This document shows positions 1 to 64,000 of a stretch of DNA of 64,000 nucleotides, piece by piece. The notes beneath the pieces were generated by a model. The model did not search any database. It saw only the letters and a program-made list of their open reading frames with translations, and was not told the origin of the DNA. Source of the DNA: Psychromonas sp. L1A2 (GTDB taxonomy: Bacteria > Pseudomonadota > Gammaproteobacteria > Enterobacterales > Psychromonadaceae); contig NZ_WUAG01000002.1 of NCBI RefSeq assembly GCF_009828855.1, forward strand, positions 1,550,001 to 1,614,000, in the 5' to 3' direction. Each line of letters starts with the position of its first letter. The stretch's first letter is position 1. The position numbers and the translations under genes were made by a program.

Positions 1-866
1 CAGCTTTATTAAACGATCAAAATTTAACGATTATTGCGATGCAACAAGGCAAACAAATATTAGCCGTTGCATTAATCAATAATGAAGGTGAATTTGATCA
101 AACAACAAGCGAACAAATCTATCAAGGCAAACGCAGACCTAACGGACATTTAATTGCTCAATCATTAACTTTCCACAGTGGTTTTAAAAATGCAGCTACC
201 CAGTCATTTGCTCGTATTCAACGTATTGCTGTTCAACCAACGTTACAAAAGAAACGATTAGGTAGTCAATTACTACAATGGATAATTAATTGGTCCATTA
301 CACAGCAATTTGATCATTTGAGTGCGAGCTTTGCAGCGAGCGATAATTTATTACAATTTTGGTTACGTCATGAATTACAAGTTCTACGTATTGGAATTCG
401 CAAAGATAAGAGCAGTGGACAACATTCATTCATGGTGAACTTACCTTTAAGCCAACAAGGTAAAGAATTACACCATCAAATACAGACTGATTTCCATAAA
501 CAGGTTAAAGTACAGTTTAGCCGACAGCTTAGACAATTAGATTCATCATTAATTATCGTATTATGGCCGCAAGTTGCATTCGAACAATTGAAAGCATCAA
601 CACAACAAGCGTTATCAGCTTATGTCAATGCGAATCGAAGTTATGACAATGTTGAGTACTTATTAATTGAATTATTATATAGCTCATCATTAGCGACATT
701 AAACAACCAACAACAACGTTGTTTAGTAGAAAAAGTAATTCAAAACCATAGTTGGCAAGAAATAATACAGCAACACCATTTTACTGGACAAAAACAAGCA
801 CAAGCATTCGTAAAAAAATGTATTGATGACTTACTTACGCAACAAATAAGAGAACACACAACATAA
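1..866 (+). CDS. tmcA: tRNA(Met) cytidine acetyltransferase TmcA, C-terminal part (5' end outside window)
   Basis: TmcA uses acetyl-CoA and ATP to form N4-acetylcytidine at the wobble base of elongator tRNA-Met. The reading frame is open from base 3, so the N-terminal and helicase domains lie outside the window and only about 288 residues of a protein of roughly 670 are visible. The visible part begins in the GNAT acetyltransferase domain: a GKRRPNG motif, then a QRIAVQP...RLGSQLL acetyl-CoA-binding region. The TmcA tRNA-binding tail follows. The stop overlaps the rsuA start by one base (TAATG), so the two RNA-modification genes are probably translationally coupled. Confidence 0.9.
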   Translation, partial: ALLNDQNLTIIAMQQGKQILAVALINNEGEFDQTTSEQIYQGKRRPNGHLIAQSLTFHSGFKNAATQSFARIQRIAVQPTLQKKRLGSQLLQWIINWSITQQFDHLSASFAASDNLLQFWLRHELQVLRIGIRKDKSSGQHSFMVNLPLSQQGKELHHQIQTDFHKQVKVQFSRQLRQLDSSLIIVLWPQVAFEQLKASTQQALSAYVNANRSYDNVEYLLIELLYSSSLATLNNQQQRCLVEKVIQNHSWQEIIQQHHFTGQKQAQAFVKKCIDDLLTQQIREHTT

Positions 867-1558
867 TGAGACTCGACAAATTTATCTGTGAATCAACAGA
901 ATTGACACGTAGCGAAGCAAAGAGTGCTATTCGTAAAGGTTTAATCAGCAATCAGGCTGGCACATTACGTAGTGGTTCTTACAAAATCGTTGCTGACGAT
1001 ATTATTGAATTTAAAGGTCAGGTAATCACAACGCGAGGATTTCGCTATATTATGCTTAATAAACCAGCTGGTTTTATTAGCTCGAATGTTGATGAGCAAA
1101 TGCCTAGTTTATTAAACCTTATCGATATAGAGAAAAAACAAAACGTATTTATCGCAGGTCGTTTAGATGCAGATACAACAGGCTTAATTTTAATCACAGA
1201 TGATGGCCAATGGTCACATCAAGTAACGAGCCCACGTAAGAAGTGTGAAAAGCGTTACCGTATCTCTTTACAAGACCCAATCAGTGACGATGCAATCGCA
1301 CTTTTTTCTGAGGGTATTCAACTTAAAAGTGAAAGCCAAGCTTGTTTACCTGCAAAATTAGAAGTATTAAGTGAAAAAGAAGTACTATTAACGATTAGTG
1401 AAGGTAAATACCATCAAGTGAAACGTATGTTTGCTGCAGTAGGTAACTATGTAACTAAACTGCATAGAGAGCAAATAGGTGACGTCGAATTAGACCATAA
1501 CCTAGCCTTAGGAGAATCGCGCTTTTTAACGGAGCAAGAGGTCAATGGATTCAAATAA
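866..1558 (+). CDS. rsuA: 16S rRNA pseudouridine(516) synthase RsuA
   Basis: The 230-residue protein has an S4 RNA-binding domain at about residues 1-55 (MRLDKFICES start) followed by the RsuA/RluB-type catalytic domain. The catalytic Asp lies in GRLDADTTGL at about residue 100, and the family motifs LNKPAGF and EGKYHQVKRMF are present. Length and the TDDGQWSH and HREQIGD segments match E. coli RsuA more closely than RluB, RluE or RluF. RsuA makes the single pseudouridine at position 516 of 16S rRNA during 30S assembly. It overlaps tmcA by one base and the next gene by 14 bases, suggesting one transcript. Confidence 0.9.
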   Translation: MRLDKFICESTELTRSEAKSAIRKGLISNQAGTLRSGSYKIVADDIIEFKGQVITTRGFRYIMLNKPAGFISSNVDEQMPSLLNLIDIEKKQNVFIAGRLDADTTGLILITDDGQWSHQVTSPRKKCEKRYRISLQDPISDDAIALFSEGIQLKSESQACLPAKLEVLSEKEVLLTISEGKYHQVKRMFAAVGNYVTKLHREQIGDVELDHNLALGESRFLTEQEVNGFK

Positions 1559-1868
1559 ATCATTTAATCAACAATGTTACGACTTACTTCGTCAAATACC
1601 AACAGGTAAAGTTGTAACCTATGCAGATATTGCTCATCAGCTTGGTGGTAAAGCCTATCAAGCAGTGGGCAATGCGATGGCAAAAAATCCAGATGTAATC
1701 ATCGTGCCATGCCATCGAGTGGTCAATAGCAATGGCAACATCGGAAAGTTTGCATTAGGCACAGATAAGAAAATAGCCCTTCTAAAACAAGAAGGCATTA
1801 TTATTAATACTGATACAGTGAATCCAAAAGTAGTTAATTTAAATAAACAACGTCATACATTTAAGTAA
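1545..1868 (+). CDS. Short MGMT/Ogt-fold DNA alkyl-repair protein with PCHR cysteine
   Basis: This 107-residue protein consists of just the C-terminal DNA-binding domain of O6-alkylguanine-DNA alkyltransferases. The family acceptor motif PCHRVV is present (Cys56), so it is not a standard Atl protein, in which Trp replaces the Cys. The helix-turn-helix segment reads KVVTYADIAHQLGG. At the position of the DNA-base-flipping arginine finger (the RAVG motif of MGMT) the sequence reads QAVG, so Arg is replaced by Gln. It overlaps rsuA by 14 bases. It may be a reduced alkyltransferase or a lesion-sensing protein; activity cannot be judged from sequence. Confidence 0.8.
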   Translation: MDSNKSFNQQCYDLLRQIPTGKVVTYADIAHQLGGKAYQAVGNAMAKNPDVIIVPCHRVVNSNGNIGKFALGTDKKIALLKQEGIIINTDTVNPKVVNLNKQRHTFK

Positions 1869-2028
1869 GTCTCGGCATTTACCTATATTAGTAAATTTAG
1901 CTACATTAGTAATATTTAACAGCATTAATAATAAAGCACAGCAATAACGTTAAAAAGGAAGGTATTGAATGAGATAACAATACCTCTCTTTAAACGTCTT
2001 CTAAAAATAATTCCTTATGCTTCAAATA

Positions 2029-3918
2029 CTACTGTTCTGGTGCGACTGGATAAATCCCCTCTTCCAACCACTGATACTGATTACTCAAAATATCGTCCGC
2101 TATTGTTTTTGCCGTTACTCGTTGAGGAGTTGATAATGCTTTAAAATGCCCTTCTATTCTTTCTGATGCTAATACGCAATGATGATCTGCTAATGAAATG
2201 GCATTCGCATTACCTGCTTTTGCTTGGCTTTTAGCATAAGAGCAAGCCACTGACATGGCAAATATTTCACAACCGATGGTCATAAGGTGCCCTAATGTTT
2301 CTTGGCGTAATTCTAGCTTTTCTCGATGTACCAACATTTGCTCAAACAATACTCTCGCTAAGCGATGTGAAGTACGCTGACAATAATTAATGTGTTCGAC
2401 TAGTTTTCCACTATGTGTAAATTGTTCAATAAACTCTTTATTGATAATTTGCGAAGGATACCAAGAAGCATATTCTTTAAAAAGTTTAAATGCAGCACTA
2501 CGTTTGGTCGTAAAATCAGCATCAGGTTTAATTAAATCAGAAGCTAAAGATAAGTGTGTATCTAACGCTTCTCGGCTTAAAAATAATTCCATTACATCTG
2601 TTGTGCCTTCAATAATACGATTAATACGGCAATCACGTAACATACGCTCTACTGGGAAAGGTAATTCACCACGTGCTTTTAATGAACTGGCTTTTTCATA
2701 CCCCCTGCCACCAAACATTTGTACCGTCTCATCCATCACACTCCACGCCATTTCACTACAAAATAACTTGGCCATGGCAGCTTCCATGCGAATATCAACA
2801 TCACCTTTGTCCGCCATAAAACTAGTTACCCAAGTAACGGCTTCCATAGCAAAAGTTGTTGATGCGATATAAGCAATACGATTTGAGCCTTTTTCATGTT
2901 TTGCAATAGGCGATCCCCATTGCACACGCTTACCTCCCCAACGACGAGTCATATTAAGACATTGTTTTGCCATACCCGTGCTAGCCGCAGGAATCGTTAA
3001 ACGACCCGTGTTTAACGTCGCTAATGCGATTTTTAAACCTTGGCCTTCTTCTAAAATTCTATCTTCAATAGGCACCTCTACATCTTTAAACTCAATCAAA
3101 CCATTTTGAATGCCACGTATCCCCATAAAATCACAACGATGCTTGATGTTAATCCCCGGGCTTTGGCCTTTCACGATAAAAGCTGAAATTTGCTTAACCT
3201 CTTTATCTCCAATAATTTTAGGCGCGGTACAGGCCATCACCACTAAATAATCTGCGATGAGGCCATTAGTACACCAAAGTTTTTCACCATTGATAAGATA
3301 ATGTGTGCCGGCTGCATTTAAGGTTGCAGTTGTTTCCATTTGAGCGGGATCGGAGCCAACACTTGGTTCTGTCAATGCAAAGGCAGAAATAGCACCATCT
3401 TTAAATAATGGTAGAAATCGTTGTTTTTGATCGTCTGTACCAAATAACTTAATAGGCTGCGGCACACCAATGCTTTGATGGGCAGAAACAAGTACAGCAG
3501 TTGAACCACAATGACTGGCGATCGTCATAAGGACACGATTATAGTTAACTTGTGATAATCCTAAGCCACCATATTCTTTAGGTATCTTCATCGAAAAAAC
3601 ACCGACTTTAGCGAGGGCTTGCATTGCTGCAGTGGGGATAGTGCGAGTTTCATCCACTAAATCAGCATCTAAGGTCTCAGCGAGTACAACTCCCACTTCT
3701 TTTACTAACTGGTCTCCTACGAACTTATCTTCTTTACTTTGCTCAGGAAAAGGGAAAATAGCATCAGATTTAAACTCCCCCATGAATAAAGATTTTGCAA
3801 AACTTGGGTGTTCCCACACTGAATCACGTGCAGCTTCGGTAAGGTTCAACGATGATGCTTTCTCATCGCTCATTTTAGACGTATCAATCACTACTTTTTT
3901 GTCTTCAGGAAAACTCAT
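2029..3918 (-). CDS. Acyl-CoA dehydrogenase, VLCAD/ACAD9-like
   Basis: FAD-dependent enzyme of the first beta-oxidation step. At 629 residues it is longer than the usual 380-400-residue dehydrogenases because of a C-terminal extension like that of mitochondrial VLCAD/ACAD9, and it is much shorter than E. coli FadE. Motifs visible are FALTEPSVGSDP (FAD/substrate region), the GGRGYEK segment, and RIIEGTTDVMELF, which carries the expected catalytic Glu. A GGAG ribosome-binding site lies 7 bases before the ATG. It is the last gene of a minus-strand fadI-fadJ-acd operon, 48 bases after fadJ, so the cluster covers the complete beta-oxidation cycle. Confidence 0.9.
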   Translation of the reverse strand: MSFPEDKKVVIDTSKMSDEKASSLNLTEAARDSVWEHPSFAKSLFMGEFKSDAIFPFPEQSKEDKFVGDQLVKEVGVVLAETLDADLVDETRTIPTAAMQALAKVGVFSMKIPKEYGGLGLSQVNYNRVLMTIASHCGSTAVLVSAHQSIGVPQPIKLFGTDDQKQRFLPLFKDGAISAFALTEPSVGSDPAQMETTATLNAAGTHYLINGEKLWCTNGLIADYLVVMACTAPKIIGDKEVKQISAFIVKGQSPGINIKHRCDFMGIRGIQNGLIEFKDVEVPIEDRILEEGQGLKIALATLNTGRLTIPAASTGMAKQCLNMTRRWGGKRVQWGSPIAKHEKGSNRIAYIASTTFAMEAVTWVTSFMADKGDVDIRMEAAMAKLFCSEMAWSVMDETVQMFGGRGYEKASSLKARGELPFPVERMLRDCRINRIIEGTTDVMELFLSREALDTHLSLASDLIKPDADFTTKRSAAFKLFKEYASWYPSQIINKEFIEQFTHSGKLVEHINYCQRTSHRLARVLFEQMLVHREKLELRQETLGHLMTIGCEIFAMSVACSYAKSQAKAGNANAISLADHHCVLASERIEGHFKALSTPQRVTAKTIADDILSNQYQWLEEGIYPVAPEQ

Positions 3919-3966
3919 AACAGCTCCTTATTTAAATAGTTAAATTAGTCACTCTTTCAATTCTTA

Positions 3967-6096
3967 TTAATAAAAACTACGCTGTTCATCTGCACACTTC
4001 TGTAAATAAGGCGAAACTTGATAACGAATACCCACTTGTTGTTGTAATTTATCTAATCGTTGCACAACTTCTTTACAGCCAATACTATCGGCCCAACGAC
4101 ACAAACCTCCTCGCCAAGCAGGGAACCCAGTTCCCATGATCATTGCTAAATCGAGCTGTCCAGCATTTTCGACAATTCCTTCATCAATACAATGTGCCGC
4201 TTCATTGACCATCACTAGCATTAAACGGTCAATAATATCTTGGTCACTAAAGTCTTTGCTACTTGCAACACAGCCAGCTTGATACAACAACTGGTTCACT
4301 TCGACTTCTTTATTTTTATAATGATAAAAACCACGCCCACCTTTTTTACCTAAAAGTTTTAAGGCCCCATAAATATGCTCTAAAATAGGTGCAACCGCCA
4401 TCCGCTCTCCAAAACCAGCTTCTAAAATAGCAGCTACTTTATAACCAACATCTATACCTACTTCATCAGCTAACTGAAAAGGTCCCATCGGCATACCAAA
4501 TGTAGTGATTGCAGAATCAACTTTTTCAATGTCAGCTCCTTCTTGTAATAAATAAGCGGCTTCATTTAAATAAGGCAATAAAATACGATTAACTAAAAAA
4601 CCAGGACAATCATTAACCACAATAGGCACTTTCCCCCAGGCTTTACTGATCGCAACAGCTTTAGCAATCGTCTCTTCACTGGTTTGCTCACCTCTAATAA
4701 TTTCTACTAATGGCATACGATTAACAGGATTAAAAAAATGCATACCACAAAATTGTGAGGGGCGAGTTAACACGGAGGCCATCTCTGTTACTGATAACGC
4801 GGACGTATTGGTACATAGCAAACTACTTTCTGGTAAAACTGCTTCAGCCTCTTTCAATACTTGCTTTTTAACCTGCATAACCTCAACAACCGCTTCAATA
4901 GCAATTTGAGCATGGTTAAATCCCGTATAATCGAGAGAAGCCCCAATACTATTAATCGCAGTATCGATTCCTGCTTGTTTAATTCGACGGCGTTTTTTAA
5001 GTTGATTAAAATAATCAGCGGCTTGTTGATAACCTAATTGAATAGATTCCCAGTTAATATCTTTTATACGAACCAATAACCCTTTAGAACTCATTAACCA
5101 AGCAATTCCTCCTCCCATAATGCCAGCTCCTAAAACAGCACCGGAAGAGGGTAACGTTTCAGGCTGTGGATAACGTTCTCTTTGCTCCTTTTTAACTTGT
5201 TCGTTAAGGAAAAATAACGAAATAAGATTTTTACAGACATCTGTAGACGCTAAGTTAGAAAAAGCACTAAGCTCTCGTTGAATACCCTCTTCAAAATTGC
5301 ACTTTTTACGGTAAACCTCCAAAACAGCTAATGGTGCAGGGTATAAACCTTTAGTTGTTTTCATGACATTCTGATGGGCTTTTTTCAAAATATATAAACG
5401 CGCTAAATGCGAGTCCATTGCAGCCGCCATTGTTTTTTGTGCAATACTTTTAGGCTCTCTCCTGCTAAGCAAGCTTTCTTGAAAGCGAGTCTCTCTCAAA
5501 TCTTCTAAAAATTGATCTATTTGTTGTTCAAGCTGTATAGATGAAATAACTTTATCGACCAACTTAATACGATAAGCTTTTGCTGCGGGTAATAGCTTAC
5601 CAGGTAGGATCATGGCTAATGCTTCAGGTAAACCGACTAAACGAGGTAAACGCTGTGTACCGCCCCACCCAGGAATAATACCTAACTTAACTTCAGGTAA
5701 ACCTATCTTAGTCTTTGGGTTATCGGTAGCTAAGCGGAAATTACATGCTAATGCGAGCTCACAACCACCGCCAACGCAGGCTCCATCAATAATAGCGACG
5801 GTTGTTTGTGGCAATAGTTCAAGGGCTTTAAAAATTTTTAATCCTTGTTGTGCTTTCTCTTTTGCCATTTCAATACTATCTATTTTCTGTAGCTCCTCGA
5901 TAGCCGCACCCGCAATAAAGATATCTTTTTTAGCACTCTCAAAACTCACCACCTTTTGTGGGGCAGTTTCGATATCTTTAATAACATCAAACAACTCTTT
6001 CATTAGTTGAGCTGAAAGCTTATTTATAGCCTGATCTTGATAATCAAACGTAACTCGAATTAACCAATCATTCTTTTGTATTTGAATGTGTTTCAT
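3967..6096 (-). CDS. fadJ: Fused enoyl-CoA hydratase/3-hydroxyacyl-CoA dehydrogenase (FadJ-like alpha subunit)
   Basis: A 709-residue bifunctional beta-oxidation enzyme. The N-terminal crotonase domain has GACVGGGCELALA and PEVKLGIIPGWGG with the two catalytic Glu residues. The NAD-binding domain begins at LGAGIMGGGIAW, and the dehydrogenase catalytic His is in GMHFFNPVNRMP. The ATG at 6096 was chosen because GGAGG lies 7 bases upstream and the codon overlaps the fadI stop (TAATG); an upstream ATG at 6144 would put 16 atypical residues (MHRWWSRR...) in front and deep inside fadI. The pairing with a FadI-length thiolase suggests FadJ rather than FadB, but the two are hard to separate by eye. 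Confidence 0.87.
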   Translation of the reverse strand: MKHIQIQKNDWLIRVTFDYQDQAINKLSAQLMKELFDVIKDIETAPQKVVSFESAKKDIFIAGAAIEELQKIDSIEMAKEKAQQGLKIFKALELLPQTTVAIIDGACVGGGCELALACNFRLATDNPKTKIGLPEVKLGIIPGWGGTQRLPRLVGLPEALAMILPGKLLPAAKAYRIKLVDKVISSIQLEQQIDQFLEDLRETRFQESLLSRREPKSIAQKTMAAAMDSHLARLYILKKAHQNVMKTTKGLYPAPLAVLEVYRKKCNFEEGIQRELSAFSNLASTDVCKNLISLFFLNEQVKKEQRERYPQPETLPSSGAVLGAGIMGGGIAWLMSSKGLLVRIKDINWESIQLGYQQAADYFNQLKKRRRIKQAGIDTAINSIGASLDYTGFNHAQIAIEAVVEVMQVKKQVLKEAEAVLPESSLLCTNTSALSVTEMASVLTRPSQFCGMHFFNPVNRMPLVEIIRGEQTSEETIAKAVAISKAWGKVPIVVNDCPGFLVNRILLPYLNEAAYLLQEGADIEKVDSAITTFGMPMGPFQLADEVGIDVGYKVAAILEAGFGERMAVAPILEHIYGALKLLGKKGGRGFYHYKNKEVEVNQLLYQAGCVASSKDFSDQDIIDRLMLVMVNEAAHCIDEGIVENAGQLDLAMIMGTGFPAWRGGLCRWADSIGCKEVVQRLDKLQQQVGIRYQVSPYLQKCADEQRSFY

Positions 6097-7385
6097 TATT
6101 CGACCTCCAATACTAATGCAGCGCCTTGACCACCACCGATGCATAAAGTCGCTAAACCACGCTGTAAACCTTGGCGTCTTAGTTCATGTAATAAGGTTAA
6201 TATTAAGCGCCCACCCGTTGCACCAACAGGATGACCTAATGCAATCGCACCACCATTAACATTTAACTTGCTTGGGTCTAATTCACCAATAGCTTGCGAT
6301 GACTGTAAATACTGTTGAGCAAATGATTTACTTGCGAAAGCATACTGATTAGCAATCACTTGAGCTGCAAAAGCCTCATTCAATTCTACTAGGTCAAAAT
6401 CACTTATTGCTAAACCTGACTTTTGTAATAATTTAGCTGTCGCATAAACAGGGCCTAACCCCATGCGACTACCTTCCAAGCCTGCATAACTATAATCTGT
6501 TAAATAACCTAATGGCGTTAACCCCATTTCTTTTGCTTTAGATTCCGACATTACCGTCAAGGCAACAGCGCCATCAGTAATTGGACATGCATTCCCAACG
6601 GTCACACTGCCCGCTAAGCGATCGAAATAAGGACGAAGCTTCGCCAAACTAGCCAACGTTTGATCTTCACGTGGACCATTATCTAAATGTTGAATATGTT
6701 GGTATTTAGGTGCGACAGCAATGCTGATTATTTCATCTTCAAACTTACCTGCTTGCTGTGCTTTAATCGCTTGTTGATGACTATTTAAAGCAAACTGATC
6801 TTGTTGTTCTCGAGTAATGCCAAACTCACGGGTTAATACTTCCGCTGTTTCGCCCATATTCAAGCCACAAACGGGATCGGTTAAGCCTAGTTCAATACCA
6901 ATGATTGGTTTTAGAAAAGGTAAGCGAAATTGAGAAAGTACTTTGAGTTTAGCGACCGGCGTTTTTGCTTGCATCATATGCATAAAAAACTGAGTCATTT
7001 GCGGGCTGTACAATAAAGGAATGCTGGACATCGACTCGCTACCACCAACCAATGCAGTTTCAATTTCCCCTGCAAATATTTTATTCGCAGCCGTTGTCAT
7101 TGCTTCCATACCCGACGCACAGTTTCGGTTCACTGTATAAGCGCAAGTACTAGTAGGAAACCCACCTTGTAATGCAATTACTCGAGCGATATTAGCAGCA
7201 TGGCCAGGCTGTGCAACGTTGCCTATAATCACCTCATCTATGTCATGGTAATCAAGTACAGAACGCGCCATTAGTTCTCTAACAACCACTGCGCCTAATT
7301 GATCAGCCTGCATTGTTTTAAACGTTGAACCTGCTTTACAAAATGGACTACGCCCACCCTCTATTATTGCTAGTCTTTCTTTCAT
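6096..7385 (-). CDS. fadI: 3-ketoacyl-CoA thiolase (FadI-like beta subunit)
   Basis: Thiolase of 429 residues, close to FadI (about 436) and longer than FadA (about 387). The nucleophilic Cys is in NRNCASGMEA (about residue 89), the catalytic His in GGAIALGHPVGATGG, and the second Cys in LCIGGGQGAA. It cleaves 3-ketoacyl-CoA to acetyl-CoA and a shortened acyl-CoA in complex with FadJ. GGAGG lies 7 bases before the ATG. It is first in the fadI-fadJ-acd operon; I could not recognise a FadR operator upstream. Confidence 0.9.
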   Translation of the reverse strand: MKERLAIIEGGRSPFCKAGSTFKTMQADQLGAVVVRELMARSVLDYHDIDEVIIGNVAQPGHAANIARVIALQGGFPTSTCAYTVNRNCASGMEAMTTAANKIFAGEIETALVGGSESMSSIPLLYSPQMTQFFMHMMQAKTPVAKLKVLSQFRLPFLKPIIGIELGLTDPVCGLNMGETAEVLTREFGITREQQDQFALNSHQQAIKAQQAGKFEDEIISIAVAPKYQHIQHLDNGPREDQTLASLAKLRPYFDRLAGSVTVGNACPITDGAVALTVMSESKAKEMGLTPLGYLTDYSYAGLEGSRMGLGPVYATAKLLQKSGLAISDFDLVELNEAFAAQVIANQYAFASKSFAQQYLQSSQAIGELDPSKLNVNGGAIALGHPVGATGGRLILTLLHELRRQGLQRGLATLCIGGGQGAALVLEVE

Positions 7386-7699
7386 TAACCACCTCCAACA
7401 TCGTAACGATGTCCATTAGTAATGAGCAAAAACAATAAAAATCTCCCCTAAAATAGCTTATTAAACTAATGCTTAAATTAAGCGATCGGCGAAAAATCAA
7501 TTATTTACAGTGAATTAAAAAGTACGAAAGAAAATGAACATCATAATGTTGTGAGGGTTGAGTATTCTATGATTCTTTTTCTACATCACTTAAAAATACA
7601 CATTTTAATCAGTATAGAGTTGCTTTATTTTTGAGCAAGTGAAATAAAAATAACCCTATTGGATTCGCGATGAGCATCGCAGAAATTGTAGATAAAACA

Positions 7700-7736
7700 A
7701 GCGATCAAGCAATCTTAAATAGATAATTTGATCGCT
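7700..7736 (-). terminator. Possible terminator hairpin downstream of the 7802-9004 gene
   Basis: AGCGATCAA and TTGATCGCT form a 9-bp perfect stem around a 19-base loop. Read on the minus strand it is followed by TTGTTTTATC, a weak U-rich tail, and it lies about 65 bases past the stop of the methyltransferase gene. A second small palindrome (GCGATG-AG-CATCGC) is at 7668-7681. The rest of the 7386-7801 gap shows no gene. Confidence 0.4.
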
Positions 7737-7801
7737 ATATTTGAAAATTTCAAATCAGAAAAGGAAGCATTAAAGTACTTTAATTAGAATGAAAATTGTA
7801 A

Positions 7802-9004
7802 TTAATCTTGCACTACACTTTCTTTTAGCAAGCTTTCTAAACAATGATCTGTAATGCCATAATACGCTTTAATATTAGCAATTTGAGTCAACGTTTTAGC
7901 TTGTTCTTTAGGGTTTATTTTGGCTTTTTTTACTGCCAAGATCATCTTATTCTTATTCGTATGTTCTAGGCTAATAAACTCAAATACTTTAGTGCTATAG
8001 CCATTGGCTTCTAACAATAACGCACGCAACGAATCCGTCACCATTTCAGCTTGTTGACCTAAATGAACGCCGTATTGCAACATTGGCTGGAATAATTCCG
8101 GGCTTTGCATCTGTGGACGAATTTGCTTATGACAACAAGGTGAGCACATGATGATGCTTGCATTCGCACGAATACCATAATGAATCGCATAGTCAGTAGC
8201 GACATCACAAGCATGTAATGCAATCATCACATCAGTTTGTTTTGGCGCATGAGTTTTGACATCACCACAAACAAAATCTAAACCTTGATGATCTAAAGTA
8301 GATGCGGTTTCATTACATAAATCAGCTAATGCTTGGCGTAACTCCACTCCCGTCACTTGCGCGTCATTTTTTAAGGTATGGCGAAGGTAATCATGAATAG
8401 CAAAAGTTAGATAACCTTTACCAGAACCAAAATCGACCACATTAAGTGGTGTTGTTTTATCATGCGGGGAAACATCCAATGCTTGGCTAAACACCTCAAT
8501 AAACTTATTGATTTGCTTCCACTTATTAGACATAGCAGGGATCAGTTTTTGCTGTTTATCTGTCACCTTTAATGCCGTTAAAAATGGACGTTGTATATCA
8601 ACAAAACGATTCTTTTCACGGTTATGAGTTGCGACAGCAGTTTGTTGTTTTTTTGCTTGATGTTGTGAGATTTTCAATTTACCTTTTTTACTAAATTCGA
8701 TCTGCACTTCTGCATCTAATAACGTTAAATAAGCACTTTTAAAGTCCTCACCGACTAACGATTTAATTTCAGACAATGCCAACTTATAACTATAGTTTTT
8801 AGTAATATGATTGGTTTGATGCTCATATACAAAACTAAGTACCGCTTCATTTTGTAAAGTAATAGGACGAATAGCAACACGGTTTAAACTCTTATCTGCA
8901 CCTCTATATTTACTTAATAACAGTTTAACGACCTGATTATTTTCAATACTTTTTGATAACAATACATAAAAGTCTTCAATGGTATTAAGCGTAGCTTCTG
9001 ACAT
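7802..9004 (-). CDS. Class I SAM-dependent methyltransferase, METTL25-like (Methyltransf_32)
   Basis: A 400-residue protein with an N-terminal region of unknown fold (about 1-165) and a C-terminal Rossmann-type methyltransferase domain. The SAM-binding loop is VVDFGSGKGYLTFAIHDYL, the acidic strand is VTGVELR, and the conserved ALHACDVATD and CSPCCHKQ motifs are typical of the Methyltransf_32 group that includes eukaryotic METTL25/Rrg1 proteins. The CCH cluster could be a metal site. The substrate is unknown; a nucleic-acid substrate is possible but not shown. It has its own upstream gap and appears monocistronic. Confidence 0.75.
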   Translation of the reverse strand: MSEATLNTIEDFYVLLSKSIENNQVVKLLLSKYRGADKSLNRVAIRPITLQNEAVLSFVYEHQTNHITKNYSYKLALSEIKSLVGEDFKSAYLTLLDAEVQIEFSKKGKLKISQHQAKKQQTAVATHNREKNRFVDIQRPFLTALKVTDKQQKLIPAMSNKWKQINKFIEVFSQALDVSPHDKTTPLNVVDFGSGKGYLTFAIHDYLRHTLKNDAQVTGVELRQALADLCNETASTLDHQGLDFVCGDVKTHAPKQTDVMIALHACDVATDYAIHYGIRANASIIMCSPCCHKQIRPQMQSPELFQPMLQYGVHLGQQAEMVTDSLRALLLEANGYSTKVFEFISLEHTNKNKMILAVKKAKINPKEQAKTLTQIANIKAYYGITDHCLESLLKESVVQD

Positions 9005-9153
9005 AGTAGTTTCCGAGATAGTCTAAAATAAAATAACGAAACGCATTCTAACAGTTAAGCTATCTGAATAAACGTGCAATTTAGTGATAGCAGGAGAAAC
9101 ACAACCGCAGTATAAAAGGTTTACCCTCTTCTCTAAGTCACCTTTACAAATAT

Positions 9154-9690
9154 TTAATCATTTTCATCAAGTGAAGTATGGCCTTTTTTTAAGTGTACAA
9201 AATCCACTAAATCATCTGATGATACTTGATACGCTTGCCCAAACCCTTTAACAAATAATCCTTGCTCAGTTTTTAACTGAATCAAATGAAAGTCACCAAG
9301 TTGAGTCAACAACTCAGCGGTATTGCCTAACCTTTCAATCATCAAAGGGATTATTTCAGACCATTTTTCAGTTTCACGTGAAACTATCTGCGCATGTGCA
9401 TCAAAAGTTAGCCGCTTTCTTGCATACACATTCTTTGCGTCCAACTCATCTTCAATTATCATTAAAGAAACGGCTGGATTAGCGAATATATTTTGAGTAT
9501 GTCGAGCCATTTCTGAAATTAAAACGTAATAACCATCTACATCGTAAACAAATGGCGCATAACTATTATTAGGTCGCCCATTAGCATCAACTGTGGCTAG
9601 CTGTAATGTTCTCTTATTGTCCATAAAAGCACGAATTTCTGGCTCTAACTGGTCACGTAGAGGTTGTTGTTTGATTGAAGACTCTCCCAT
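9154..9690 (-). CDS. hutZ: Heme utilisation protein, HutZ/HugZ family
   Basis: A 178-residue single-domain protein of the pyridoxamine-phosphate-oxidase-like split barrel, matching V. cholerae HutZ in length. Visible features are LATVDANGRPNNSYAPFVYD at the start of the barrel and the C-terminal VKGFGQAYQV segment, where HutZ/HugZ proteins bind heme. HutZ takes part in breaking down imported heme to release iron in the cytoplasm. An AGGA motif precedes the ATG by 7 bases. It is transcribed away from tonB-exbB-exbD, as in vibrios, but the usual hutW and hutX partners are absent here. Confidence 0.82.
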   Translation of the reverse strand: MGESSIKQQPLRDQLEPEIRAFMDNKRTLQLATVDANGRPNNSYAPFVYDVDGYYVLISEMARHTQNIFANPAVSLMIIEDELDAKNVYARKRLTFDAHAQIVSRETEKWSEIIPLMIERLGNTAELLTQLGDFHLIQLKTEQGLFVKGFGQAYQVSSDDLVDFVHLKKGHTSLDEND

Positions 9691-9927
9691 TGCTATTCCT
9701 TATTATTTAAAGATTAAAGCCTATATAGTTTTAGATTTAAAGTTAAAATTTCCAGTTAAAAATCAAGCTCATTTAATCATAATGTAAGAGGTAATAGTCC
9801 GCCTATATTAGTAAAGTCTCTTTAATTCAAAAAAAAAAGAAGATGAATTATCTTTATAGAGAGTAAAAACCATCACCTTAGACAAAAAGATAATGTAAAT
9901 GATAATTGATCTCATAATTGAATTAGT

Positions 9928-9942
9928 TGATAATAAGTATCG
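9928..9942. promoter_or_regulatory. Fur-box-like site upstream of tonB
   Basis: TGATAAT-A-AGTATCG matches the 7-1-7 Fur consensus (TGATAAT-N-ATTATCA) at 12 of 14 positions. A weaker partial match (TGATAATTGATCTCA, 11 of 14) lies at 9900-9914. Both sit in the hutZ/tonB divergent region, about 40-80 bases before the tonB ATG, where iron control is expected. Confidence 0.55.
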
Positions 9943-9980
9943 TTACATCTATTTTGTTTTTTGTATGGAGTTCTGGCCCT

Positions 9981-10754
9981 ATGTTTCGTTATATCAGTGC
10001 GGGTTTTTTATCTGTTGCGATCCATTTTTTAATCTTTTCACCATTACTAGATCAACCAGTAATGGCACTGCCTCTCAGCCAGCAAACACAAAGCGTTAGC
10101 ATTAGTTTTGCGACGCCAGTAAAGCCTACACCAAAAAAAGTAGAAACGCCTGTTCCAGAGAAACCCCAACCAGTTGTCGAAACACCGACACCTAAAAAAG
10201 TTGAAACGAAAAAACCGGTTAAAAAAACAGTCAAAAAGCGTATCGTTAAACAAAAAACAGTCACTAAAAAAGTTAAAAAAGAAACGCCTAAAAAAGTCAT
10301 AGCAAAAGTTGAAAAGAAACCGGAACCCGTCAAGAAACCAACTGAAAAAGTAGTTGAGCCTAAAGAGCCGATTGCTAAAGCAGCACCGACTGAAACCAAA
10401 AAAGCACCGAAAGAAAAACTCACAGATAATAAACAACAAACTGTGAAAAAAAGTGATGGCTTACAAGAAAAACCACAACTGATACAAAAAAGCCGTTTTT
10501 TAAGTAAACCAACACCTCCTAAATACCCACGTTTAGCGAAACGTAAAGGCATAGAGGGAACGGTTACCTATGAAGTCTGGTTAGATGAAAAAGGCAAACA
10601 AGTGAAATTATTGCTGAAGGACTCATCAGGTGCAAAAGTGCTTGATGTAGCAGCTCTAAAAGCAATTAAAAAGTGGAAGTTTTCTCCTCATACCATCAAT
10701 GGCAAAAGTATCGCACACCGTATTTACATACCTATTAGCTTTAAACTGGATTAA
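9981..10754 (+). CDS. tonB: TonB energy-transducing protein
   Basis: Inner-membrane-anchored periplasm-spanning protein that passes proton-motive force from ExbBD to TonB-dependent outer-membrane receptors. It has an N-terminal membrane anchor (about residues 1-22), a long Pro/Lys-rich linker (about 40-165) full of KKP, EKP and PKK repeats, and a C-terminal TonB domain (PPKYPRLAKRKGIEG to PISFKLD). The ATG at 9981 (257 residues) was chosen over an upstream TTG at 9927: GGAG lies 10 bases before it, and the TTG would overlap the Fur-like site. It is followed after 2 bases by exbB. Confidence 0.9.
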   Translation: MFRYISAGFLSVAIHFLIFSPLLDQPVMALPLSQQTQSVSISFATPVKPTPKKVETPVPEKPQPVVETPTPKKVETKKPVKKTVKKRIVKQKTVTKKVKKETPKKVIAKVEKKPEPVKKPTEKVVEPKEPIAKAAPTETKKAPKEKLTDNKQQTVKKSDGLQEKPQLIQKSRFLSKPTPPKYPRLAKRKGIEGTVTYEVWLDEKGKQVKLLLKDSSGAKVLDVAALKAIKKWKFSPHTINGKSIAHRIYIPISFKLD

Positions 10755-10756
10755 CA

Positions 10757-11440
10757 ATGACTTTATTCAACATAGTACAAGAACAACTAGGCTTAATGAC
10801 TTGGCCTTTAATTATCTGCTCTCTATTAACACTGATGATCATTAGTGAACGTTTATTAAAACTATTGAGTTCAGGCTCATTAAGTAAGAAAGAAATAAAG
10901 AAGTTATTAACAGGACATAATCCAAAACAAAGCGAACAATTAGAATTACTTAGCCAACAACTAAAAACGGAAAATAACCTCGCTAAGCGTGGCATTGCAA
11001 TGCTATTTGCACACCAACATTTTAGTCAACAATTACGTGAAGATACGGCCAGTATTTGGGTACAAGATAAGCGTCAAGAATTACATAGCGGTTTAAAGCT
11101 ATTAGCTTTAATTGGTGTTATCAGCCCATTACTTGGTTTATTAGGGACCGTATTAGGGTTAATTGAAATGTTTAAAGCCATTGCATTAACGACTGGCTCT
11201 GTAACACCAAATGACTTAGCCGATGGCTTAGGTATTGCGATGCGTACAACAGCCGCTGGCTTATTAATTGCCTTACCTGCTATTTGTGGCGCACAGTTAT
11301 TAGGTCTATGGGCGAATAAAGTAACTTATCGTTTAGAGTTTACGCTTAACTTTTGTAATCTATGGTTACAAGGTGTGAGCTTCCCAGAACAGAAACGTGC
11401 AGCTAAAACGGCAATCAAAGCTGAGGAAGTAAAATCGTGA
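10757..11440 (+). CDS. exbB: TonB-system proton channel subunit ExbB
   Basis: A 227-residue inner-membrane protein of the MotA/TolQ/ExbB family. Hydrophobic segments are at about residues 10-30, 110-135 and 160-185. The conserved region LALIGVISPLLGLLGTVLGLIEMFKAIA and the ADGLGIAMRTTAAGLLIALPA stretch fit ExbB, which forms the pentameric proton channel around ExbD. The gene overlaps exbD by four bases (GTGA), indicating translational coupling within a tonB-exbB-exbD operon. Confidence 0.92.
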   Translation: MTLFNIVQEQLGLMTWPLIICSLLTLMIISERLLKLLSSGSLSKKEIKKLLTGHNPKQSEQLELLSQQLKTENNLAKRGIAMLFAHQHFSQQLREDTASIWVQDKRQELHSGLKLLALIGVISPLLGLLGTVLGLIEMFKAIALTTGSVTPNDLADGLGIAMRTTAAGLLIALPAICGAQLLGLWANKVTYRLEFTLNFCNLWLQGVSFPEQKRAAKTAIKAEEVKS

Positions 11441-11850
11441 TACGCAGTCAACGTCCAAATCAATCAGAGTTACCGCAGGTTGATCTTACTCCGTTATTGG
11501 ATATTATTTTTATTGTAATGGTATTTTTAATGCTCTCTGCAAATATTAAATTACAATCTTTACAAGTTGATTTACCAACAACAGATACAACAGCAGTGCA
11601 AGTCGTCGATAATAAAGCAGTGACCATTAACATACTAAGCTCAGAACCACATTGGGCGATTGATGGAGAAAAACTTCCAGACTGGTCAGTGTTTCAGCAA
11701 AAACTAATACAAATAGTACAAGAAAAGCCAGCAACACAATGGGTTATTGCTGCCGACAAAACCGCTGAAGTACAACACATGGTGAAATTATTAGGTTTTT
11801 TACAACAGCACAATATTCAAGCAACACAATTACTAATAGAAGAAGAGTAA
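11437..11850 (+). CDS. exbD: TonB-system subunit ExbD
   Basis: A 137-residue protein with one transmembrane helix near the N terminus. The essential membrane Asp is in the motif DLTPLLDIIFIVMVF (the second Asp of the motif), as in ExbD/TolR. The rest is a periplasmic domain. It starts at GTG inside the end of exbB. No hutBCD heme-permease genes follow it, in contrast to the vibrio tonB1 locus. Confidence 0.92.
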   Translation: MIRSQRPNQSELPQVDLTPLLDIIFIVMVFLMLSANIKLQSLQVDLPTTDTTAVQVVDNKAVTINILSSEPHWAIDGEKLPDWSVFQQKLIQIVQEKPATQWVIAADKTAEVQHMVKLLGFLQQHNIQATQLLIEEE

Positions 11851-11953
11851 TAAAAAAGAATTGTTTAGGTAGCGTCAAATTCAAAAACTGGCTAGATAAA
11901 ACAACCTTAACTTTCTCTCTGTAACGTTACTAACAAGTTAGATAGTCCATTAT

Positions 11954-12181
11954 TTAACTTGTTAGTAAATCGTCGCTAATCACTGTGATCACTAATGCTA
12001 GTGAGCTTAATAGTGAACTATCTATGATACTTTTATATAACGCCACTGAAAAAATCACCCAAAATATTTTTTCACCAATCGCCCCTTTTCCATGCCTGAT
12101 TATATAAAAAGTCATCGATAAAAAGACGAACAAAAGCACCACTAAACTTTCAGACAAGATTAATGATAAATAAACAGCCAA
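11954..12181 (-). CDS. Possible small membrane protein (doubtful)
   Basis: A 75-residue frame with two hydrophobic segments (about residues 3-27 and 37-68) in an otherwise empty 514-bp gap. It begins with TTG and has no clear ribosome-binding site, and I recognise no family. It may be a chance frame; the rest of the gap between exbD and the next gene shows nothing else. Confidence 0.25.
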   Translation of the reverse strand: MAVYLSLILSESLVVLLFVFLSMTFYIIRHGKGAIGEKIFWVIFSVALYKSIIDSSLLSSLALVITVISDDLLTS

Positions 12182-12364
12182 AGAACATCTAATTTCAATG
12201 AAAAACTATCTGCATTAGTTCCATCACTACGCTTTAAATCTAATTTTGATAACAAACTATTTAAAAAGTCATACAAATACTAACTTTTCGAACGCTTTGA
12301 CGTTAATATACTTATAATTAATCCACAGTTCATGGCGATAGCCTGTATTTAAAAGAGACTTAAA

Positions 12365-13141
12365 ATGACTAATAAAAATACTCAAACATTAAGCGCAGAA
12401 GCTTGTTTACAAGCAGCATCGGAATTATTAGCTCGCCGCGAGAGCAACAAAAAAGGTGGCATTTTACCTGATGCATGTCGTCCAACTAATTTTGAAGATG
12501 CACTTGCAATTCAAGCAGCAACCATTAAAGCCAGTGGTAAAAAAATAGCTGGTTGGAAATGTTTAGTTCCATTAAACCCAGAACAAATTATTGTTGGCCC
12601 TGTTTTAGAAGGCACAGTACAGCAAGGTAGCACCTGTTTCGTTAAATCAACAGAACCAGGCAAAACATTAATTGAACCTGAAATTGCATTTGTACTAGGT
12701 ACTGATTTACCAGCACGCCCAGAAGGGTACACAAACACAGAAGTAGACGCAGCTATTGCAACAACGCATATGGCATTAGAACTATTACAACGTCGCTATT
12801 TACCTAACGATGATCTAATCTTCGCTGACAGACAAGCAGATTGCTTATTAAACCAAGGTATATTTGTTGGTCCAGAAATAACGAAAGCACAAGCATACGA
12901 TGCGGCTGAAATTAAACTGTTTATCGATGACGCTAGTTATGAAGGCAAGCACCCTAACTTATCAGCTCAAGCACCAATCTACTGGTTCGTTGATTTCATG
13001 TGTAAAAATGGTTTAAACCTAGAAAAAGGCCAAGCTATTATTACTGGTTCTTATGCTGGCGCGATTGAAGTACCAATCAAATCAACAGAGATTAAATATG
13101 AAGGTTTAGGAAAGTATAACGTAGAGTTTAAAGCACTATAA
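12365..13141 (+). CDS. 2-keto-4-pentenoate hydratase family protein (FAH superfamily)
   Basis: A 258-residue protein resembling MhpD/DmpE hydratases, which add water to 2-hydroxypenta-2,4-dienoate in meta-cleavage pathways. The LIEPEIAFVLG segment carries the Glu pair expected to bind the divalent metal, and the FAH-type core continues through IFADRQADCLLNQGIFVG to AIITGSYAGAIEVP. No other aromatic-degradation gene is nearby, so it stands alone; it might instead be a related decarboxylase or act on another 2-keto acid. A hairpin follows the stop. Confidence 0.72.
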   Translation: MTNKNTQTLSAEACLQAASELLARRESNKKGGILPDACRPTNFEDALAIQAATIKASGKKIAGWKCLVPLNPEQIIVGPVLEGTVQQGSTCFVKSTEPGKTLIEPEIAFVLGTDLPARPEGYTNTEVDAAIATTHMALELLQRRYLPNDDLIFADRQADCLLNQGIFVGPEITKAQAYDAAEIKLFIDDASYEGKHPNLSAQAPIYWFVDFMCKNGLNLEKGQAIITGSYAGAIEVPIKSTEIKYEGLGKYNVEFKAL

Positions 13142-13154
13142 AATAGTCTTTGAA

Positions 13155-13183
13155 AGGTGTCTGTGATTGTTTATCAGACACCT
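13155..13183 (+). terminator. Hairpin after the hydratase gene
   Basis: AGGTGTCTG and CAGACACCT form a 9-bp perfect stem 13 bases after the stop codon. There is no proper T-tract, so it may be a weak terminator or an RNA-stabilising hairpin. Confidence 0.45.
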
Positions 13184-13257
13184 AATTAGCTTTAAATTAA
13201 ACACTTATATGATTCAGTATTTTTTTTAAAAAATAACCAACTAATACAACAATATAA

Positions 13258-13800
13258 TTAAAAACTCCACTGTACACTCATCAGTAAAATACCAGGTAAT
13301 ATTACCCCACCTTCGACACCAAAATAATCAGTAAAGTTGTATTGAGCAGCATGATAAATATATGGGGCAAAAGCAAGACCTGTATTGTCTTTCATATCTT
13401 GATAAAAGCCATCATCACCACAGTTATCAAAAGCATCTATAAAAAACTCACCAGCATAAGTATAAACACCTTTAATCACCAACTTATCATTAATTCGATA
13501 CCAATCTTTACGAACACCTAACAACGCACAGCGATTATTTTGACTGTTGATAAAGGTACCAACTAATATACTGTAATCAGAATCAGCATTAAGCTTACGC
13601 TCTATAGAAAAGTATTGATTATTAAAGTATTGAGTTGAATCTGAATCCGGTGGAAGTGCATGGTACAGAAATGATCCCGTATTAACTGAGAATAAATCGA
13701 AGGGATTAGCCATTATGGAAGGCGTTGACAAAACACCTGATAAAAGAATTAAGAAAAGTCTTAAACGAACAAACAATATATTTTGCAAATTAAATTCCAT
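13258..13800 (-). CDS. Putative small outer-membrane beta-barrel protein, unknown function
   Basis: A 180-residue protein with a hydrophobic export signal (about residues 10-31, ending near SIMAN). The mature part has alternating strand-like segments and two likely disulfide cysteines (in NRCALLG and FDNCGDDG). It ends in SVQWSF, a C-terminal aromatic residue typical of barrels recognised by the BAM complex. I do not recognise the family; PagP-like or LpxR-like lipid-modifying barrels have similar size, but no active-site signature is visible. It is flanked by unrelated genes. Confidence 0.55.
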   Translation of the reverse strand: MEFNLQNILFVRLRLFLILLSGVLSTPSIMANPFDLFSVNTGSFLYHALPPDSDSTQYFNNQYFSIERKLNADSDYSILVGTFINSQNNRCALLGVRKDWYRINDKLVIKGVYTYAGEFFIDAFDNCGDDGFYQDMKDNTGLAFAPYIYHAAQYNFTDYFGVEGGVILPGILLMSVQWSF

Positions 13801-13921
13801 TTATAGCAAGTAGATGAATTTATTATAAAAGTAAAGTTTTCATATTCCATTTATCTGTTACTTAAAATAATAGTGTAAACATAAAAAATAATTATCCAGA
13901 CTATACTACTGTACTTAATAT

Positions 13922-14800
13922 TCAACGTTTCTTTAGCGCCTTTTTAAAAGAAAAACCGGTTACCAAAATAGTGCCGATAATAACTAACGAAGCCCCTAAT
14001 AAAGTATTTAAGCCGATTGCTTCCTCTAAAAAAAGATGCCCCCACACAATTCCAAATAACGGCACTAAAAAAGTAACTGACAATGCAGAAGCAGGACCGT
14101 CATCTTTCACCAATCGAAAATATAATAAATAAGCAAAGCTAGTACATACAATACCCAGTGCTAATACAGACAGACTAATTGGTAAAGAGATAGGATCTCG
14201 TATCGGTATAAGAGGCAATAAAGGCAACACTATAATAACCGCCGCCCACAAGCTGCCATGCGCATTTTCAAAGGGAGCAACAACTGGAGCGACTTTAGTA
14301 TAATTAGCTGAAACACTATACATAAAAGCAGCTAATAAGCAGGCGGAAATAGCCAATAAACCTTGTTCTCCAAGCGCTAATGCCTGCTGCCCTACCAAAA
14401 CACAAACACCTAACATACCAATTAACAATCCCACACTTGCTTTCACTTTTAAGCGCTCTTTTTGCCACACACTAGCAATCACAGCACCAAATAAGGGTGC
14501 AGTAGAGTTCAGAATAGCCAAAGTAGACGCATTTAAAGTCTGTGCAGCATAAGCAAACATTAAAAAAGGCAGTGCGGTATTAAAAGCACCGATAATAAAA
14601 AAGTGTTTAGCGTGGGATAAAAAGGATAATTTTCGACGTAAATAAAAACTAATTAATAACAAGCATAACGCAGCTGCTAATACTCTTCCTTCAATTAAAA
14701 AGACAGGTCCTAAGCTACTTGCTGTAAGGCGCATAAATAAGAACGATCCCCCCCAAATCGCAGCTAATAACACTAATCGTAAGACACTCGCTAACGACAT
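13922..14800 (-). CDS. EamA/DMT-family transporter
   Basis: A 292-residue membrane protein with about ten transmembrane helices arranged as two EamA repeats (about residues 5-135 and 150-282). The first repeat starts LAAIWGGSFLFMRL, a common start for RhaT/YdcZ-like drug/metabolite exporters. The substrate is unknown. AGGA precedes the ATG at good spacing. It diverges from the small gene at 14884. Confidence 0.85.
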   Translation of the reverse strand: MSLASVLRLVLLAAIWGGSFLFMRLTASSLGPVFLIEGRVLAAALCLLLISFYLRRKLSFLSHAKHFFIIGAFNTALPFLMFAYAAQTLNASTLAILNSTAPLFGAVIASVWQKERLKVKASVGLLIGMLGVCVLVGQQALALGEQGLLAISACLLAAFMYSVSANYTKVAPVVAPFENAHGSLWAAVIIVLPLLPLIPIRDPISLPISLSVLALGIVCTSFAYLLYFRLVKDDGPASALSVTFLVPLFGIVWGHLFLEEAIGLNTLLGASLVIIGTILVTGFSFKKALKKR

Positions 14801-14883
14801 ACTTCTTCTTCCTTGAATAAAGTTTTAACTAAGCAAAACGATGTGAGACACTGTTCTAAGTATAAATAAACGAAGGAGATAAC

Positions 14884-15102
14884 ATGCTAATTTTTTATAT
14901 AATTTGTGGCGTACTCGTATTTGCAGGATCAGGTTTATTCATGCACCTCAATCGTTTAGCAATATACCGCCGTCGTATTATCCGCCAATTAGCGGCTAAC
15001 AGTAAACAAACGCCAGTCATACTATCAGAATCACAAGAACAAAAAATAAAACAAAACTTTCTAAAAGGCCTCAGTGTTAAGGAATGCTACAAGGAATTAT
15101 AA
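14884..15102 (+). CDS. Small single-span membrane protein, unknown
   Basis: A 72-residue protein with one N-terminal transmembrane helix (about residues 2-23) and a basic cytoplasmic tail (YRRRIIRQLA). A strong ribosome-binding site (AAGGAG, 6 bases before the ATG) supports it as real. No family recognised. It stands alone between the EamA gene and a cupin gene. Confidence 0.6.
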   Translation: MLIFYIICGVLVFAGSGLFMHLNRLAIYRRRIIRQLAANSKQTPVILSESQEQKIKQNFLKGLSVKECYKEL

Positions 15103-15131
15103 CTTAGTACTGCCAATAATGAACCGATGAG

Positions 15132-15443
15132 TTAGACACTACCTTCTGACTCAATCACCAATATCCTTGCTTCTCCTTTAGGGCGAGCAACATGCTCTGT
15201 GCCAATAGACGCATAAAAAATATCACCTGAATTAAGAATGCAAGATTGCTCAATTTCATTTTCTTTATAAAACATTTCAACAACCCCATCTAACACCACA
15301 AACACTTCTTGGTCATCGTTTACGTGCCATTTATAGGCTTTGTCTGTCCAATGTAAACGGGTAGTAATGCCATTCATATTAGCAATGTCTTTTGCGCCCC
15401 AAGCGGCATCTGACTTGAATTCCTTGCCTCTGGTTATTTCCAT
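15132..15443 (-). CDS. Single-domain cupin protein
   Basis: A 103-residue small cupin. Motif 1 is degenerate (HVNDDQEVFVVLDGVVEMFY) and motif 2 is GDIFYASIGTEHVARPKGEARIL; together they supply His and Glu residues that could bind a metal. The function cannot be told from sequence. AGGA lies 7 bases before the ATG. It may be co-transcribed with the membrane-protein gene upstream (15522-15851). Confidence 0.72.
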   Translation of the reverse strand: MEITRGKEFKSDAAWGAKDIANMNGITTRLHWTDKAYKWHVNDDQEVFVVLDGVVEMFYKENEIEQSCILNSGDIFYASIGTEHVARPKGEARILVIESEGSV

Positions 15444-15521
15444 TTAAATTCCTTTTTAATTCTAACCTAATGATTTATTTAGGTTTTACTTTATCCCATT
15501 ACTATTATTTATTATCCAGCA

Positions 15522-15851
15522 CTATTCTTTATCTTTTTTATCTTCAAGCAGCCCAGCTATTGGTTCTTTATTATTATCCTCACCATCAGTTTTCACCCAT
15601 TCAGCTTCTGAATCAATAATATCTTTATCTCTCGCACCTTTCTTAATATTGACTAACCCGACAAGTAAAAAGCCATTAGCAAAAACGGAGATAAAAGCGG
15701 TAGGAAAAATAAGAATACGAGGAGCAAAAAATAAAAGAAGAATGCCAATAATAATTGTACCAAAACAAAAACCTATCCATGCAATGCCGGCTGCAATAGC
15801 GAGAACCCATAACATGATGCCGACAATGAGTTGTATCCAACCTAATATCAT
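15522..15851 (-). CDS. Small membrane protein, unknown
   Basis: A 109-residue protein with two or three close hydrophobic segments over residues 1-70 and a charged, acidic/lysine-rich tail (KKGARDKDII and EDKKDKE). The frame fits the local codon use, but no good ribosome-binding site is seen before the ATG. No family recognised. The 15852-16165 gap upstream holds only AT-rich promoter-type sequence. Confidence 0.5.
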   Translation of the reverse strand: MILGWIQLIVGIMLWVLAIAAGIAWIGFCFGTIIIGILLLFFAPRILIFPTAFISVFANGFLLVGLVNIKKGARDKDIIDSEAEWVKTDGEDNNKEPIAGLLEDKKDKE

Positions 15852-16180
15852 AAAAATAACCTAATCGAATAAAATACAAAATAAGATAAAAAGCAGCTTA
15901 GTAAAATAAAGCTACGTCACTTTGGTTGACCATAACAACCTGAAAGTTTTAATCAATGCACAATCAAGTTAATTTAGTTACGAATAAAATAAAAAGCATA
16001 CAATGGGTAGAATTAATCAAAAAAAGGCATTAATTACTCGCTGTTTTTAGATTCGAATAAATCAAATAATTTAAGTCTTTATTCACTTAGTTTTTTAAAA
16101 CCATCAATTGATCCTCCTCATAACGTAACTGTGACACAAACACTACACTGAGGAACTCTTTATTATTGTTCGAGGTTAAC

Positions 16181-17845
16181 TTGTATTTAGACCAATTCAC
16201 CATGTTATTAGCTGTTTTTGAACGTGCCGCACTAATGCTAATGGCACTTTTTCTACTCACTAGAACTCAGCTTTTCCAAAAAATCATCAGTAAACGTCAA
16301 CGTAACCCCAAAGAAATTACCATTATCCTATTATTATTTGTTTGCTTTGCTGTATTCAGTACTTACACCGGCATTAATGTTTATGGCTCCGTGGTTAATG
16401 TAAGAATCATCGCCATTATTTGTGGTGGTATTTTATTTGGCCCCTGGGTTGGGATTGCAGCAGGGTTGATCTCAGGTGTCCACCGGTATTGGATAGACAT
16501 CGATGGACCAACATCACTCGCGTGTCTTATTACCAGTATTCTAGCTGGGTTACTTGCAACCTGGATCCACCAGCGTTGTGATAAAAAAAATTATGCAAAG
16601 TATGGTATTGCCGCAGGTATGTTCTGTGAACTACTCACTATGATATTAATTTTGTTACTTAACAAAAATTCAGCATTAGCTATCTCAATCGTTGAACAAA
16701 TCTCAATCCCAATGATCGCAGGCACCTTATGCATTGGTTTAATCATTACTTTAGTGCAAAGTATTGATGATGAAAAAGATAAAGTAGCAGCACTACAAGC
16801 TAAACAAGCGCTTAATATTGCGAATAAAACCCTGCCTCATTTTCGAAAAAATGATCGTGATTCTTTAGTTAAAGTCTGTGAAATTATTAAACAAGAAACA
16901 GGCGCTGATGCCGTTGCCATCACCGATACTCGTAATGTAAAAGCTTATGTAGGGGTCGGTGAAGAAAACTTTCTCGATTCTCACCATCAAATAAGTTACA
17001 TGACACAACAAGCAGTGGACTTAGGTAAACAGATAATTAACAACAACCTCAATGTACATGAGTTTCATTCACTATTAATTATCCCGTTATGGGGAAATGG
17101 CAAAGTAACAGGCACACTCAAGATTTTCTACTGTCAGCCACATCAAATTCGCCATGCTTTACGTGAAATGGCCATTGGTCTTTCTCATTTAATTTCAACA
17201 CAAATCGAAGTCTCTAACATGGAACAACTTAAAACAATGGCCAGTAAAGCTGAGTTTTCGGCTTTACAAAATAAAATCAATCCTCATTTTTTATTTAATG
17301 CACTGAATGCAATTTCTACACTCGTGCGGATTAAACCAGATCAAGCGCGGCAGCTAATCGCTAACCTAGCCAACTTTCTACGGTTCAACTTAGAAAAAGG
17401 CGATGAATTAATTGATATTCAAGAAGAGATTCAACAAGTACAAGATTACGTCGCTATCGAACAAGCGCGTTTTGGTAATAAACTAACGGTAGTATTTGAT
17501 ATCGACCCTGTGCATATCAAAATTCCTTCTCTACTTATTCAACCACTAGTTGAAAATGCTATTCAACATGGCATTGTTCCTTCTCGTGCACCAGGAACAG
17601 TGATCATTTCAGTGAAGCAACAAGAAGATACAGTAAAAGTAACGGTTGCAGATACGGGCGTAGGTATAAAAACAGAAATCATTGAGCATATTTACCAAGG
17701 TTCTATGGGTAGTAATCACATAGGAATGGTTAATGTACATCAACGTGTTGGTCTACTTTACGGTTCAGGCCTAACTATTCAACGTCAAGATATTGGTACC
17801 TCCGTTTCTTTCTATGCCAATGATACTCAGGAGAAAACATGCTAA
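16181..17845 (+). CDS. pyrS: Sensor histidine kinase PyrS (YpdA), LytS family
   Basis: Membrane kinase that in E. coli senses extracellular pyruvate with PyrR. Order: a 5TM_5TMR_LYT membrane region (about residues 5-200), a GAF domain (about 215-345), a His-kinase segment with phospho-acceptor His369 in KINPHFLFNAL, and an HATPase domain (LVENAIQHG, DTGVGI). The start segment MLLAVFERAALML and the IHS/HSLLIIPLW and GTLKIFYC stretches match YpdA better than BtsS. The TTG at 16181 was chosen because GAGG lies 5 bases upstream and it gives the family N-terminal length; a TTG at 16166 or ATG at 16202 is possible. It overlaps pyrR by 7 bases. Confidence 0.86.
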   Translation: MYLDQFTMLLAVFERAALMLMALFLLTRTQLFQKIISKRQRNPKEITIILLLFVCFAVFSTYTGINVYGSVVNVRIIAIICGGILFGPWVGIAAGLISGVHRYWIDIDGPTSLACLITSILAGLLATWIHQRCDKKNYAKYGIAAGMFCELLTMILILLLNKNSALAISIVEQISIPMIAGTLCIGLIITLVQSIDDEKDKVAALQAKQALNIANKTLPHFRKNDRDSLVKVCEIIKQETGADAVAITDTRNVKAYVGVGEENFLDSHHQISYMTQQAVDLGKQIINNNLNVHEFHSLLIIPLWGNGKVTGTLKIFYCQPHQIRHALREMAIGLSHLISTQIEVSNMEQLKTMASKAEFSALQNKINPHFLFNALNAISTLVRIKPDQARQLIANLANFLRFNLEKGDELIDIQEEIQQVQDYVAIEQARFGNKLTVVFDIDPVHIKIPSLLIQPLVENAIQHGIVPSRAPGTVIISVKQQEDTVKVTVADTGVGIKTEIIEHIYQGSMGSNHIGMVNVHQRVGLLYGSGLTIQRQDIGTSVSFYANDTQEKTC

Positions 17846-18564
17846 AAGCGATCATCGTTGAAGATGAATATCTAGCCCGTGAAGAGCTTAACTACCTCAT
17901 TAACACCTATAGTCGAATTGAAGTAATAGAATCCTTTGACGATGGTTTAGCGGCCTTTACTTACCTGCAAAGTAATACGGTTGATATTGTATTTCTTGAT
18001 ATCAACATTCCTTCTATCAACGGGATGTTATTAGCGCGTAATATCCATCAATTCGCGCAACCTCCGCAAATTGTGTTTACCACGGCCTATAAAGAACATG
18101 CATTAGAAGCTTTCGAACTAGAAGCATTTGATTACTTACTCAAACCCTTGGATGAACAACGCGTACAACGACTGTTAATGAAGCTTGAAGCGCATGCATC
18201 TTCCTTGATAACTGACGATCCGATACAAGCTTCCTCTAATACTATTAACCTATCCCGAGATAACCGTATAAGGGTAATGCCGATCGATGACATTATTTAC
18301 GCAGAGGCTAAAGAAAAACTCACTGAAGTGCATACAGAAGAAGGTATTTTTATTGCCCCTTATAATATTAGCGAGCTAGTCAATAAACTACCAGTACGCC
18401 AATTTTTTCGTTGTCATCGCTCTTACTGCGTAAACCTAAAACGTATAGAAGAGATCATCCCTTGGGTAAATAGTACCTACTTACTTAAATTTCATCATCA
18501 CCCGACTAAAGTATCAGTCAGTAGAGGCAATATAAAAGAGTTTCGAAAAATAATGAGTTTGTAA
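17839..18564 (+). CDS. pyrR: LytTR response regulator PyrR (YpdB)
   Basis: A 241-residue response regulator: receiver domain (about residues 1-120) with acidic pocket VEDE and phospho-acceptor Asp54 in FLDINIPS, then a LytTR DNA-binding domain (about 140-240) with FFRCHRSYCVN and VSRGNIKEF. It closely resembles E. coli YpdB, whose sole strong target is yhjX. It overlaps the pyrS 3' end by 7 bases. The probable target gene lies immediately downstream with a direct-repeat operator between. Confidence 0.88.
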   Translation: MLKAIIVEDEYLAREELNYLINTYSRIEVIESFDDGLAAFTYLQSNTVDIVFLDINIPSINGMLLARNIHQFAQPPQIVFTTAYKEHALEAFELEAFDYLLKPLDEQRVQRLLMKLEAHASSLITDDPIQASSNTINLSRDNRIRVMPIDDIIYAEAKEKLTEVHTEEGIFIAPYNISELVNKLPVRQFFRCHRSYCVNLKRIEEIIPWVNSTYLLKFHHHPTKVSVSRGNIKEFRKIMSL

Positions 18565-18579
18565 TTCATACCCAAATAA

Positions 18580-18610
18580 TGCAATTCATGGTGACTGAAT
18601 TGCATTTCAT
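18580..18610 (+). promoter_or_regulatory. PyrR (YpdB)-type direct-repeat operator of yhjX
   Basis: TGCAATTCAT at 18580-18589 and TGCATTTCAT at 18601-18610 are separated by exactly 11 bases. The E. coli YpdB site is known as two GGCATTTCAT repeats with an 11-base spacer; the matches here are 8 and 9 of 10. The site ends about 115 bases before the yhjX ATG, a usual activator distance. Confidence 0.75.
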
Positions 18611-18725
18611 TTTTTACTTTCCCACACATATTGTAATGTTTTATAAAAGTTGTACTTTGAACCCATCAGAAGCGAGAAAATCGCCTTCAACCCATTTAAT
18701 ATTTTAAACTTTTGGAGTTCACATT

Positions 18726-19967
18726 ATGATTACTATCGCATCACACCAAAAAAAATGGCTCACTTTAATTGGCACGGTCATTGCCCAATTTGCCTTAGGT
18801 TCCGTTTACACATGGAGCTTATTTAACTCTCCTCTAGCAAACAAGATTAATGAACCTGTTAGTCAAATTGCATTTTCATTCGGTATTCTCAGTTTAGCCC
18901 TCGCCTTTGCTTCTTCCATTTCAGGTAAATTACAAGATAGATTTGGTGTTAAGAATGTCACTATTGGCGCAGGCATACTACTTGGTGCTAGCTTACTGCT
19001 AGCTTCCCATGCAACTAATTTAATCATGATTTACATTTGCATCGGTTTATTAGTTGGGTTTGCAGATGGTACTGGTTACTTAATGACACTATCTAACTGC
19101 GTTAAGTTCTTTCCAAAACATAAAGGGTTAGCATCAGCCTGTGCTATTGGTGCTTATGGTTTAGGAAGCCTTGGCTTTAAATTTATTAACATGTATTTAC
19201 TAACGCACTTTAGCCTAGATCAAGCCTTCGCAGCATGGGGAATGATTGCCATGGTGATGGTTATTATAGGTGGTTTATTAATGACTGATGCACCTAAACA
19301 AGCAGTGGAAACAACAGAAAAAACAACTAAACAAGACAAATCACTACCGATATCAGGTGAGTTTACCTTGTCACAAACAATCAGAACGAGTCAATTCTGG
19401 ATGCTAGCCACTATTTTCCTATCAATCTGTATGAGTGGTTTGTATGTCATCGGTGTTGCTAAAGATATTGGTGAAAACTACATTCATTTATCGGTAACTT
19501 CTGCTGCCACTTCGGTTGCTGTTATTGCCATTGCAAATTTAAGTGGTCGACTTGTATTAGGTGTATTATCAGACAAAATAGAAAGAATGAAAGTCATTTC
19601 ATTTGCGATATTAGTCAGCTTTACTGGCGTTGCTTCTTTAATATTTGGCGAACCTAGCAGTAATGTATTTTACTTTGCAGTGGCATGTATTGCCTTCAGC
19701 TTTGGCGGAACTATTACCGTATTCCCTTCATTAATAAGCGATTTCTTCGGCTTAAATAATCTAACTAAAAACTACGGTGTGATTTATTTAGGATTTGGTA
19801 TTGGTAGTATTACAGGCTCGATTGTGGCGTCTATCTTCGGTGGTTTTATTCCAACTTTTTACATGATAATGTCATTATTAATCATATCATTAGTATTAAC
19901 ACTATTTATAAAACACCCAAGTAATGAAAAACTTACCGCTACCAATCACCAACTTGCTACGCAATAA
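18726..19967 (+). CDS. yhjX: MFS transporter YhjX (OFA family)
   Basis: A 413-residue, twelve-helix major-facilitator protein. The N-terminal WLTLIGTVIAQFALGSVYTW, DRFGVKNVTIGAGILLG and the C-terminal GGTITVFPSLISDFFGLNN motifs match E. coli YhjX, a member of the oxalate/formate antiporter group. YhjX responds to pyruvate through PyrSR and has been proposed to handle pyruvate, though its substrate is not firmly settled. Here regulator and target are adjacent, unlike in E. coli, where they are far apart. Confidence 0.88.
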   Translation: MITIASHQKKWLTLIGTVIAQFALGSVYTWSLFNSPLANKINEPVSQIAFSFGILSLALAFASSISGKLQDRFGVKNVTIGAGILLGASLLLASHATNLIMIYICIGLLVGFADGTGYLMTLSNCVKFFPKHKGLASACAIGAYGLGSLGFKFINMYLLTHFSLDQAFAAWGMIAMVMVIIGGLLMTDAPKQAVETTEKTTKQDKSLPISGEFTLSQTIRTSQFWMLATIFLSICMSGLYVIGVAKDIGENYIHLSVTSAATSVAVIAIANLSGRLVLGVLSDKIERMKVISFAILVSFTGVASLIFGEPSSNVFYFAVACIAFSFGGTITVFPSLISDFFGLNNLTKNYGVIYLGFGIGSITGSIVASIFGGFIPTFYMIMSLLIISLVLTLFIKHPSNEKLTATNHQLATQ

Positions 19968-20104
19968 AGGTTTTCACTATATAGGGAATGTTATACCGAT
20001 TACATTAAACATGTTATCTAAATTTTGCGCTTAAAAAACAGTTTAATTAAAAATGTAAATGGCTGTTCTCTTTACGAAATTTACAACGAGGAAGTAGGCT
20101 GTTT

Positions 20105-20139
20105 TAACAAGTAAAATAGATAAGCTATTTTACTTGTTA
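20105..20139 (+). terminator. Long hairpin downstream of yhjX
   Basis: TAACAAGTAAAATAG pairs perfectly with CTATTTTACTTGTTA around a 5-base loop: a 15-bp AT-rich stem, about 140 bases past the yhjX stop. Flanking T-rich sequence makes a terminator function possible on either strand. Confidence 0.5.
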
Positions 20140-20151
20140 TTACTATGTATG

Positions 20152-20190
20152 AATCATCACCTTACCAGCTAAGCTCATAAGGTGATGATT
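20152..20190. repeat. 13-bp perfect inverted repeat 3' of metQ
   Basis: AATCATCACCTTA and TAAGGTGATGATT form a perfect 13-bp stem with a 13-base loop, 20 bases beyond the metQ stop. It has no T-tract on the metQ strand, but on the plus strand it is followed after a few bases by AAAAAC. It probably marks the convergent end of yhjX and metQ transcription. Confidence 0.5.
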
Positions 20191-20209
20191 AAAAACTAAA
20201 GAAGATGAA

Positions 20210-21013
20210 TTAAAAAGCAGCTTCTATCGTGCCTTTATACGTTTTATCAAGGAAGTCACGAGTCGCTTGAGATTGAAAGATTTCAACAAACTTTTTGTAA
20301 GTCGCATTATCTTTATCTTGAACACGAGAAGCAATATTCATCACAGCAAATTCAGCATCTTTCGCTTCAAGATAAATGCCTTGTTCAGCAGGACTTAAGC
20401 CCGCAGACATAACATAATTCATTGTAATAACAGACGCATCAACATCATCTAATGTACGTGGTAATTGAGCTGCTTCAACTTCAATAAATTCAAAGTTTTT
20501 AGGATTATCAACGATATCATAAACCGTAGTTTTTGCACCTGCATCAGGCTTCAACGTAATTAACTTCGCATCCGCTAATAACAGCAAACCACGTCCACCA
20601 TTAGTTGGATCGTTAGGAATAGATATTTTTGCATTATCCGGTAAATCATTAATCGACTTATACTTACTCGAGTAGATACCCATACGCATTAAAATAGAAT
20701 GACCAATAGAAACAATCTTTTGATCGCTATTACTATTGAAGTTACTCATAAACGGTTGATGCTGGTAACTGTTAAGGTCAAGACTGCCATCTGCTAGCGC
20801 AGCATTCGGCGTAATATAGTCAGAGAATATAACCACTTCAACTTTCAAACCTTGTTTTGCAGCTTCAACAGCAACCGCTTCAACGACCTCAGCATGAGGT
20901 CCAACAGTTGCACCGACTTTGATAACTTGAGTATCATCTTTTTCACCACAAGCAGCTAATCCAAGCACTAATGGTAAAATATAAAATAACTTCGATATTT
21001 TCTTATTCAACAT
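20210..21013 (-). CDS. metQ: D/L-methionine-binding lipoprotein MetQ (NlpA family)
   Basis: A 267-residue periplasmic lipoprotein for methionine uptake. The signal peptide ends in lipobox LAAC (Cys22). The mature protein carries the NlpA-family features VGATVGPHAEVVEAV, LDLNSYQHQPFM and ISIPNDPTNGGRGLLLL. The ATG at 21013 was preferred to a TTG at 21019 because AAGGAA lies about 7 bases upstream. The ABC ATPase and permease genes (metN, metI) are not next to it, so it must pair with subunits encoded elsewhere. Two tandem met boxes lie just upstream. Confidence 0.88.
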   Translation of the reverse strand: MLNKKISKLFYILPLVLGLAACGEKDDTQVIKVGATVGPHAEVVEAVAVEAAKQGLKVEVVIFSDYITPNAALADGSLDLNSYQHQPFMSNFNSNSDQKIVSIGHSILMRMGIYSSKYKSINDLPDNAKISIPNDPTNGGRGLLLLADAKLITLKPDAGAKTTVYDIVDNPKNFEFIEVEAAQLPRTLDDVDASVITMNYVMSAGLSPAEQGIYLEAKDAEFAVMNIASRVQDKDNATYKKFVEIFQSQATRDFLDKTYKGTIEAAF

Positions 21014-21036
21014 TTTCAATTCCTTTAAAAAACAAT

Positions 21037-21052
21037 GGACGTATAGACGGCT
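21037..21052 (-). promoter_or_regulatory. Two tandem met boxes (MetJ operator)
   Basis: GGACGTAT followed directly by AGACGGCT match the 8-bp MetJ consensus AGACGTCT at 6 and 7 of 8 positions. They lie 24-39 bases before the metQ ATG, where a bound repressor could block transcription or initiation. Confidence 0.6.
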
Positions 21053-21259
21053 AAAAAGAATAGTACAATAAACAATAGCAGATACATACTTTTTTTAACT
21101 ATTATTTTATCCGAGATCTTATTAAACACTGGAATTGGCATGAGCAGTATATGACTTTATTTGTAATGAGTTGGTTTACATGAAAGACGATTTGCATGAG
21201 AAAAAATAAACAAAAATAGGTAACGAGGCATTTTTAGTTTTTTAAAAATAGGTAATAAA

Positions 21260-21290
21260 AAAGCAGTTAATTATTTACATTAACTGCTTT
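21260..21290 (-). terminator. Rho-independent terminator, msrA side
   Basis: AAAGCAGTTAA and TTAACTGCTTT form an 11-bp stem with a 9-base loop. On the minus strand it is followed by a run of T (the A-run before 21260), and it lies about 150 bases past the msrA stop. The 21020-21260 stretch contains the metQ promoter region and no gene. Confidence 0.65.
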
Positions 21291-21439
21291 AATTTTTAGG
21301 CTTTTTATCGTTTTTAGAAATTAGTTTCCAGTCACTAACATAGTGTGGACTTGAAGGTAAGTCCAACTATCAGAGAACGCGCAATAAGTATTTTTGTTAA
21401 TGCTATTCACTGTTTATAGTTAATGGTTAACAGTTATAA

Positions 21440-22030
21440 CTAATGTGTCGCTCTATCACCCCAAATCTCTTTTAAACGTTGGTCGCGACCACAATTCCAG
21501 CGATACGCATTGTAACGTAGAGGGTTATTTTTGTAATAATCTTGATGGTAGCTTTCATTACCTTTAATAGGGTAAAAAGTACTCGCCATTAATATAGGGG
21601 TTACGACTGTTTGGTTAGGGAACTCTTCTACCACTGCTTGTTTAGATTTTTCAGCAAGGGTTCGCTCCTGATCATTCGCCACAAAAACAGCACTTAAATA
21701 GCTGGTTCCTTTATCGCAAAACTGACCTCTTGCATCAAACGGGTCAATGTTAACCCAATAATGATCTAATATTTCTTGGTAACTGACTTGTTTAGCATCG
21801 TAAGTTATTTCAACAGCTTCATAGTGCCCTTCATGATTTCCTCGATAAGTTGGATTCTCCACTTCTCCACCAGTAAAACCTGAAATAACATCAGTCACAC
21901 CCGGTAGTTTTTCGAAATCAGACTCCATACACCAGAAACAACCACCCGCTAATACTGCCTTATCTGCATTAGCTAATGACACATAAAAAAGCATCGATGT
22001 TGATAAAATTAACCCTAATATTTTTTTCAT
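21440..22030 (-). CDS. msrA: Exported peptide-methionine (S)-S-oxide reductase MsrA
   Basis: A 196-residue MsrA. The catalytic Cys is in the motif GCFWCMESDF (about residue 31). A cleavable signal peptide (about residues 1-22, ending ANA) precedes the domain, so this copy should act in the periplasm on methionine-S-sulfoxide in exported proteins or free in the periplasm. C-terminal cysteine in RWNCGRDQ may serve in recycling. The divergence in location from cytosolic MsrA and the MetQ gene nearby link this region to methionine. No msrB domain is fused. Confidence 0.9.
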   Translation of the reverse strand: MKKILGLILSTSMLFYVSLANADKAVLAGGCFWCMESDFEKLPGVTDVISGFTGGEVENPTYRGNHEGHYEAVEITYDAKQVSYQEILDHYWVNIDPFDARGQFCDKGTSYLSAVFVANDQERTLAEKSKQAVVEEFPNQTVVTPILMASTFYPIKGNESYHQDYYKNNPLRYNAYRWNCGRDQRLKEIWGDRATH

Positions 22031-22371
22031 AAAATTCTCTTATTGACGTGATGAATAGACAAAACACCTTGAACGGTAACGGATATATATAACTAGACCC
22101 ATTATTAATAATAATTATTTCATTAATAACTCATTTCAAGGATAGACCAAGAGGCTTTAGAAGCTTTAGTCTCTGTCATCTCAATATATTGACAGAAAGT
22201 TGTTCTAATACTTTTTTGAGGATATAGTCGTTTTATTGAGCAATAATTAAACACATTACAACCATTAAGAGCAAATCAATCTTAAACTTCAAAAATACAA
22301 CTTATTCGTTTTACGCCAGTAAATGAAAAGATTAGTTATCATCGACACTAATTCATTAGGAAAAGCATAAA

Positions 22372-23337
22372 ATGTCATATCAAAATAAACATATAGCCAT
22401 ACCAAGATTCGCTTCATCGCTAAACTTATTCTCTTTCGTTTTAAACGCTTATAGGAAGCTTAAAATGCCTCATTTATGGATATATAGCAGTTTAAAAAAT
22501 CCATTATTACTCATAATATTGTCGATGCTCTCTGCTAACGGATTGGTCATTACTAAAGTGAATGCATCTGAAAGCGAAAACACCATTTCAACAAAAGCAT
22601 CTTCAGAGATTGAAATCAAACGAGAGTACCTACAACACATTATTAGCCAACAGGAAAGGCTAGTTACCTCACTAGTCAATACTCCCTTTATGGCTTCTTA
22701 TGTATCTAAAAATGAAGCATTAGCTCGAGAAAGCTTGAATGAATTGTTTCTTACCGCTGCCACTATCAATAAGCACTATATGCAAGTTCGTTTTATAGAT
22801 GGGCATGGCCAAGAAAAGATTCGTATTGAGCAATCAACTAAGGGATTAGCACCTATTGTCGTAAAAAAAGAAGCACTACAGAATAAAAGCGCTCGAGAAT
22901 ATTTCTCGGAAACTAAAAAAACACCAGCTGGGGGCTTATGGTACTCATCGTTTGATTTAAATAGAGAACTAGGAGAAATAGAGCAACTAATTAACCCTAC
23001 TTATAGAATTTCATCTCCAGTTTATGTTGATGGAAAGTTTTCTGGCATGGTTATCATCAACTTAGATATGACAAGTGTTATCGGTTATTTAACTGAGTCT
23101 ACTGATTTTTTGGTGTACCTAGTAGATGCTGATAACGAAGTGCTTATTCACCCTGATCCTAAAAAATCTTGGAGCAAGTATTTAACTGGCCGTGGTAAAT
23201 ATCAACAAATAGCCGAAAAAGAACCAATAAATTATTCTCAATCTTTAGAAGATATATTTAAAAATGGCGAAGGTATCCGTATTATTTTAAAGCCAATTGA
23301 AACCACCCCTTCACTTGCACCAATAAAGAAGCAATAA
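22372..23337 (+). CDS. Secreted or membrane-anchored double-Cache sensor domain protein without effector
   Basis: A 321-residue protein. A hydrophobic segment at about residues 45-62 (LLLIILSMLSANGLVIT) can serve as signal or anchor. The remainder looks like a periplasmic Cache domain: long helix (EIEIKREYLQHIISQQERLV), then YMQVRFIDGHGQEKIRI, ISSPVYVDGKFSGMVIINLDM and VYLVDADNEVLIHPDP. Such domains sit in chemoreceptors, diguanylate cyclases and kinases, but here the protein stops about 45 residues later with no second membrane helix or signalling domain. It may be a stand-alone ligand-binding protein or a truncated sensor. A 341-bp gap upstream holds no gene. Confidence 0.6.
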   Translation: MSYQNKHIAIPRFASSLNLFSFVLNAYRKLKMPHLWIYSSLKNPLLLIILSMLSANGLVITKVNASESENTISTKASSEIEIKREYLQHIISQQERLVTSLVNTPFMASYVSKNEALARESLNELFLTAATINKHYMQVRFIDGHGQEKIRIEQSTKGLAPIVVKKEALQNKSAREYFSETKKTPAGGLWYSSFDLNRELGEIEQLINPTYRISSPVYVDGKFSGMVIINLDMTSVIGYLTESTDFLVYLVDADNEVLIHPDPKKSWSKYLTGRGKYQQIAEKEPINYSQSLEDIFKNGEGIRIILKPIETTPSLAPIKKQ

Positions 23338-23400
23338 GTCATTTTTTCTGTGCAAAATTTAGATCACTTATTTAATATAATTGGTATCGCAAAAATCCAA

Positions 23401-24291
23401 TTACGAAGGTTGTTTATTAAGGGCAATCTTTTCGCTGACTAAGCGTAAAAGATGCTTAACCGCCTTAGACAGCACTTGGTTTTTTCGAACAACATATCCC
23501 AAACTAGTACAAGGGAAATCGAGTAGCGTCACCACCTCCGCTTTTAAATGTTCTCTATTATGAATAGAAAAATCAGGGACAATGGCGGTGCCAAATCCGG
23601 CTTCAGCCCAATCTATTTGCGCATCGACACTGCCTACCTCCATGATTCGATAGCGCGGCAGATTTAAAGAAGGTAAAGCAAGGTCAATCAAATCACGGGT
23701 TCGCGTATCATGACCAAGCAAAATTAACGTAGGAGATTCAGCACTATCTTTTTGTACTACTTCACCTTGCACTAACTCTAATTGATGCCCAACTGCACAC
23801 CAATGCACTGCTTTTAACTCTGTAAAATGCAGCGGTAAACTTTCTTTCTGAGCAATCACAAAGCCTAATTCTGCATCTGCACTTTTAACGAATGAAGAAG
23901 CTTGTGATGACGTTGTATTAAAAAGGGCGAGATCCATGTTTGGATACTCTTGTTTAAATAATTGAAAGGGTTCAATCAACAATGCCCTGGAAATGATGTC
24001 GCTGGCAGCAATAGTCAATGTACCTTGGCGAAGGTCATTCAAGGCATTAATATCCGCTTGGCACACTTTTAACTCTTGTAAGGTTTTTTGACTGCTCGCC
24101 AATAAACGTTGACCTGCTTGGGTCAACCTAAACGGGCTGCGCTCTATCAACTTGGTGCGAGTCACCTTCTCTAATTGTTTTAAATGCAAACTGACATTGG
24201 GTTGAGTCATGTGTAATGCTAAGGCAGATTTACCAAAATGTTGTAATTCAGCTAGTGTAACAAACGTTTTTAACCAATTAATATCAAGCAT
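23401..24291 (-). CDS. LysR-family transcriptional regulator
   Basis: A 296-residue LysR protein. Winged helix-turn-helix at residues 1-60 (LAELQHFGKSALALHMTQPNVSLHLKQLE), effector-binding domain from about 90. It diverges from the purA2-type gene with a 135-bp gap, the classical LysR arrangement, so it may control that gene. The effector is unknown. Confidence 0.85.
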   Translation of the reverse strand: MLDINWLKTFVTLAELQHFGKSALALHMTQPNVSLHLKQLEKVTRTKLIERSPFRLTQAGQRLLASSQKTLQELKVCQADINALNDLRQGTLTIAASDIISRALLIEPFQLFKQEYPNMDLALFNTTSSQASSFVKSADAELGFVIAQKESLPLHFTELKAVHWCAVGHQLELVQGEVVQKDSAESPTLILLGHDTRTRDLIDLALPSLNLPRYRIMEVGSVDAQIDWAEAGFGTAIVPDFSIHNREHLKAEVVTLLDFPCTSLGYVVRKNQVLSKAVKHLLRLVSEKIALNKQPS

Positions 24292-24426
24292 AATATACCT
24301 TCACCCCCTTTCAATCTAATACATAGCCAGCCATATGGAATACTTATCAATGTAATAACTATTATTAATTTATCATATTAACGCCAGTTATGTAGCATAC
24401 CCTTTTCATCATTCAAGGGGTAAAGT

Positions 24427-25683
24427 ATGACATCAATAGTGGTTGTAGGTGCAAACTGGGGCGACGAAGGTAAAGGTCGTATCGTTGATTTTTTAGCAGA
24501 AGACGCGAGCGCAAGTATTCGTTTTCAAGGCGGTAATAATGCTGGTCATACTGTCGTTAATGATTTCGGTACTTTCAAACTACACCAATTACCAAGCGGC
24601 ATATTTAACCCTAATTGTATTGCAGTACTTGGCCCAGGAATGGTGATCAGCCCTGCTGCTTTAAGTGAAGAAATTAGCGAAGTTAAAGTATCAAACATCG
24701 ATGTAAACCTAAAAATATCAGACCGTGCAACGCTTTGTTTACCATTACACGCGTTAGAAGATACCTTAGAAGAACAACGCCTTGGTGATGCTGCATACGG
24801 TTCAACAAGACAAGGTATCGCACCTGCTTACGGCGATCGTGTAATGAAAAAAGGGATTCTCGTTGGCTGGTTAAACCAACCAGAAGTACTACAACAACGT
24901 ATTCAATTCTTACTTGATTGGAAACTACCTCAACTGAAAGCCCTTTACCCTGAATGTGACTTTAACCAAACAGCAGAAGAGATGACAAATTGGTTATTAG
25001 AAGTGACAGCGCCTTGGCGCCAATTCATTTGTAACGTAACAGAGCCACTCAAAGCATTACAAAAACAAAAAGCCAACCTATTATTCGAAGCACAATTAGG
25101 GGCAGGTAGAGATTTAGTATACGGCGAATACCCATGGACAACGTCATCTAATGTAACGGCTGCTTATGCTGGCATCGGCAGTGGTTTACCCGCTTTATAT
25201 CCTGAGCGCATTGTTGCTGTAGCTAAATCATTTAGCTCATCAGTAGGGACTGGCACACTAGTAACAGCAATGGAACATCAAGATAATTTCCGTGAAAGTG
25301 CAAACGAATATGGCGCAGTAACAGGTCGTCCACGTGATATGGGGTTCTTTGATGCAGTTGCGACGCGTAATGGCGTTGAACTACAAGCAGCGACTGAAAT
25401 AGCGTTAACTAAAATTGATTGTTTATCAGGTATGGCAGATTTAAAAATCTGTGTTGCTTATGAAGGTCAACATCCAGAAAATCCAATTTGGCCACAAACA
25501 GCCGCATTAACGCCTGTTTATGAGCAGATGCAAAGCTGGAGTGAAGATATCAGTGGTTGCCGTACCTTTGACAGCCTGCCAATCGCCGCACAACATTACG
25601 TAACCCGTATCGAAGCGCTAATGGGCGTACCTGTGAGCATGGTATCTGTAGGCCCTGAACGTGAGCAAATGATTATTCGATAA
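24427..25683 (+). CDS. purA2: Adenylosuccinate synthetase, divergent PurA2 type
   Basis: A 418-residue PurA-fold protein. The GTP/IMP loop WGDEGKGRIVD and NAGHT are intact, keeping the catalytic Asp and His, and the guanine-recognition TKID is present. Several loops differ from the housekeeping enzyme: GSTRQGIAPAY where E. coli has GTTGRGIGPAY, FEAQLGAGRD for FEGAQGTLLD, and TGRPRDMGF for TGRRRRTGW. This pattern resembles the second synthetase (PurA2) recorded in some Vibrionaceae. It should make adenylosuccinate from IMP, Asp and GTP, but substrate preference is untested. A divergent LysR gene lies upstream. Confidence 0.8.
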   Translation: MTSIVVVGANWGDEGKGRIVDFLAEDASASIRFQGGNNAGHTVVNDFGTFKLHQLPSGIFNPNCIAVLGPGMVISPAALSEEISEVKVSNIDVNLKISDRATLCLPLHALEDTLEEQRLGDAAYGSTRQGIAPAYGDRVMKKGILVGWLNQPEVLQQRIQFLLDWKLPQLKALYPECDFNQTAEEMTNWLLEVTAPWRQFICNVTEPLKALQKQKANLLFEAQLGAGRDLVYGEYPWTTSSNVTAAYAGIGSGLPALYPERIVAVAKSFSSSVGTGTLVTAMEHQDNFRESANEYGAVTGRPRDMGFFDAVATRNGVELQAATEIALTKIDCLSGMADLKICVAYEGQHPENPIWPQTAALTPVYEQMQSWSEDISGCRTFDSLPIAAQHYVTRIEALMGVPVSMVSVGPEREQMIIR

Positions 25684-25717
25684 GTCGTTTTAGGATAATT
25701 GAACACAATAAAAACGC

Positions 25718-25751
25718 CCCGATTTATTGACAATGACGCCATTAAATCGGG
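25718..25751 (+). terminator. Hairpin after purA2
   Basis: CCCGATTTA and TAAATCGGG form a 9-bp stem around a 16-base loop, about 35 bases past the stop. No T-tract follows, so termination is uncertain. Confidence 0.4.
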
Positions 25752-25816
25752 CCGTTAGTTTGAAAGGAAAACCTTAATTAAACAGTGGCTAAATCATCTC
25801 TTAAACGCCACTTTCA

Positions 25817-26035
25817 TTATTTTAATATTTTCTGAATATCACGCTAATCAACCATTTTAAAGTGCTGGTTTAAAGGCTGATACTTATCGCTTAAATTATA
25901 CCAATCTTGAGCAATAAACACACCTTGAGGGTAAGCTTCCCTAAGTTGAATGCAGTAGCATGAATGCCATCCGTATTACTCGCGCCATCAACGCCTTTAC
26001 TATCATCACCAATAATGACGAAGCATGACAACCGA
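25817..26035 (-). pseudogene. Remnant of a beta-propeller 3-phytase gene (C-terminal end)
   Basis: The minus strand, read in two frames, encodes the end of a Bacillus/Shewanella-type beta-propeller phytase. The upstream frame gives GDDSKGVDGASNTDGIHAT and FNLG; after a one-base deletion in a G run near 25940 the next frame gives EAYPQGVFIAQDWYNL and NQHFKMVD. A TAG then stands where the family has Trp (MVPW), followed by RDIQKILK and a natural TAA. The homologous Bacillus ending reads IDGTSDTDGID ... YPFGLFVAQDG ... NQNFKMVPW. Nothing recognisable of the rest of the propeller remains, so it is a dead fragment. Confidence 0.7.
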
Positions 26036-26167
26036 GCTGAACGAACAGAGACTCTTAACCATTTACAAGCTCAATATTTATCGAAAAAATTTATGATTGA
26101 AAAGGAAGGTTACTTAAGAACAATTAGAAGAGAGCATCATTAAAGTATGCAACAAAAAATAGCGCTA

Positions 26168-26193
26168 AAAAAACCGACTTTTGTCGGTTTTTT
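26168..26193. terminator. Bidirectional rho-independent terminator 3' of glmS
   Basis: AAAAAACCGAC, loop TTTT, GTCGGTTTTTT: an 11-bp perfect stem with T-runs on both strands, 36 bases beyond the glmS stop. Confidence 0.85.
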
Positions 26194-26228
26194 AAATACA
26201 CTTTAATCAAGGTTTCCCTCTAAAGTAT

Positions 26229-28061
26229 TTATTCCACTGTTACCGCTTTCGCTAGGTTACGTGGTTGGTCTACATCTGTCCCTTTGATTAAAGCGATATG
26301 ATAAGACAGTAATTGCATCGGTACAGTGTGGAAGATTGGTGCAATGATAGGGTCAACATGTGGTAATGAAATAATTTTCATTCCATCACACGCTTCAAAG
26401 CCTGAGTTTTCATCAGCGAATACATATAACAAACCACCACGAGCGCGTACTTCTTCAACGTTTGATTTTAATTTTTCTAATAAATCATTGTTTGGTGCAA
26501 CAACCACCACTGGCATATCTGCATCAACTAACGCTAATGGGCCATGTTTTAGCTCTCCTGCTGCGTAAGCTTCAGCATGAATATAAGAAATCTCTTTTAA
26601 TTTTAACGCCGCTTCCATTGCAATTGGGTAGTACTCACCACGCCCTAAGAATAGTGTGTGATGTTTATCAGCAAAGTCTGGTGCTAACGCTGCAATCTCT
26701 TTATCAAACGCTAATGCTTTTTCAATTTGTGCTGGTAATGAATGTAAAGCATGGACAATTTCTGTTTCTTTTTGCTTATTAATCGTCCCTTGCTCTTTAC
26801 CAATAGCGGTTACCAGAATCAACATAGCTGCAAGTTGTGTAGTAAATGCTTTTGTTGATGCTACGCCGATTTCAGTCCCTGCACGTGTCATAAACGCGAG
26901 GTCGGATTCACGTACTAGTGAAGAACCAGATACGTTACAAATTGACATGGCAGACATGTAACCTTTCTCTTTCGCTAAACGTAACGCCGCTAGCGTATCT
27001 GCAGTTTCACCTGATTGAGAAAGTGTGAGTAATAAGCTATTTGGACGTACTACAAAGTCGCGGTAACGGAATTCAGAGGCAATTTCAACATCACAACTTA
27101 CACCAGCGAGTGATTCAAACCAGTAACGAGCAGCCATGCCTGAGTTATATGACGTACCACAAGCAATGATTTGAACATGTTGTACTTTAGATAAAATCTC
27201 TTTTGCACCTGCGCCAATACTTTCAACAACGATACTATCTTCGTTGATGCGACCTTCTAAGGCACTCAATAATGCAGTTGGTTGCTCAAAAATTTCTTTC
27301 TGCATAAAGTGACGGTATTTACCTTTACTGCCAGCATCATGCTCAACCGTCGATTCAATCACGTCACGTTCAATGGCATTTCCACTTAAATCAAAAATAT
27401 TTACTTCACGGCGTGTGATTTCCGCTACGTCACCTTCTTCAAGGTAAGTAAAACGACGTGTTACATTTAATAGTGCAAGTTGATCTGATGCGAGGAAGTT
27501 TTCACCGATACCATGACCGATAACAATCGGGCTGCCTGAACGTGCGACCACTAAACGAGACGGGTCACGACTATCTAACGCCACCATACCGTAAGCACCT
27601 TCTAATTGAGGCACTGCTTTTTGAACAGCTTCACGTAATGATGTAGATGTTCTTAATTCCCATTCAACTAAATGTGCGATCACTTCAGTATCAGTTTGAG
27701 ACTTAAAAACATAACCACGTTGTTGTAATAACTCACGTAGTGGCTCATGATTTTCAATAATGCCGTTGTGTACAATAGAAATATCAGCAGAAACGTGTGG
27801 ATGTGCATTAATTTCAGAGGGCTCACCATGTGTTGCCCAACGAGTATGCGCAATACCAGTACCGCCCATTGCTTGCATACCTTCAACGGCATCGGCTAAT
27901 TCTTTCACTTTACCTAAACGACGAACTCGAGTTAATTTACCTTCGCTATCAACAATGGCTACACCGGCTGAGTCATAACCACGATATTCTAATTTTTTTA
28001 GGCCTTCGATTAAAATTTCAGATACTTCTCTTTGCGCAACTGCACCAACGATACCGCACAT
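26229..28061 (-). CDS. glmS: Glucosamine-fructose-6-phosphate aminotransferase (isomerising) GlmS
   Basis: A 610-residue enzyme making glucosamine-6-phosphate from fructose-6-phosphate and glutamine, the first step to UDP-GlcNAc. The N-terminal glutaminase domain starts MCGIVGAV with nucleophile Cys2 and contains HTRWATHG. Two SIS sugar-isomerase domains follow (about 290-430 and 460-600; [28 protein letters not shown]). It ends KAVTVE as in E. coli. glmU is not adjacent, so it stands alone. The 28062-28338 upstream gap holds AT-rich promoter-like sequence with a short imperfect repeat of ATGCAYAAA. Confidence 0.95.
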
Positions 28062-28338
28062 AAACTTCCCCTGATATTAGTTTTAATTTAATTAGGTACG
28101 CACTTTAATCCATTTTTTAATGAATATCACGCACAAATATGCACAAACATGCATAAATACGATTTTTATCTCTAAATAGGCAATATTAAAAAAGAAAACA
28201 GCATAATAATGCATTGATTGTTTAATATTGATACTGTTATTGATTGTTGCTCTAACCAGCTCTTTTTAAAGTTATCTATTCACTTATATCTGATTACTGT
28301 TTAAAGTTACAGTTCATCTATTATCGATTGGAAAGTGC

Positions 28339-28590
28339 ATGTTAAATACCCCTCTTACTCAAGCTTTGTCTTTGGTTTGGAAATTATTAACGGTTTTGAT
28401 CTTGCCTGTGATTATGGCTATTTATGTGAAAATAATAGATACCTATTATGGACCTTTTGTTTTTGCGGATTTAGATCTGGGTAAAAATTTACACAAGTGG
28501 ATTGTTTTTGCTATTTATTTAGCTTTTTTACTTTGCTGGAACAGACTTAACCCTCATGTGATCAGCGCATTAAAAAAGATGGAATATTAA
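28339..28590 (+). CDS. Small membrane protein, unknown, upstream of rmuC
   Basis: An 83-residue protein with two hydrophobic segments (about residues 12-32 and 52-68). A GGAAAG motif precedes the ATG. It ends one base before the rmuC start, so the two are probably co-transcribed. I recognise no family. Confidence 0.6.
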   Translation: MLNTPLTQALSLVWKLLTVLILPVIMAIYVKIIDTYYGPFVFADLDLGKNLHKWIVFAIYLAFLLCWNRLNPHVISALKKMEY

Positions 28591-28591
28591 A

Positions 28592-29947
28592 ATGTCTGCG
28601 GATTTATTAGCAAACAATGGCATATTATTGATCAGTATTTTAACCACTCTACTTTTGATGGTTTTATTGTTTACCTTCAGCAACTTATCTCGCGCTAAAA
28701 AAACCTTAGCTGAACAACACCTCGCTTTAAAGCTCACAGAACAAAATCTACAACATCAAACTCTACAAAATGACTCTCAAAAAAATAAAATAGACGACTT
28801 ATCACTACATAATGAAAGCTTACAAGCACAAGTTGGCAAGTTAACGACACGCGTTAGAGAGTCAGACATTCGTTTACAAGCAGGCGAACAACGTTTACGT
28901 GATCAGCAAGCAACAGAGGCCAAGTTAAGCCAACAATTTGAAGTATTATCGCAGCGTATCTTTCACGATAAATCTACTCAGTTTAAGCAATTGAATGAGC
29001 AATCTATTAAGCAGTTGTTAGATCCATTAAGTACACAGTTGGAAGGGTTTAAAAAACAGGTCACTGATTGTTACGTCAACGAGAGCAAAGAGCGTTTTAA
29101 TTTAAAACGTGAAATTGATCAGCTCGCTAATTTGAACAATTTAATGCATCAAGAAACTCAAAACCTAACAAACGCATTAAAAGGCGATAATAAACAGCAA
29201 GGTAATTGGGGTGAAGTGGTTTTGCAACGCATTCTAGAAAACTCAGGGTTACGAGAAGGGCATGAATACGCCACTCAAGTAAATTTAAAAGACAGTAAAG
29301 GTCAACGATTCTTACCTGATGTGATTGTTAACTTGCCACAGCAACGCAATATTATTATCGACTCTAAAGTTTCTTTAGTCGCTTATGAACGCTACTTCAA
29401 TAGTCAAGATGTCGGCGAGCAGAAACAAGCAATCGATGCGCACTGCTTGTCCATAAGACAACATATTAGAGGATTAGGTAAAAAGGATTATCAAGACTTA
29501 ATTGGTGCCAATACTTTAGATTATGTGTTGTTATTTGTGGCTGTAGAGCCTGCTTTTATTGTCGCTTTAGAGCATGACCCAAGCTTAGTACAATTAGCTT
29601 TAGACAATAATATTTTATTAGCCAGCCCAAGCAACTTAATGATTGCGCTGCGCACCATTGAAAATCTATGGCGTTTTCAGCGTCAAGAAAACAATGGTCA
29701 ACTGATCGCGCAACAAGCCAGTAAGTTATACGATAAATTACGTTTATTCAGTGATAACTTCTTAGAAGTTGGTGTGCAAATAGATAAAGCACAAAAAACC
29801 TACCATAGTGCATTCAAACAGCTTAGTTCTGGACGAGGTAATGTCATACAACAAGCTGAGCAATTAAAAGGCTTAGGCGTGCCTATTAAGCGCCCTATCG
29901 CAGATCAGCTTACGGAACATAACGATAAACTCGATGATTTAAATTAA
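28592..29947 (+). CDS. rmuC: DNA recombination protein RmuC
   Basis: A 451-residue protein: N-terminal membrane helix (about residues 10-30), long coiled coil (about 35-200), and the RmuC nuclease-like domain (GNWGEVVLQRILENSGLREG, FLPDVIVNLPQQRNIIIDSKVSL, FVAVEPAFI). RmuC limits inversions at short inverted repeats, probably by cutting DNA structures. The DVIV and DSK motif spacing resembles restriction-endonuclease-like catalytic cores. Confidence 0.92.
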   Translation: MSADLLANNGILLISILTTLLLMVLLFTFSNLSRAKKTLAEQHLALKLTEQNLQHQTLQNDSQKNKIDDLSLHNESLQAQVGKLTTRVRESDIRLQAGEQRLRDQQATEAKLSQQFEVLSQRIFHDKSTQFKQLNEQSIKQLLDPLSTQLEGFKKQVTDCYVNESKERFNLKREIDQLANLNNLMHQETQNLTNALKGDNKQQGNWGEVVLQRILENSGLREGHEYATQVNLKDSKGQRFLPDVIVNLPQQRNIIIDSKVSLVAYERYFNSQDVGEQKQAIDAHCLSIRQHIRGLGKKDYQDLIGANTLDYVLLFVAVEPAFIVALEHDPSLVQLALDNNILLASPSNLMIALRTIENLWRFQRQENNGQLIAQQASKLYDKLRLFSDNFLEVGVQIDKAQKTYHSAFKQLSSGRGNVIQQAEQLKGLGVPIKRPIADQLTEHNDKLDDLN

Positions 29948-30039
29948 CTACTTCCGAGCGATACCTAATTACAGTTAAGTCACGTTAAATTAAGGAATGA
30001 AATCAGTTGAAGACTCGCTGTTACTTGTCTGGCGCTGGC

Positions 30040-30927
30040 TTAACTTAGTAATTGCTTTATTTTATGTTCAAACCAATCATAACGGCGTGGTAGTTGACGA
30101 TAACGTTTTTGCGTTAGGTACAGAGGGTCTTGAATAAGGTTTTCTAACGATAAGACTTGTAGTAATGATGGTTGTTGATACTGCTCTATCGCTCTTCTTG
30201 GTAAAATAGTAAAACCGACTCCTTTAGCAACCGGCAACAATATTTGCTGTAACTGATTTACATAGCCTTTAATATTCAAACTATTGGGGCCTTTATAATC
30301 AGCTTTAAAATTTTCTGACAACACTTTTTCTGCAAAATGTAATCCATCAGGATGATTAATAAAGCCAATATTATTTAAATCAGTAAATGTAAATTCTTCA
30401 CCCACATCAACCATTGCTGGTAGTACAAGTTGCAACTCTTCAACACCGATTAATGTTTGCTTAAGTTGCTCATGCACAGTCTCTATCGTCACAACCCCTA
30501 GATCAACATCATTATTTAACAAGTCCTCAATAATATTTTTATTGGGTGCTGCTTCCACAAACACATTTAATTCTGAGTATTCAGTTTGTCGATCTACAAA
30601 ATGAGGGTATAAAAAATTAGCTAAAGCGCCTGAACAAGCAATAGAACAAACACCTTTTGTCATTTCATCATGGTTAATTTGTTCATTTAACTGTTCTTCT
30701 AGCCCCCGCATAGCTAATGCTGTTTGGTAAAGTTTCTCACCAGCTAATGTCAACTCAAATTGTTTTCCATAACGGGCTAATAGCAAAGTATTAAAATGTT
30801 TTTCAAGTTTTTTAATATGTTGAGTCACACCGGGCTGAGTCATAAAAAGCAGCTCGGCAGTTTGAGTAAAATGCTGAGTTTCAACTAATTTTATAAAGGT
30901 ATTTAGGTGTTTTTGATTAATCATCAT
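30040..30927 (-). CDS. LysR-family transcriptional regulator
   Basis: A 295-residue LysR protein with the N-terminal helix-turn-helix TQTAELLFMTQPGVTQHIKKLE and a substrate-binding domain from about residue 88. The neighbours rmuC (convergent) and trkH give no hint of a target; the effector is unknown. Confidence 0.85.
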   Translation of the reverse strand: MMINQKHLNTFIKLVETQHFTQTAELLFMTQPGVTQHIKKLEKHFNTLLLARYGKQFELTLAGEKLYQTALAMRGLEEQLNEQINHDEMTKGVCSIACSGALANFLYPHFVDRQTEYSELNVFVEAAPNKNIIEDLLNNDVDLGVVTIETVHEQLKQTLIGVEELQLVLPAMVDVGEEFTFTDLNNIGFINHPDGLHFAEKVLSENFKADYKGPNSLNIKGYVNQLQQILLPVAKGVGFTILPRRAIEQYQQPSLLQVLSLENLIQDPLYLTQKRYRQLPRRYDWFEHKIKQLLS

Positions 30928-30992
30928 TTACCTTGAAAATCATATTTAATTAAATGAAAGTGCTGGTGGTTAGTTAATGGTACGAACTTGAT

Positions 30993-32438
30993 TTAACGAC
31001 GCCAAAAATGACGAGTTAGCATCACTGCAACGGTTAGAATCTCTAAACGCCCCATTAGCATACCAATCGATAAAACCCATTTAGAAGGCGCAGGAAGTGC
31101 TGCAAAGTTACCTGATGGACCAATTGACTCAACTAGACCAGGACCAACATTAGAAACGGCGGTAATGGAAGCGCTCAATGCCACCATAGAATGAGATCCA
31201 AATAACGTCAGTAGTAAGGTAGAAACCGCAATAGTGGTCATATAAGCAATAACAAAAGCAACTAATGAACGCAGAATTTCATCACTAACTTTGCGATTAT
31301 TATATTTTTGCGGAAAAAGTGCATGAGGGTGCATTAATAACATCAATTGACGTTTTAATAAGCTAAATGCTATTTGAAAACGGAATATTTTAATACCACC
31401 AGCCGTAGAGCCAGAACAAGCACCAGTGAATAATAAACCAGAAAAGATAAGTACGCTGAAATCGCCCCAAGTAATGAAGTCATCTAATCCAAAGCCAGTA
31501 GTGGTAATAACTGATACCACATTAAACACACTTAAACGGAGCGCATCTGCCCATGAAAATTGGTCAGTAAATACCAAGTAAAGGGTTAAACTTAATGAAC
31601 AACACATCACTAGTTTTGCAAAGCCTTGGATCTGAGCATCTCGCCATAATGGCCCAAATGACTTTTGTTGCATGCTACGGATGAGTAATAAAAATGGCAA
31701 ACCACCTAGGAACATAAAGACGATTGCGTTCCAATGAGCTAGTTTTGAAAAATGCCCCATGGAGCTATCAGAGGTTGAATATCCGCCAGTAGAGATAGTG
31801 GTCATGGCATGATTTACAGCATCAAAGTTTTCCATGCCTGCGAAGCGATAACCAATAAAACAACAAACCGTTAAAGATATGTATACCAATAAAATATCTA
31901 ATGCAACACGACGTGTTTTAGAGGCTGATTTATCAGACCAATCAGATGATTCAGTTTGGAATAAACGCATACCACCGACGTTTAAAAACGGCAATATAGC
32001 AACCCCCATAACAATGAAACCCACACCGCCTAACCATTGTAGAATCGAACGCCATAAAAGAATACTTGGATGCATAGTATCTAAGCCAGATAAGACAGTA
32101 CTCCCCGTAGTAGTGATACCTGACATGGTTTCAAAAAAGGCATCGCTATAGCTAATATGTTCAATAAAAACAAAAGGTAATGCTGCAAATAAGCTGGCTA
32201 ATATCCACACACCAGTGGTTAACATAAACATTTCTTTTACTCCCAAATGGGAGCGGTTAGTTTCACCACCAAGGTATAAGAAAACGATCGATGCTAAGTG
32301 TGTAATGATAATTGACGCTAAAAACTCCATCCCTCCAAAAGAGTGATAGTAAAAGGCCAATATCATGGGGAAATACATAAAGACTGCCATTTTTGACAGT
32401 ACCAATCCCGTGATAAAAAATAGCGGACGGTAGTTCAT
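30993..32438 (-). CDS. trkH: Trk potassium uptake channel subunit TrkH
   Basis: A 481-residue inner-membrane K+ transporter subunit. It has the four pore repeats of the superfamily, seen as METMSGITTTGSTVLSG, MTTISTGGYSTSDSS, VVSVITTTGFGLDD and ASITAVSNVGPG. It works with the cytosolic gating ring TrkA, encoded 10 bases upstream in the same operon. Confidence 0.93.
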   Translation of the reverse strand: MNYRPLFFITGLVLSKMAVFMYFPMILAFYYHSFGGMEFLASIIITHLASIVFLYLGGETNRSHLGVKEMFMLTTGVWILASLFAALPFVFIEHISYSDAFFETMSGITTTGSTVLSGLDTMHPSILLWRSILQWLGGVGFIVMGVAILPFLNVGGMRLFQTESSDWSDKSASKTRRVALDILLVYISLTVCCFIGYRFAGMENFDAVNHAMTTISTGGYSTSDSSMGHFSKLAHWNAIVFMFLGGLPFLLLIRSMQQKSFGPLWRDAQIQGFAKLVMCCSLSLTLYLVFTDQFSWADALRLSVFNVVSVITTTGFGLDDFITWGDFSVLIFSGLLFTGACSGSTAGGIKIFRFQIAFSLLKRQLMLLMHPHALFPQKYNNRKVSDEILRSLVAFVIAYMTTIAVSTLLLTLFGSHSMVALSASITAVSNVGPGLVESIGPSGNFAALPAPSKWVLSIGMLMGRLEILTVAVMLTRHFWRR

Positions 32439-32448
32439 CTGCTATCTC

Positions 32449-33825
32449 TTACAAGAAGAATGGGCTTGGTTGGAATAGTTTCTCAATATCACTGATATAT
32501 TTTTTGTTCACTAAGAACAAGATCACGTGATCATCGGTTTCTATTACCGTATCATCATGTGCAATCAGTACCTGTTCATCGCGCACAATCGCACCAACAC
32601 TGGTTCCTTTTGGTAGTTTTAACTGAGAAATCTCTTTACCCACTACTTTAGAGGTCATGTTGTCGCCTCGCGCCACAATTTCAATCGCTTCTGCCAGACC
32701 TTCTCGTAATGAATAAACGTGTTTTAAGTCGGCTTTACGTACATGAGTGAGTAAGGCTGATAATGTTGCTTGTTGCGGCGATATTGCAATATCAAGGATA
32801 TTGCCTTGGATTAGATCGACGTAAGCAGTTCGTTGAATCAATACCATGGCTTTACGTGCACCTAGACGCTTTGCCAACATCGCAGACATGATATTCGCTT
32901 CATCATCATTGGTGACGGTAATAAATAAATCTGTTTGATCGATATGTTCTTCTAATAGTAAATCTTGATCTGACGAGTCACCACAAAAAACGATTGTATT
33001 CGATAAAGTTTCAGATAAATACTCTGCGCGGCTGTAATTTTTCTCAATCAGTTTCACTGAGTTTTCTTTTTCTAAGCGTTTCGCTAAGCTTTCACCGATA
33101 TAACCACCGCCAACAATCATGATACGTTTATAAGGATGTTCAAGTTTTTGCATTTCCCCCATGATCGCGCGAATATTAGGGCTCGCTGTAATAAAGAACA
33201 CTTCATCATCGGCTTCAATAATGGTTGTCCCTTGAGGGCGAATTGCTTTACCACGTCTAAAAATAGCCGCTACACGCGCTTCGATATTAGGCATATGTTC
33301 TTTTAAAGCAGAAATAGCGTTACCAACTAAAGAACCACCATAATAAGCACGAATCGCCACTAGGCCAACCTTACCATTGGCAAAGTTAGCAACTTGTAGA
33401 GCGCCTGGGTACTCTATTAGCTGGGCGATGTAATCACTTACTAACTTTTCAGGTGCAATGATATGGTCAATCGGAAAAGCGTCTTTATTAAAGAGTTCTT
33501 TCTCATGCATCACGACACTTTGAGATCGAATACGTGCTATTTTTTTAGGTACATTAAATAACGTAAAAGCAATTTGGCAGGCAACCATATTAATTTCATC
33601 ACTGTTAGTCACAGCAATTAACATGTCGGCATCAATAGCGCCAGCATCGCCCAATGTATGTGGGCTAGAAGCACTACCTTGCACTACGCGCAAATCAAAC
33701 CGATCTTGTAGCTCTTGTAAGGCTTCATGATTTTCATCAACTACGGTGATATCGTTATTTTCGCCAACCAAGTTTTCAGCTAAAGAAGCACCAACTTGTC
33801 CTGCACCTAAAATAATAATTTTCAT
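32449..33825 (-). CDS. trkA: Trk system potassium regulatory protein TrkA
   Basis: A 458-residue cytosolic protein with two RCK units, each a nucleotide-binding Rossmann fold ([19 protein letters not shown] at residue 1 and [19 protein letters not shown] at about 232) followed by a TrkA_C domain. It binds NAD(H)/ATP and gates TrkH. It lies between rsmB and trkH as in related gammaproteobacteria. Confidence 0.94.
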
Positions 33826-33859
33826 TTCATCTCACTGCTTATCGATTGATTTTTTTCTT

Positions 33860-35158
33860 TTATAACGCTTTTTGTAGTTTCGCGTAATAAAATCCATCCA
33901 TTTTTTGCTCATTAGGCAAAATTTGGCGACCTTTAGTTGATTCATTATATTGTGCAGATAGTGGAATTAATGATGCATCACTTGTACTTTCTAAAAAGCC
34001 TTTGATTTGTAGATCATTTTCATCGGGCAAAATAGAACACGTCGCATATAACAACACACCACCCGGCTTCAATTTTTTCCATAATGCGCTCAAAATATTC
34101 TTTTGCAACGACACTAATTCACTAATATCACTATCGCGTCTTAACCAACGAATATCTGGATGACGACGAATAACACCTGTGGCACTACATGGAGCATCAC
34201 ATAAGATTCGGTCAAATTGCTCACCAGACCACCAGTCATCTGGTTTAGAGGCATCACCGTGGATAACCGTCGCTTCTAAATTTAATCTTGCTAAGTTTTC
34301 TTTAACACGTAATAAGCGCTTTTCATCAAAATCAACGGCAACCATTTGTTTAAGCTTTGGTTGTAGTTCTAATGTATGAACTGTTTTACCGCCAGGCGCA
34401 GAACAAGCATCTAACACCAAATCATTAGGTTGTGCGTCTAAATAATGAGCAGCTAATTGTGCCGCGCCATCTTGTACTGACACCCAACCTTCAGAGAATC
34501 CTGGTAACTGATAAACATCACAGGCATTTTCTAAACATAAAGCATTGTCATTAAACTCTGCAACGTCTGCTTTTTTATCTTGCTCTGTTAACAAAGCAAG
34601 ATATTGTTCACGATCATGAAAGCGTGAATTTACACGTAACCACATTGGCGCTTGTTGATTATTATCCGTCATGATTTGTGCCGCTTTCTCTTCACCATAA
34701 GCGGCTTGAAGACGTTTAACTAACCAACTTGGATGACAATATAATAAAGCCGGTTGCTGATCTGCTTGCTCAATTAAGCTTTCCTGTTCGCGCAAAAAAC
34801 TACGTAACACACCATTAATCATGCCTTTTAAGGCTGGCTTTTTCAGCGCTTTTGCACCATTAACCGTTTCTCCAACAGCAGCATGGCTTGGAATACGTGT
34901 ATACAATAATTGGTAAATACCCACTAAAATCAGAAAGTGTAAATCACGCTGTTTACCGGTTAATGGTTTTTTCATTAATGAGCGACAGAAAAAATCTAAG
35001 CGAGGCAGAGTACGTAATACTCCGTAACACAGCATTTGTACTAAGGCTTTGTCTTTAGGGGTGAGGTCTTGTTGAATAGCAGGCAATGCTTGTGATAACG
35101 ATTGCCCCTTTTCTACTACTTGATTTAGCACTTTCGCAGCAATCGCACGTACATTCAT
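33860..35158 (-). CDS. rsmB: 16S rRNA (cytosine(967)-C5)-methyltransferase RsmB
   Basis: A 432-residue protein: N-terminal NusB-like RNA-binding domain (about 1-140) and C-terminal m5C methyltransferase. SAM binding is at LDACSAPGGKTVHTLEL. The two catalytic Cys are in DAPCSATG and LLYATCSILPDEN. It makes m5C967 in 16S rRNA. It sits six bases after fmt in the def-fmt-rsmB-trkA-trkH operon. Confidence 0.94.
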   Translation of the reverse strand: MNVRAIAAKVLNQVVEKGQSLSQALPAIQQDLTPKDKALVQMLCYGVLRTLPRLDFFCRSLMKKPLTGKQRDLHFLILVGIYQLLYTRIPSHAAVGETVNGAKALKKPALKGMINGVLRSFLREQESLIEQADQQPALLYCHPSWLVKRLQAAYGEEKAAQIMTDNNQQAPMWLRVNSRFHDREQYLALLTEQDKKADVAEFNDNALCLENACDVYQLPGFSEGWVSVQDGAAQLAAHYLDAQPNDLVLDACSAPGGKTVHTLELQPKLKQMVAVDFDEKRLLRVKENLARLNLEATVIHGDASKPDDWWSGEQFDRILCDAPCSATGVIRRHPDIRWLRRDSDISELVSLQKNILSALWKKLKPGGVLLYATCSILPDENDLQIKGFLESTSDASLIPLSAQYNESTKGRQILPNEQKMDGFYYAKLQKAL

Positions 35159-35164
35159 TTTTTA

Positions 35165-36118
35165 TTAACCTTGTTCGAGTAAATTGCTAGAAACTGTAAA
35201 CAGTTCTCGGCGAGAGTTTAAGACATCTTGCACAGGCATCGCTTTTTTACCTGCTAATTGAATCACTTCTAAGTTTATTACACCTTGTCCAGTCGCGACT
35301 TGGATACCCTTTTTATCAACACTTACAATGGTGCCTGCTGGTTTGGTAGTCGTTGTATCAACAATCTTAGCTTGATGAACTTTAATGACTTGCCCTGACC
35401 ATTCAAAATAACTCACTGGCCATGGGTTAAACGCGCGAATACAGCGATCAATAAAGTCAGCATCATCTTGCCAATTAATTAACGCCTCTGCTTTGCTCAA
35501 TTTTTTAGCATAAGTCGCTTCGCTTTCATCTTGCTTCTCTGCTGTCAATTCACCTGCTTGTAATTGATTAATAGTTTCAATTAAAACAGCGGGCGCCTGC
35601 TTTGCTACTTTTGCATATAATGAAGCACTGGTTTCATCGGCATCAATTGGGCAATTTACTTTTTTAAGCATATCGCCAGTATCCAATCCTTCATCCATTT
35701 GCATTATGGTCACGCCCGTTTCTTTATCACCCGCCCAGATAGCACGCTGGAAAGGTGCAGCTCCTCGCCATCTTGGTAATAATGATCCATGAACATTTAA
35801 ACACCCTAAACGCGGAGTGGTTAATACACTCGTTGGTAAAATTAAACCATAAGCAACTACAATCATTAAATCTGCATTTAATGCAGCAAGTTGTTCAACA
35901 CTGTCACTCTGTTTAAAATTCTCTGGTTGGTAAACTGCAATATCATTCGCTAGTGCAACTTCTTTTACTGCACTTGCAGTCAGCTTTTTACCTCGTCCTG
36001 CTGGACGATCTGGTTGGCTATAAACAGCAACGACATCAAATTCAGCGTCGATCAATGCTTGTAAATGATTGGCAGCAAAATCAGGCGTACCTGCAAAAAT
36101 TATTTTTAGTTTTTCCAC
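35165..36118 (-). CDS. fmt: Methionyl-tRNA formyltransferase Fmt
   Basis: A 317-residue enzyme that formylates initiator Met-tRNA. The catalytic core is [16 protein letters not shown] and EGLDTGDML; the N-terminal [14 protein letters not shown] is the Rossmann start. A C-terminal OB domain follows at about residue 210. It lies between def and rsmB. Confidence 0.95.
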
Positions 36119-36148
36119 GAAACAACCTTAAACAAATATAATGATAAA

Positions 36149-36661
36149 TTATGAGAATTTTTCTTTTTGACGCTGAAGCTTTTCAAGTTTAGCCTTAATG
36201 CGTTTTTGCTTAAATGGCGATAGGTAATCAATAAACAACTTACCTTTTAAATGATCTAATTCATGTTGAATACACACAGCAAATAAACCATCTGCTTTTA
36301 CAACATGTGTTTCACCTTCTAAATCTTGATACTGTAAAGTAACAAACTCAGCACGCTCAACTTCAGCATTAGTTTCAGGGACAGATAAACAACCTTCTTC
36401 AGAGATCTCTACACCGTCACTCTCTAAAATAGTTGGATTTATTAGTACAAGAGGTTGGTCACGCTCAGCAGAAACATCGATCACAACAAGACGTTGATGA
36501 AAGTTAACTTGTGTTGCTGCGAGTCCTACACCATCTTCGTCATACATTGTTTCAATCATATCTGAAGCAAATTGTTTGATTTCTGGTGTAATTTCCTCAA
36601 CGGGTTTTGCTATAGTTCTTAGACGTTCGTCTGGAAAATGTAATACTTCAAGTAAAGGCAT
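36149..36661 (-). CDS. def: Peptide deformylase Def
   Basis: A 170-residue metalloenzyme removing the N-terminal formyl group. All three family motifs are present: [17 protein letters not shown] (metal Cys) and QHELDHLKG (metal His pair and catalytic Glu). It is the first gene of the minus-strand operon and diverges from the LysM gene, sharing a 94-bp promoter region. Confidence 0.96.
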
Positions 36662-36755
36662 GGTATTATTGTGCTCATTATTAATGTTAAAAAGTTAATT
36701 CTAGTCATTTCCTTTTACAAAAAACAGTTTTATTAATCACAGAGCAAGGATTGTT

Positions 36756-37835
36756 ATGAAATTAAAACTTATTGTATCGTTTATTATTGGCGCAGCTCTT
36801 TCAATGGCGGTACTTGCGGACACAATTAAACTAAAAGCAGATCATCCCGATACTTATACCGTTAAAAAAGGCGACACTCTCTGGGGAATTTCATCTGTAT
36901 TTTTAAATAGTCCGTGGTTATGGCCACATTTATGGGAAAATAATAGTCAAATAGAAAACCCTGACTTAATTTACCCTGGTGATATTTTAAATCTTATATG
37001 GGTGGATGGAGAACCTAGATTAACTCGCAAACGATTAAAAAAATTATCGCCAATTCCTCGTTTACAAGAAAAAACCCAAGCGATTCCTATCATCCCATTA
37101 GAAATGCTTTCTGCCTTCCTATCGAAAGATCACATTATTGATCCTGTTTTATTAGAAGGAACGCCTCGTTTATTAGGTGACTCAGTAGGTTCCCCTCGTT
37201 TCTTTGAAGGTGATATTTTCTATGCAGAAGGCCAATATGATCAAAATAAACTGTATGGTATTTATCGTTTAGGTAAAGATTATAAAGGACCAACTGGCAA
37301 AAACTTAGGAACTGAATTAATCTTTATCGGACAATCACAAGTATCACAAAGTCCAAATGTAGATACGACAGATAAAGTAACGCCACATGATTTAATTAAG
37401 AGTGCTCGAGAAGCGCGTCAAGGTGACTTAATTATAGCAATTCCAGAGTATGAAACGATACCTGCTTACTTTATTCCTAAACCAGTGCCAAAAAGTACTA
37501 AAGGCAATATATTAGCAGCAGTAAACAACTCTGCGGCGATTGGTAAATGGGATATTGTGGTTATTGATAAAGGCAAACAAGACGACATTCAAATCGGCTC
37601 AATGTTTTCTATCTTACGTTCAGGACAGGCATTATTAGTAAACGATGAAGAAATTCTTTATAAAGAAGATAGTAATGCATTTGACCAATTAGGCGACGCG
37701 GATTTAAGACTTCCAGCAGAACGTGTTGGTGAGTTAATGGTATTTAAAGTTTATGAAAATTTAAGTATCGCAATACTCATGCGTGGTAATGATGTTATTG
37801 GTTCTACATACAAAATTGAAGGGTTAGCATTTTAA
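36756..37835 (+). CDS. Exported LysM-domain protein (upstream of dprA)
   Basis: A 359-residue protein with a signal peptide (about residues 1-21, ending VLA) and one LysM peptidoglycan-binding domain (about 32-85: YTVKKGDTLWGISSVFL ... NPDLIYPGDIL). The long C-terminal region has no recognised enzyme. Genes of this type are commonly found between def and dprA in marine gammaproteobacteria. It probably binds peptidoglycan in the periplasm. It is followed 31 bases later by the dprA start. Confidence 0.85.
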   Translation: MKLKLIVSFIIGAALSMAVLADTIKLKADHPDTYTVKKGDTLWGISSVFLNSPWLWPHLWENNSQIENPDLIYPGDILNLIWVDGEPRLTRKRLKKLSPIPRLQEKTQAIPIIPLEMLSAFLSKDHIIDPVLLEGTPRLLGDSVGSPRFFEGDIFYAEGQYDQNKLYGIYRLGKDYKGPTGKNLGTELIFIGQSQVSQSPNVDTTDKVTPHDLIKSAREARQGDLIIAIPEYETIPAYFIPKPVPKSTKGNILAAVNNSAAIGKWDIVVIDKGKQDDIQIGSMFSILRSGQALLVNDEEILYKEDSNAFDQLGDADLRLPAERVGELMVFKVYENLSIAILMRGNDVIGSTYKIEGLAF

Positions 37836-37866
37836 ACTACTTGCTCTTTAATTAAGAGAGGTTGTT

Positions 37867-38976
37867 ATTCAAAAAAATCTATTTGAACATGATGCCATTG
37901 TAAATTCTCTTTATTGCTGGATAGCACTTGATGCTATTCCAGCACTTCAAAAGCGTAAAATTTTCACACTCCTATCTCATTATTCAATTGAACAACTCTT
38001 TCAACTTAATAAGCAACAATTAACGGCCCTTCACCTCAAACCCGAACAAATCACTGCTTTTTTACAGCCTAATAAAGCACATATTCAATCTTGTTTAGAT
38101 TGGCAAGAAAATGCAGATGATCGGAATATTATCAGCTATGGCGATCAACGTTACCCTCCATTATTGAAACAGATAAGTAGCCCTCCGTTATTATTATTCA
38201 CTCAAGGTAACTTAACCTTATTAAACTCCCCACAAATAGCGATTATTGGGAGTCGAAGTTGTACACCCTATGGCAAAGAAAAAGCTCATGACCTAGCACA
38301 GCAACTCTCTAAAGTAGGTTTAACCATTACCAGTGGGTTAGCGATAGGTGTTGATGGCATGGCTCATCAAGGTGCTTTAACAGAAATCGGTTCGACGGTT
38401 GCGGTATTGGGAACTGGTTTAAATAATATCTACCCTAAACGCCATACTTCACTGGCCACAGCGATTCGTGAAAAAGGATTATTAATCTCAGAGTTTTGGC
38501 CAGATACGCCAGCCTACCCAAGTAACTTTCCCAGACGTAATCGTATTATCTCAGGTTTAAGTCTTGGGACTTTGGTGATAGAGGCATCGCTAAGAAGCGG
38601 TTCATTAATTACAGCACGTTATGCGGCAGAGCAAAATAGAGAAGTCTTTGCTTTGCCTGGGTCGGTGGATAACCCCCAAGCATGTGGCTGTTTAAAGTTA
38701 ATTCAACAAGGTGCAAAATTAATATTGAATAGTGATGATATTATTAATGAATTTCCTGCATTAAATTTATTGCAATCAACCGCTATAGCACAACCTTACC
38801 CAGCTAAAAGTCAATCCCCTTTGCTATCATTAATTGACTATAATCTAACCAGTTTTGAAACAATTTTAGCCCGTAGTGGAATGGATGTAGTGAGCTTACA
38901 AAATGAGTTAATAGAATTAGAGATAAATGGTATAATTAACGTCCAACCGCAAGGTTACACCAAGTTAAAAGGTTAG
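37867..38976 (+). CDS. dprA: DNA processing protein DprA, apparent AUU start
   Basis: A 369-residue DprA/Smf: N-terminal helical region (WIALDAIPALQKRK), Rossmann core (IAIIGSRSCTPYG, TSGLAIGVDGMAH, SEFWPDTPAYPSNFPRRNRIISGLS, GSLITARYAAEQ) and a C-terminal winged helix. It loads RecA on incoming single-stranded DNA in transformation. The frame is open from 37852, and no ATG, GTG, TTG or CTG occurs before a TTG at 38164, which would remove about 100 conserved residues. An ATT at 37867 follows GAGG at 5-base spacing, making AUU the best start; an indel in the A7 run at 37871-37877 is the alternative. Confidence 0.85.
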   Translation: MQKNLFEHDAIVNSLYCWIALDAIPALQKRKIFTLLSHYSIEQLFQLNKQQLTALHLKPEQITAFLQPNKAHIQSCLDWQENADDRNIISYGDQRYPPLLKQISSPPLLLFTQGNLTLLNSPQIAIIGSRSCTPYGKEKAHDLAQQLSKVGLTITSGLAIGVDGMAHQGALTEIGSTVAVLGTGLNNIYPKRHTSLATAIREKGLLISEFWPDTPAYPSNFPRRNRIISGLSLGTLVIEASLRSGSLITARYAAEQNREVFALPGSVDNPQACGCLKLIQQGAKLILNSDDIINEFPALNLLQSTAIAQPYPAKSQSPLLSLIDYNLTSFETILARSGMDVVSLQNELIELEINGIINVQPQGYTKLKG

Positions 38977-38978
38977 TT

Positions 38979-39452
38979 ATGTTCGAAATTATCATGTATC
39001 TCTTTGAAAGTTATATACAAGTTGACCAAACAATGGAACTTGATACACAAGAGGTGACCGATGAATTAATGCAAGAAGGTTTTCAAAAGTCAGATATAAC
39101 CAAAGCGTTGGCTTGGTTAGACAACCTTGCAAACATGCATAGCCAAGAGCCTCAAACGAGAGCTACAGCAGAAAAAAAGACATCGCACCGTATTTATAAC
39201 AAACAAGAACAACGTCAAATATCTTTAGAATGTCGTAATTACATTCACTACTTAGAAGAAGCAAAAATATTAACCACACACACTCGTGAAATGGTCATTG
39301 ATTGCATCATGTCTTTAGACAGTGGTGAATTGATATTAGAAGATGTGAAATGGCTTATACTCATGGTTTTATTTAATGACCCTGTTAGCGATGATGCATT
39401 CTTACAATTAGAATCAATGCTAATGGATTTTGAAGACGGATTAATTCATTAA
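38979..39452 (+). CDS. smg: Smg family protein (DUF494)
   Basis: A 157-residue acidic, mostly helical protein of the Smg/DUF494 family, recognised by MFEIIMYLFESYI at the start and by its place directly after dprA. The function is not established. Only two bases separate it from dprA. Confidence 0.9.
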   Translation: MFEIIMYLFESYIQVDQTMELDTQEVTDELMQEGFQKSDITKALAWLDNLANMHSQEPQTRATAEKKTSHRIYNKQEQRQISLECRNYIHYLEEAKILTTHTREMVIDCIMSLDSGELILEDVKWLILMVLFNDPVSDDAFLQLESMLMDFEDGLIH

Positions 39453-39453
39453 T

Positions 39454-40014
39454 ATGAGCACGTTAAGTACTCACCATGAAAAAACCTCTGAAGCATGCCC
39501 TAAATGTGCTTCACCATTACATATTAGAAATGGTAAACAAGGGCCATTTCTAGGATGTAGCGCTTACCCTGTATGTGATTATTTACGTCCATTACATGAA
39601 AAAAGCGAAGTAAAAAAAGTATTAACGGGCAGTAGCTGCCCTTTATGCCAAAATGAGTTGGTATTAAAACAAGGACGCTTTGGGTTATTTATTGGTTGTA
39701 CTGACTATCCTACCTGTGAACATACTGCCCAACTTTCAGAACAAAATAAGCCAGTAGAAGAAGCTCTGAAAGAAGATTCAGTGCCTTGTCCAAGTTGTAA
39801 GAATGGTCATTTAATTGCCCGCCGATCTCGTTTTGGCAAAACATTTTATGCCTGTGACAACTACCCTGATTGCAAATATGCAGTGAATGACAAACCCGTT
39901 AATGAATTCTGTCCTGAATGTAAATGGCCAATATTAGTTGAACGAAAAACAGCGACGGCTAAACGCATAATCTGTCCTAAAAAAGGATGTAGTTACCGCA
40001 GTAAGCCACTATAA
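39454..40014 (+). CDS. Topoisomerase-type zinc-ribbon protein (YrdD-like)
   Basis: A 186-residue protein made of four C4 zinc ribbons (CPKCASPL, CPLCQNEL, CPSCKNGH, CPECKWPI, each with a second Cys pair) of the kind found at the C terminus of DNA topoisomerase I. E. coli YrdD, at the same locus, is related. It probably binds single-stranded DNA. It starts one base after the smg stop. Confidence 0.88.
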   Translation: MSTLSTHHEKTSEACPKCASPLHIRNGKQGPFLGCSAYPVCDYLRPLHEKSEVKKVLTGSSCPLCQNELVLKQGRFGLFIGCTDYPTCEHTAQLSEQNKPVEEALKEDSVPCPSCKNGHLIARRSRFGKTFYACDNYPDCKYAVNDKPVNEFCPECKWPILVERKTATAKRIICPKKGCSYRSKPL

Positions 40015-40113
40015 TTATTGGCTCTTTTGTATTCAGACACCCTATGTTTTTGCCTTTTACCGGACGGCTCAACTAACCTACAATCAACTCGTTTATTACT
40101 AGGAAAACTCTTA

Positions 40114-40683
40114 ATGACCATCAATAAACATGAGCTTTCTCAAGCACTTTTAGCATTAACAACACAAGGTGTTATTGCCTACCCTACTGAATCTGTTTTT
40201 GGATTAGGTTGTGACCCTGACAGCGAAATCGCAATTCAAAAAATTCTCGATTTAAAACAACGCCCTGCACATAAAGGATTGATTTTAATTGCCGCGAATA
40301 TCGAGCAGTTAGAAAATTATGCTGACTTTTCATCATTAAGCACTGAACAACTCAACAATATTAAAGCAACGTGGCCAGGCCCTTTTACATGGGTTGTTCC
40401 TGTACAAGCTTCATTATCAAAATTAGTCAGTGGAGACTTTGATAGCATTGCCGTACGAGTTAGTAAACATCCTGTAGTACAAGCATTATGCGAAGCGTTT
40501 GGTAAACCCATTATTTCCACCAGCGCAAACTTATCTGGCAAAGACGCTTGTATTACTGCAACACAAGTCGAGCAAATGTTTATGAATAACCCGTTGCTAG
40601 ATCATGTTATTGACCAACCTGTGACTGGTTTAGAAAACCCCTCTCAAATCCATGATGCACTAACCGGCAAACGATTACGTTAA
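40114..40683 (+). CDS. tsaC: Threonylcarbamoyl-AMP synthase TsaC
   Basis: A 189-residue YrdC/Sua5 protein that makes threonylcarbamoyl-AMP for t6A at position 37 of ANN-decoding tRNAs. Motifs: VIAYPTESVFGLGCDP, KQRPAHKGLILI and PIISTSANLSGK. The ATG at 40114 was chosen because AGGA lies about 10 bases upstream and the length fits the family; the open frame extends to a TTG at 40018 with no family similarity. It belongs to the dprA-smg-zinc-ribbon-tsaC block. Confidence 0.92.
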   Translation: MTINKHELSQALLALTTQGVIAYPTESVFGLGCDPDSEIAIQKILDLKQRPAHKGLILIAANIEQLENYADFSSLSTEQLNNIKATWPGPFTWVVPVQASLSKLVSGDFDSIAVRVSKHPVVQALCEAFGKPIISTSANLSGKDACITATQVEQMFMNNPLLDHVIDQPVTGLENPSQIHDALTGKRLR

Positions 40684-40710
40684 TTCGCTGTAACGATAGC
40701 AATCATTAAG

Positions 40711-40747
40711 TCGAATCTAAGGGGTTAAATAAACACCTTAGATTCGA
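40711..40747 (+). terminator. 12-bp perfect hairpin after tsaC
   Basis: TCGAATCTAAGG and CCTTAGATTCGA with a 13-base loop, 28 bases after the tsaC stop. No T-tract follows; it may still end the dprA-tsaC transcript. A second inverted repeat, TTCAGTCCA (40782-40790) with TGGACTGAA (40810-40818), lies between it and the purE promoter. Confidence 0.5.
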
Positions 40748-40820
40748 GTAAGTATCTATTTAACCTATTTTCCCTTCTATTTTCAGTCCAGAATCCATTA
40801 GCCGATCCATGGACTGAACT

Positions 40821-40850
40821 TTGCATCTTATAGGGTAACAGGTATATAAT
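40821..40850 (+). promoter_or_regulatory. Predicted sigma-70 promoter of purEK
   Basis: TTGCAT, an 18-base spacer and TATAAT, about 54 bases before the purE ATG. I found no clear PurR operator (ACGCAAACGTTTTCGT type) over it. Confidence 0.55.
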
Positions 40851-40903
40851 CGCGCGCATCTTTTGAACGAGTTTTAAACAATCACCCTATAACAGGAGTA
40901 TGC

Positions 40904-41386
40904 ATGAAAGTTGGTATTATTATGGGCTCAAAGTCTGACTGGCCGACCATGGAACACGCAGCAAATATGCTAGATTCTTTTGGTATTGAATATGAAACTC
41001 GCGTTGTTTCTGCACACCGTACTCCACAACTATTAGCAGATTACGCTTCTAGCGCTGCTGCACGAGGCATTAAAGTCATTATTGCTGGTGCAGGCGGTGC
41101 AGCACATTTACCAGGTATGGCGGCTGCTTTTACTAGTTTGCCTGTATTAGGTGTACCGGTTCAATCTAAAGCACTAAAAGGTATCGACTCTTTATTATCA
41201 ATTTGCCAAATGCCTAAAGGTGTTGCCGTAGGAACGCTTGCTATCGGTGAAGCGGGTGCTGCAAATGCAGGTTTATTAGCGACACAAATTCTAGCTTGTC
41301 AGCAACCAGAGCTACTCGCAAAAGTTGATGCATTCCGTCAGAAACAAACAGAAACCGTTTTAGCTAACCCAGATCCTGCGATTTAA
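40904..41386 (+). CDS. purE: N5-carboxyaminoimidazole ribonucleotide mutase PurE
   Basis: A 160-residue class I PurE. The motifs GSKSDWPTM and SAHRTP mark the active site, with the catalytic His in SAHRT. It converts N5-CAIR, made by PurK, to CAIR in purine synthesis. It is followed one base later by purK. Confidence 0.95.
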
Positions 41387-41387
41387 T

Positions 41388-42536
41388 ATGAATATTCTAG
41401 TATTAGGTGCAGGGCAACTTGCACGTATGATGAGCTTAGAAGCTGCGCCATTAAATTTAAATGTACGCGCTTATGATGTTGGTTCAAAACAAGTTGTTCA
41501 TCCTCTGACATTGCATTTGTTTGAGCAAACACTTGAAGAAGCTATCGCGTTAGTGGATGTGATCACTTGTGAATTTGAGCATATCCCTGATGACGTACTC
41601 GCACTTTGCTGTGCTAGCGGTAAGTTTTTCCCAGGTAAAGCAGCGATTAAAGCGGGTGGTGACCGCAGTATTGAAAAAGCATTGCTTGATAAAACAGGTG
41701 TGCCTTCAGCTCCTTACAAACTGATCACCGAAAAACAGCAACTTATTGATTCGGTTTCATTGCTAGGCTTACCTTTAGTCATTAAGACCTGCCAAGCCGG
41801 TTATGATGGAAAAGGACAATGGCGCTTAAAATCATTAGATCAACTTGATGAAATTTGGTCAGAAATGGCAGAATTTATTGCAGCTGGCACAGAAGCCTTT
41901 CCGCATACTATTATTGCAGAGAAAATGATTCCTTTTAACCGTGAAGTTTCGGTGATTGGGGCTCGTGATAAAGCAGGTAATATTGCGATATATCCGGTCA
42001 CAGAGAATCAGCATACCGATGGTGTTTTAACCTTATCATTAGCCATTGAAATGGATATTAACATTCAACAACAAGCTGTTGATGCCTTTAATAAACTATC
42101 GACAACGATGGACTACGTAGGTGTATTAGCCATTGAGTTCTTTGATGTAGATGGCAAGTTAATGGTCAATGAGATTGCACCACGAGTGCATAACTCAGGC
42201 CACTGGACACAGCAAGGCACCGCTTGTAGCCAATTTGAGAACCATATGCGTGCGGTTGCGGGTTTGCCGTTAGGCGATACTCGATTGCAAAAAGTCAGTG
42301 CGATGATCAATGTATTAGGTCAAGCATCCATTAGCCAAAAAGTACTTAGTATTAGTGATGTTAAAAGTCATTGGTACGGTAAAGAACAACGAGCTGGCCG
42401 TAAGATGGGACATATTAATGTTTCAGCAGAAACCAATGCCGTATTAGCTAATAAGTTATTACAACTGGCTGAAATCTTACCTGAACAAGATTATCCAGGT
42501 ATAAAAAGCACCGCACAGCGATTATTAGAAAGTTAA
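41388..42536 (+). CDS. purK: N5-carboxyaminoimidazole ribonucleotide synthase PurK
   Basis: A 382-residue ATP-grasp enzyme that carboxylates AIR with bicarbonate. N-terminal LGAGQLARMM, ATP-grasp core around PLVIKTCQAGYDGKGQW and VNEIAPRVHNSGHWT. Operon with purE; a strong terminator follows. Confidence 0.95.
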   Translation: MNILVLGAGQLARMMSLEAAPLNLNVRAYDVGSKQVVHPLTLHLFEQTLEEAIALVDVITCEFEHIPDDVLALCCASGKFFPGKAAIKAGGDRSIEKALLDKTGVPSAPYKLITEKQQLIDSVSLLGLPLVIKTCQAGYDGKGQWRLKSLDQLDEIWSEMAEFIAAGTEAFPHTIIAEKMIPFNREVSVIGARDKAGNIAIYPVTENQHTDGVLTLSLAIEMDINIQQQAVDAFNKLSTTMDYVGVLAIEFFDVDGKLMVNEIAPRVHNSGHWTQQGTACSQFENHMRAVAGLPLGDTRLQKVSAMINVLGQASISQKVLSISDVKSHWYGKEQRAGRKMGHINVSAETNAVLANKLLQLAEILPEQDYPGIKSTAQRLLES

Positions 42537-42572
42537 TAAAACCTGATTGGCCGCCTAGAGTACCAATAAAAC

Positions 42573-42598
42573 AAGCCGAGTTTAATACTCGGCTTTTT
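42573..42598 (+). terminator. Rho-independent terminator of purEK
   Basis: AAGCCGAGT, loop TTAAT, ACTCGGCTT followed by TTT: a 9-bp stem 37 bases past the purK stop. Confidence 0.85.
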
Positions 42599-42732
42599 AT
42601 TATCTTTTTTATAGTGAAATGTTAATAACAGCGGTTATTGAATAATGCTCGCGATGACTTGATTGGATGGTTAGTCACTGATAGTAATAGCAATTACTCA
42701 ACTTATACACTCTTACACTAACAAATAACTGA

Positions 42733-43770
42733 TTAAATAAGCGTTAAAGCCACGATTTTTAATGGATGGTTATCATCAAATGAAGGGAAGTCTTGATGGC
42801 AGTCTAACCACTGTACATCACTCACTGTACGCCCTTGTTTTTCAACACAACGCACTAAACTAGCAAACCAAGCTTCTTTATCAACCTTCGCTACATTATT
42901 ACAGCAAACAATCGTACCGCCTGTTTTGGTTGTTAGTACCGCAGGTTTGAATAAGCTTTGGTAGTCATTCACCAAATCAACCGTACCAAATGCACTTTTA
43001 GCAAAACGAGGAGGATCTAGAAATACTAAATCAAACTGTGACGCTGACATTTTTGGATAACTAGGTAGCTTTTTATTATTACGACTCGCCACTTTCAGTC
43101 CAGCTAACTGACGTAAAGCAGGAAAAGCATCACTTTGAATAAACTGACAGACCGACTCAACACCATTTAATTCTGCATTCTTTTGTCCTGCAGCTAATGC
43201 AAAAGATGAGAAATCAACATTAATCACACGTTTAGCACCGCCCACAGCAGCTGCGGTACCAATACCACAAGTATATGAAAACAGATTTAACACTGTTTTT
43301 TTATGACTATTCGCTTTCATAAACTCACGCCCAACACGCATATCTAAAAACAACAGAGGGTCTTGCCCTTCATGGCGTAATTTACTGGTAAATAACACCC
43401 CATTTTCAGACACCACTTGGTCACTTTGCGAAAAAGCTTCTGTGCTTTCATTTAATTCATTAATAATACGTGAATTTTTGTTTGATCTATCGTTATAAAC
43501 AACGGGTAAATCGGCTACATTAATTAACACTTTCTTAATCAGCTCAAGTTCTTCCGCTGATAGCGTCTCATGAAAGGTTTGAATTAACCAAGCATCACCA
43601 TAACGATCAATATTAAGGCCATTCACACCTTCCACTGTGCCATGAAACACACGAAAACAATTAGTCAGTGGAATATCAGATACAACAGCATTAAGGTTAT
43701 TAATAAGATCGGCACGTTTGGCTAACGCAGTCGTTAACAGAGAAGTTATTGGCATAATCAAGAGACTCAT
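42733..43770 (-). CDS. Class I SAM-dependent rRNA methyltransferase, RlmI-like without PUA domain
   Basis: A 345-residue protein with a SAM-binding fold (NLFSYTCGIGTAAAVGGA), an RlmI/RlmL-type catalytic motif FLDPPRFAKS, and an N-terminal region with FHGTVEGVNGLNIDRYGD. E. coli RlmI has a PUA domain before this; here it is missing or very reduced. The likely substrate is 23S rRNA cytosine or guanine, but the site is unknown. The ATG at 43770 was chosen over an upstream TTG at 43794. Confidence 0.8.
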   Translation of the reverse strand: MSLLIMPITSLLTTALAKRADLINNLNAVVSDIPLTNCFRVFHGTVEGVNGLNIDRYGDAWLIQTFHETLSAEELELIKKVLINVADLPVVYNDRSNKNSRIINELNESTEAFSQSDQVVSENGVLFTSKLRHEGQDPLLFLDMRVGREFMKANSHKKTVLNLFSYTCGIGTAAAVGGAKRVINVDFSSFALAAGQKNAELNGVESVCQFIQSDAFPALRQLAGLKVASRNNKKLPSYPKMSASQFDLVFLDPPRFAKSAFGTVDLVNDYQSLFKPAVLTTKTGGTIVCCNNVAKVDKEAWFASLVRCVEKQGRTVSDVQWLDCHQDFPSFDDNHPLKIVALTLI

Positions 43771-44089
43771 AAAAGAGAAATAGCTATTCAGCAAAAATTA
43801 ATGCCAGATAATGAAAACTTATAATATCAAACCCGATGCTTTAACAAAACAAAAACCAAGATTGCTATTAATAATCTCAACAGAATAACTGGGACTGACC
43901 GTGATAAATAAAGTCTATTTATGCCAAATACCTTACGTTAGATCACCACAACTCAATCACTACCTTTCTCGACCTTGATACCAGTCAATTCACGCTCATA
44001 AATTGCTATAAAAAAGACCTCTATGGATACCCTGAGGTCAGCAGACATGATAAATTAACCTTACTAAACTTATTGAATTTGGAGCTCAC

Positions 44090-44908
44090 ATGGATCAGTA
44101 CGCTGTTTTTGGCAATCCTATCAAACATAGTAAATCGCCTTTTATTCACACTTTATTTGCCAATCAAACACAGCAACAGATGTCTTACGGTATTGTTGAA
44201 GCACCTGTTGATGGTTTTACAGAAGCAGTCCAAGCCTTTTTTAATAGCGATGCAAAAGGGTGTAATATTACCGCGCCCTTTAAAGAAGAAGCTTTTCAGT
44301 TTGCACAATCTTTAACTGACCGTGCACGTTTAGCGGGCGCAGTTAATACGTTAAAGAAAACCGATGATGGTTTAATTATTGGTGATAATACCGATGGTGC
44401 CGGACTAGTTTTAGACTTAAAAAATAATCATGTAAACCTAACCGATGCACGTATTTTATTATTAGGAGCTGGTGGTGCAGCACGTGGTGTATGCAGCTCC
44501 CTACTCGCAGAAAATCCTGCTCAATTAACTATTGCGAACCGTACTTTTGAAAAGGCCGAAAGATTAGCTTCTATTTTCAAGGAGCTAGGTAATATTAATG
44601 CCACTGAATTTAACGATTTATCAGGTCCCTTTGACCTTATCATTAATTCAACTTCTGCAGGTTTACACGGTAGCCTTCCAAGTATATCAACATCATTAAT
44701 TACACCAGAAACTGCAATCTATGACATGACTTACAATGCTGAAGTGACTGCATTCAATGCTTGGGCAAAAGAAAACGGTGCAAGGTTAACAATTGATGGT
44801 TTAGGCATGTTAGTTGGCCAAGCTGCTGAAAGTTTTGCTATTTGGCGCGGTGTAAAACCAGGTGCAAAACAAGTATTAAGTGAATTACGTCATAACCTAG
44901 CCGGTTAG
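44090..44908 (+). CDS. aroE: Shikimate dehydrogenase AroE
   Basis: A 272-residue NADPH-dependent enzyme that reduces 3-dehydroshikimate. The substrate loop is [12 protein letters not shown], the catalytic Lys is in [11 protein letters not shown], the Asp in DNTDGAG and the nucleotide loop in [10 protein letters not shown]. It is followed by yrdB, as in E. coli. Confidence 0.95.
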
Positions 44909-44927
44909 TTTTTATAGAGAACTTAAT

Positions 44928-45218
44928 ATGAATCAAGCCATCATCTTTTCAGATAATGAACAATACAACACGATCTCACAACAAGTAGAGTTTCAAGCGC
45001 AAAATAAAGGCGTATTAATTAGCTGCGTTATCTCACTAAGCCACTTACAACAGCTTAATGAGCAAGCAGAGATAACTTCTGAACAGCGTATTAATATCGA
45101 AACAACAGCACTGACTTTATTTGATAATGCTCGTTTTGATATTGAGGACCTTGCTGAAGAGATGATTAATCAACAAACGTTCGGTGAAGATGGAAAAATC
45201 TATCTACACAATACTTAA
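44928..45218 (+). CDS. yrdB: DUF1488 family protein YrdB
   Basis: A 96-residue protein of the DUF1488 family, identified by its position directly after aroE (as E. coli yrdB) and by the NQAIIFSDNEQYN and VLISCVISLSHL segments. The function is unknown. Confidence 0.78.
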   Translation: MNQAIIFSDNEQYNTISQQVEFQAQNKGVLISCVISLSHLQQLNEQAEITSEQRINIETTALTLFDNARFDIEDLAEEMINQQTFGEDGKIYLHNT

Positions 45219-45245
45219 TCTATATCTCAATGAGGAATGAATATC

Positions 45246-45509
45246 ATGCAAAGCCACCGCATTAATGAAATTTTAGAATTAATTAAACCTTACTGGTTAA
45301 AAAACCAAGAATTGAGTTTATTAGAAGTATTACAATTAATCTCGACAGAGTCTGGATTTGACAAACCGATGACAGAGTTAACTGATGAAGTGATAATTTA
45401 TCATTTAAAAATGGATCAAACTGCAGAAGGGGAAATGATCCCAGGTATTGCCAAGGATTGTGAAGATGACTTCGAAACGGCACTGCTAAAAGCGCGCGGT
45501 TTATTATAG
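45246..45509 (+). CDS. yihD: YihD family protein (DUF1040)
   Basis: An 87-residue protein matching E. coli YihD along its length: RINEILELIKPYW, ESGFDKPMTELTDEVIIYHLKM and IPGIAKDCEDDFETALLKARG. The second ATG (45246) aligns with the E. coli start and has GAGG about 10 bases upstream; the ATG at 45237 lies one base from that motif. The function is unknown. In E. coli it precedes srkA-dsbA, which lie elsewhere in this window. Confidence 0.85.
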   Translation: MQSHRINEILELIKPYWLKNQELSLLEVLQLISTESGFDKPMTELTDEVIIYHLKMDQTAEGEMIPGIAKDCEDDFETALLKARGLL

Positions 45510-45610
45510 TTGCTAATAAAAATTGCATAATAAGGACAATTGGTTCCTGTAAATAAAAAGAGACTGTAATAAAAACGGTGTTACTCCCTTATTATGCGAA
45601 TCGAGGTAAT

Positions 45611-47278
45611 CTATAATTTAAAGTGAGATATTTTATCTTTTAAGTTTAAAGATACCTGTGCAAGCTCTTCAGAAGTAACAGAGACCTTAGTAGAAGACTC
45701 AACGTTACTTTCTGTAAGGTCATGGATTAAGTTACTATTTATTGAAAGCTCTTTAGATGTGCTCGATTGCTCTGCTGCAGCTATAGCTATCTGCTCGCTC
45801 ATCCCATTTACTTCTTCGATAGCTAATTGAATCTCTTCAACTCTCGTCGTTGAGTCGATAGCCGTTTGATGGCTTGCTTCTCCATAGACTGAACATTGTT
45901 GCATTGAGTTAACAGCACTTACAGTTCCTTGCGAAAAAGTACTGATAATACCTTCGATTTCAATAGTAGAAGATTGAGTACGTTGAGCCAAATTTCTTAC
46001 TTCATCTGCAACAACAGCAAACCCGCGCCCCTGTTCACCAGCTCGAGCGGCTTCAATTGCAGCATTTAATGCCAATAAATTTGTTTGATCTGCAATGCTT
46101 TTAATGACATCCAACACCGAACTAATATTAGCACTGTGTAGCTCCAATTCTTTTACGTCTGCGCTTGTTTTTGCTAAGCTATCAGTTAATTGAGAAATAG
46201 ATTCCATAGACTTTAAAGTACTTTCTTTACTATCCGATGCTTTCACTGTGATATTAATCGTCGTATCTTGTGTATTTTTAGTATGGCTAGCGACTTCTTC
46301 AGAGGTTGCCTCCATTTCTGTAACCGCTGTTGCAACAAGTGCAATTTGCTCTGCCTGCTCATTAATGTTTGCAGAAACTTTCGCGCTAACCTCGGCTAGG
46401 TGAATGCTCATTTCAAGTATCTCTGTTGCACTAGAGTCAACCGCTCCAATTATATGACTTAAATCAGACCTCATTGTTTCAACACCAAATTCAACACTCA
46501 ACGTAGAAGCAGCAGGTTTTTTTAGATTACCATTCGCGATATCTTTAATATCTTGTTTAAGTTCTTTAAGGTCTTTATTTAAAATAAAAGTAATATATTT
46601 TGTAATAACAATAATAAGAATTAAAATAAGCACAGAAACCGCTACACCAAAGGATAAGATACTCTCCTCTTCTAATTTAAGCTGGTGAACATTTTCTTCT
46701 GTTAGCGCTTCTATATCTGCCAATACACCTGTTATCAAATGTTCAATTTCTAAACTTTCATTATGAACTTCTTCAGATTGAGTAATTGCTAAATTAAACT
46801 TTTCTTGTTTAAGTAAATCAAAAACATCAGCAGCATGAATAGTCCAATTTTTATGCAAGCTTTGTAATTCTTTAATTTCACTTTCAATTGTTATAAACGT
46901 TTTTTTATTATGGCTATCCTCCATTAAAGCAATGGACTGAGTTAGTAAATTGTGAGCCTCGGTTAGTTCTTTTGATATTTTGATAGAGAGTGAATTAAAC
47001 TCTTCCTTTGACTTATCAAACCCATTAACCGCATTCGCATTTATCTCAAACTGTAATGAAAAGCTAAATATTTTTTCGTATTGTATTTCTTGCATCAATT
47101 GATGCTCTGTTGTCATGGTAATTACTTTGGTAAGCGGAATGAGATCTGCTTCTATTTGCTCTATATGACCACCCATTGTATTAATCTTGTTATTACTTAC
47201 GACCCCATATACCAACTGTATAACAATCATTATTATTGAATAAGTAATGATCATTTTAATTATCGACATTTTTTTCAT
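45611..47278 (-). CDS. Methyl-accepting chemotaxis protein
   Basis: A 555-residue chemoreceptor. Membrane helices at about residues 8-28 and 200-225 enclose a periplasmic helical domain of about 170 residues. After a short HAMP-like linker ([18 protein letters not shown]) comes the signalling domain with the conserved hairpin tip [20 protein letters not shown] and [15 protein letters not shown]. There is no CheR/CheB-binding pentapeptide at the C terminus. The ligand is unknown. No che genes are nearby. Confidence 0.92.
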
Positions 47279-47659
47279 TTCATTCCCTTAAAATATAGCC
47301 ATGAATAAATAAAAATTATTAAAAACGATCAATATATTTAACATTCCGTTAAACGCATTAATCAAAAAAATGACACTTCTTAATTCATATGAAAAGTTAA
47401 AAAGTACTTAGAATTAATAATTCCAACAGAGTGTAGACAGTTTTAAAAATGTATTTAAAAGTAAAGTCATTAACTTACCGTTTTAACGTGTAAGTCACTT
47501 AATGGCTGGCACAAAATGATGTTTACTAAATGCTTCAGTTAAAAATATTGATGGTTATAAGCCACTTTTTTGTAAAAGATTACTGGTATTGTAAAATTTC
47601 AAATGTGAATATATGTATCAATATTCTTAAATATAAAAATGAAAGATGGAGTAATTAAT

Positions 47660-47860
47660 ATGTTAGAGAACTATAAAAAAATGGATGTTAATATGCTGTT
47701 GAGTATTGTTAATATGAAATTAAGAAATGAAAGTCAAACACTCGAGGACCTATGTGTAACCTATGAAATTGAAAAGCCATTGCTATTAGAAAGGCTTGAA
47801 AAGCATGATTTTGTTTATGATGATGATCACCATCAGTTTAAGCAGCGCTCTACACAATAA
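47660..47860 (+). CDS. DUF4250 family small protein
   Basis: A 66-residue protein. The segment MLLSIVNMKLRNESQTLEDLC is characteristic of the DUF4250 family, and the later LLLERLEKHDFVYD segment also fits. The ATG at 47660 has GGAG 8 bases upstream; an earlier in-frame ATG at 47639 has none. The function is unknown. The 360-bp gap before it contains no gene and no clear motif. Confidence 0.7.
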   Translation: MLENYKKMDVNMLLSIVNMKLRNESQTLEDLCVTYEIEKPLLLERLEKHDFVYDDDHHQFKQRSTQ

Positions 47861-47894
47861 GTATCATAGGTAACGTTTATTCCTCAATAATTAA

Positions 47895-47924
47895 AACATG
47901 ATGTTATAGCGATAACATCATGTT
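47895..47924. terminator. Bidirectional hairpin between DUF4250 gene and sitD
   Basis: AACATGATGTTAT, loop AGCG, ATAACATCATGTT: a 13-bp perfect stem. On the minus strand it is followed by TTTAATTATT, fitting a sit operon terminator. Confidence 0.7.
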
Positions 47925-47930
47925 ACTGAG

Positions 47931-48836
47931 TTACCTATAACGATACGGGTAACCTAACCAAGCTCCTTTAGCTAAATGCTTTTTATGCCGCTTATGTTTC
48001 GCTTCACTCAATCGCTTTATCTTTAAACTGCTATAACAAAACACTGCAATAAATAACCCACTAAACAACATGATAATCGTCGGTGCGGGCGCACTATCAA
48101 TAAAGAAACTAATGTAAATACCTAAGAAAGAACAACTACAGGCAATTAACACACTAATAATTAACATTTTATAGAAACTTCTAGTCACTAAAAATGCAAT
48201 GGCACCAGGTGTAATTAACATAGTGATCACTAAAATCATACCCACCGCTTTTAACGAAAATACAATAGTAATAGATAAAATAGACAATAAAGCATAATGT
48301 AAAAAACGCACAGATAACCCCATAACTTGCGCATGTTGCTTATCAAAAACAAAAAGTAATAAGTCTTTTCCTTTTATAAATAAGAAAAAGCAGACAACTA
48401 AACTAACAAGAGCAACTTCACCTATCCCTTGCCAGCTACTGCCTAGTAAATCCCCAAAAAGAATTTGATCGAGGTGTACATCAGTTTCTATTTTGGTCAT
48501 TAATAACAAACCTAATGCAAACATCGATGAAAATACAATTCCCATAACCGTATCCTCTTTGAGACGGCTATGCTCTTTAATATAACCAGTACATACAGCG
48601 CAACTAATGCCTGCGACAAACGCACCAACAGCAAAAGGAATCGCTAAAACATAAGCGATTACGATACCTGGCAATACAGAATGAGAAATAGCATCTCCCA
48701 TTAATGACCATCCTTTTAAGACTAAAAAACAAGAGAGCAAAGCCGTTGGAACAGCCAATAACAACACCATCACAAATGCTTGTTGCATGAACTCAAATGT
48801 AAAAGGAGATACAAGAGATTCAAATAGAGCCTGCAT
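47931..48836 (-). CDS. sitD: Manganese/iron ABC transporter permease SitD
   Basis: A 301-residue inner-membrane permease of the ABC-3 (MntB/ZnuB) family with about eight helices, including GWSLMGDAISHSVLPGIV and ITPGAIAFLVTRSF. The ATG at 48836 has GGGAGG at 6-base spacing, and overlaps the sitC 3' end. It pairs with SitC. The last 30 residues are basic (KHKRHKKH). Confidence 0.85.
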   Translation of the reverse strand: MQALFESLVSPFTFEFMQQAFVMVLLLAVPTALLSCFLVLKGWSLMGDAISHSVLPGIVIAYVLAIPFAVGAFVAGISCAVCTGYIKEHSRLKEDTVMGIVFSSMFALGLLLMTKIETDVHLDQILFGDLLGSSWQGIGEVALVSLVVCFFLFIKGKDLLLFVFDKQHAQVMGLSVRFLHYALLSILSITIVFSLKAVGMILVITMLITPGAIAFLVTRSFYKMLIISVLIACSCSFLGIYISFFIDSAPAPTIIMLFSGLFIAVFCYSSLKIKRLSEAKHKRHKKHLAKGAWLGYPYRYR

Positions 48837-49785
48837 GAGCAACCTCCCTTTTATTTTTTTGGTTTAAATGGGTTGAATGGATCGAAGACTTCACCGTTGG
48901 CTGAGCTGTTGATTTATTGGTTAATTGCGAGGCGCCCTGAGTCACTGGCTTTTGCTTCTTTCTGTTACTTATTAAGCCGTATTTAGGTGCAAAAAAGAAA
49001 CTGATCACAAAAATAAGCGTTTGAAATAAAACAATAACTCCGCCTGTCGCACCATCAATAAAATAACTTAAATAAGCACCAATCAAGGACGTCAATGTGC
49101 CGATAGCAATGCTAATAAAAATAATATTACTAAATTTATCACTTAATAAATAAGCGGTTGCTCCAGGAATAACCACCATCGCTATCACTAAAAATGCGCC
49201 CACTGTTTGTAATGCAGCCACGGTAGATGCACTCAATAAAGTAAAAAAAATAATTTTTAAGCCCGTAGCATTCAAACCAATACTTCTAGCATGCTGCTCA
49301 TCAAAAAATAACACCATAAAATCACGCCATTTTAGGGTTAATACAATCAGCGTAATAAAGCTAATTAATAAGAGCTGTAACGTATCGTAAGGGGAGATTG
49401 CGAGAATATTACCTAGCACTATCGTTTGAATATTGACCGATGTAGGACTCAATGAAACCATGAACAAACCAAGTCCGAAAAAAGAAGTGAAAATGATACC
49501 AATAATCGCATCTTCTTTAAGTTTTGAGCGTTGATTTAAAAATAACATGACCGTTGCTGCTAAGCCTCCAGAAAAAAAAGCCCCAACAGCAAAAGGTAAT
49601 CCCAACATATAAGCCCCTGCGACCCCCGGTACTATCGAATGAGAGAGTGCATCGCCAATTAACGACCAACCTTTCAACATTAAATAAACGGACAGAAAAG
49701 CACAAACGCCCCCTACCAAAGCACTTACAAATATTGCATTAACCATATATTGATAACTAAAAGGTTCTAATAAATAATCAAACAT
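48820..49785 (-). CDS. sitC: Manganese/iron ABC transporter permease SitC
   Basis: A 321-residue ABC-3 permease paralogous to SitD (GWSLIGDALSHSIVPGVAGAY, VIPGATAYLLSDKF). The C-terminal 45 residues are hydrophilic and rich in Thr, Ser and His (QLTNKSTAQPTVKSSIHSTH), which could be a cytoplasmic metal-related tail. GAGGG lies 5 bases before the ATG. Confidence 0.85.
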   Translation of the reverse strand: MFDYLLEPFSYQYMVNAIFVSALVGGVCAFLSVYLMLKGWSLIGDALSHSIVPGVAGAYMLGLPFAVGAFFSGGLAATVMLFLNQRSKLKEDAIIGIIFTSFFGLGLFMVSLSPTSVNIQTIVLGNILAISPYDTLQLLLISFITLIVLTLKWRDFMVLFFDEQHARSIGLNATGLKIIFFTLLSASTVAALQTVGAFLVIAMVVIPGATAYLLSDKFSNIIFISIAIGTLTSLIGAYLSYFIDGATGGVIVLFQTLIFVISFFFAPKYGLISNRKKQKPVTQGASQLTNKSTAQPTVKSSIHSTHLNQKNKREVAHAGSI

Positions 49786-49793
49786 AACACCCT

Positions 49794-50699
49794 CTACTTT
49801 GATTGGTTAATTACGGTATTCGTATGTTGCTCACCATATAAAACAACGGGCCGTTCATCATCACTGATCACTGTCACTTGACGTTTATCATCATCATTAT
49901 GTAAAAGGTCGCCTGCGAGAACGAAATGACGTAGTGCCCCACCAAAGGCTTTTTCTATATTTTTAGGTGTAAATACTTTCGCTGTTTGCCCTTCATCTAA
50001 AATAGTTCGGTTAATGAAAACAGTTCGATCACAAAGCTCAGGAATACTGCCTAAATTATGTGTCGAGACTAAAATGATTTTCCCCTCTTCACGAAGTGCT
50101 TTTAATAGCACCATTATTTGTTCTTCGGTTTTTACATCGACCCCTGTAAACGGTTCATCTAATAAAATAACTTTACTTTGTTGGGCTAATGCTCGGGCTA
50201 AAAAAATACGTTTCTTTTGACCACCTGATAATTCGCCAATTTGGCGTTTACGGTAACCTTGCATATCAACACGTAACAAAGCTTGCTCAACCAATTCCTG
50301 ATCTTTTTTGGTACTCATACGCAGCATATTCATGTGCCCATAACGGCCCATCATCACAACATCTTCAACCAAGATAGGAAAATCCCAATCAATCTTTTCT
50401 GTTTGTGGCACGTAAGCGACGACATTTTTTTTCAACGCTTGTTTAACCGTTAGCCCTAATATATTAACCGAGCCTGTTTTCAAGCTCACTAACCCCATGA
50501 TTGATTTAAAGACGGTTGATTTACCGCTGCCGTTAACACCGACTAACGCCGTAATTGAGCCTTCCGGTAAACTAAAAGTCGTATCATGGATGGCAGTGAA
50601 ACCATTACGGTAAGTCACACTGATATTATCGACTTTAATATGGTCTATTTCGGCATAGTTGGTATTCATATTCTTCCCGTCAACTTTACTTATTATCAT
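49794..50699 (-). CDS. sitB: Manganese/iron ABC transporter ATP-binding protein SitB
   Basis: A 301-residue ATPase: Walker [10 protein letters not shown], signature LSGGQKKR, Walker B VILLDEPF, and a switch His in STHNLGS. The ATG at 50699 overlaps the sitA stop; an internal ATG at 50669 (291 residues) would give a start closer to the family. It energises SitCD. Confidence 0.9.
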
Positions 50700-51604
50700 T
50701 ACTGACTAATCCCCTTTGCAATATGACTCAAGGTTGTTGTAAGTAGGTCAATATAAGTCGGTACCGGGCCATCCGCTTTGCTTAATGAATCAACATAAAG
50801 GACACCCGCATAATTAGCACCGGTTTCTCTGGCGACTTGCAAGGCAGGTTTAGCTGAAACGGTGCTTTCACTAAAGACTGCGGTTATATGATGCGATCGT
50901 ACAAGGTCTATTACTTTTTTAACTTGTTGAGGAGTGCCCTGAGAATCAGAGTTCATCGGCCAAAGGTATAACTCTTTTAAATTGTAATCCCGTGTTAGGT
51001 AACTAAAAGCCCCTTCACTAGTCACTAACCAGCGTTTATCTTCAGGAACGGCTGCAATGGCAGCTTTAAAAGGAGCCACTGCATCTATTATTTCTTGGCT
51101 GTATTGTTTCGCATTTTTATTATACGTTTCACTATGCGGAGGATCGTATTTAACTAAGGCTGCTCGAATATTTTCAACGTAGATCAATGCATTAGGAGCA
51201 GACATCCAAGCATGTGGATTAGGCTTTCCAGCATAAGTCCCTTGTGTGATCCCCATTGGCTGAATATTGTTAGTCACAACAACTTTAGACACGTCTTTTA
51301 AATTATTAAAAAACTTATCAAACCAAAGCTCTAAGTTAAGTCCATTATAAATAATCAAGTCTGCACCTTGAGCGCGACGTAAATCGCCAGGCGTTGCTTG
51401 ATAATTATGAATTTCAGCATTTGCTTTGGTAATTGACTCAACAATAGCGGCATCACCAACTACATTTTTAACCATATCTGCAATAACTGTAAAAGTAGTA
51501 ATGACTTTAAATTTTTCATCATTCGCTGCAAAACTACTCTGTGATTGAAATGTCATTATAAAAATAAATAATAAAGGTCTAAGCATTCTGCTCTGATTCC
51601 ACAT
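50699..51604 (-). CDS. sitA: Manganese/iron-binding periplasmic protein SitA
   Basis: A 301-residue cluster A-I metal-binding protein with a signal peptide (about residues 7-27). Likely metal ligands are His in [12 protein letters not shown], His in NPHAWMSAP, Glu in SEGAFSYL and an acidic residue near [10 protein letters not shown]. The EIHNYQ motif is typical of the Sit/Yfe group that takes Mn and Fe, rather than ZnuA, which has a His-rich loop. A Fur-like box lies upstream. The ATG at 51586 is an alternative start. Confidence 0.88.
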
Positions 51605-51647
51605 GAAACTAAGGTGAAATTAACAATAGCAGTGCTTAAACATTATC

Positions 51648-51666
51648 GCAAATGATATTCATTATC
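51648..51666. promoter_or_regulatory. Fur-box-like operator upstream of sitABCD
   Basis: GCAAATGATATTCATTATC matches the 19-bp Fur consensus GATAATGATAATCATTATC at 16 of 19 positions, 44 bases before the sitA ATG. It predicts iron repression of the whole sit operon. Confidence 0.72.
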
Positions 51667-51837
51667 GTTAAAGGTTTGTTGTGAGTTTAGATCTAAAAAG
51701 CTGAAATCGAAGTGGCTCATTAATATCATTAAGCCTTTTATTGAACAAAAGCTTTACACTATTCTGTTATTACCGATTGATTGTTTTAACCTAAAAAAAT
51801 ACACTTCTATTTCTTTAAACAATAAGTGAACTAAAAA

Positions 51838-52239
51838 ATGAAAAAAATTGCTTTAATTCTACTAGGTGGCGCACTACTAGCTGGTTGCCAAACAACTAGC
51901 TCAGACCTTACTACAACAGCTAATTCAGCAGTAACTTCTGCGACTAACACTGCAACAAGTACAGCGACAGCTGCGACTAGTAGCGCAACTAGCTCAGTAA
52001 CAAGCTTAACAAGTGGTCTTCTTGATACAAACTTCCCAAGCCTAAGTTGTTCTGCAATCAAACAAACATTTGTTGATTATGAAGCACAAGTAGCAAGCCT
52101 TGAAAGTGGTTCTGGTTTACTAGCAACAGCTGGTGTAAGTACAGCAAGTGCAAAAGCAAAACTAGATAGTGCTTACGACACAGCAAAAGAAACAGCAACG
52201 CCTGTTATGAGTGCTAAAGGCTGTAGCGAAACGCTATAG
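51838..52239 (+). CDS. Small Thr/Ser/Ala-rich lipoprotein, unknown
   Basis: A 133-residue lipoprotein: signal peptide with lipobox LLAGC (Cys17), then a low-complexity stretch at about residues 20-58 made almost only of Thr, Ser, Ala and Asn, then a small domain with a Cys pair (LSCSAIK and SAKGCSETL) likely to form a disulfide. No family recognised. The repeat-like stretch resembles a flexible linker holding the domain away from the membrane. A strong terminator follows, so it is monocistronic. Confidence 0.72.
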   Translation: MKKIALILLGGALLAGCQTTSSDLTTTANSAVTSATNTATSTATAATSSATSSVTSLTSGLLDTNFPSLSCSAIKQTFVDYEAQVASLESGSGLLATAGVSTASAKAKLDSAYDTAKETATPVMSAKGCSETL

Positions 52240-52255
52240 GCTTAGACATCAAATC

Positions 52256-52283
52256 AAGCTTCGCTTCACTGCGAAGCTTTTTG
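52256..52283 (+). terminator. Rho-independent terminator of the lipoprotein gene
   Basis: AAGCTTCGC, loop TTCACT, GCGAAGCTT followed by TTTT. The remaining 52284-52610 stretch shows AT-rich sequence with no gene. Confidence 0.85.
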
Positions 52284-52610
52284 TTAAAAATAATAATCAC
52301 TTCAATACCCATAAACATAGTATCTAGCTCCATTCGTCATAAAGTATTTAACTTAAACTTCATTTTCTATATCAAAAAATACTTAACCTTCATTAAAATA
52401 CTCCATTTTTAAAGTTACATATCCGTAACAAAATTAACTGTTTGGACTCATTTATATGATTAAAACCAAATGAACTAATAATCATTACTATTCATGTTAA
52501 GTTATTTACCTTAAAGCAGTAATTTCAACGCATTTTTTGTTTTCTCTGTAGCATTTATTAGCCCATAATTACTTTATAATCCCAGTATTATTAATGGCAG
52601 GTGTTAGACA

Positions 52611-54012
52611 ATGACCCAAAGAATTAAAATCAAAGAAATTAAAAGTACTCATAAAAACAGCGCTGATCGCTTTAACCCAAGTAATCGAATTTATGTACGT
52701 GCTGTTTATGGTTTCTTTCAAAAAATTACGTAAATTTACTGGATGGGGATTAATTTTATTCTTTATTGCTATGCCAATGATTCGTTGGGATGGCCATCAA
52801 GCAGTTCTCTTTGATGTCGATAAGCAACAATTCCAATTATTTGATATGTTATTTTTCCCACAAGATTTAACTTTAGTCGCCTGGGTCTTTATTATAGCCG
52901 CCTTTGCCTTATTCTTTTTTACCACCTATTTAGGACGAGTTTGGTGTGGTTATACTTGTCCACAAACAGTCTGGACCTTTATTTTTATCTGGTTTGAAGA
53001 ACGTTTTGAAGGAACAGCGAATAAACGCAAACGACTTGATGAAATGCCTTGGGACTTTAATAAAGTATGGCGAAAAACAGCTAAGCACACAGGTTGGTTA
53101 GCCGTTTCATTGTTAACAGGTTTAGCATTTTGCTCTTATTTTGTACCCGTTGAAAAACTCTATACAGACTTTTTCACTGGTCAAAGTAGTATGCTCGTTT
53201 TAATCATGATTTTTATCTTCACATTTTCAACCTATGCAAATGCAGGATGGATGCGCTCTATTTTCTGTGTACATATGTGTCCTTATTCACGTTTCCAATC
53301 TGCTATGTTCGATAAAAATACATACAGCGTTGGCTACGATGCAACACGTGGAGAAAAACGTGGTCCTCGATCTCGCAAGATTGACCGTAGTGAAACGGGC
53401 TTAGGTGATTGTGTAGACTGCGATTTATGTGTGCAAGTTTGCCCTACCGGCATTGATATTCGAGATGGATTACAATACGAATGCATTAACTGTGGTGCTT
53501 GTATTGATGCTTGTGATCAAACCATGGATAAAATGGGTTACCCTCGAGGATTAATTTCTTATACCTCTGAACAAGTATTAGAAGGCAAAGAAACGAAACT
53601 GATGAGACCCAAAATCATTGGTTATGGGTTAATGCTTTTGATCATGGTCGGGTTATTTATTGCCAACATAAGCACATTGACCAATGCAGAAATGGAGATT
53701 TTACGCGATAGAAATTCGCTCTATCGTGAAAATGTGGATGGTTTAATTGAAAATACTTATACGTTAAAAGTCATCAATAAAAGCACTGATGCACAAGTTT
53801 ATAATATTACTTTTGCAGGAATAAAAGATGCAACTTTGATTGGTCCTAAGCAAATCACTATTCAATCTGGTGAGATTTTTACACAGCCTATTTCAATTGC
53901 TGTAGACCCGTATGATATTAAGGCTAAAAAAATAACCGTAACAATTAAACTAACAAATATAGAGAATAACGAAGTCATTGAACAAGATGCTTCTTTCTTT
54001 CTTGGACTTTAA
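52611..54012 (+). CDS. ccoG: Cytochrome c oxidase accessory protein CcoG, frame interrupted
   Basis: CcoG (RdxA/FixG) helps insert copper and assemble cbb3 oxidase. It has about five membrane helices, GRVWCGYTCPQTVWTF, and two 4Fe-4S clusters (CVDCDLCVQVCPTGID and CINCGACIDACDQTM). The normal N terminus (MTQRIKIKEI to SNRIYVRAVYGFFQ) is encoded from the ATG at 52611, but an extra A in the A6 run at 52720-52725 shifts the frame; the rest (KKLRKFTGWG on) is in the next frame. An internal ATG at 52693 would give 439 residues without the family start. No ccoNOQP genes are nearby. Confidence 0.8.
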
Positions 54013-54062
54013 TTATGGGCTAAGCGGTATCAATAAATACTAGATTTGCTATCTTAGTTGAT

Positions 54063-54099
54063 AAAGGCGCGCTAACACTTTAGCTGCGCCTTTTTTTAT
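54063..54099 (+). terminator. Rho-independent terminator of ccoG
   Basis: AAAGGCGC-GCTAA and TTAGC-T-GCGCCTTT form a 13-bp stem with one bulge and loop CACT, followed by a T-run, about 50 bases past the stop. Confidence 0.85.
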
Positions 54100-54111
54100 T
54101 GGAGAAATATA

Positions 54112-55101
54112 ATGTCTAACGCAAACTTAACCTACCAAAAGCTCACTCCAGAATGCCAATTAGATGCTTTAGCAAGTATTGGTATTTACCCAGAAACAGG
54201 CTTATTAGCCTTAAATTCTTATGAAAACCGCGTTTATTCATTCACTGATGAAAATCAACACCGTTATGTAGTTAAGTTTTACCGTCCAGGACGCTGGAAC
54301 GAGCAACAATTATTGGAAGATCATGCTTTTAGTGAACGTTTGCTAAATGCTGGTTTAAATCTTTCAACCCCCTTAGTTTTTGAAGATAAAACGCTGCATT
54401 CTTTCGCAGGGTATTATTTTTCACTCTTTAATAACCTATCAGCACGCTCTTTAGCCGTAGATGATATCGATAGCCTATATGATGTAGGCATTGCATTAGG
54501 AAAACTTCATAAGATAGGTGCAAAGCATCAATTTATTGAACGTCCCACTTTAAATGTCATCGAAAAAATTAATTTAGCTGCCAGCGACCTAATGAATTGT
54601 CAGCATATTCCTAACGCGATCAAAGCCCCTTTATTTGAAACCATTGATAAGATTAAATATAAAATTAGTAATGCTAAATTAAGTGCATTACCAATGATTG
54701 CAATACATGGGGATGCTCATGCAAGTAATATACTTTTAAAAGATGGTCAACCTTACTGGGTCGATTTTGATGATTGTAAAATGGGACCAGCAGTACAAGA
54801 TGTCTGGATGTTATTGAATGGGGATAGACAGGAACAGCTATTACAATTATCAATGATTTTAGAAGGTTACCAAGAAGAATACGATTTCAATACAAATCAA
54901 TTAGCCCATATAGAGAGCTTAAGAACGATGCGTATGATTGATTATGTGAGCTGGATCAACAAAAGATGGGAAGATCCGGCATTTTCTCGAAACTTTCCAT
55001 GGTTTATAACTGACCAATATTGGAAAGAGTTGTTACAATCGCTACAACATCAGTTAGTATTATTAGATGAAGTTCCCCTTACACTTCAGCCTCAATATTA
55101 A
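54112..55101 (+). CDS. srkA: Stress response kinase A (SrkA/RdoA/YihE)
   Basis: A 329-residue kinase of the APH/choline-kinase fold. Catalytic loop IHGDAHASNILL and metal-binding VDFDDC are present. In E. coli it phosphorylates protein Ser/Thr residues and protects against stress-induced death, and it lies just before dsbA, as here. Confidence 0.9.
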   Translation: MSNANLTYQKLTPECQLDALASIGIYPETGLLALNSYENRVYSFTDENQHRYVVKFYRPGRWNEQQLLEDHAFSERLLNAGLNLSTPLVFEDKTLHSFAGYYFSLFNNLSARSLAVDDIDSLYDVGIALGKLHKIGAKHQFIERPTLNVIEKINLAASDLMNCQHIPNAIKAPLFETIDKIKYKISNAKLSALPMIAIHGDAHASNILLKDGQPYWVDFDDCKMGPAVQDVWMLLNGDRQEQLLQLSMILEGYQEEYDFNTNQLAHIESLRTMRMIDYVSWINKRWEDPAFSRNFPWFITDQYWKELLQSLQHQLVLLDEVPLTLQPQY

Positions 55102-55135
55102 TTAACACCATAAAATGACAATAAAGGAACATATG

Positions 55136-55744
55136 ATGAAAAAGGTTTTTGCTCTATTAGTTGGTTTAGTATTACTGCCATTAAGTGTTAATGCTGCAGA
55201 CTTTAAAGAAGGTACTAACTACGAAGTTATTAAACAAACAGCAACAGAGAAACCAGAAGTTTTAGAGTTTTTCTCTTTTTACTGCCCACATTGCTTCAAG
55301 TTTGAACCACTAATGGAAAAACTAGCACAAGATCTACCTTCAGATGTAACAATTAAAAAGAGCCACGTTAACTTTTTAGGTGGCGCAATGGCTGATGAAG
55401 TAACAAAAGCTTATGCAGCTGCAGATTTATTAGATGTTAAAGAAGAAGTAACAAGTATTATATTTGACCGCATTCATACGCAGCGTAAAGCAATTAACAG
55501 TGAAAAAGATATTATCGATATCTTTGCTAAAGCAGGCGTTTCAGAGAAAGATGCAACTGCTGCATTAGCAAGTTTCCCTGTAAATGGTATGGCTTCACAA
55601 ATGAAACGTAACACAGAAAACTTTAAAGTACGTGGCGTTCCAACACTGATTGTTAACGGTAAGTACAAAGTAAATACTGGATCAGTAAAAAGCGTTGAAG
55701 AGTTCACTGAGTTAGTGACTTTCTTAACTAAAAAAACGGACTAA
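55136..55744 (+). CDS. dsbA: Thiol:disulfide interchange protein DsbA
   Basis: A 202-residue periplasmic oxidase that introduces disulfides. Signal peptide residues 1-20, thioredoxin-fold active site CPHC at about 50-53, cis-Pro in RGVPTLIVNG. The ATG at 55136 has AAGGAA at good spacing; ATGs at 55133 and 55115 are possible. It is downstream of srkA with a 34-base gap. Confidence 0.95.
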   Translation: MKKVFALLVGLVLLPLSVNAADFKEGTNYEVIKQTATEKPEVLEFFSFYCPHCFKFEPLMEKLAQDLPSDVTIKKSHVNFLGGAMADEVTKAYAAADLLDVKEEVTSIIFDRIHTQRKAINSEKDIIDIFAKAGVSEKDATAALASFPVNGMASQMKRNTENFKVRGVPTLIVNGKYKVNTGSVKSVEEFTELVTFLTKKTD

Positions 55745-55776
55745 TACGTTTTTTAAACACCTCTATCTAAAATAAA

Positions 55777-55801
55777 AAGTCACTTTAGTGGCTTTTTTTA
55801 T
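55777..55801 (+). terminator. Rho-independent terminator of srkA-dsbA
   Basis: AAAGTCAC, loop TTTA, GTGGCTTT (with one G-T pair) followed by a T-run. Confidence 0.8.
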
Positions 55802-55842
55802 TTTTATGGCATAATAGCGCCGTCAAGAAGGGGAGATGACCG

Positions 55843-56493
55843 TTGAAAACGATGTTTAATAATGCAGCACAAATGAAAAGTGCTATTAAAGAACTGCATA
55901 ACCACAAAGAATCTACGAAAGCACAAGTTGTTGCTATTAGTGGAATTGAAGGTAGTGGTAAACGCGAACTAACCGAAAAAATTGCAGCTGCATTAACCTT
56001 AGATGGTTTAAATGTCGCTGTTATTCATACCGATGACTGGGAAGCGAGCAAAAATGTTCGGTTCAATGTAATGAACAGCCCTGAAGAATATTACCTTAAT
56101 GCTTATCGTTTTGATGAAATGTTTGAAGAGTTAGTTCTACCTTTAAAGCTATTTGGCAGTATTAAAACATCCGTTAATTTAGATGATGCCGAATGCCCTC
56201 GACAAGTAGATTATAACTTTGAGAACATAGATATCATTCTTATTGAAGGAGTGTACCTTTTACAAGAAGCTTATTTAGATCTATATGATTATAGCTGTTG
56301 GGTAAAAAGTAATTTTGGCACCGCATTAAAACGCTTACATGAACAAGTTAATATTGAAGAGTCACAAGAAGCCCTGGTTAATTTATTTGAATTACTCATT
56401 AAACCCGCTGGGCAATATCATCTTTATGCTGATGATCCCATCGGTAATAGCAAATCAATTTACCTAGAACAAGCAAGCGTGCCGAATGAGTAA
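55843..56493 (+). CDS. P-loop uridine-kinase-like protein with altered Walker A
   Basis: A 216-residue protein of the uridine kinase/PRK-like P-loop group: [16 protein letters not shown] (residues 32-47), TDDWEASK, and [20 protein letters not shown]. The Walker A reads GIEGSGKR, so Arg replaces the Ser/Thr that coordinates Mg. The TTG at 55843 was chosen because GGGGAG lies 7 bases upstream; ATG at 55852 is too far. It overlaps coaA by 8 bases, suggesting a role with, or regulation of, pantothenate kinase. The substrate is unknown. Confidence 0.75.
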
Positions 56494-57451
56494 TCATGAC
56501 GCATTCAATCAACAAAGTATTCATAGCGCTTATATGCACTTTGAGCGCAACCAATGGGCAAACTTACGAGACAATGTAAAACTAACCCTATCTGAAGACG
56601 ATATAAGCCAATTACAAGGTATTAATGAGTCGTTATCGATGGAAGAAGTGGTTGATATCTATTTACCTCTTTCACGGTTATTAAACCTGTATGTAGAAGC
56701 ACGGCAGTACCGCCATACCGTTCGTGATACTTTCCTTGATTCTGATAACGATAAAGTACCTTATATTATAGGTATTGCAGGTAGTGTGGCCGTAGGTAAA
56801 AGTACCTCAGCTCGTATACTACAAGCTTTGTTATCACGCTGGCCTGAGCATCCGAAAGTGGCTTTAGTCACCACAGATGGCTTTTTGCGCCCTAATAAAG
56901 ACTTAGTTGCTCGTAATTTAATGCATAAAAAAGGCTTCCCTGAAAGCTTTGATACCAAAGCCTTAATTGAGTTTGTTTCAGCAATTAAATCTGGCCAAAA
57001 GCAAATCACAGCACCTATTTATTCTCACTTAACCTATGACATTATCCCTGACAAGTCATTACAATTTGAAAAGCCTGATATTGTTATTTTAGAAGGTTTA
57101 AATGTGTTACAAACAGCTGGACTAAACGATCCAGAACAGTCTCACCGTGTCTTTGTTTCTGATTTCGTTGATTTTTCTATTTTTGTTGATGCCGATACCG
57201 ACTTACTGAAAACCTGGTATATCCAACGTTTTTTAAAGTTTAGAGAAGGCGCCTTTACCGATCCAAATGCTTACTTTCATAGTTATTCTAAAATGAGTAA
57301 GCGTGAAGCTATTGCTATCGCATCAAAGATTTGGGATGAAATAAATGGAATTAATTTAGAAGAGAATATTAGGCCAACACGTGACCGTGCTAATTTAATC
57401 TTGAAAAAATCGATTAATCACCAAGTCAGCCAAGTGAAGTTGCGGAAATAA
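56486..57451 (+). CDS. coaA: Type I pantothenate kinase CoaA
   Basis: A 321-residue kinase for the committed step of CoA synthesis. P-loop GSVAVGKST at about residue 95, TTDGFLRPN, and [27 protein letters not shown]. It matches E. coli CoaA in length. It is translationally coupled to the preceding P-loop gene. Confidence 0.95.
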
Positions 57452-57491
57452 ATAAAAGCAGTTAAGTTTAGGCTTATAAAAATAGAAATAA

Positions 57492-57514
57492 AAAAGGCGC
57501 TGATAGCGCCTTTT
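57492..57514. terminator. Bidirectional terminator between coaA and glpX
   Basis: AAAAGGCGCT-GAT-AGCGCCTTTT with A/T runs on both sides; it serves both converging genes. Confidence 0.85.
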
Positions 57515-57542
57515 AAAATTTCATCAAACCTACCTGATTAGC

Positions 57543-58553
57543 TTAAAGAATAATATCTTTTAAATCCGGGTCTTTACGGTCTAAGTAATGTGTAGAATGA
57601 ATGCGACGTATTGTGCGTGACTTACCACGTACTAATAACGTTTCTGTTGTCGCTAGACGGCCGTTTACCGATACGCCTTCAACCAAATCACCTTTAGTGA
57701 TACCGGTTGCAGAGAAGATAACATTATCATTCTTTACTAAGTCTTCAAGTTTTAATACTTTATTGACTTCAATGCCTGCAGCTTCACAACGTGCAACTTC
57801 TTCTTCACCAATACGAATATTATCTTCTGTCGGGCCTTTAACCATCGGACGAGGAATTAAACGAGCTTGCATGTTACCGTCTAAGGCACGCACAACAGCA
57901 GCTGATATAACGCCTTCTGGCGCTCCACCAATACAGTACAACACATCAACTTGATTTTCTGGCATACACGCGAGTACAGAGATAGCAACGTCACCATCTG
58001 GGATAGCAAATACACGAACGCCAATACCTTGCATGTCTTTAATAATACGATCGTGACGAGGTTTTGCTAGTGTCGCCACAGTCAATTCAGAAAGAGACTT
58101 ACCTAAAGCCAATGCAATCGCTTTTAAGTTCTGTTCTAAAGAAAGCTCTAGATCGATAGCATCTTTTGCACCAGGGCCAACAATAAGTTTTTCCATGTAC
58201 ATATCAGGTGCGCGTAAGAAGCTACCTTTTTCACCAACGGCTAATACTGCGAGGGCATTTGACTGTCCCATCGCCGTCATGCGCGTACCTTCAATTGGGT
58301 CAACGGCGATATCAACCGCATCACCCGTACCAGTCCCAACATGCTCACCAATGTATAACATCGGTGCTTCATCGATTTCACCTTCACCAATAACGATCTC
58401 TCCATCGATATCAATTTGGTTGAAGATAAGGCGCATTGCTTCTACAGCAGCACCATCGGCAATATTCTTATCACCTCGACCTAACCATTTGTATCCAGCT
58501 AATGCTGCTGCTTCCGTTACTCGAGAAAATTCTATTGCTAATTCGCGTCTCAT
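57543..58553 (-). CDS. glpX: Class II fructose-1,6-bisphosphatase GlpX
   Basis: A 336-residue gluconeogenic phosphatase. Metal-binding motifs GEGEIDEAPMLYIG and DPIEGT, with KPRHDRII and GGAPEGVISAA in the substrate site. It is unlinked to glpFK here. Confidence 0.94.
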   Translation of the reverse strand: MRRELAIEFSRVTEAAALAGYKWLGRGDKNIADGAAVEAMRLIFNQIDIDGEIVIGEGEIDEAPMLYIGEHVGTGTGDAVDIAVDPIEGTRMTAMGQSNALAVLAVGEKGSFLRAPDMYMEKLIVGPGAKDAIDLELSLEQNLKAIALALGKSLSELTVATLAKPRHDRIIKDMQGIGVRVFAIPDGDVAISVLACMPENQVDVLYCIGGAPEGVISAAVVRALDGNMQARLIPRPMVKGPTEDNIRIGEEEVARCEAAGIEVNKVLKLEDLVKNDNVIFSATGITKGDLVEGVSVNGRLATTETLLVRGKSRTIRRIHSTHYLDRKDPDLKDIIL

Positions 58554-58633
58554 TTTATGAGCTCCCAGTTTTTTAAATCTAATTGAAACAAGTGTTATTG
58601 ATGATAAACCCCATCAATAAACAAACCTTGTTT

Positions 58634-59854
58634 TTAAGTATCTTTATGAACGATATTTCTTACCGCTTGTTTTAGTTTCAACATTGCTTGTTCAATCAAG
58701 TCATCTGAAATATTCAAAGCAGGGGCGAAACGTAATACATTTGCACCTGCGACTAAGATCAATAAACCTTGTTGTGCTGACTCTAAAAAGAATATTTTGG
58801 CTTGATCTTTATATTGTTCGTTTAACACTGCGCCTAACAATAAACCTGCACCACGAATTTCTTTAAACACTGAAAATTCATCGTTAATCGCTTCTAGATG
58901 TTGACGTATTAGCTGTTCTTTATGTTTGACGCCTGACATCATATCTTTAGTGTTAATAAGGTCAAATGCCTTACCAGCAACAGCACATGCTAATGGGTTA
59001 CCACCAAAAGTTGTACCGTGCGTACCTACTTTCAAGTGTTCAGCAAAACATGTTTTTGTTAACATCGCTGCAATAGGAAAACCTGCACCTAATGCTTTAG
59101 CTGAAGTGACGACATCAGGAATGACATTCAACCCCATATAAGCAAATAACTCACCGGTTCTGCCCATGCCTGTTTGTACTTCATCAAAAATCATTAAAGC
59201 ATTGTGCTTATCACACAAAGCTCTAACACCTTGTGCAAATTCAGACGTGATCGGTAAAACACCACCTTCACCTTGTAAAGGCTCTAAAATAACAGCACAG
59301 GTTTTATCTGAAATAACCTTTTCAAGTTCACTCAAATCATTATATTCAAGATGTGTTATATCAGCAGGTTTAGGACCAAAACCATCTGAATAAGTAGATT
59401 GTCCACCAGCAGTAACGGTGAAAAAAGTACGGCCGTGAAAACCTTGGTAAAAAGCAATAATTTCTGTTTTCTCAATACCAAATTTATCGAATGCCACACG
59501 ACGCGCTAATTTTAAAGCCGCTTCATTAGCTTCTGCACCAGAGTTAGCAAAAAAAACTTTTTCAGCAAAAGTATTATCCACTAGTTTTTTTGCCAACTTT
59601 AATGCGGGCTCATTAGTATAAATATTACTAACATGCCATAATTTTTGAGCTTGTTCCGTTAGCACTGTAATTAATTCAGGGTGGGCATGTCCTAAAGCAT
59701 TAACCGCAATACCACCGGTTAAATCAATATATTCATTATCTTCTTGGTCCCACACTCGAGAGCCTTCACCGCGCACAGGGATCATGTCTAACGGGGCATA
59801 GTTTGGCACCATAATTTGATCAAATAACGGACGGGTGATGTGAGTGTCTGACAT
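58634..59854 (-). CDS. argD: Acetylornithine/succinyldiaminopimelate aminotransferase ArgD
   Basis: A 406-residue class III PLP aminotransferase. PLP Lys is in [14 protein letters not shown]; the substrate arginine region is [16 protein letters not shown]. It converts acetylglutamate semialdehyde in arginine synthesis and probably succinyl-DAP precursors in lysine synthesis; an AstC role is not excluded. It lies after pabA, as in several marine gammaproteobacteria. Confidence 0.88.
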
Positions 59855-59920
59855 AAAGATATCCTCTGATAATTGGCAATGTTTATAAAAGATGGTTTAT
59901 AAAAGCCTTAATATACGCAC

Positions 59921-60505
59921 TTATTTTGACAATCCAATAGCTTGTCCAATAAAATTATTGAGCAGTATTAAACCTTGCTCCGATCGAATGCTTTCAGGAT
60001 GAAATTGTACACCTTCTAATACCATTTCTTTATGACGAATAGCCATAATTTCCTGACTTTGTACCACTCTTGCTGAAACATCAAAACAAGCGGGTAAACT
60101 GGCTTCCTGCACCATTAAACTATGATAACGAGTGACATCTAATGGATTGTTTAACCCTTTAAAAACGCCATTGTTGTCATGTTCAATCAATGAATTTTTT
60201 CCATGCATCACTTTATCTGCACGTATTATATTTGCACCAAATACCTGAGCAATACTTTGATGACCTAAACACACACCTAAAATAGGAATTTTCCCAGCAA
60301 AACGTTCAATAGTTGCTAATGAAACGCCAGCTTCATTGGGGGTACAAGGCCCTGGTGATATAACAATATGGTCAGGATTTAGATCTGATATTTCTTGTAA
60401 ATTGATTTGGTCATTACGCTTTATGATGACTTGTTGCTTTAGTTCACCAAAATACTGAACTAAGTTATAAGTAAAGGAGTCATAATTATCGATCATTAGA
60501 AGCAT
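59921..60505 (-). CDS. pabA: Aminodeoxychorismate/anthranilate synthase component II PabA
   Basis: A 194-residue glutamine amidotransferase: nucleophile Cys in [12 protein letters not shown], His/Glu in FHPES, oxyanion region [11 protein letters not shown]. It supplies ammonia to PabB for p-aminobenzoate (folate), possibly also to TrpE. It is followed by argD. Confidence 0.92.
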
Positions 60506-60584
60506 AATTTAGTTTCATCTCAAACATAAAGATCCATTTTAACATTAGTAACGTATGTAATCCTAATAACATTAAGGGATGCTC

Positions 60585-61496
60585 ATGAGTAAAGCAGCTG
60601 ATAGTAATAACCATGTTTTAATAACTGGCGCTTCTGGTTTAATTGGAAGTTCATTAGTGCCATTTTTACAGGCACAAGGCTATATCGTACACACATTGCA
60701 ACGAACACCTGATCCTACGCTACCTTATTGGAATATAGAAAAACAACAAATACAGCTTAATGGGTGTCCAACTCCTAATATTATCATTCACTTAGCAGGC
60801 GAGAATATTGCTAAGTCTCGATGGACAATAAAATCAAAAGAAAAAATAACTAACAGCCGCATACAATCAACACAGCTTTTAGTCGACTACATTAACAACA
60901 GCAAAACGCCGCCAGCTCTATTTATCTGTGCTTCTGCTATTGGGTTTTATGGGGACAGAGGGCAACAACCAGTAGATGAAGGAACCTCAAAAGGCAAAGA
61001 CTTTGTTAGCGAGTTAGCTGAAAAATGGGAGTTGACTTGCCAACAAGTGAGATCACCGAAAACTCGCATTGTTAATCTACGTACAGGTATTGTGTTAAAT
61101 AAAACAGAAGGTGCATTAGCAAAAATGCTACCAGCCTTTAAAATGGGGCTTGGAGGGAGAATAGGCACTGGTAAACAAGTCATGAGCTGGATAGATTTAA
61201 AAGATGAATTAAATGCTATTTTATTTATTATTAAACAATCAAACCTGACTGGTCCTGTTAACTTAGTTTCACCACATCCAGTCAATAATAAAACCTTTTC
61301 CATTATACTGGCTAATATTTTAAAACGTCCTTGCATACTGCCATTACCAGAATCTATTATAAAATTCTTATTTGGACAAATGGGCAAAGAGTTATTACTT
61401 TCAAGTACAAATGTACGTCCTACAAAGTTATTAAAAGCGGGCTTTAAGTTTGAATACGAATTATTAGAAGATAGTTTAAAACATCAATTGAAGTAA
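60585..61496 (+). CDS. yfcH: NAD-dependent epimerase-like protein YfcH (TIGR01777)
   Basis: A 303-residue short-chain dehydrogenase-like protein: N-terminal VLITGASGLIGSSLVPFL, active-site GFYGDRG region and the C-terminal DUF1731 domain (PTKLLKAGFKFEYELLEDSL). The ATG at 60585 was chosen because AAGGG lies 6 bases upstream; ATG at 60579 overlaps that motif. The function is unknown. The last bases of the gene recur near 62192 in the duplication downstream. Confidence 0.9.
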   Translation: MSKAADSNNHVLITGASGLIGSSLVPFLQAQGYIVHTLQRTPDPTLPYWNIEKQQIQLNGCPTPNIIIHLAGENIAKSRWTIKSKEKITNSRIQSTQLLVDYINNSKTPPALFICASAIGFYGDRGQQPVDEGTSKGKDFVSELAEKWELTCQQVRSPKTRIVNLRTGIVLNKTEGALAKMLPAFKMGLGGRIGTGKQVMSWIDLKDELNAILFIIKQSNLTGPVNLVSPHPVNNKTFSIILANILKRPCILPLPESIIKFLFGQMGKELLLSSTNVRPTKLLKAGFKFEYELLEDSLKHQLK

Positions 61497-62150
61497 CACT
61501 TTAAATAGTTGTACGAAAAGAAATTCTATAGGTAGGTAAATAATTTCTGGTATTCCAGAAACAGGAAAGGGCAGCCGAAGCTGCCCTTAATTTAGTCTTT
61601 CTATCGAATCCGTGATAGTTGATGCTCCCTGCAGTACATCCTTTTGACTAAGCCAAACTAGGCGTCCACTTCCCAAATCCTTTGGGTTCATCCTTGTAAC
61701 ATCCGTATTAGATAAACATCTTGTTTACCCGTCATCTCCCTGTCCTTAGGAGGTGTCCTTCTTTTGCCATCCTGGCTTAATAACTACAATCCTAGTAGGT
61801 ATTAAAAACTCCATCCTGGAGTGTCCTGATCATCCTTAATTATAAAACATCCTGTTTTATAAGCTCTCATCCTGAGAGGTCCAAATTGCCATCCTAGCAA
61901 TACAAAGGTTCAAATTTTACATCCTGTAAATCAATCCCCGTTTGCGAGATAGATATTACGGTTTTTCTAAAATAAAAGGGTTAAAGAGAATATTTAATTA
62001 CTGCCACATCTAACACGTAAAAACACAATTAATTAAAAAACAATCACTTATGGTTTTTTGTTACCTTATTTAATTAAATAACCTCGAATAAAAAGTACAA
62101 TAACCTCTATTGGCTATGGTCAATGTCTCACAAGAATAAGCCAGAGAAAA
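61475..62150 (+). repeat. Tandem duplication, unit 1
   Basis: About 0.7 kb, running from the last bases of yfcH through csrB copy 1 to the upstream activator site, is repeated about 734 bases downstream. The central RNA part is 98-99% identical without indels; the flanks have drifted and carry small indels (left offset 717, centre 734, right 733). Confidence 0.9.
61564..61946 (-). ncRNA. csrB1: CsrB-family regulatory RNA, copy 1
   Basis: Minus-strand RNA of about 383 nt. It carries about 22 GGA motifs, many as CAGGATG in the loops of short hairpins: TTTACAGGATGTAAA, CTCAGGATGAG, AACAGGATGTT, CCAGGATGG, CCCAAAGGATTTGGG. This is the CsrA-titrating design of E. coli CsrB (18-22 sites, 369 nt). 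The 3' terminator is GGGCAGC-TTCG-GCTGCCC followed by TTTCC (61567-61588). A TAATAT -10 box is at 61953-61958, and TGTGAGA, half of the UvrY/GacA box, at 62126-62132. CsrB soaks up CsrA and so relieves its control of carbon metabolism, motility and biofilm mRNAs. Confidence 0.9.
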
Positions 62151-62191
62151 TCGATAAAATGCCTTAAAAAGTTAAAATAATCAGAAGGGAG

Positions 62192-62890
62192 TTTAAAACA
62201 TCAATTGAAGTAACACTTTTAAATGATCGTGCGAAAAAAGTTTTATAGATAGGTAAGAGGTAAAACTAGGTAAATAATTTCTGGTATTCCAGAAACAGGA
62301 AAGGGCAGCCGAAGCTGCCCTTAATTTAGTCTTTCTATCGAATCCGTGATAGTTGATGCTCCCTGCAGTACATCCTTTTGACTAAGCCAAACTAGGCGTC
62401 CACTTCCCAAATCCTTTGGGTTCATCCTTGTAACATCCATATTAGATAAACATCTTGTTTATCCGTCATCTCCCTGTCCTTAGGAGGTGTCCTTCTTTTG
62501 CCATCCTGGCTTAATAACTACAATCCTAGTAGGTACTAAAAACTCCATCCTAGAGTGTCCTGATCATCCTTAATTATAAAACATCCTGTTTTATAAGCTC
62601 TCATCCTGAGAGGTCCAAATTGCCATCCTAGCAATACAAAGGTTCAAATTTTACATCCTGTAAATCAATCCCCGTTTGCAAGATAGATATTACGGTCTTT
62701 CTAAAATAAAAGGGGTAAAGATAATATTTAATGACTGACTCTCATCGCACGAAAAAAAACAATTAAATTAAAAACAATAGCTTATGTGTTTTTATTTTTT
62801 TTTAAATTAAATAACCTCGAATAAAAAGTACGATAACCTCTATTATCTATGGTCAATGTCTCACAAGAGTAAACCATAGAAAATGGGTCA
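62192..62890 (+). repeat. Tandem duplication, unit 2
   Basis: Second unit of the duplication. It begins with the yfcH 3' end copy (TTTAAAACATCAATTGAAG) and continues through csrB copy 2 to the conserved activator region (GGTCAATGTCTCACAAGA). Confidence 0.9.
62298..62680 (-). ncRNA. csrB2: CsrB-family regulatory RNA, copy 2
   Basis: Same structure as copy 1, shifted by 734 bases, with only five substitutions over about 383 nt (opposite 61705, 61728, 61802, 61818 and 61946) and no indels. The substitution at 62552 changes one hairpin from CTCC/GGAG to CTCT/GGAG, which a U-G pair preserves. Its own terminator hairpin is at 62301-62322, -10 box TAATAT at 62687-62692 and TGTGAGA site at 62859-62865. 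It is transcribed in the same direction as copy 1 and upstream of it. Confidence 0.9.
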
Positions 62891-63253
62891 ATGACTTCAA
62901 AAACTTGATTATCGTTAAAATACAGATTAAAAAATAATTTGATCTGCTTTAAAAACTGTTATTACCTGCCATTTTAAAAAGCAGTAAGTAAGTAAATAGA
63001 TATTTTTATAAAGAAGTCTATAAAAGGAGTGAAGATAAATTGTATTTCTAAATATGAGCTTAGTTCCTCTACTATTTTTATATTAACTATTTTATAAATT
63101 CATCCCATTACAATTTCAGCCCGAGTAACAAAAGTAACCACGCTACCTAGAAAAGCAACATAAGTACAAATTGATTTATTAAAGCGGTATTGAGCTTCTA
63201 ATACGTAAAGTAATTATAAATGTTTTTTAGTTTTATTTAGTAAAAATAAGCAT
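62891..63253. other. Intergenic AT-rich region, no gene seen
   Basis: Between the second csrB unit and the mnmE terminator I find only short frames, a few AT-rich direct repeats and no recognisable motif. Confidence 0.6.
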
Positions 63254-63277
63254 AAAAAAACCACATTAAAGTGGTTT
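63254..63277 (-). terminator. Rho-independent terminator of mnmE
   Basis: AAACCAC, loop ATTAAA, GTGGTTT at 63258-63277 with seven T on the minus strand after it, 35 bases past the mnmE stop. Confidence 0.85.
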
Positions 63278-63311
63278 AATTAAAAGGGATAATAGCTTAT
63301 TAATAAGTTAC

Positions 63312-64000
63312 TTATTTACCAATACAGAAGCTTGAGAAGATACGCCCTAATAAGTCATCAGATGTAAATTCACCGGTTATCTCACTTAAGTGTTGCTGTG
63401 TTAAACGCAACTCTTCTGCCAGTAATTCACCTGCTTGATACTCTTCGAGTTGTACTTTACCTTCAAGTAAATGTTTTTCAGCCTGATCAATCGCTTCTAA
63501 ATGACGACGTCTTGCCATAAAGCCGCCTTCAGTATTACCTTGATAGCCCATTATATCTTTAAGGTGTTGTTTTAAATCATCAACACCTAAACCTGTTTTT
63601 GCTGATATTCGATAAACAGGATGATTTTCATGTTCAGTCATTGATAACACTTCACCTGTTAAATCAGCTTTATTACGCACAACGGTTAAACCTACGCCTT
63701 TAGGTAACTTTTCAATAAAGTCAGGCCAAATATCACGAGGATCTTCAGCATCAGTTGTTGTTGCATCTAGCATAAATAAGATGCGGTCTGCATTTTGAAT
63801 TTCAGTCCAAGCACGTTCAATACCAATACGTTCGACTTCATCTGCACCTTCACGTAAACCAGCAGTATCAATAATATGCAATGGCATACCATCAATGTGA
63901 ATGTGTTCACGCATCACATCTCGGGTTGTGCCCGCAATATCCGTTACAATCGCACTTTCTTTACCCACTAAGGTATTCAATAGACTTGATTTACCTGCAT
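63312..64000 (-). CDS. mnmE: tRNA modification GTPase MnmE, C-terminal part (5' end outside window)
   Basis: Minus-strand frame open to the window edge, encoding the last 229 residues or so. The G domain P-loop ([15 protein letters not shown]) is at the edge, followed by [15 protein letters not shown] and RNKADL. The C terminus ends FCIGK, which carries the conserved Cys of the FCIGK motif needed for tRNA modification. MnmE acts with MnmG on U34 of certain tRNAs. Confidence 0.95.

Follow-up and report, generated by a model that had tools for sequence, protein, structure and literature searches.

Where does translation of dprA begin in Psychromonas sp. L1A2, when its reading frame holds no ordinary start codon ahead of the conserved protein? 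An earlier note on this locus had stated that no ATG, GTG, TTG or CTG precedes the core in frame, and the sequence of the window (the whole stretch of 64,000 nucleotides analysed here) bears this out: none of the four codons occurs from the TAA at 37849 up to the tryptophan of the core (codon 18, 37918). The sole near-cognate codon with a well-spaced Shine-Dalgarno (SD) sequence in that stretch is the ATT at 37867. The note's proposal that this codon, with GAGG at five bases, is the start also stands, as ATT was found at the aligned site in 22 of 24 Psychromonas genomes, the others having ATC (G013) and ATG (G022). We therefore read dprA of this marine Psychromonas as starting at AUU 37867, with a probability of about 0.9. 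The features of the locus are listed below.

36756 to 37835, plus strand: LysM-domain gene upstream of dprA, starting with ATG and lying 31 nt before the ATT.
37849 to 37851, plus strand: in-frame TAA, the upstream limit of the dprA frame.
37858 to 37861, plus strand: Shine-Dalgarno core GAGG, 5 nt before the ATT at 37867.
37867 to 37869, plus strand: ATT, putative dprA start codon, from the lack of a standard alternative and the genus alignment.
37912 to 38097, plus strand: SAM-like domain of DprA (PF25317, residues 16-77), profile match.
38119 to 38727, plus strand: DprA core (PF02481, residues 85-287), profile match.
38788 to 38952, plus strand: DprA winged helix (PF17782, residues 308-362), profile match.
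38979 to 39452, plus strand: gene downstream of dprA, starting with ATG, probably smg, whose start codon served as a control.

The dprA frame is open on the plus strand from 37852 to the stop codon at 38974-38976 and comprises 374 codons without an internal stop. Its product scored 263.3 bits against the core model PF02481 (cut-off 29.6), 37.2 against PF25317 (cut-off 27), 29.3 against PF17782 (cut-off 22.9) and 265.7 against TIGR00732 (cut-off 191.15). The NCBIfam model NF008007 (PRK10736.1) gave 332.1 bits, which is under its cut-off of 495; since this model is taken to be the narrower one, the identity of DprA rests on TIGR00732 and the Pfam domains. A profile search of the 4.34 Mb genome found this dprA as the sole PF02481 match. 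All 24 Psychromonas genomes examined carry dprA, with protein identities inside the genus going down to 54%, and the dprA loci bearing names among the relatives were from Psychromonas in 8 of 8 cases. The upstream gene was called lysM on the assumption that its KGDTLW motif and position identify it, and the downstream gene was taken to be smg from its position. A structure prediction of DprA from 9 rows had a mean pLDDT of 43.3 and was too poor for use.

A frame without an early start codon is a rare thing in the window. When shorter ORFs overlapping a longer one by at least 30% were dropped, 54 long ORFs were left, and 52 of them have an ATG, GTG or TTG no more than 35 codons from the preceding stop; the gap in dprA is therefore beyond chance. 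The exceptions were dprA and the ORF at 15466-15864. The latter (plus strand, 132 codons) has no early start codon and is antisense to a minus-strand open frame, perhaps a small membrane protein.

The earliest ATG, GTG or TTG of the dprA frame is the TTG at 38164, which comes 104 codons after the open frame begins and is beyond the N-terminal domain. If translation really began at this first standard codon, DprA would be made without its SAM-like domain, and the solved structures of short DprA chains with 219-229 residues (5mll, 4ljr and 4ljk), which correspond to the core match, would agree with such a protein. However, codons 18-99 were observed to evolve as protein (pS 0.379, pN 0.060), residues 16-77 match PF25317 and no SD was scored before any ATG, GTG or TTG of the dprA frame, so that a start this far downstream is hardly plausible.

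The A7 run at 37871-37877, just behind the site, raises two further readings, both of which involve the TTG at 37862 that is one base out of frame. If the run were really A8, through a sequencing or assembly error, the TTG would come into frame, as the earlier note had pointed out. This turned out to be very unlikely: A7 together with ATT recurs in G009, G020, G012, G003 and G004, relatives without the A-run keep the ATT as well (e.g. G015, G019, G002, G016 and G006), and the TTG would touch the SD directly. Alternatively, as the TTG is upstream of A AAA AAA, a classic slippery stretch, programmed frameshifting or slippage could join a short TTG-started frame to dprA. We give this next to no credence, since many relatives have the same ATT arrangement without the A-run and the TTG lacks a spaced SD. 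The sequencing slip, the frameshift and the far-downstream start were thus all rejected on the relatives and on codon evolution.

With the AUU start as the preferred reading, the next step is its conservation across Psychromonas. The stretch between the stop codon and the core was observed to be without ATG, GTG and TTG in 18 of the 24 genomes, and in 12 of the 24 it is also without CTG. The SD is found at an aligned spacing of 5-6 nt in 20/24, with a spacing of 0 in two genomes, 10 in one and none scored in one. In G015, G019 and G014 an in-frame stop is located three codons ahead of the ATT, which leaves almost no room for an earlier start. The leucine at residue 5 is not a hidden start, because its codon varies across the genus (CTA, TTA, CTG, CTC and CTT). 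The earlier note had DprA conserved back to about residue 10; conservation was confirmed, but within the genus it reaches residue 2 in the 24-genome alignment.

Other candidate codons were observed to be scattered in position. An ATG, GTG or TTG occurs somewhere in the stretch in six genomes, namely as GTG at codon -2 in G021, G017 and G022, as TTG at -8 and GTG at -6 in G008, as TTG at +11 in G017, and as ATG at +10 in G002 and at +14 in G004. CTG was found at +4 in G009, G016, G023, G005 and G001, at +14 in G015 and at -14 in G023. Relatives with an ATG at the site itself, which according to the earlier note would refute the AUU start, are limited to G022 and to the second tail copy of G004. 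The ATG of G022 touches a GGAG and an ATC is found 6 nt after that GGAG. In G004 (L022) the 14-codon dprA tail is tandemly duplicated, with ATT in the first copy and ATG in the second, and no SD was seen before the latter. The second copy is the one placed in the start column of the 24-row protein alignment, which for this reason reads ATT 21, ATG 2 and ATC 1. The two spacings of 0 belong to G005 and G001, where the ATT abuts the SD and an ATC two codons on is better placed; this later ATC may be used as the start in both genomes.

Codon choice alone proves little here, because any conserved isoleucine would likewise show up as ATT, ATC or ATA, and the commonest isoleucine codon in Psychromonas dprA is ATT (372/738). 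The case for the AUU start is made by the absent alternative starts. Among the control genes sought in the same 24 genomes, ATG was observed at the start of smg in 23/23 and of lysM in 19/19 of those found, the pattern having missed one smg and five lysM genes. ATT is present in both halves of the midpoint-rooted genus tree (23 rows, with the partial gene of G001 left out), and together with the range of protein identities this indicates that the ATT is probably old in the genus. From these sequence comparisons, an AUU start together with weak initiation is likely to be the rule for dprA across Psychromonas.

Such starts have company in these genomes. By position, infC starts with ATA, 7-8 nt after GGAG(G), in 21 of 22 Psychromonas loci (L080-L101), the 22nd being cut by a stop, and the start of pcnB, also assigned by position, is ATT in 20 and ATC in 3 of 23 loci (L102-L124). 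The copies in the genome of the window are G000:C1:1664381-1664881 for infC (L094) and G000:C2:457784-459076 for pcnB (L106). AUH starts thus appear to be in use in Psychromonas. In addition, hda was tried as a weak-start parallel inside the genus and was rejected, as it starts with ATG in 23/23 genomes. The E. coli hda gene is taken to use a CUG start, for which our search of the open-licence PMC literature found no confirmation.

Outside Psychromonas, the 5' end of dprA was inspected at 46 loci of other families, taken from 64 matching genomes. An ATG, GTG or TTG was present after the stop and ahead of the profile match in 43 of the 46, and a 44th (G078) has an ATG just inside the match. In family f12 (L025-L028) dprA seems to overlap with the end of the gene before it, and no clear start codon was seen; L026, L027 and L028 offer only a TTG well upstream. 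The remaining two of the 46 loci belong to genus g6 of family f6, which we suspect is perhaps Shewanella. Sixty genomes of g6 were drawn from a larger group and 57 could be scored, G072, G155 and G099 being without the LVDW motif. The codon four before the leucine of LVDW is ATT in 23, ATC in 15 and ATA in 15 genomes, which is 53/57, and the other four have an ATG one codon earlier. An ATG or GTG occurs within the stretch in 6/57 genomes; for example, G109 has an ATG immediately ahead of the ATT and G152 a GTG upstream. A stop immediately precedes the ATH codon in 13 genomes. The SD is located 4-7 nt before the ATH in 48 of the 53, at 3 nt in one, and was not scored in four.

It may be that g6 dprA starts instead at a conserved CTG or TTG four codons after the ATH. 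The leucine codon of LVDW (L162-L221) is CTG or TTG in 56/57 genomes, compared with a 29% share of these codons among dprA leucine codons (30 genomes), and this favours a start there, although no SD was seen at a normal distance before it in g6. Taken from the sequences, it is probable that g6 shares the ATH-start pattern for dprA.

Even when used, the AUU could be without meaning: it might have been fixed once in an ancestor and tolerated since, helped by translational coupling to lysM 31 nt upstream. One change could underlie all AUU cases in the genus, and lysM and dprA are 14-68 nt apart in 15 of the 19 genomes measured. In the other four they are 81-223 nt apart, however, and the AUU has been kept over DprA identities down to the lowest in the genus, even though one base change gives ATG, with a similar pattern in g6. 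We consider mere tolerance unlikely, and selection has rather probably kept the weak start of dprA.

A start at the AUU would add a short N-terminal tail to DprA, composed of two parts.

37870 to 37884, plus strand: codons 2-6 (QKNLF), an island of the form Q-x-[D/N/S/E]-L-[F/L] in the 24-genome alignment and a candidate beta-clamp binding motif.
37885 to 37917, plus strand: codons 7-17, a linker that is variable and indel-rich across the genus in the alignment.

The order after the AUU is therefore the island, a linker variable in both sequence and length, and the core with its W..LD..P pattern. Over the 24 genomes the glutamine of the island is found in 21 and is missing in three, while the leucine and the final F or L are found in all 24; the three occur together in 21/24. 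Codons 2-6 have 5.0 synonymous differences over 19.8 sites (pS 0.252) and 2.0 non-synonymous differences over 85.2 sites (pN 0.023), small numbers from seven close pairs of which three overlap. As pS is larger than pN, the codons right after the ATT appear to be translated.

The beta-clamp binding motif is described as Q-aliphatic-x-[L/M]-[F/L] with a tolerant position 2 in the part of PMC11139829 that deals with it. The strict form was observed in 2/24 genomes (G016 and G023) and the window has K at position 2. This rarity arises because most genomes have K, Q or a different non-aliphatic residue at position 2, and because of the three missing glutamines. Across the remaining ORFs of the window (16,612 residues), Qx[DNS]L[FL] occurs four times. 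Among the 46 other-family DprA frames, clamp-like patterns of five or six residues were found within the first 40 codons in six, one of them a five-residue pattern (QTDLL in G094), so the clamp-like motif is not general in DprA. No link of DprA to the sliding clamp was found in the open-licence PMC literature.

Binding of the DprA tail to the beta-clamp is, on its sequence, a tentative proposal. There is about an even chance that a QxxLF-type tail is a short linear motif of a different kind or caps a helix, and the position 2 residues K, Q, G, H, F or R in 19/24 genomes, as against the strict form, speak for this. On the other side, the tail keeps its Q, L and F while the positions in between are freer, and it sits at a variable N-terminus; in this it resembles known clamp motifs such as that of Hda, described in PMC11139829 (the portion on Hda).

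The RNA around the start was also folded, with one suggestive feature.

37835 to 37866, plus strand: predicted hairpin that would pair the SD region.

The 69-nt stretch holding this hairpin has an MFE of -10.7 kcal/mol (z -1.28), with stronger values in G009 and G020, and the SD is predicted to be mostly paired in G000, G009 and G020. The region of the dprA start was predicted to fold more strongly than those of the two neighbours, with a mean folding z of -1.08 at dprA (24 genomes), +0.25 at smg (15) and +0.28 at lysM (20). We make no claim on RNA structure, as the predicted stems are not the same from clade to clade and the genomes compared are related. Hairpins were also predicted between lysM and dprA in G022 (L019) and in G008 (L021), in the latter directly before the SD.

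A mechanism may be proposed in which dprA would be translated from the AUU behind a normal SD. The initiator tRNA would pair poorly with AUU and IF3 would reject many of the initiation complexes, so that DprA might be made at a low, IF3-sensitive rate, by analogy with infC, sigR (GUC) and pcnB. Non-standard starts are repressed by IF3 according to the section of PMC5472188 on this subject. By this analogy we lean slightly towards IF3 being the sensor at the dprA start. The earlier note had likewise expected strongly limited translation from such a codon, a reading that finds partial support here. Dosage, of which we are less sure, could be the reason for the weak start. DprA levels are reportedly fine-tuned in pneumococcus, going by the title of one study.

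The tail M-Q-x-[D/N/S]-L-[F/L] created by the AUU would then bring DprA, a RecA mediator, to replication forks, where a surplus could interfere with other clients of the clamp, and the weak start might keep the protein scarce. A role in DNA uptake is as possible as a role at forks, because ComEC was found above its cut-off in 23/24 Psychromonas genomes. The complete scheme, in which Psychromonas DprA would be docked to the replisome by an AUU-made clamp tail at an IF3-sensitive low dose that follows the translation state, with g6 having reached or kept the same design, is doubtful when taken as a whole.

The AUU start is of interest beyond this locus. It appears to be conserved and would join a small known kind of weak-start genes; if it is true, infC and pcnB are joined by dprA as another AUH-start gene that is widely kept. 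A genus-wide AUU in a recombination gene would be a naturally occurring example in which to ask if dosage is set by IF3-sensitive starts. Furthermore, annotation that relies on start-codon rules can miss the initial residues of a protein, here a possible clamp motif, and a limit of this kind is stated in the relevant passage of PMC5472188. Which mediator assembles RecA at stalled forks is treated as an open question in the corresponding part of PMC12448304, where DprA is named as a candidate, and a clamp tail on DprA would bear on this question.

The clamp side of the proposal can be compared with two known proteins. E. coli Hda is like DprA in having its clamp motif at the N-terminus, which is disordered in Hda (PMC11139829, in the portion on this protein), but clamp binding has been demonstrated for Hda whereas the motif in DprA is a candidate. 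The RecA mediator RecF binds the clamp DnaN, and its excess is toxic by destabilising replisomes (PMC10287930, in its account of this pair); a clamp-docked DprA could therefore carry a like risk. RecF and DprA are different proteins, and no such clamp interaction was found for DprA in the open-licence PMC literature.

On the side of the start codon, no paper joining dprA with an AUU start was found in the open-licence PMC literature. The part of PMC1780047 on such codons names, in 2007, two experimentally proven AUU starts, those of infC and pcnB in E. coli. It also gives lepA of Borrelia burgdorferi and Bacillus licheniformis, which is like dprA in that its AUU was proposed from sequence, and differs in that two species are named and genus-wide conservation is not mentioned in that part.

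The infC gene is the closest in form, with a near-cognate AUH behind a good SD that is kept in relatives, as AUU in E. coli and AUA in Psychromonas. It is unlike dprA because infC regulates itself through IF3, whereas DprA has no part in translation as a factor and its control by IF3 is putative. An excess of poly(A) polymerase I, the product of pcnB, is harmful. In E. coli the AUU of pcnB lowers expression (PMC1780047, same part), and AUU or AUC is also found in Psychromonas pcnB; the enzyme belongs to another pathway, however, and for dprA the limit on expression is inferred. In Streptomyces, infC starts at ATC, and sigR has a GTC start codon whose repression by IF3 is experimental (both in the passages of PMC5472188 on these genes), which sets sigR apart from dprA. 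The likeness is that sigR, a gene other than infC, has a conserved non-standard start that sets dosage, as the AUU may do for dprA.

What the first reader, a model, noticed from the sequence alone, without database searches (positions are those of the whole stretch)
61564..62680. Two tandem, nearly identical CsrB-type RNAs on the minus strand
Seen: two 383-nt blocks with five substitutions and no indels, each an array of small hairpins showing GGA in the loop, each with its own -10 box, a TGTGAGA site and a terminator. Known: CsrB RNAs bind CsrA at CAGGATG loops; vibrios carry several copies, usually at separate loci. Inference: a recent duplication (or gene conversion) holds two sequestering RNAs in one place, possibly for dosage. 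The two arrays share orientation, so read-through past the copy 2 terminator could give a single longer RNA with over 40 sites.
Basis: partly seen in the sequence, partly recalled or inferred. Interest (0 to 1): 0.75.

Follow-up and report, generated by a model that had tools for sequence, protein, structure and literature searches.

The report
Twin CsrB RNAs kept identical
A Psychromonas bacterium carries two side-by-side, almost identical copies of a known regulatory "sponge" RNA (CsrB) that soaks up the protein CsrA; tandem copies are common in related bacteria, but here the copies are old and have apparently been kept identical by copying over each other.

Summary
Both pass the Rfam CsrB gathering score (74.8 and 71.7 against 71). 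Each has a terminator, a putative -10 box, and an upstream TGTGAGA.AT.GACCAT box. That box occurs without mismatch three times in the genome, always upstream of a csrB gene. Single CsrA, UvrY (71%) and BarA (44%) homologues are present, so CsrA sequestration under BarA/UvrY control is the best reading. The host is Psychromonas, not a vibrio.

Tandem csrB is a known kind (Shewanella, Aliivibrio salmonicida) and is common in this order, with up to five copies in one array. The duplication is not recent: it carries a decayed copy of the end of yfcH, is present in two other species with a matching junction, and its flanks have drifted to about 80% identity while the RNAs stay 98.9% identical. This points to gene conversion limited to core promoter through terminator. 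The same signature appears in three other families, but two Psychromonas genomes do not show it. The read-through idea is untested and not favoured.

In passing: the same genome has an 832-nt CsrB-like RNA with 64 GGA motifs, built from an 81-nt repeat.

The parts
61557..61946 (-). Distal csrB copy (D, next to yfcH): predicted transcript of about 385 nt
   Evidence: Rfam RF00018 74.8 bits; 23 GGA, 9 AGGATG; fold z -4.3; start estimated from the -10-like hexamer, not measured
62291..62680 (-). Proximal csrB copy (P, next to mnmE): predicted transcript of about 385 nt
   Evidence: Rfam RF00018 71.7 bits; 24 GGA, 9 AGGATG; fold z -3.3
61567..61588 (-). Intrinsic terminator of copy D, AAGGGCAGCTTCGGCTGCCCTT then TCCTGTTTCT
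   Evidence: stem conserved in 17 aligned copies, with one CG-to-UA compensatory pair
62301..62322 (-). Intrinsic terminator of copy P, identical
61953..61958 (-). -10-like hexamer TAATAT of copy D
   Evidence: sequence; identical in copies D and P; not called by the strict consensus scan
62687..62692 (-). -10-like hexamer TAATAT of copy P
   Evidence: same as for copy D
62116..62133 (-). UvrY-type box upstream of copy D, TTGTGAGACATTGACCAT
   Evidence: one of three zero-mismatch matches in the genome, all upstream of csrB genes; found about -195 in most Psychromonas copies; E. coli csrB has TGTGAGAGATCTCTTACA at -191
62849..62866 (-). UvrY-type box upstream of copy P, TTGTGAGACATTGACCAT
62176..62222 (+). 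Decayed copy of the yfcH 3' end left by the duplication (89% to 61459-61505)
   Evidence: direct repeat D3; same layout in SP041 and 2B2-76
61540..61979 (-). Homogenised tract (core promoter, RNA, terminator and a short tail), near-identical to 62274-62713
   Evidence: 18-20 of 20 matches in every 20-nt step at offset 734, falling off on both sides
60579..61496 (+). yfcH (TIGR01777-type epimerase), convergent neighbour; its 3' end was included in the duplication
   Evidence: ORF; name from own knowledge; relatives
63312..63998 (-). mnmE (3' part), upstream neighbour
   Evidence: ORF; name from own knowledge

Best explanation
Two complete csrB genes sit in tandem between yfcH and mnmE. Each is transcribed separately from its own BarA/UvrY-activated promoter and ends at its own terminator, giving two nearly interchangeable RNAs of about 385 nt. 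Each RNA carries about 20 AGGA/GGA sites, many in hairpin loops, that bind and sequester CsrA. The pair arose by one tandem duplication that took in the yfcH 3' end, before three Psychromonas lineages split. The transcribed units have since been kept nearly identical by gene conversion, while the upstream regulatory sequence and spacers drifted. The likely benefit is CsrA-antagonist dosage plus room for the two promoters to diverge. Shown by computation: CsrB identity, anatomy, box specificity, presence of CsrA/UvrY/BarA, age of the duplication, homogenisation. Inferred: transcription, UvrY binding, CsrA binding, benefit.
For: Rfam hits over cut-off. GGA motifs above chance and better folding than shuffles; 17 of 85 consensus pairs have compensatory changes. 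The upstream box occurs without mismatch only three times in the genome, each upstream of a csrB gene, at the E. coli position. CsrA single copy, UvrY 71%, BarA 44% over 916 aa. RNA identity within one genome is 98.9, 98.9, 99.5 and 99.5% (G000, G009, G020, G002), against 95.9-97.0% between G000 and G020 and about 87% between G002 and G000/G009; upstream identity of the same within-genome pairs is 80, 82, 84 and 60%. Trees of the RNA body reject the D copies, and the P copies, of three species as clades (AU p 1.8e-6 and 7.8e-6). Upstream, G000_P and G009_P join (97/99) and the G000 pair is rejected as a clade (p 4e-4). About ten sites separate both G020 copies from all four G000/G009 copies; no site groups D against P across the three species. 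Same pattern in other families: G034 99.0% bodies with 54% upstream, G220 99.2/57, G256 98.6/56.
Against: No expression, CsrA-binding or UvrY-binding data. The strict promoter scan calls nothing at the -10-like site. Conversion is not universal: in G016/G023 each copy is closest to its positional counterpart in the other species, and G010, G008 and G022 pairs are only 70-93% alike. The upstream of the G000 and SP041 proximal copies is 97% alike although YfcH is 88%, so exchange between lineages may also have occurred.
Confidence: 0.88

Rival explanations
1. A recent tandem duplication: the two RNAs are alike because they have had little time to diverge.
For: Five substitutions in 383 nt and no indels.
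Against: The same duplicated unit has flanks at about 80% with indels; the pair and its junction recur in G009 and G020; in G002 the spacers are unalignable while the RNAs are 99.5% identical.
Confidence: 0.07
2. An old duplication whose RNAs stay alike through purifying selection alone, without gene conversion.
For: CsrB hairpins are clearly constrained, and constraint lowers divergence.
Against: The same RNA differs by 3-4% between G000 and G020 and 13% between G002 and G000, yet by 0.5-1.1% between the copies of one genome; substitutions appear in both copies of a genome together.
Confidence: 0.05
3. The two units are one long transcription unit: read-through past the copy P terminator makes an RNA of over 1 kb with more than 40 sites.
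For: Same orientation; the terminator U-tract (TTTCCTGTTTCT) is imperfect, so some read-through is possible.
Against: Each unit has its own terminator and upstream box. For neighbouring Shewanella oneidensis csrB1/csrB2, Northern sizes exclude a joint transcript (PMC3171408).
Confidence: 0.06

Closest known systems
Shewanella CsrB1/CsrB2 (S. oneidensis MR-1, S. putrefaciens CN-32)
   Same: Two csrB genes side by side, each with a UvrY box, UvrY-dependent, transcribed separately (PMC3171408)
   Different: In MR-1 a transposase lies between them; gene conversion is not described there in the passages read
Aliivibrio salmonicida csrB2/csrB3
   Same: Adjacent csrB copies, the two nearest relatives of each other, attributed to duplication (PMC6262261)
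   Different: Read there as a recent duplication; in Psychromonas the duplication is older than the species split and the RNAs are homogenised
E. coli CsrB
   Same: Rfam family, AGGA hairpins, 3' terminator, TGTGAGAGATC box near -191
   Different: Single copy next to syd; the right half of the box is TCTTACA instead of GACCATT
Pseudomonas rsmX-1/rsmX-2
   Same: Tandem CsrA/RsmA-sequestering RNA genes (PMC7911923)
   Different: About 110 nt each and 75-81% identical to each other

Membership tests
CsrB/RsmB sRNA (Rfam RF00018) | Covariance-model score at or above the gathering cut-off of 71 bits | tested here: met
   74.8 and 71.7 bits
CsrB/RsmB sRNA (Rfam RF00018) | Many GGA motifs displayed in hairpin loops | tested here: met
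   23-24 GGA and 9 AGGATG against shuffle mean 0.27 for AGGATG; folds with AGGA loops
CsrB/RsmB sRNA (Rfam RF00018) | Rho-independent terminator at the 3' end | tested here: met
CsrB/RsmB sRNA (Rfam RF00018) | UvrY/GacA-type box upstream and BarA/UvrY in the genome | tested here: met
   Box at about -195, left half as in E. coli, specific to csrB genes in this genome; UvrY and BarA homologues. The right half differs from TGTAAGN6CTTACA
CsrB/RsmB sRNA (Rfam RF00018) | Binds and antagonises CsrA | not testable with these tools
   CsrA is present; binding needs an experiment
Tandem csrB array | Two or more complete csrB units, same strand, adjacent, each with own promoter region and terminator | tested here: met
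   other arrays
Concertedly evolving paralogues | Paralogues within a genome more alike than positional orthologues between genomes, with flanks not following | tested here: met
   not met in G016/G023

The most novel reading that the evidence does not exclude
CsrA-sponge capacity in marine gammaproteobacteria is tuned by repeat dynamics at two levels: tandem csrB genes held identical by gene conversion limited to the transcribed unit while their promoters diverge, and internal tandem-repeat growth of single CsrB RNAs (81-nt units in Psychromonas, 51-nt units in another family) up to about 840 nt and 62-64 GGA motifs, with copy number varying between species.
Probability: 0.5. Interest if true: 0.62.

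Novelty: new member of a known kind. Interest (0 to 1): 0.42.

Why it matters
CsrB copies are usually discussed as redundant siblings. Identical RNAs under diverging promoters mean that differences between the copies, if any, lie in when they are made and not in what they bind, which can be tested with promoter fusions. The tandem arrays and internal repeats also give a natural series of CsrA-sponge sizes for asking how much binding capacity a cell needs. Existing annotation can miss the long forms: the 832-nt RNA of this genome scores below the Rfam cut-off as several fragments.

Tried and rejected
Recent duplication and purifying selection alone: rejected on flank and between-species divergence. 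Universality of gene conversion: rejected, because G016/G023 behave as ordinary positional orthologues. Literature searches for csrB with gene conversion, with Psychromonas, with Moritella and with repeat number found no paper describing either homogenisation or internal repeat growth of CsrB; subscription papers are mostly not held, so this is not proof of absence. The 195-aa minus-strand ORF over the repeat array in L006 was set aside as a product of the repeat.

Full report
What is there. The window comes from a Psychromonas genome (YfcH 87-88% identical to Psychromonas sp. SP041 and an uncultured Psychromonas isolate; G000 is 4.34 Mb in two contigs). Between yfcH (60579-61496, +) and mnmE (ending at 63312, -) lie two minus-strand CsrB units, 734 nt apart. 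Rfam calls both CsrB above its cut-off. The AGGATG count is far above shuffles and the stretches are the AGGA-richest of the window. Single-sequence folds are better than shuffles, and on 17 aligned Psychromonas copies 17 of 85 consensus pairs show compensatory change.

Control region. About 195 nt upstream of the first GGA, almost every Psychromonas csrB copy examined carries a box close to TGTGAGAGATCGACCATT; E. coli csrB has TGTGAGAGATCTCTTACA at -191. Allowing no mismatch, the box occurs three times in the whole genome, upstream of the two window copies and of a third csrB-like gene; the two matches with two mismatches are at the level of the reversed-pattern control. The genome has one CsrA, a UvrY homologue at 71% (intact 214-aa ORF) and a BarA homologue at 44% over its length. 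I therefore take the standard circuit, BarA/UvrY to CsrB to CsrA sequestration, as most likely. Transcription and binding are inferred, not shown.

Age of the duplication. The duplicated unit includes the 3' end of yfcH: 62176-62222 is a decayed copy of 61459-61505. The flanks of the two copies have drifted to about 80% with indels. So the duplication is not recent.

Homogenisation. Within a genome the RNAs are 98.9-99.5% identical, while the RNAs of G000 and G020 are 95.9-97.0% identical and those of G002 and G000/G009 about 87%. In G002 the spacers cannot be aligned, yet the RNAs differ at two sites. Trees of the body reject clades of positional copies, whereas upstream sequence groups the proximal copies of G000 and G009 and rejects the G000 pair. 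The tract of high identity in the window runs from about 61540 to 61979, from just past the terminator to just upstream of the -10-like hexamer. Gene conversion limited to the transcribed unit is the simplest account. Caveats: the 97% identity of the proximal upstream regions of G000 and G009 is higher than YfcH divergence would suggest, so exchange between lineages may also play a part; and in G016/G023 the copies follow position, not genome.

How common is it. A survey of 60 relatives, then 395 genomes of the order, found many same-strand adjacent CsrB hits. Arrays were checked in the DNA for Psychromonas (two or three copies), for a family with five copies in a row (G032), and for several others. 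Bodies of about 99% with unalignable or clearly more diverged flanks recur in G034, G220, G256 and G271, which belong to three families other than that of the window. Tandem csrB itself is published for Shewanella (PMC3171408) and Aliivibrio salmonicida (PMC6262261). The tandem pair is therefore a new member of a known kind; the homogenisation is an added observation for which I found no paper in the held library.

A larger relative in the same genome. At C2:1802606-1803437 lies an 832-nt CsrB-like RNA with 64 GGA motifs, built largely of an 81-nt unit repeated 6.7 times. It has an exact upstream box and a single terminator, at its 3' end. Rfam matches it only as fragments under the cut-off. 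SP041 has 5.5 units and 2B2-76 about 2.5 at the corresponding gene. In an unnamed genus of another family, all 11 genomes match a CsrB-like RNA with a 51-nt unit; the arrays that are assembled run from about 3 to about 12 units and up to 839 nt with 62 GGA, and several contigs end inside them. For comparison, E. coli CsrB is 366 nt with 22 putative sites (PMC3856055). This lies outside the finding and is reported as noticed in passing and in the novel case.

Verdict. Observation confirmed; interpretation partly supported; ordinary in kind, with an interesting evolutionary twist.

Noticed in passing
L006:4607-5438 (+), = G000:C2:1802606-1803437, same genome, outside the window: An 832-nt CsrB-like RNA with 64 GGA motifs, made of an 81-nt unit repeated 6.7 times, with an exact upstream box and one terminator; Rfam sees only sub-threshold fragments.
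   Followed up: partly
L161:1838-2608 (-) and L163:1870-2428 (+): The corresponding genes of SP041 and 2B2-76 have 5.5 and about 2.5 copies of the same unit, so the repeat number varies between close species.
   Followed up: partly
L170:2012-2749 (+), L228-L247: In an unnamed genus of another family, CsrB-like RNAs carry a 51-nt repeat in about 3 to 12 copies (up to 839 nt, 62 GGA), are themselves duplicated in several genomes, and contigs break inside them.
   Followed up: partly
L172:1813-4935 (-): Five csrB copies in a row in one genome (G032); copies 3 and 4 are identical, including 200 nt upstream.
   Followed up: partly
L143:1720-1830 (+): In G006 a short csrB-like piece with a complete terminator lies just upstream of the full csrB, perhaps a remnant of a tandem copy.
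   Followed up: no
window 62700-62900 versus the G009 equivalent (L129): The region upstream of the proximal copy is 97% identical between G000 and SP041 although YfcH is 88% identical and the distal upstream regions are 80%, which hints at exchange between lineages.
   Followed up: no
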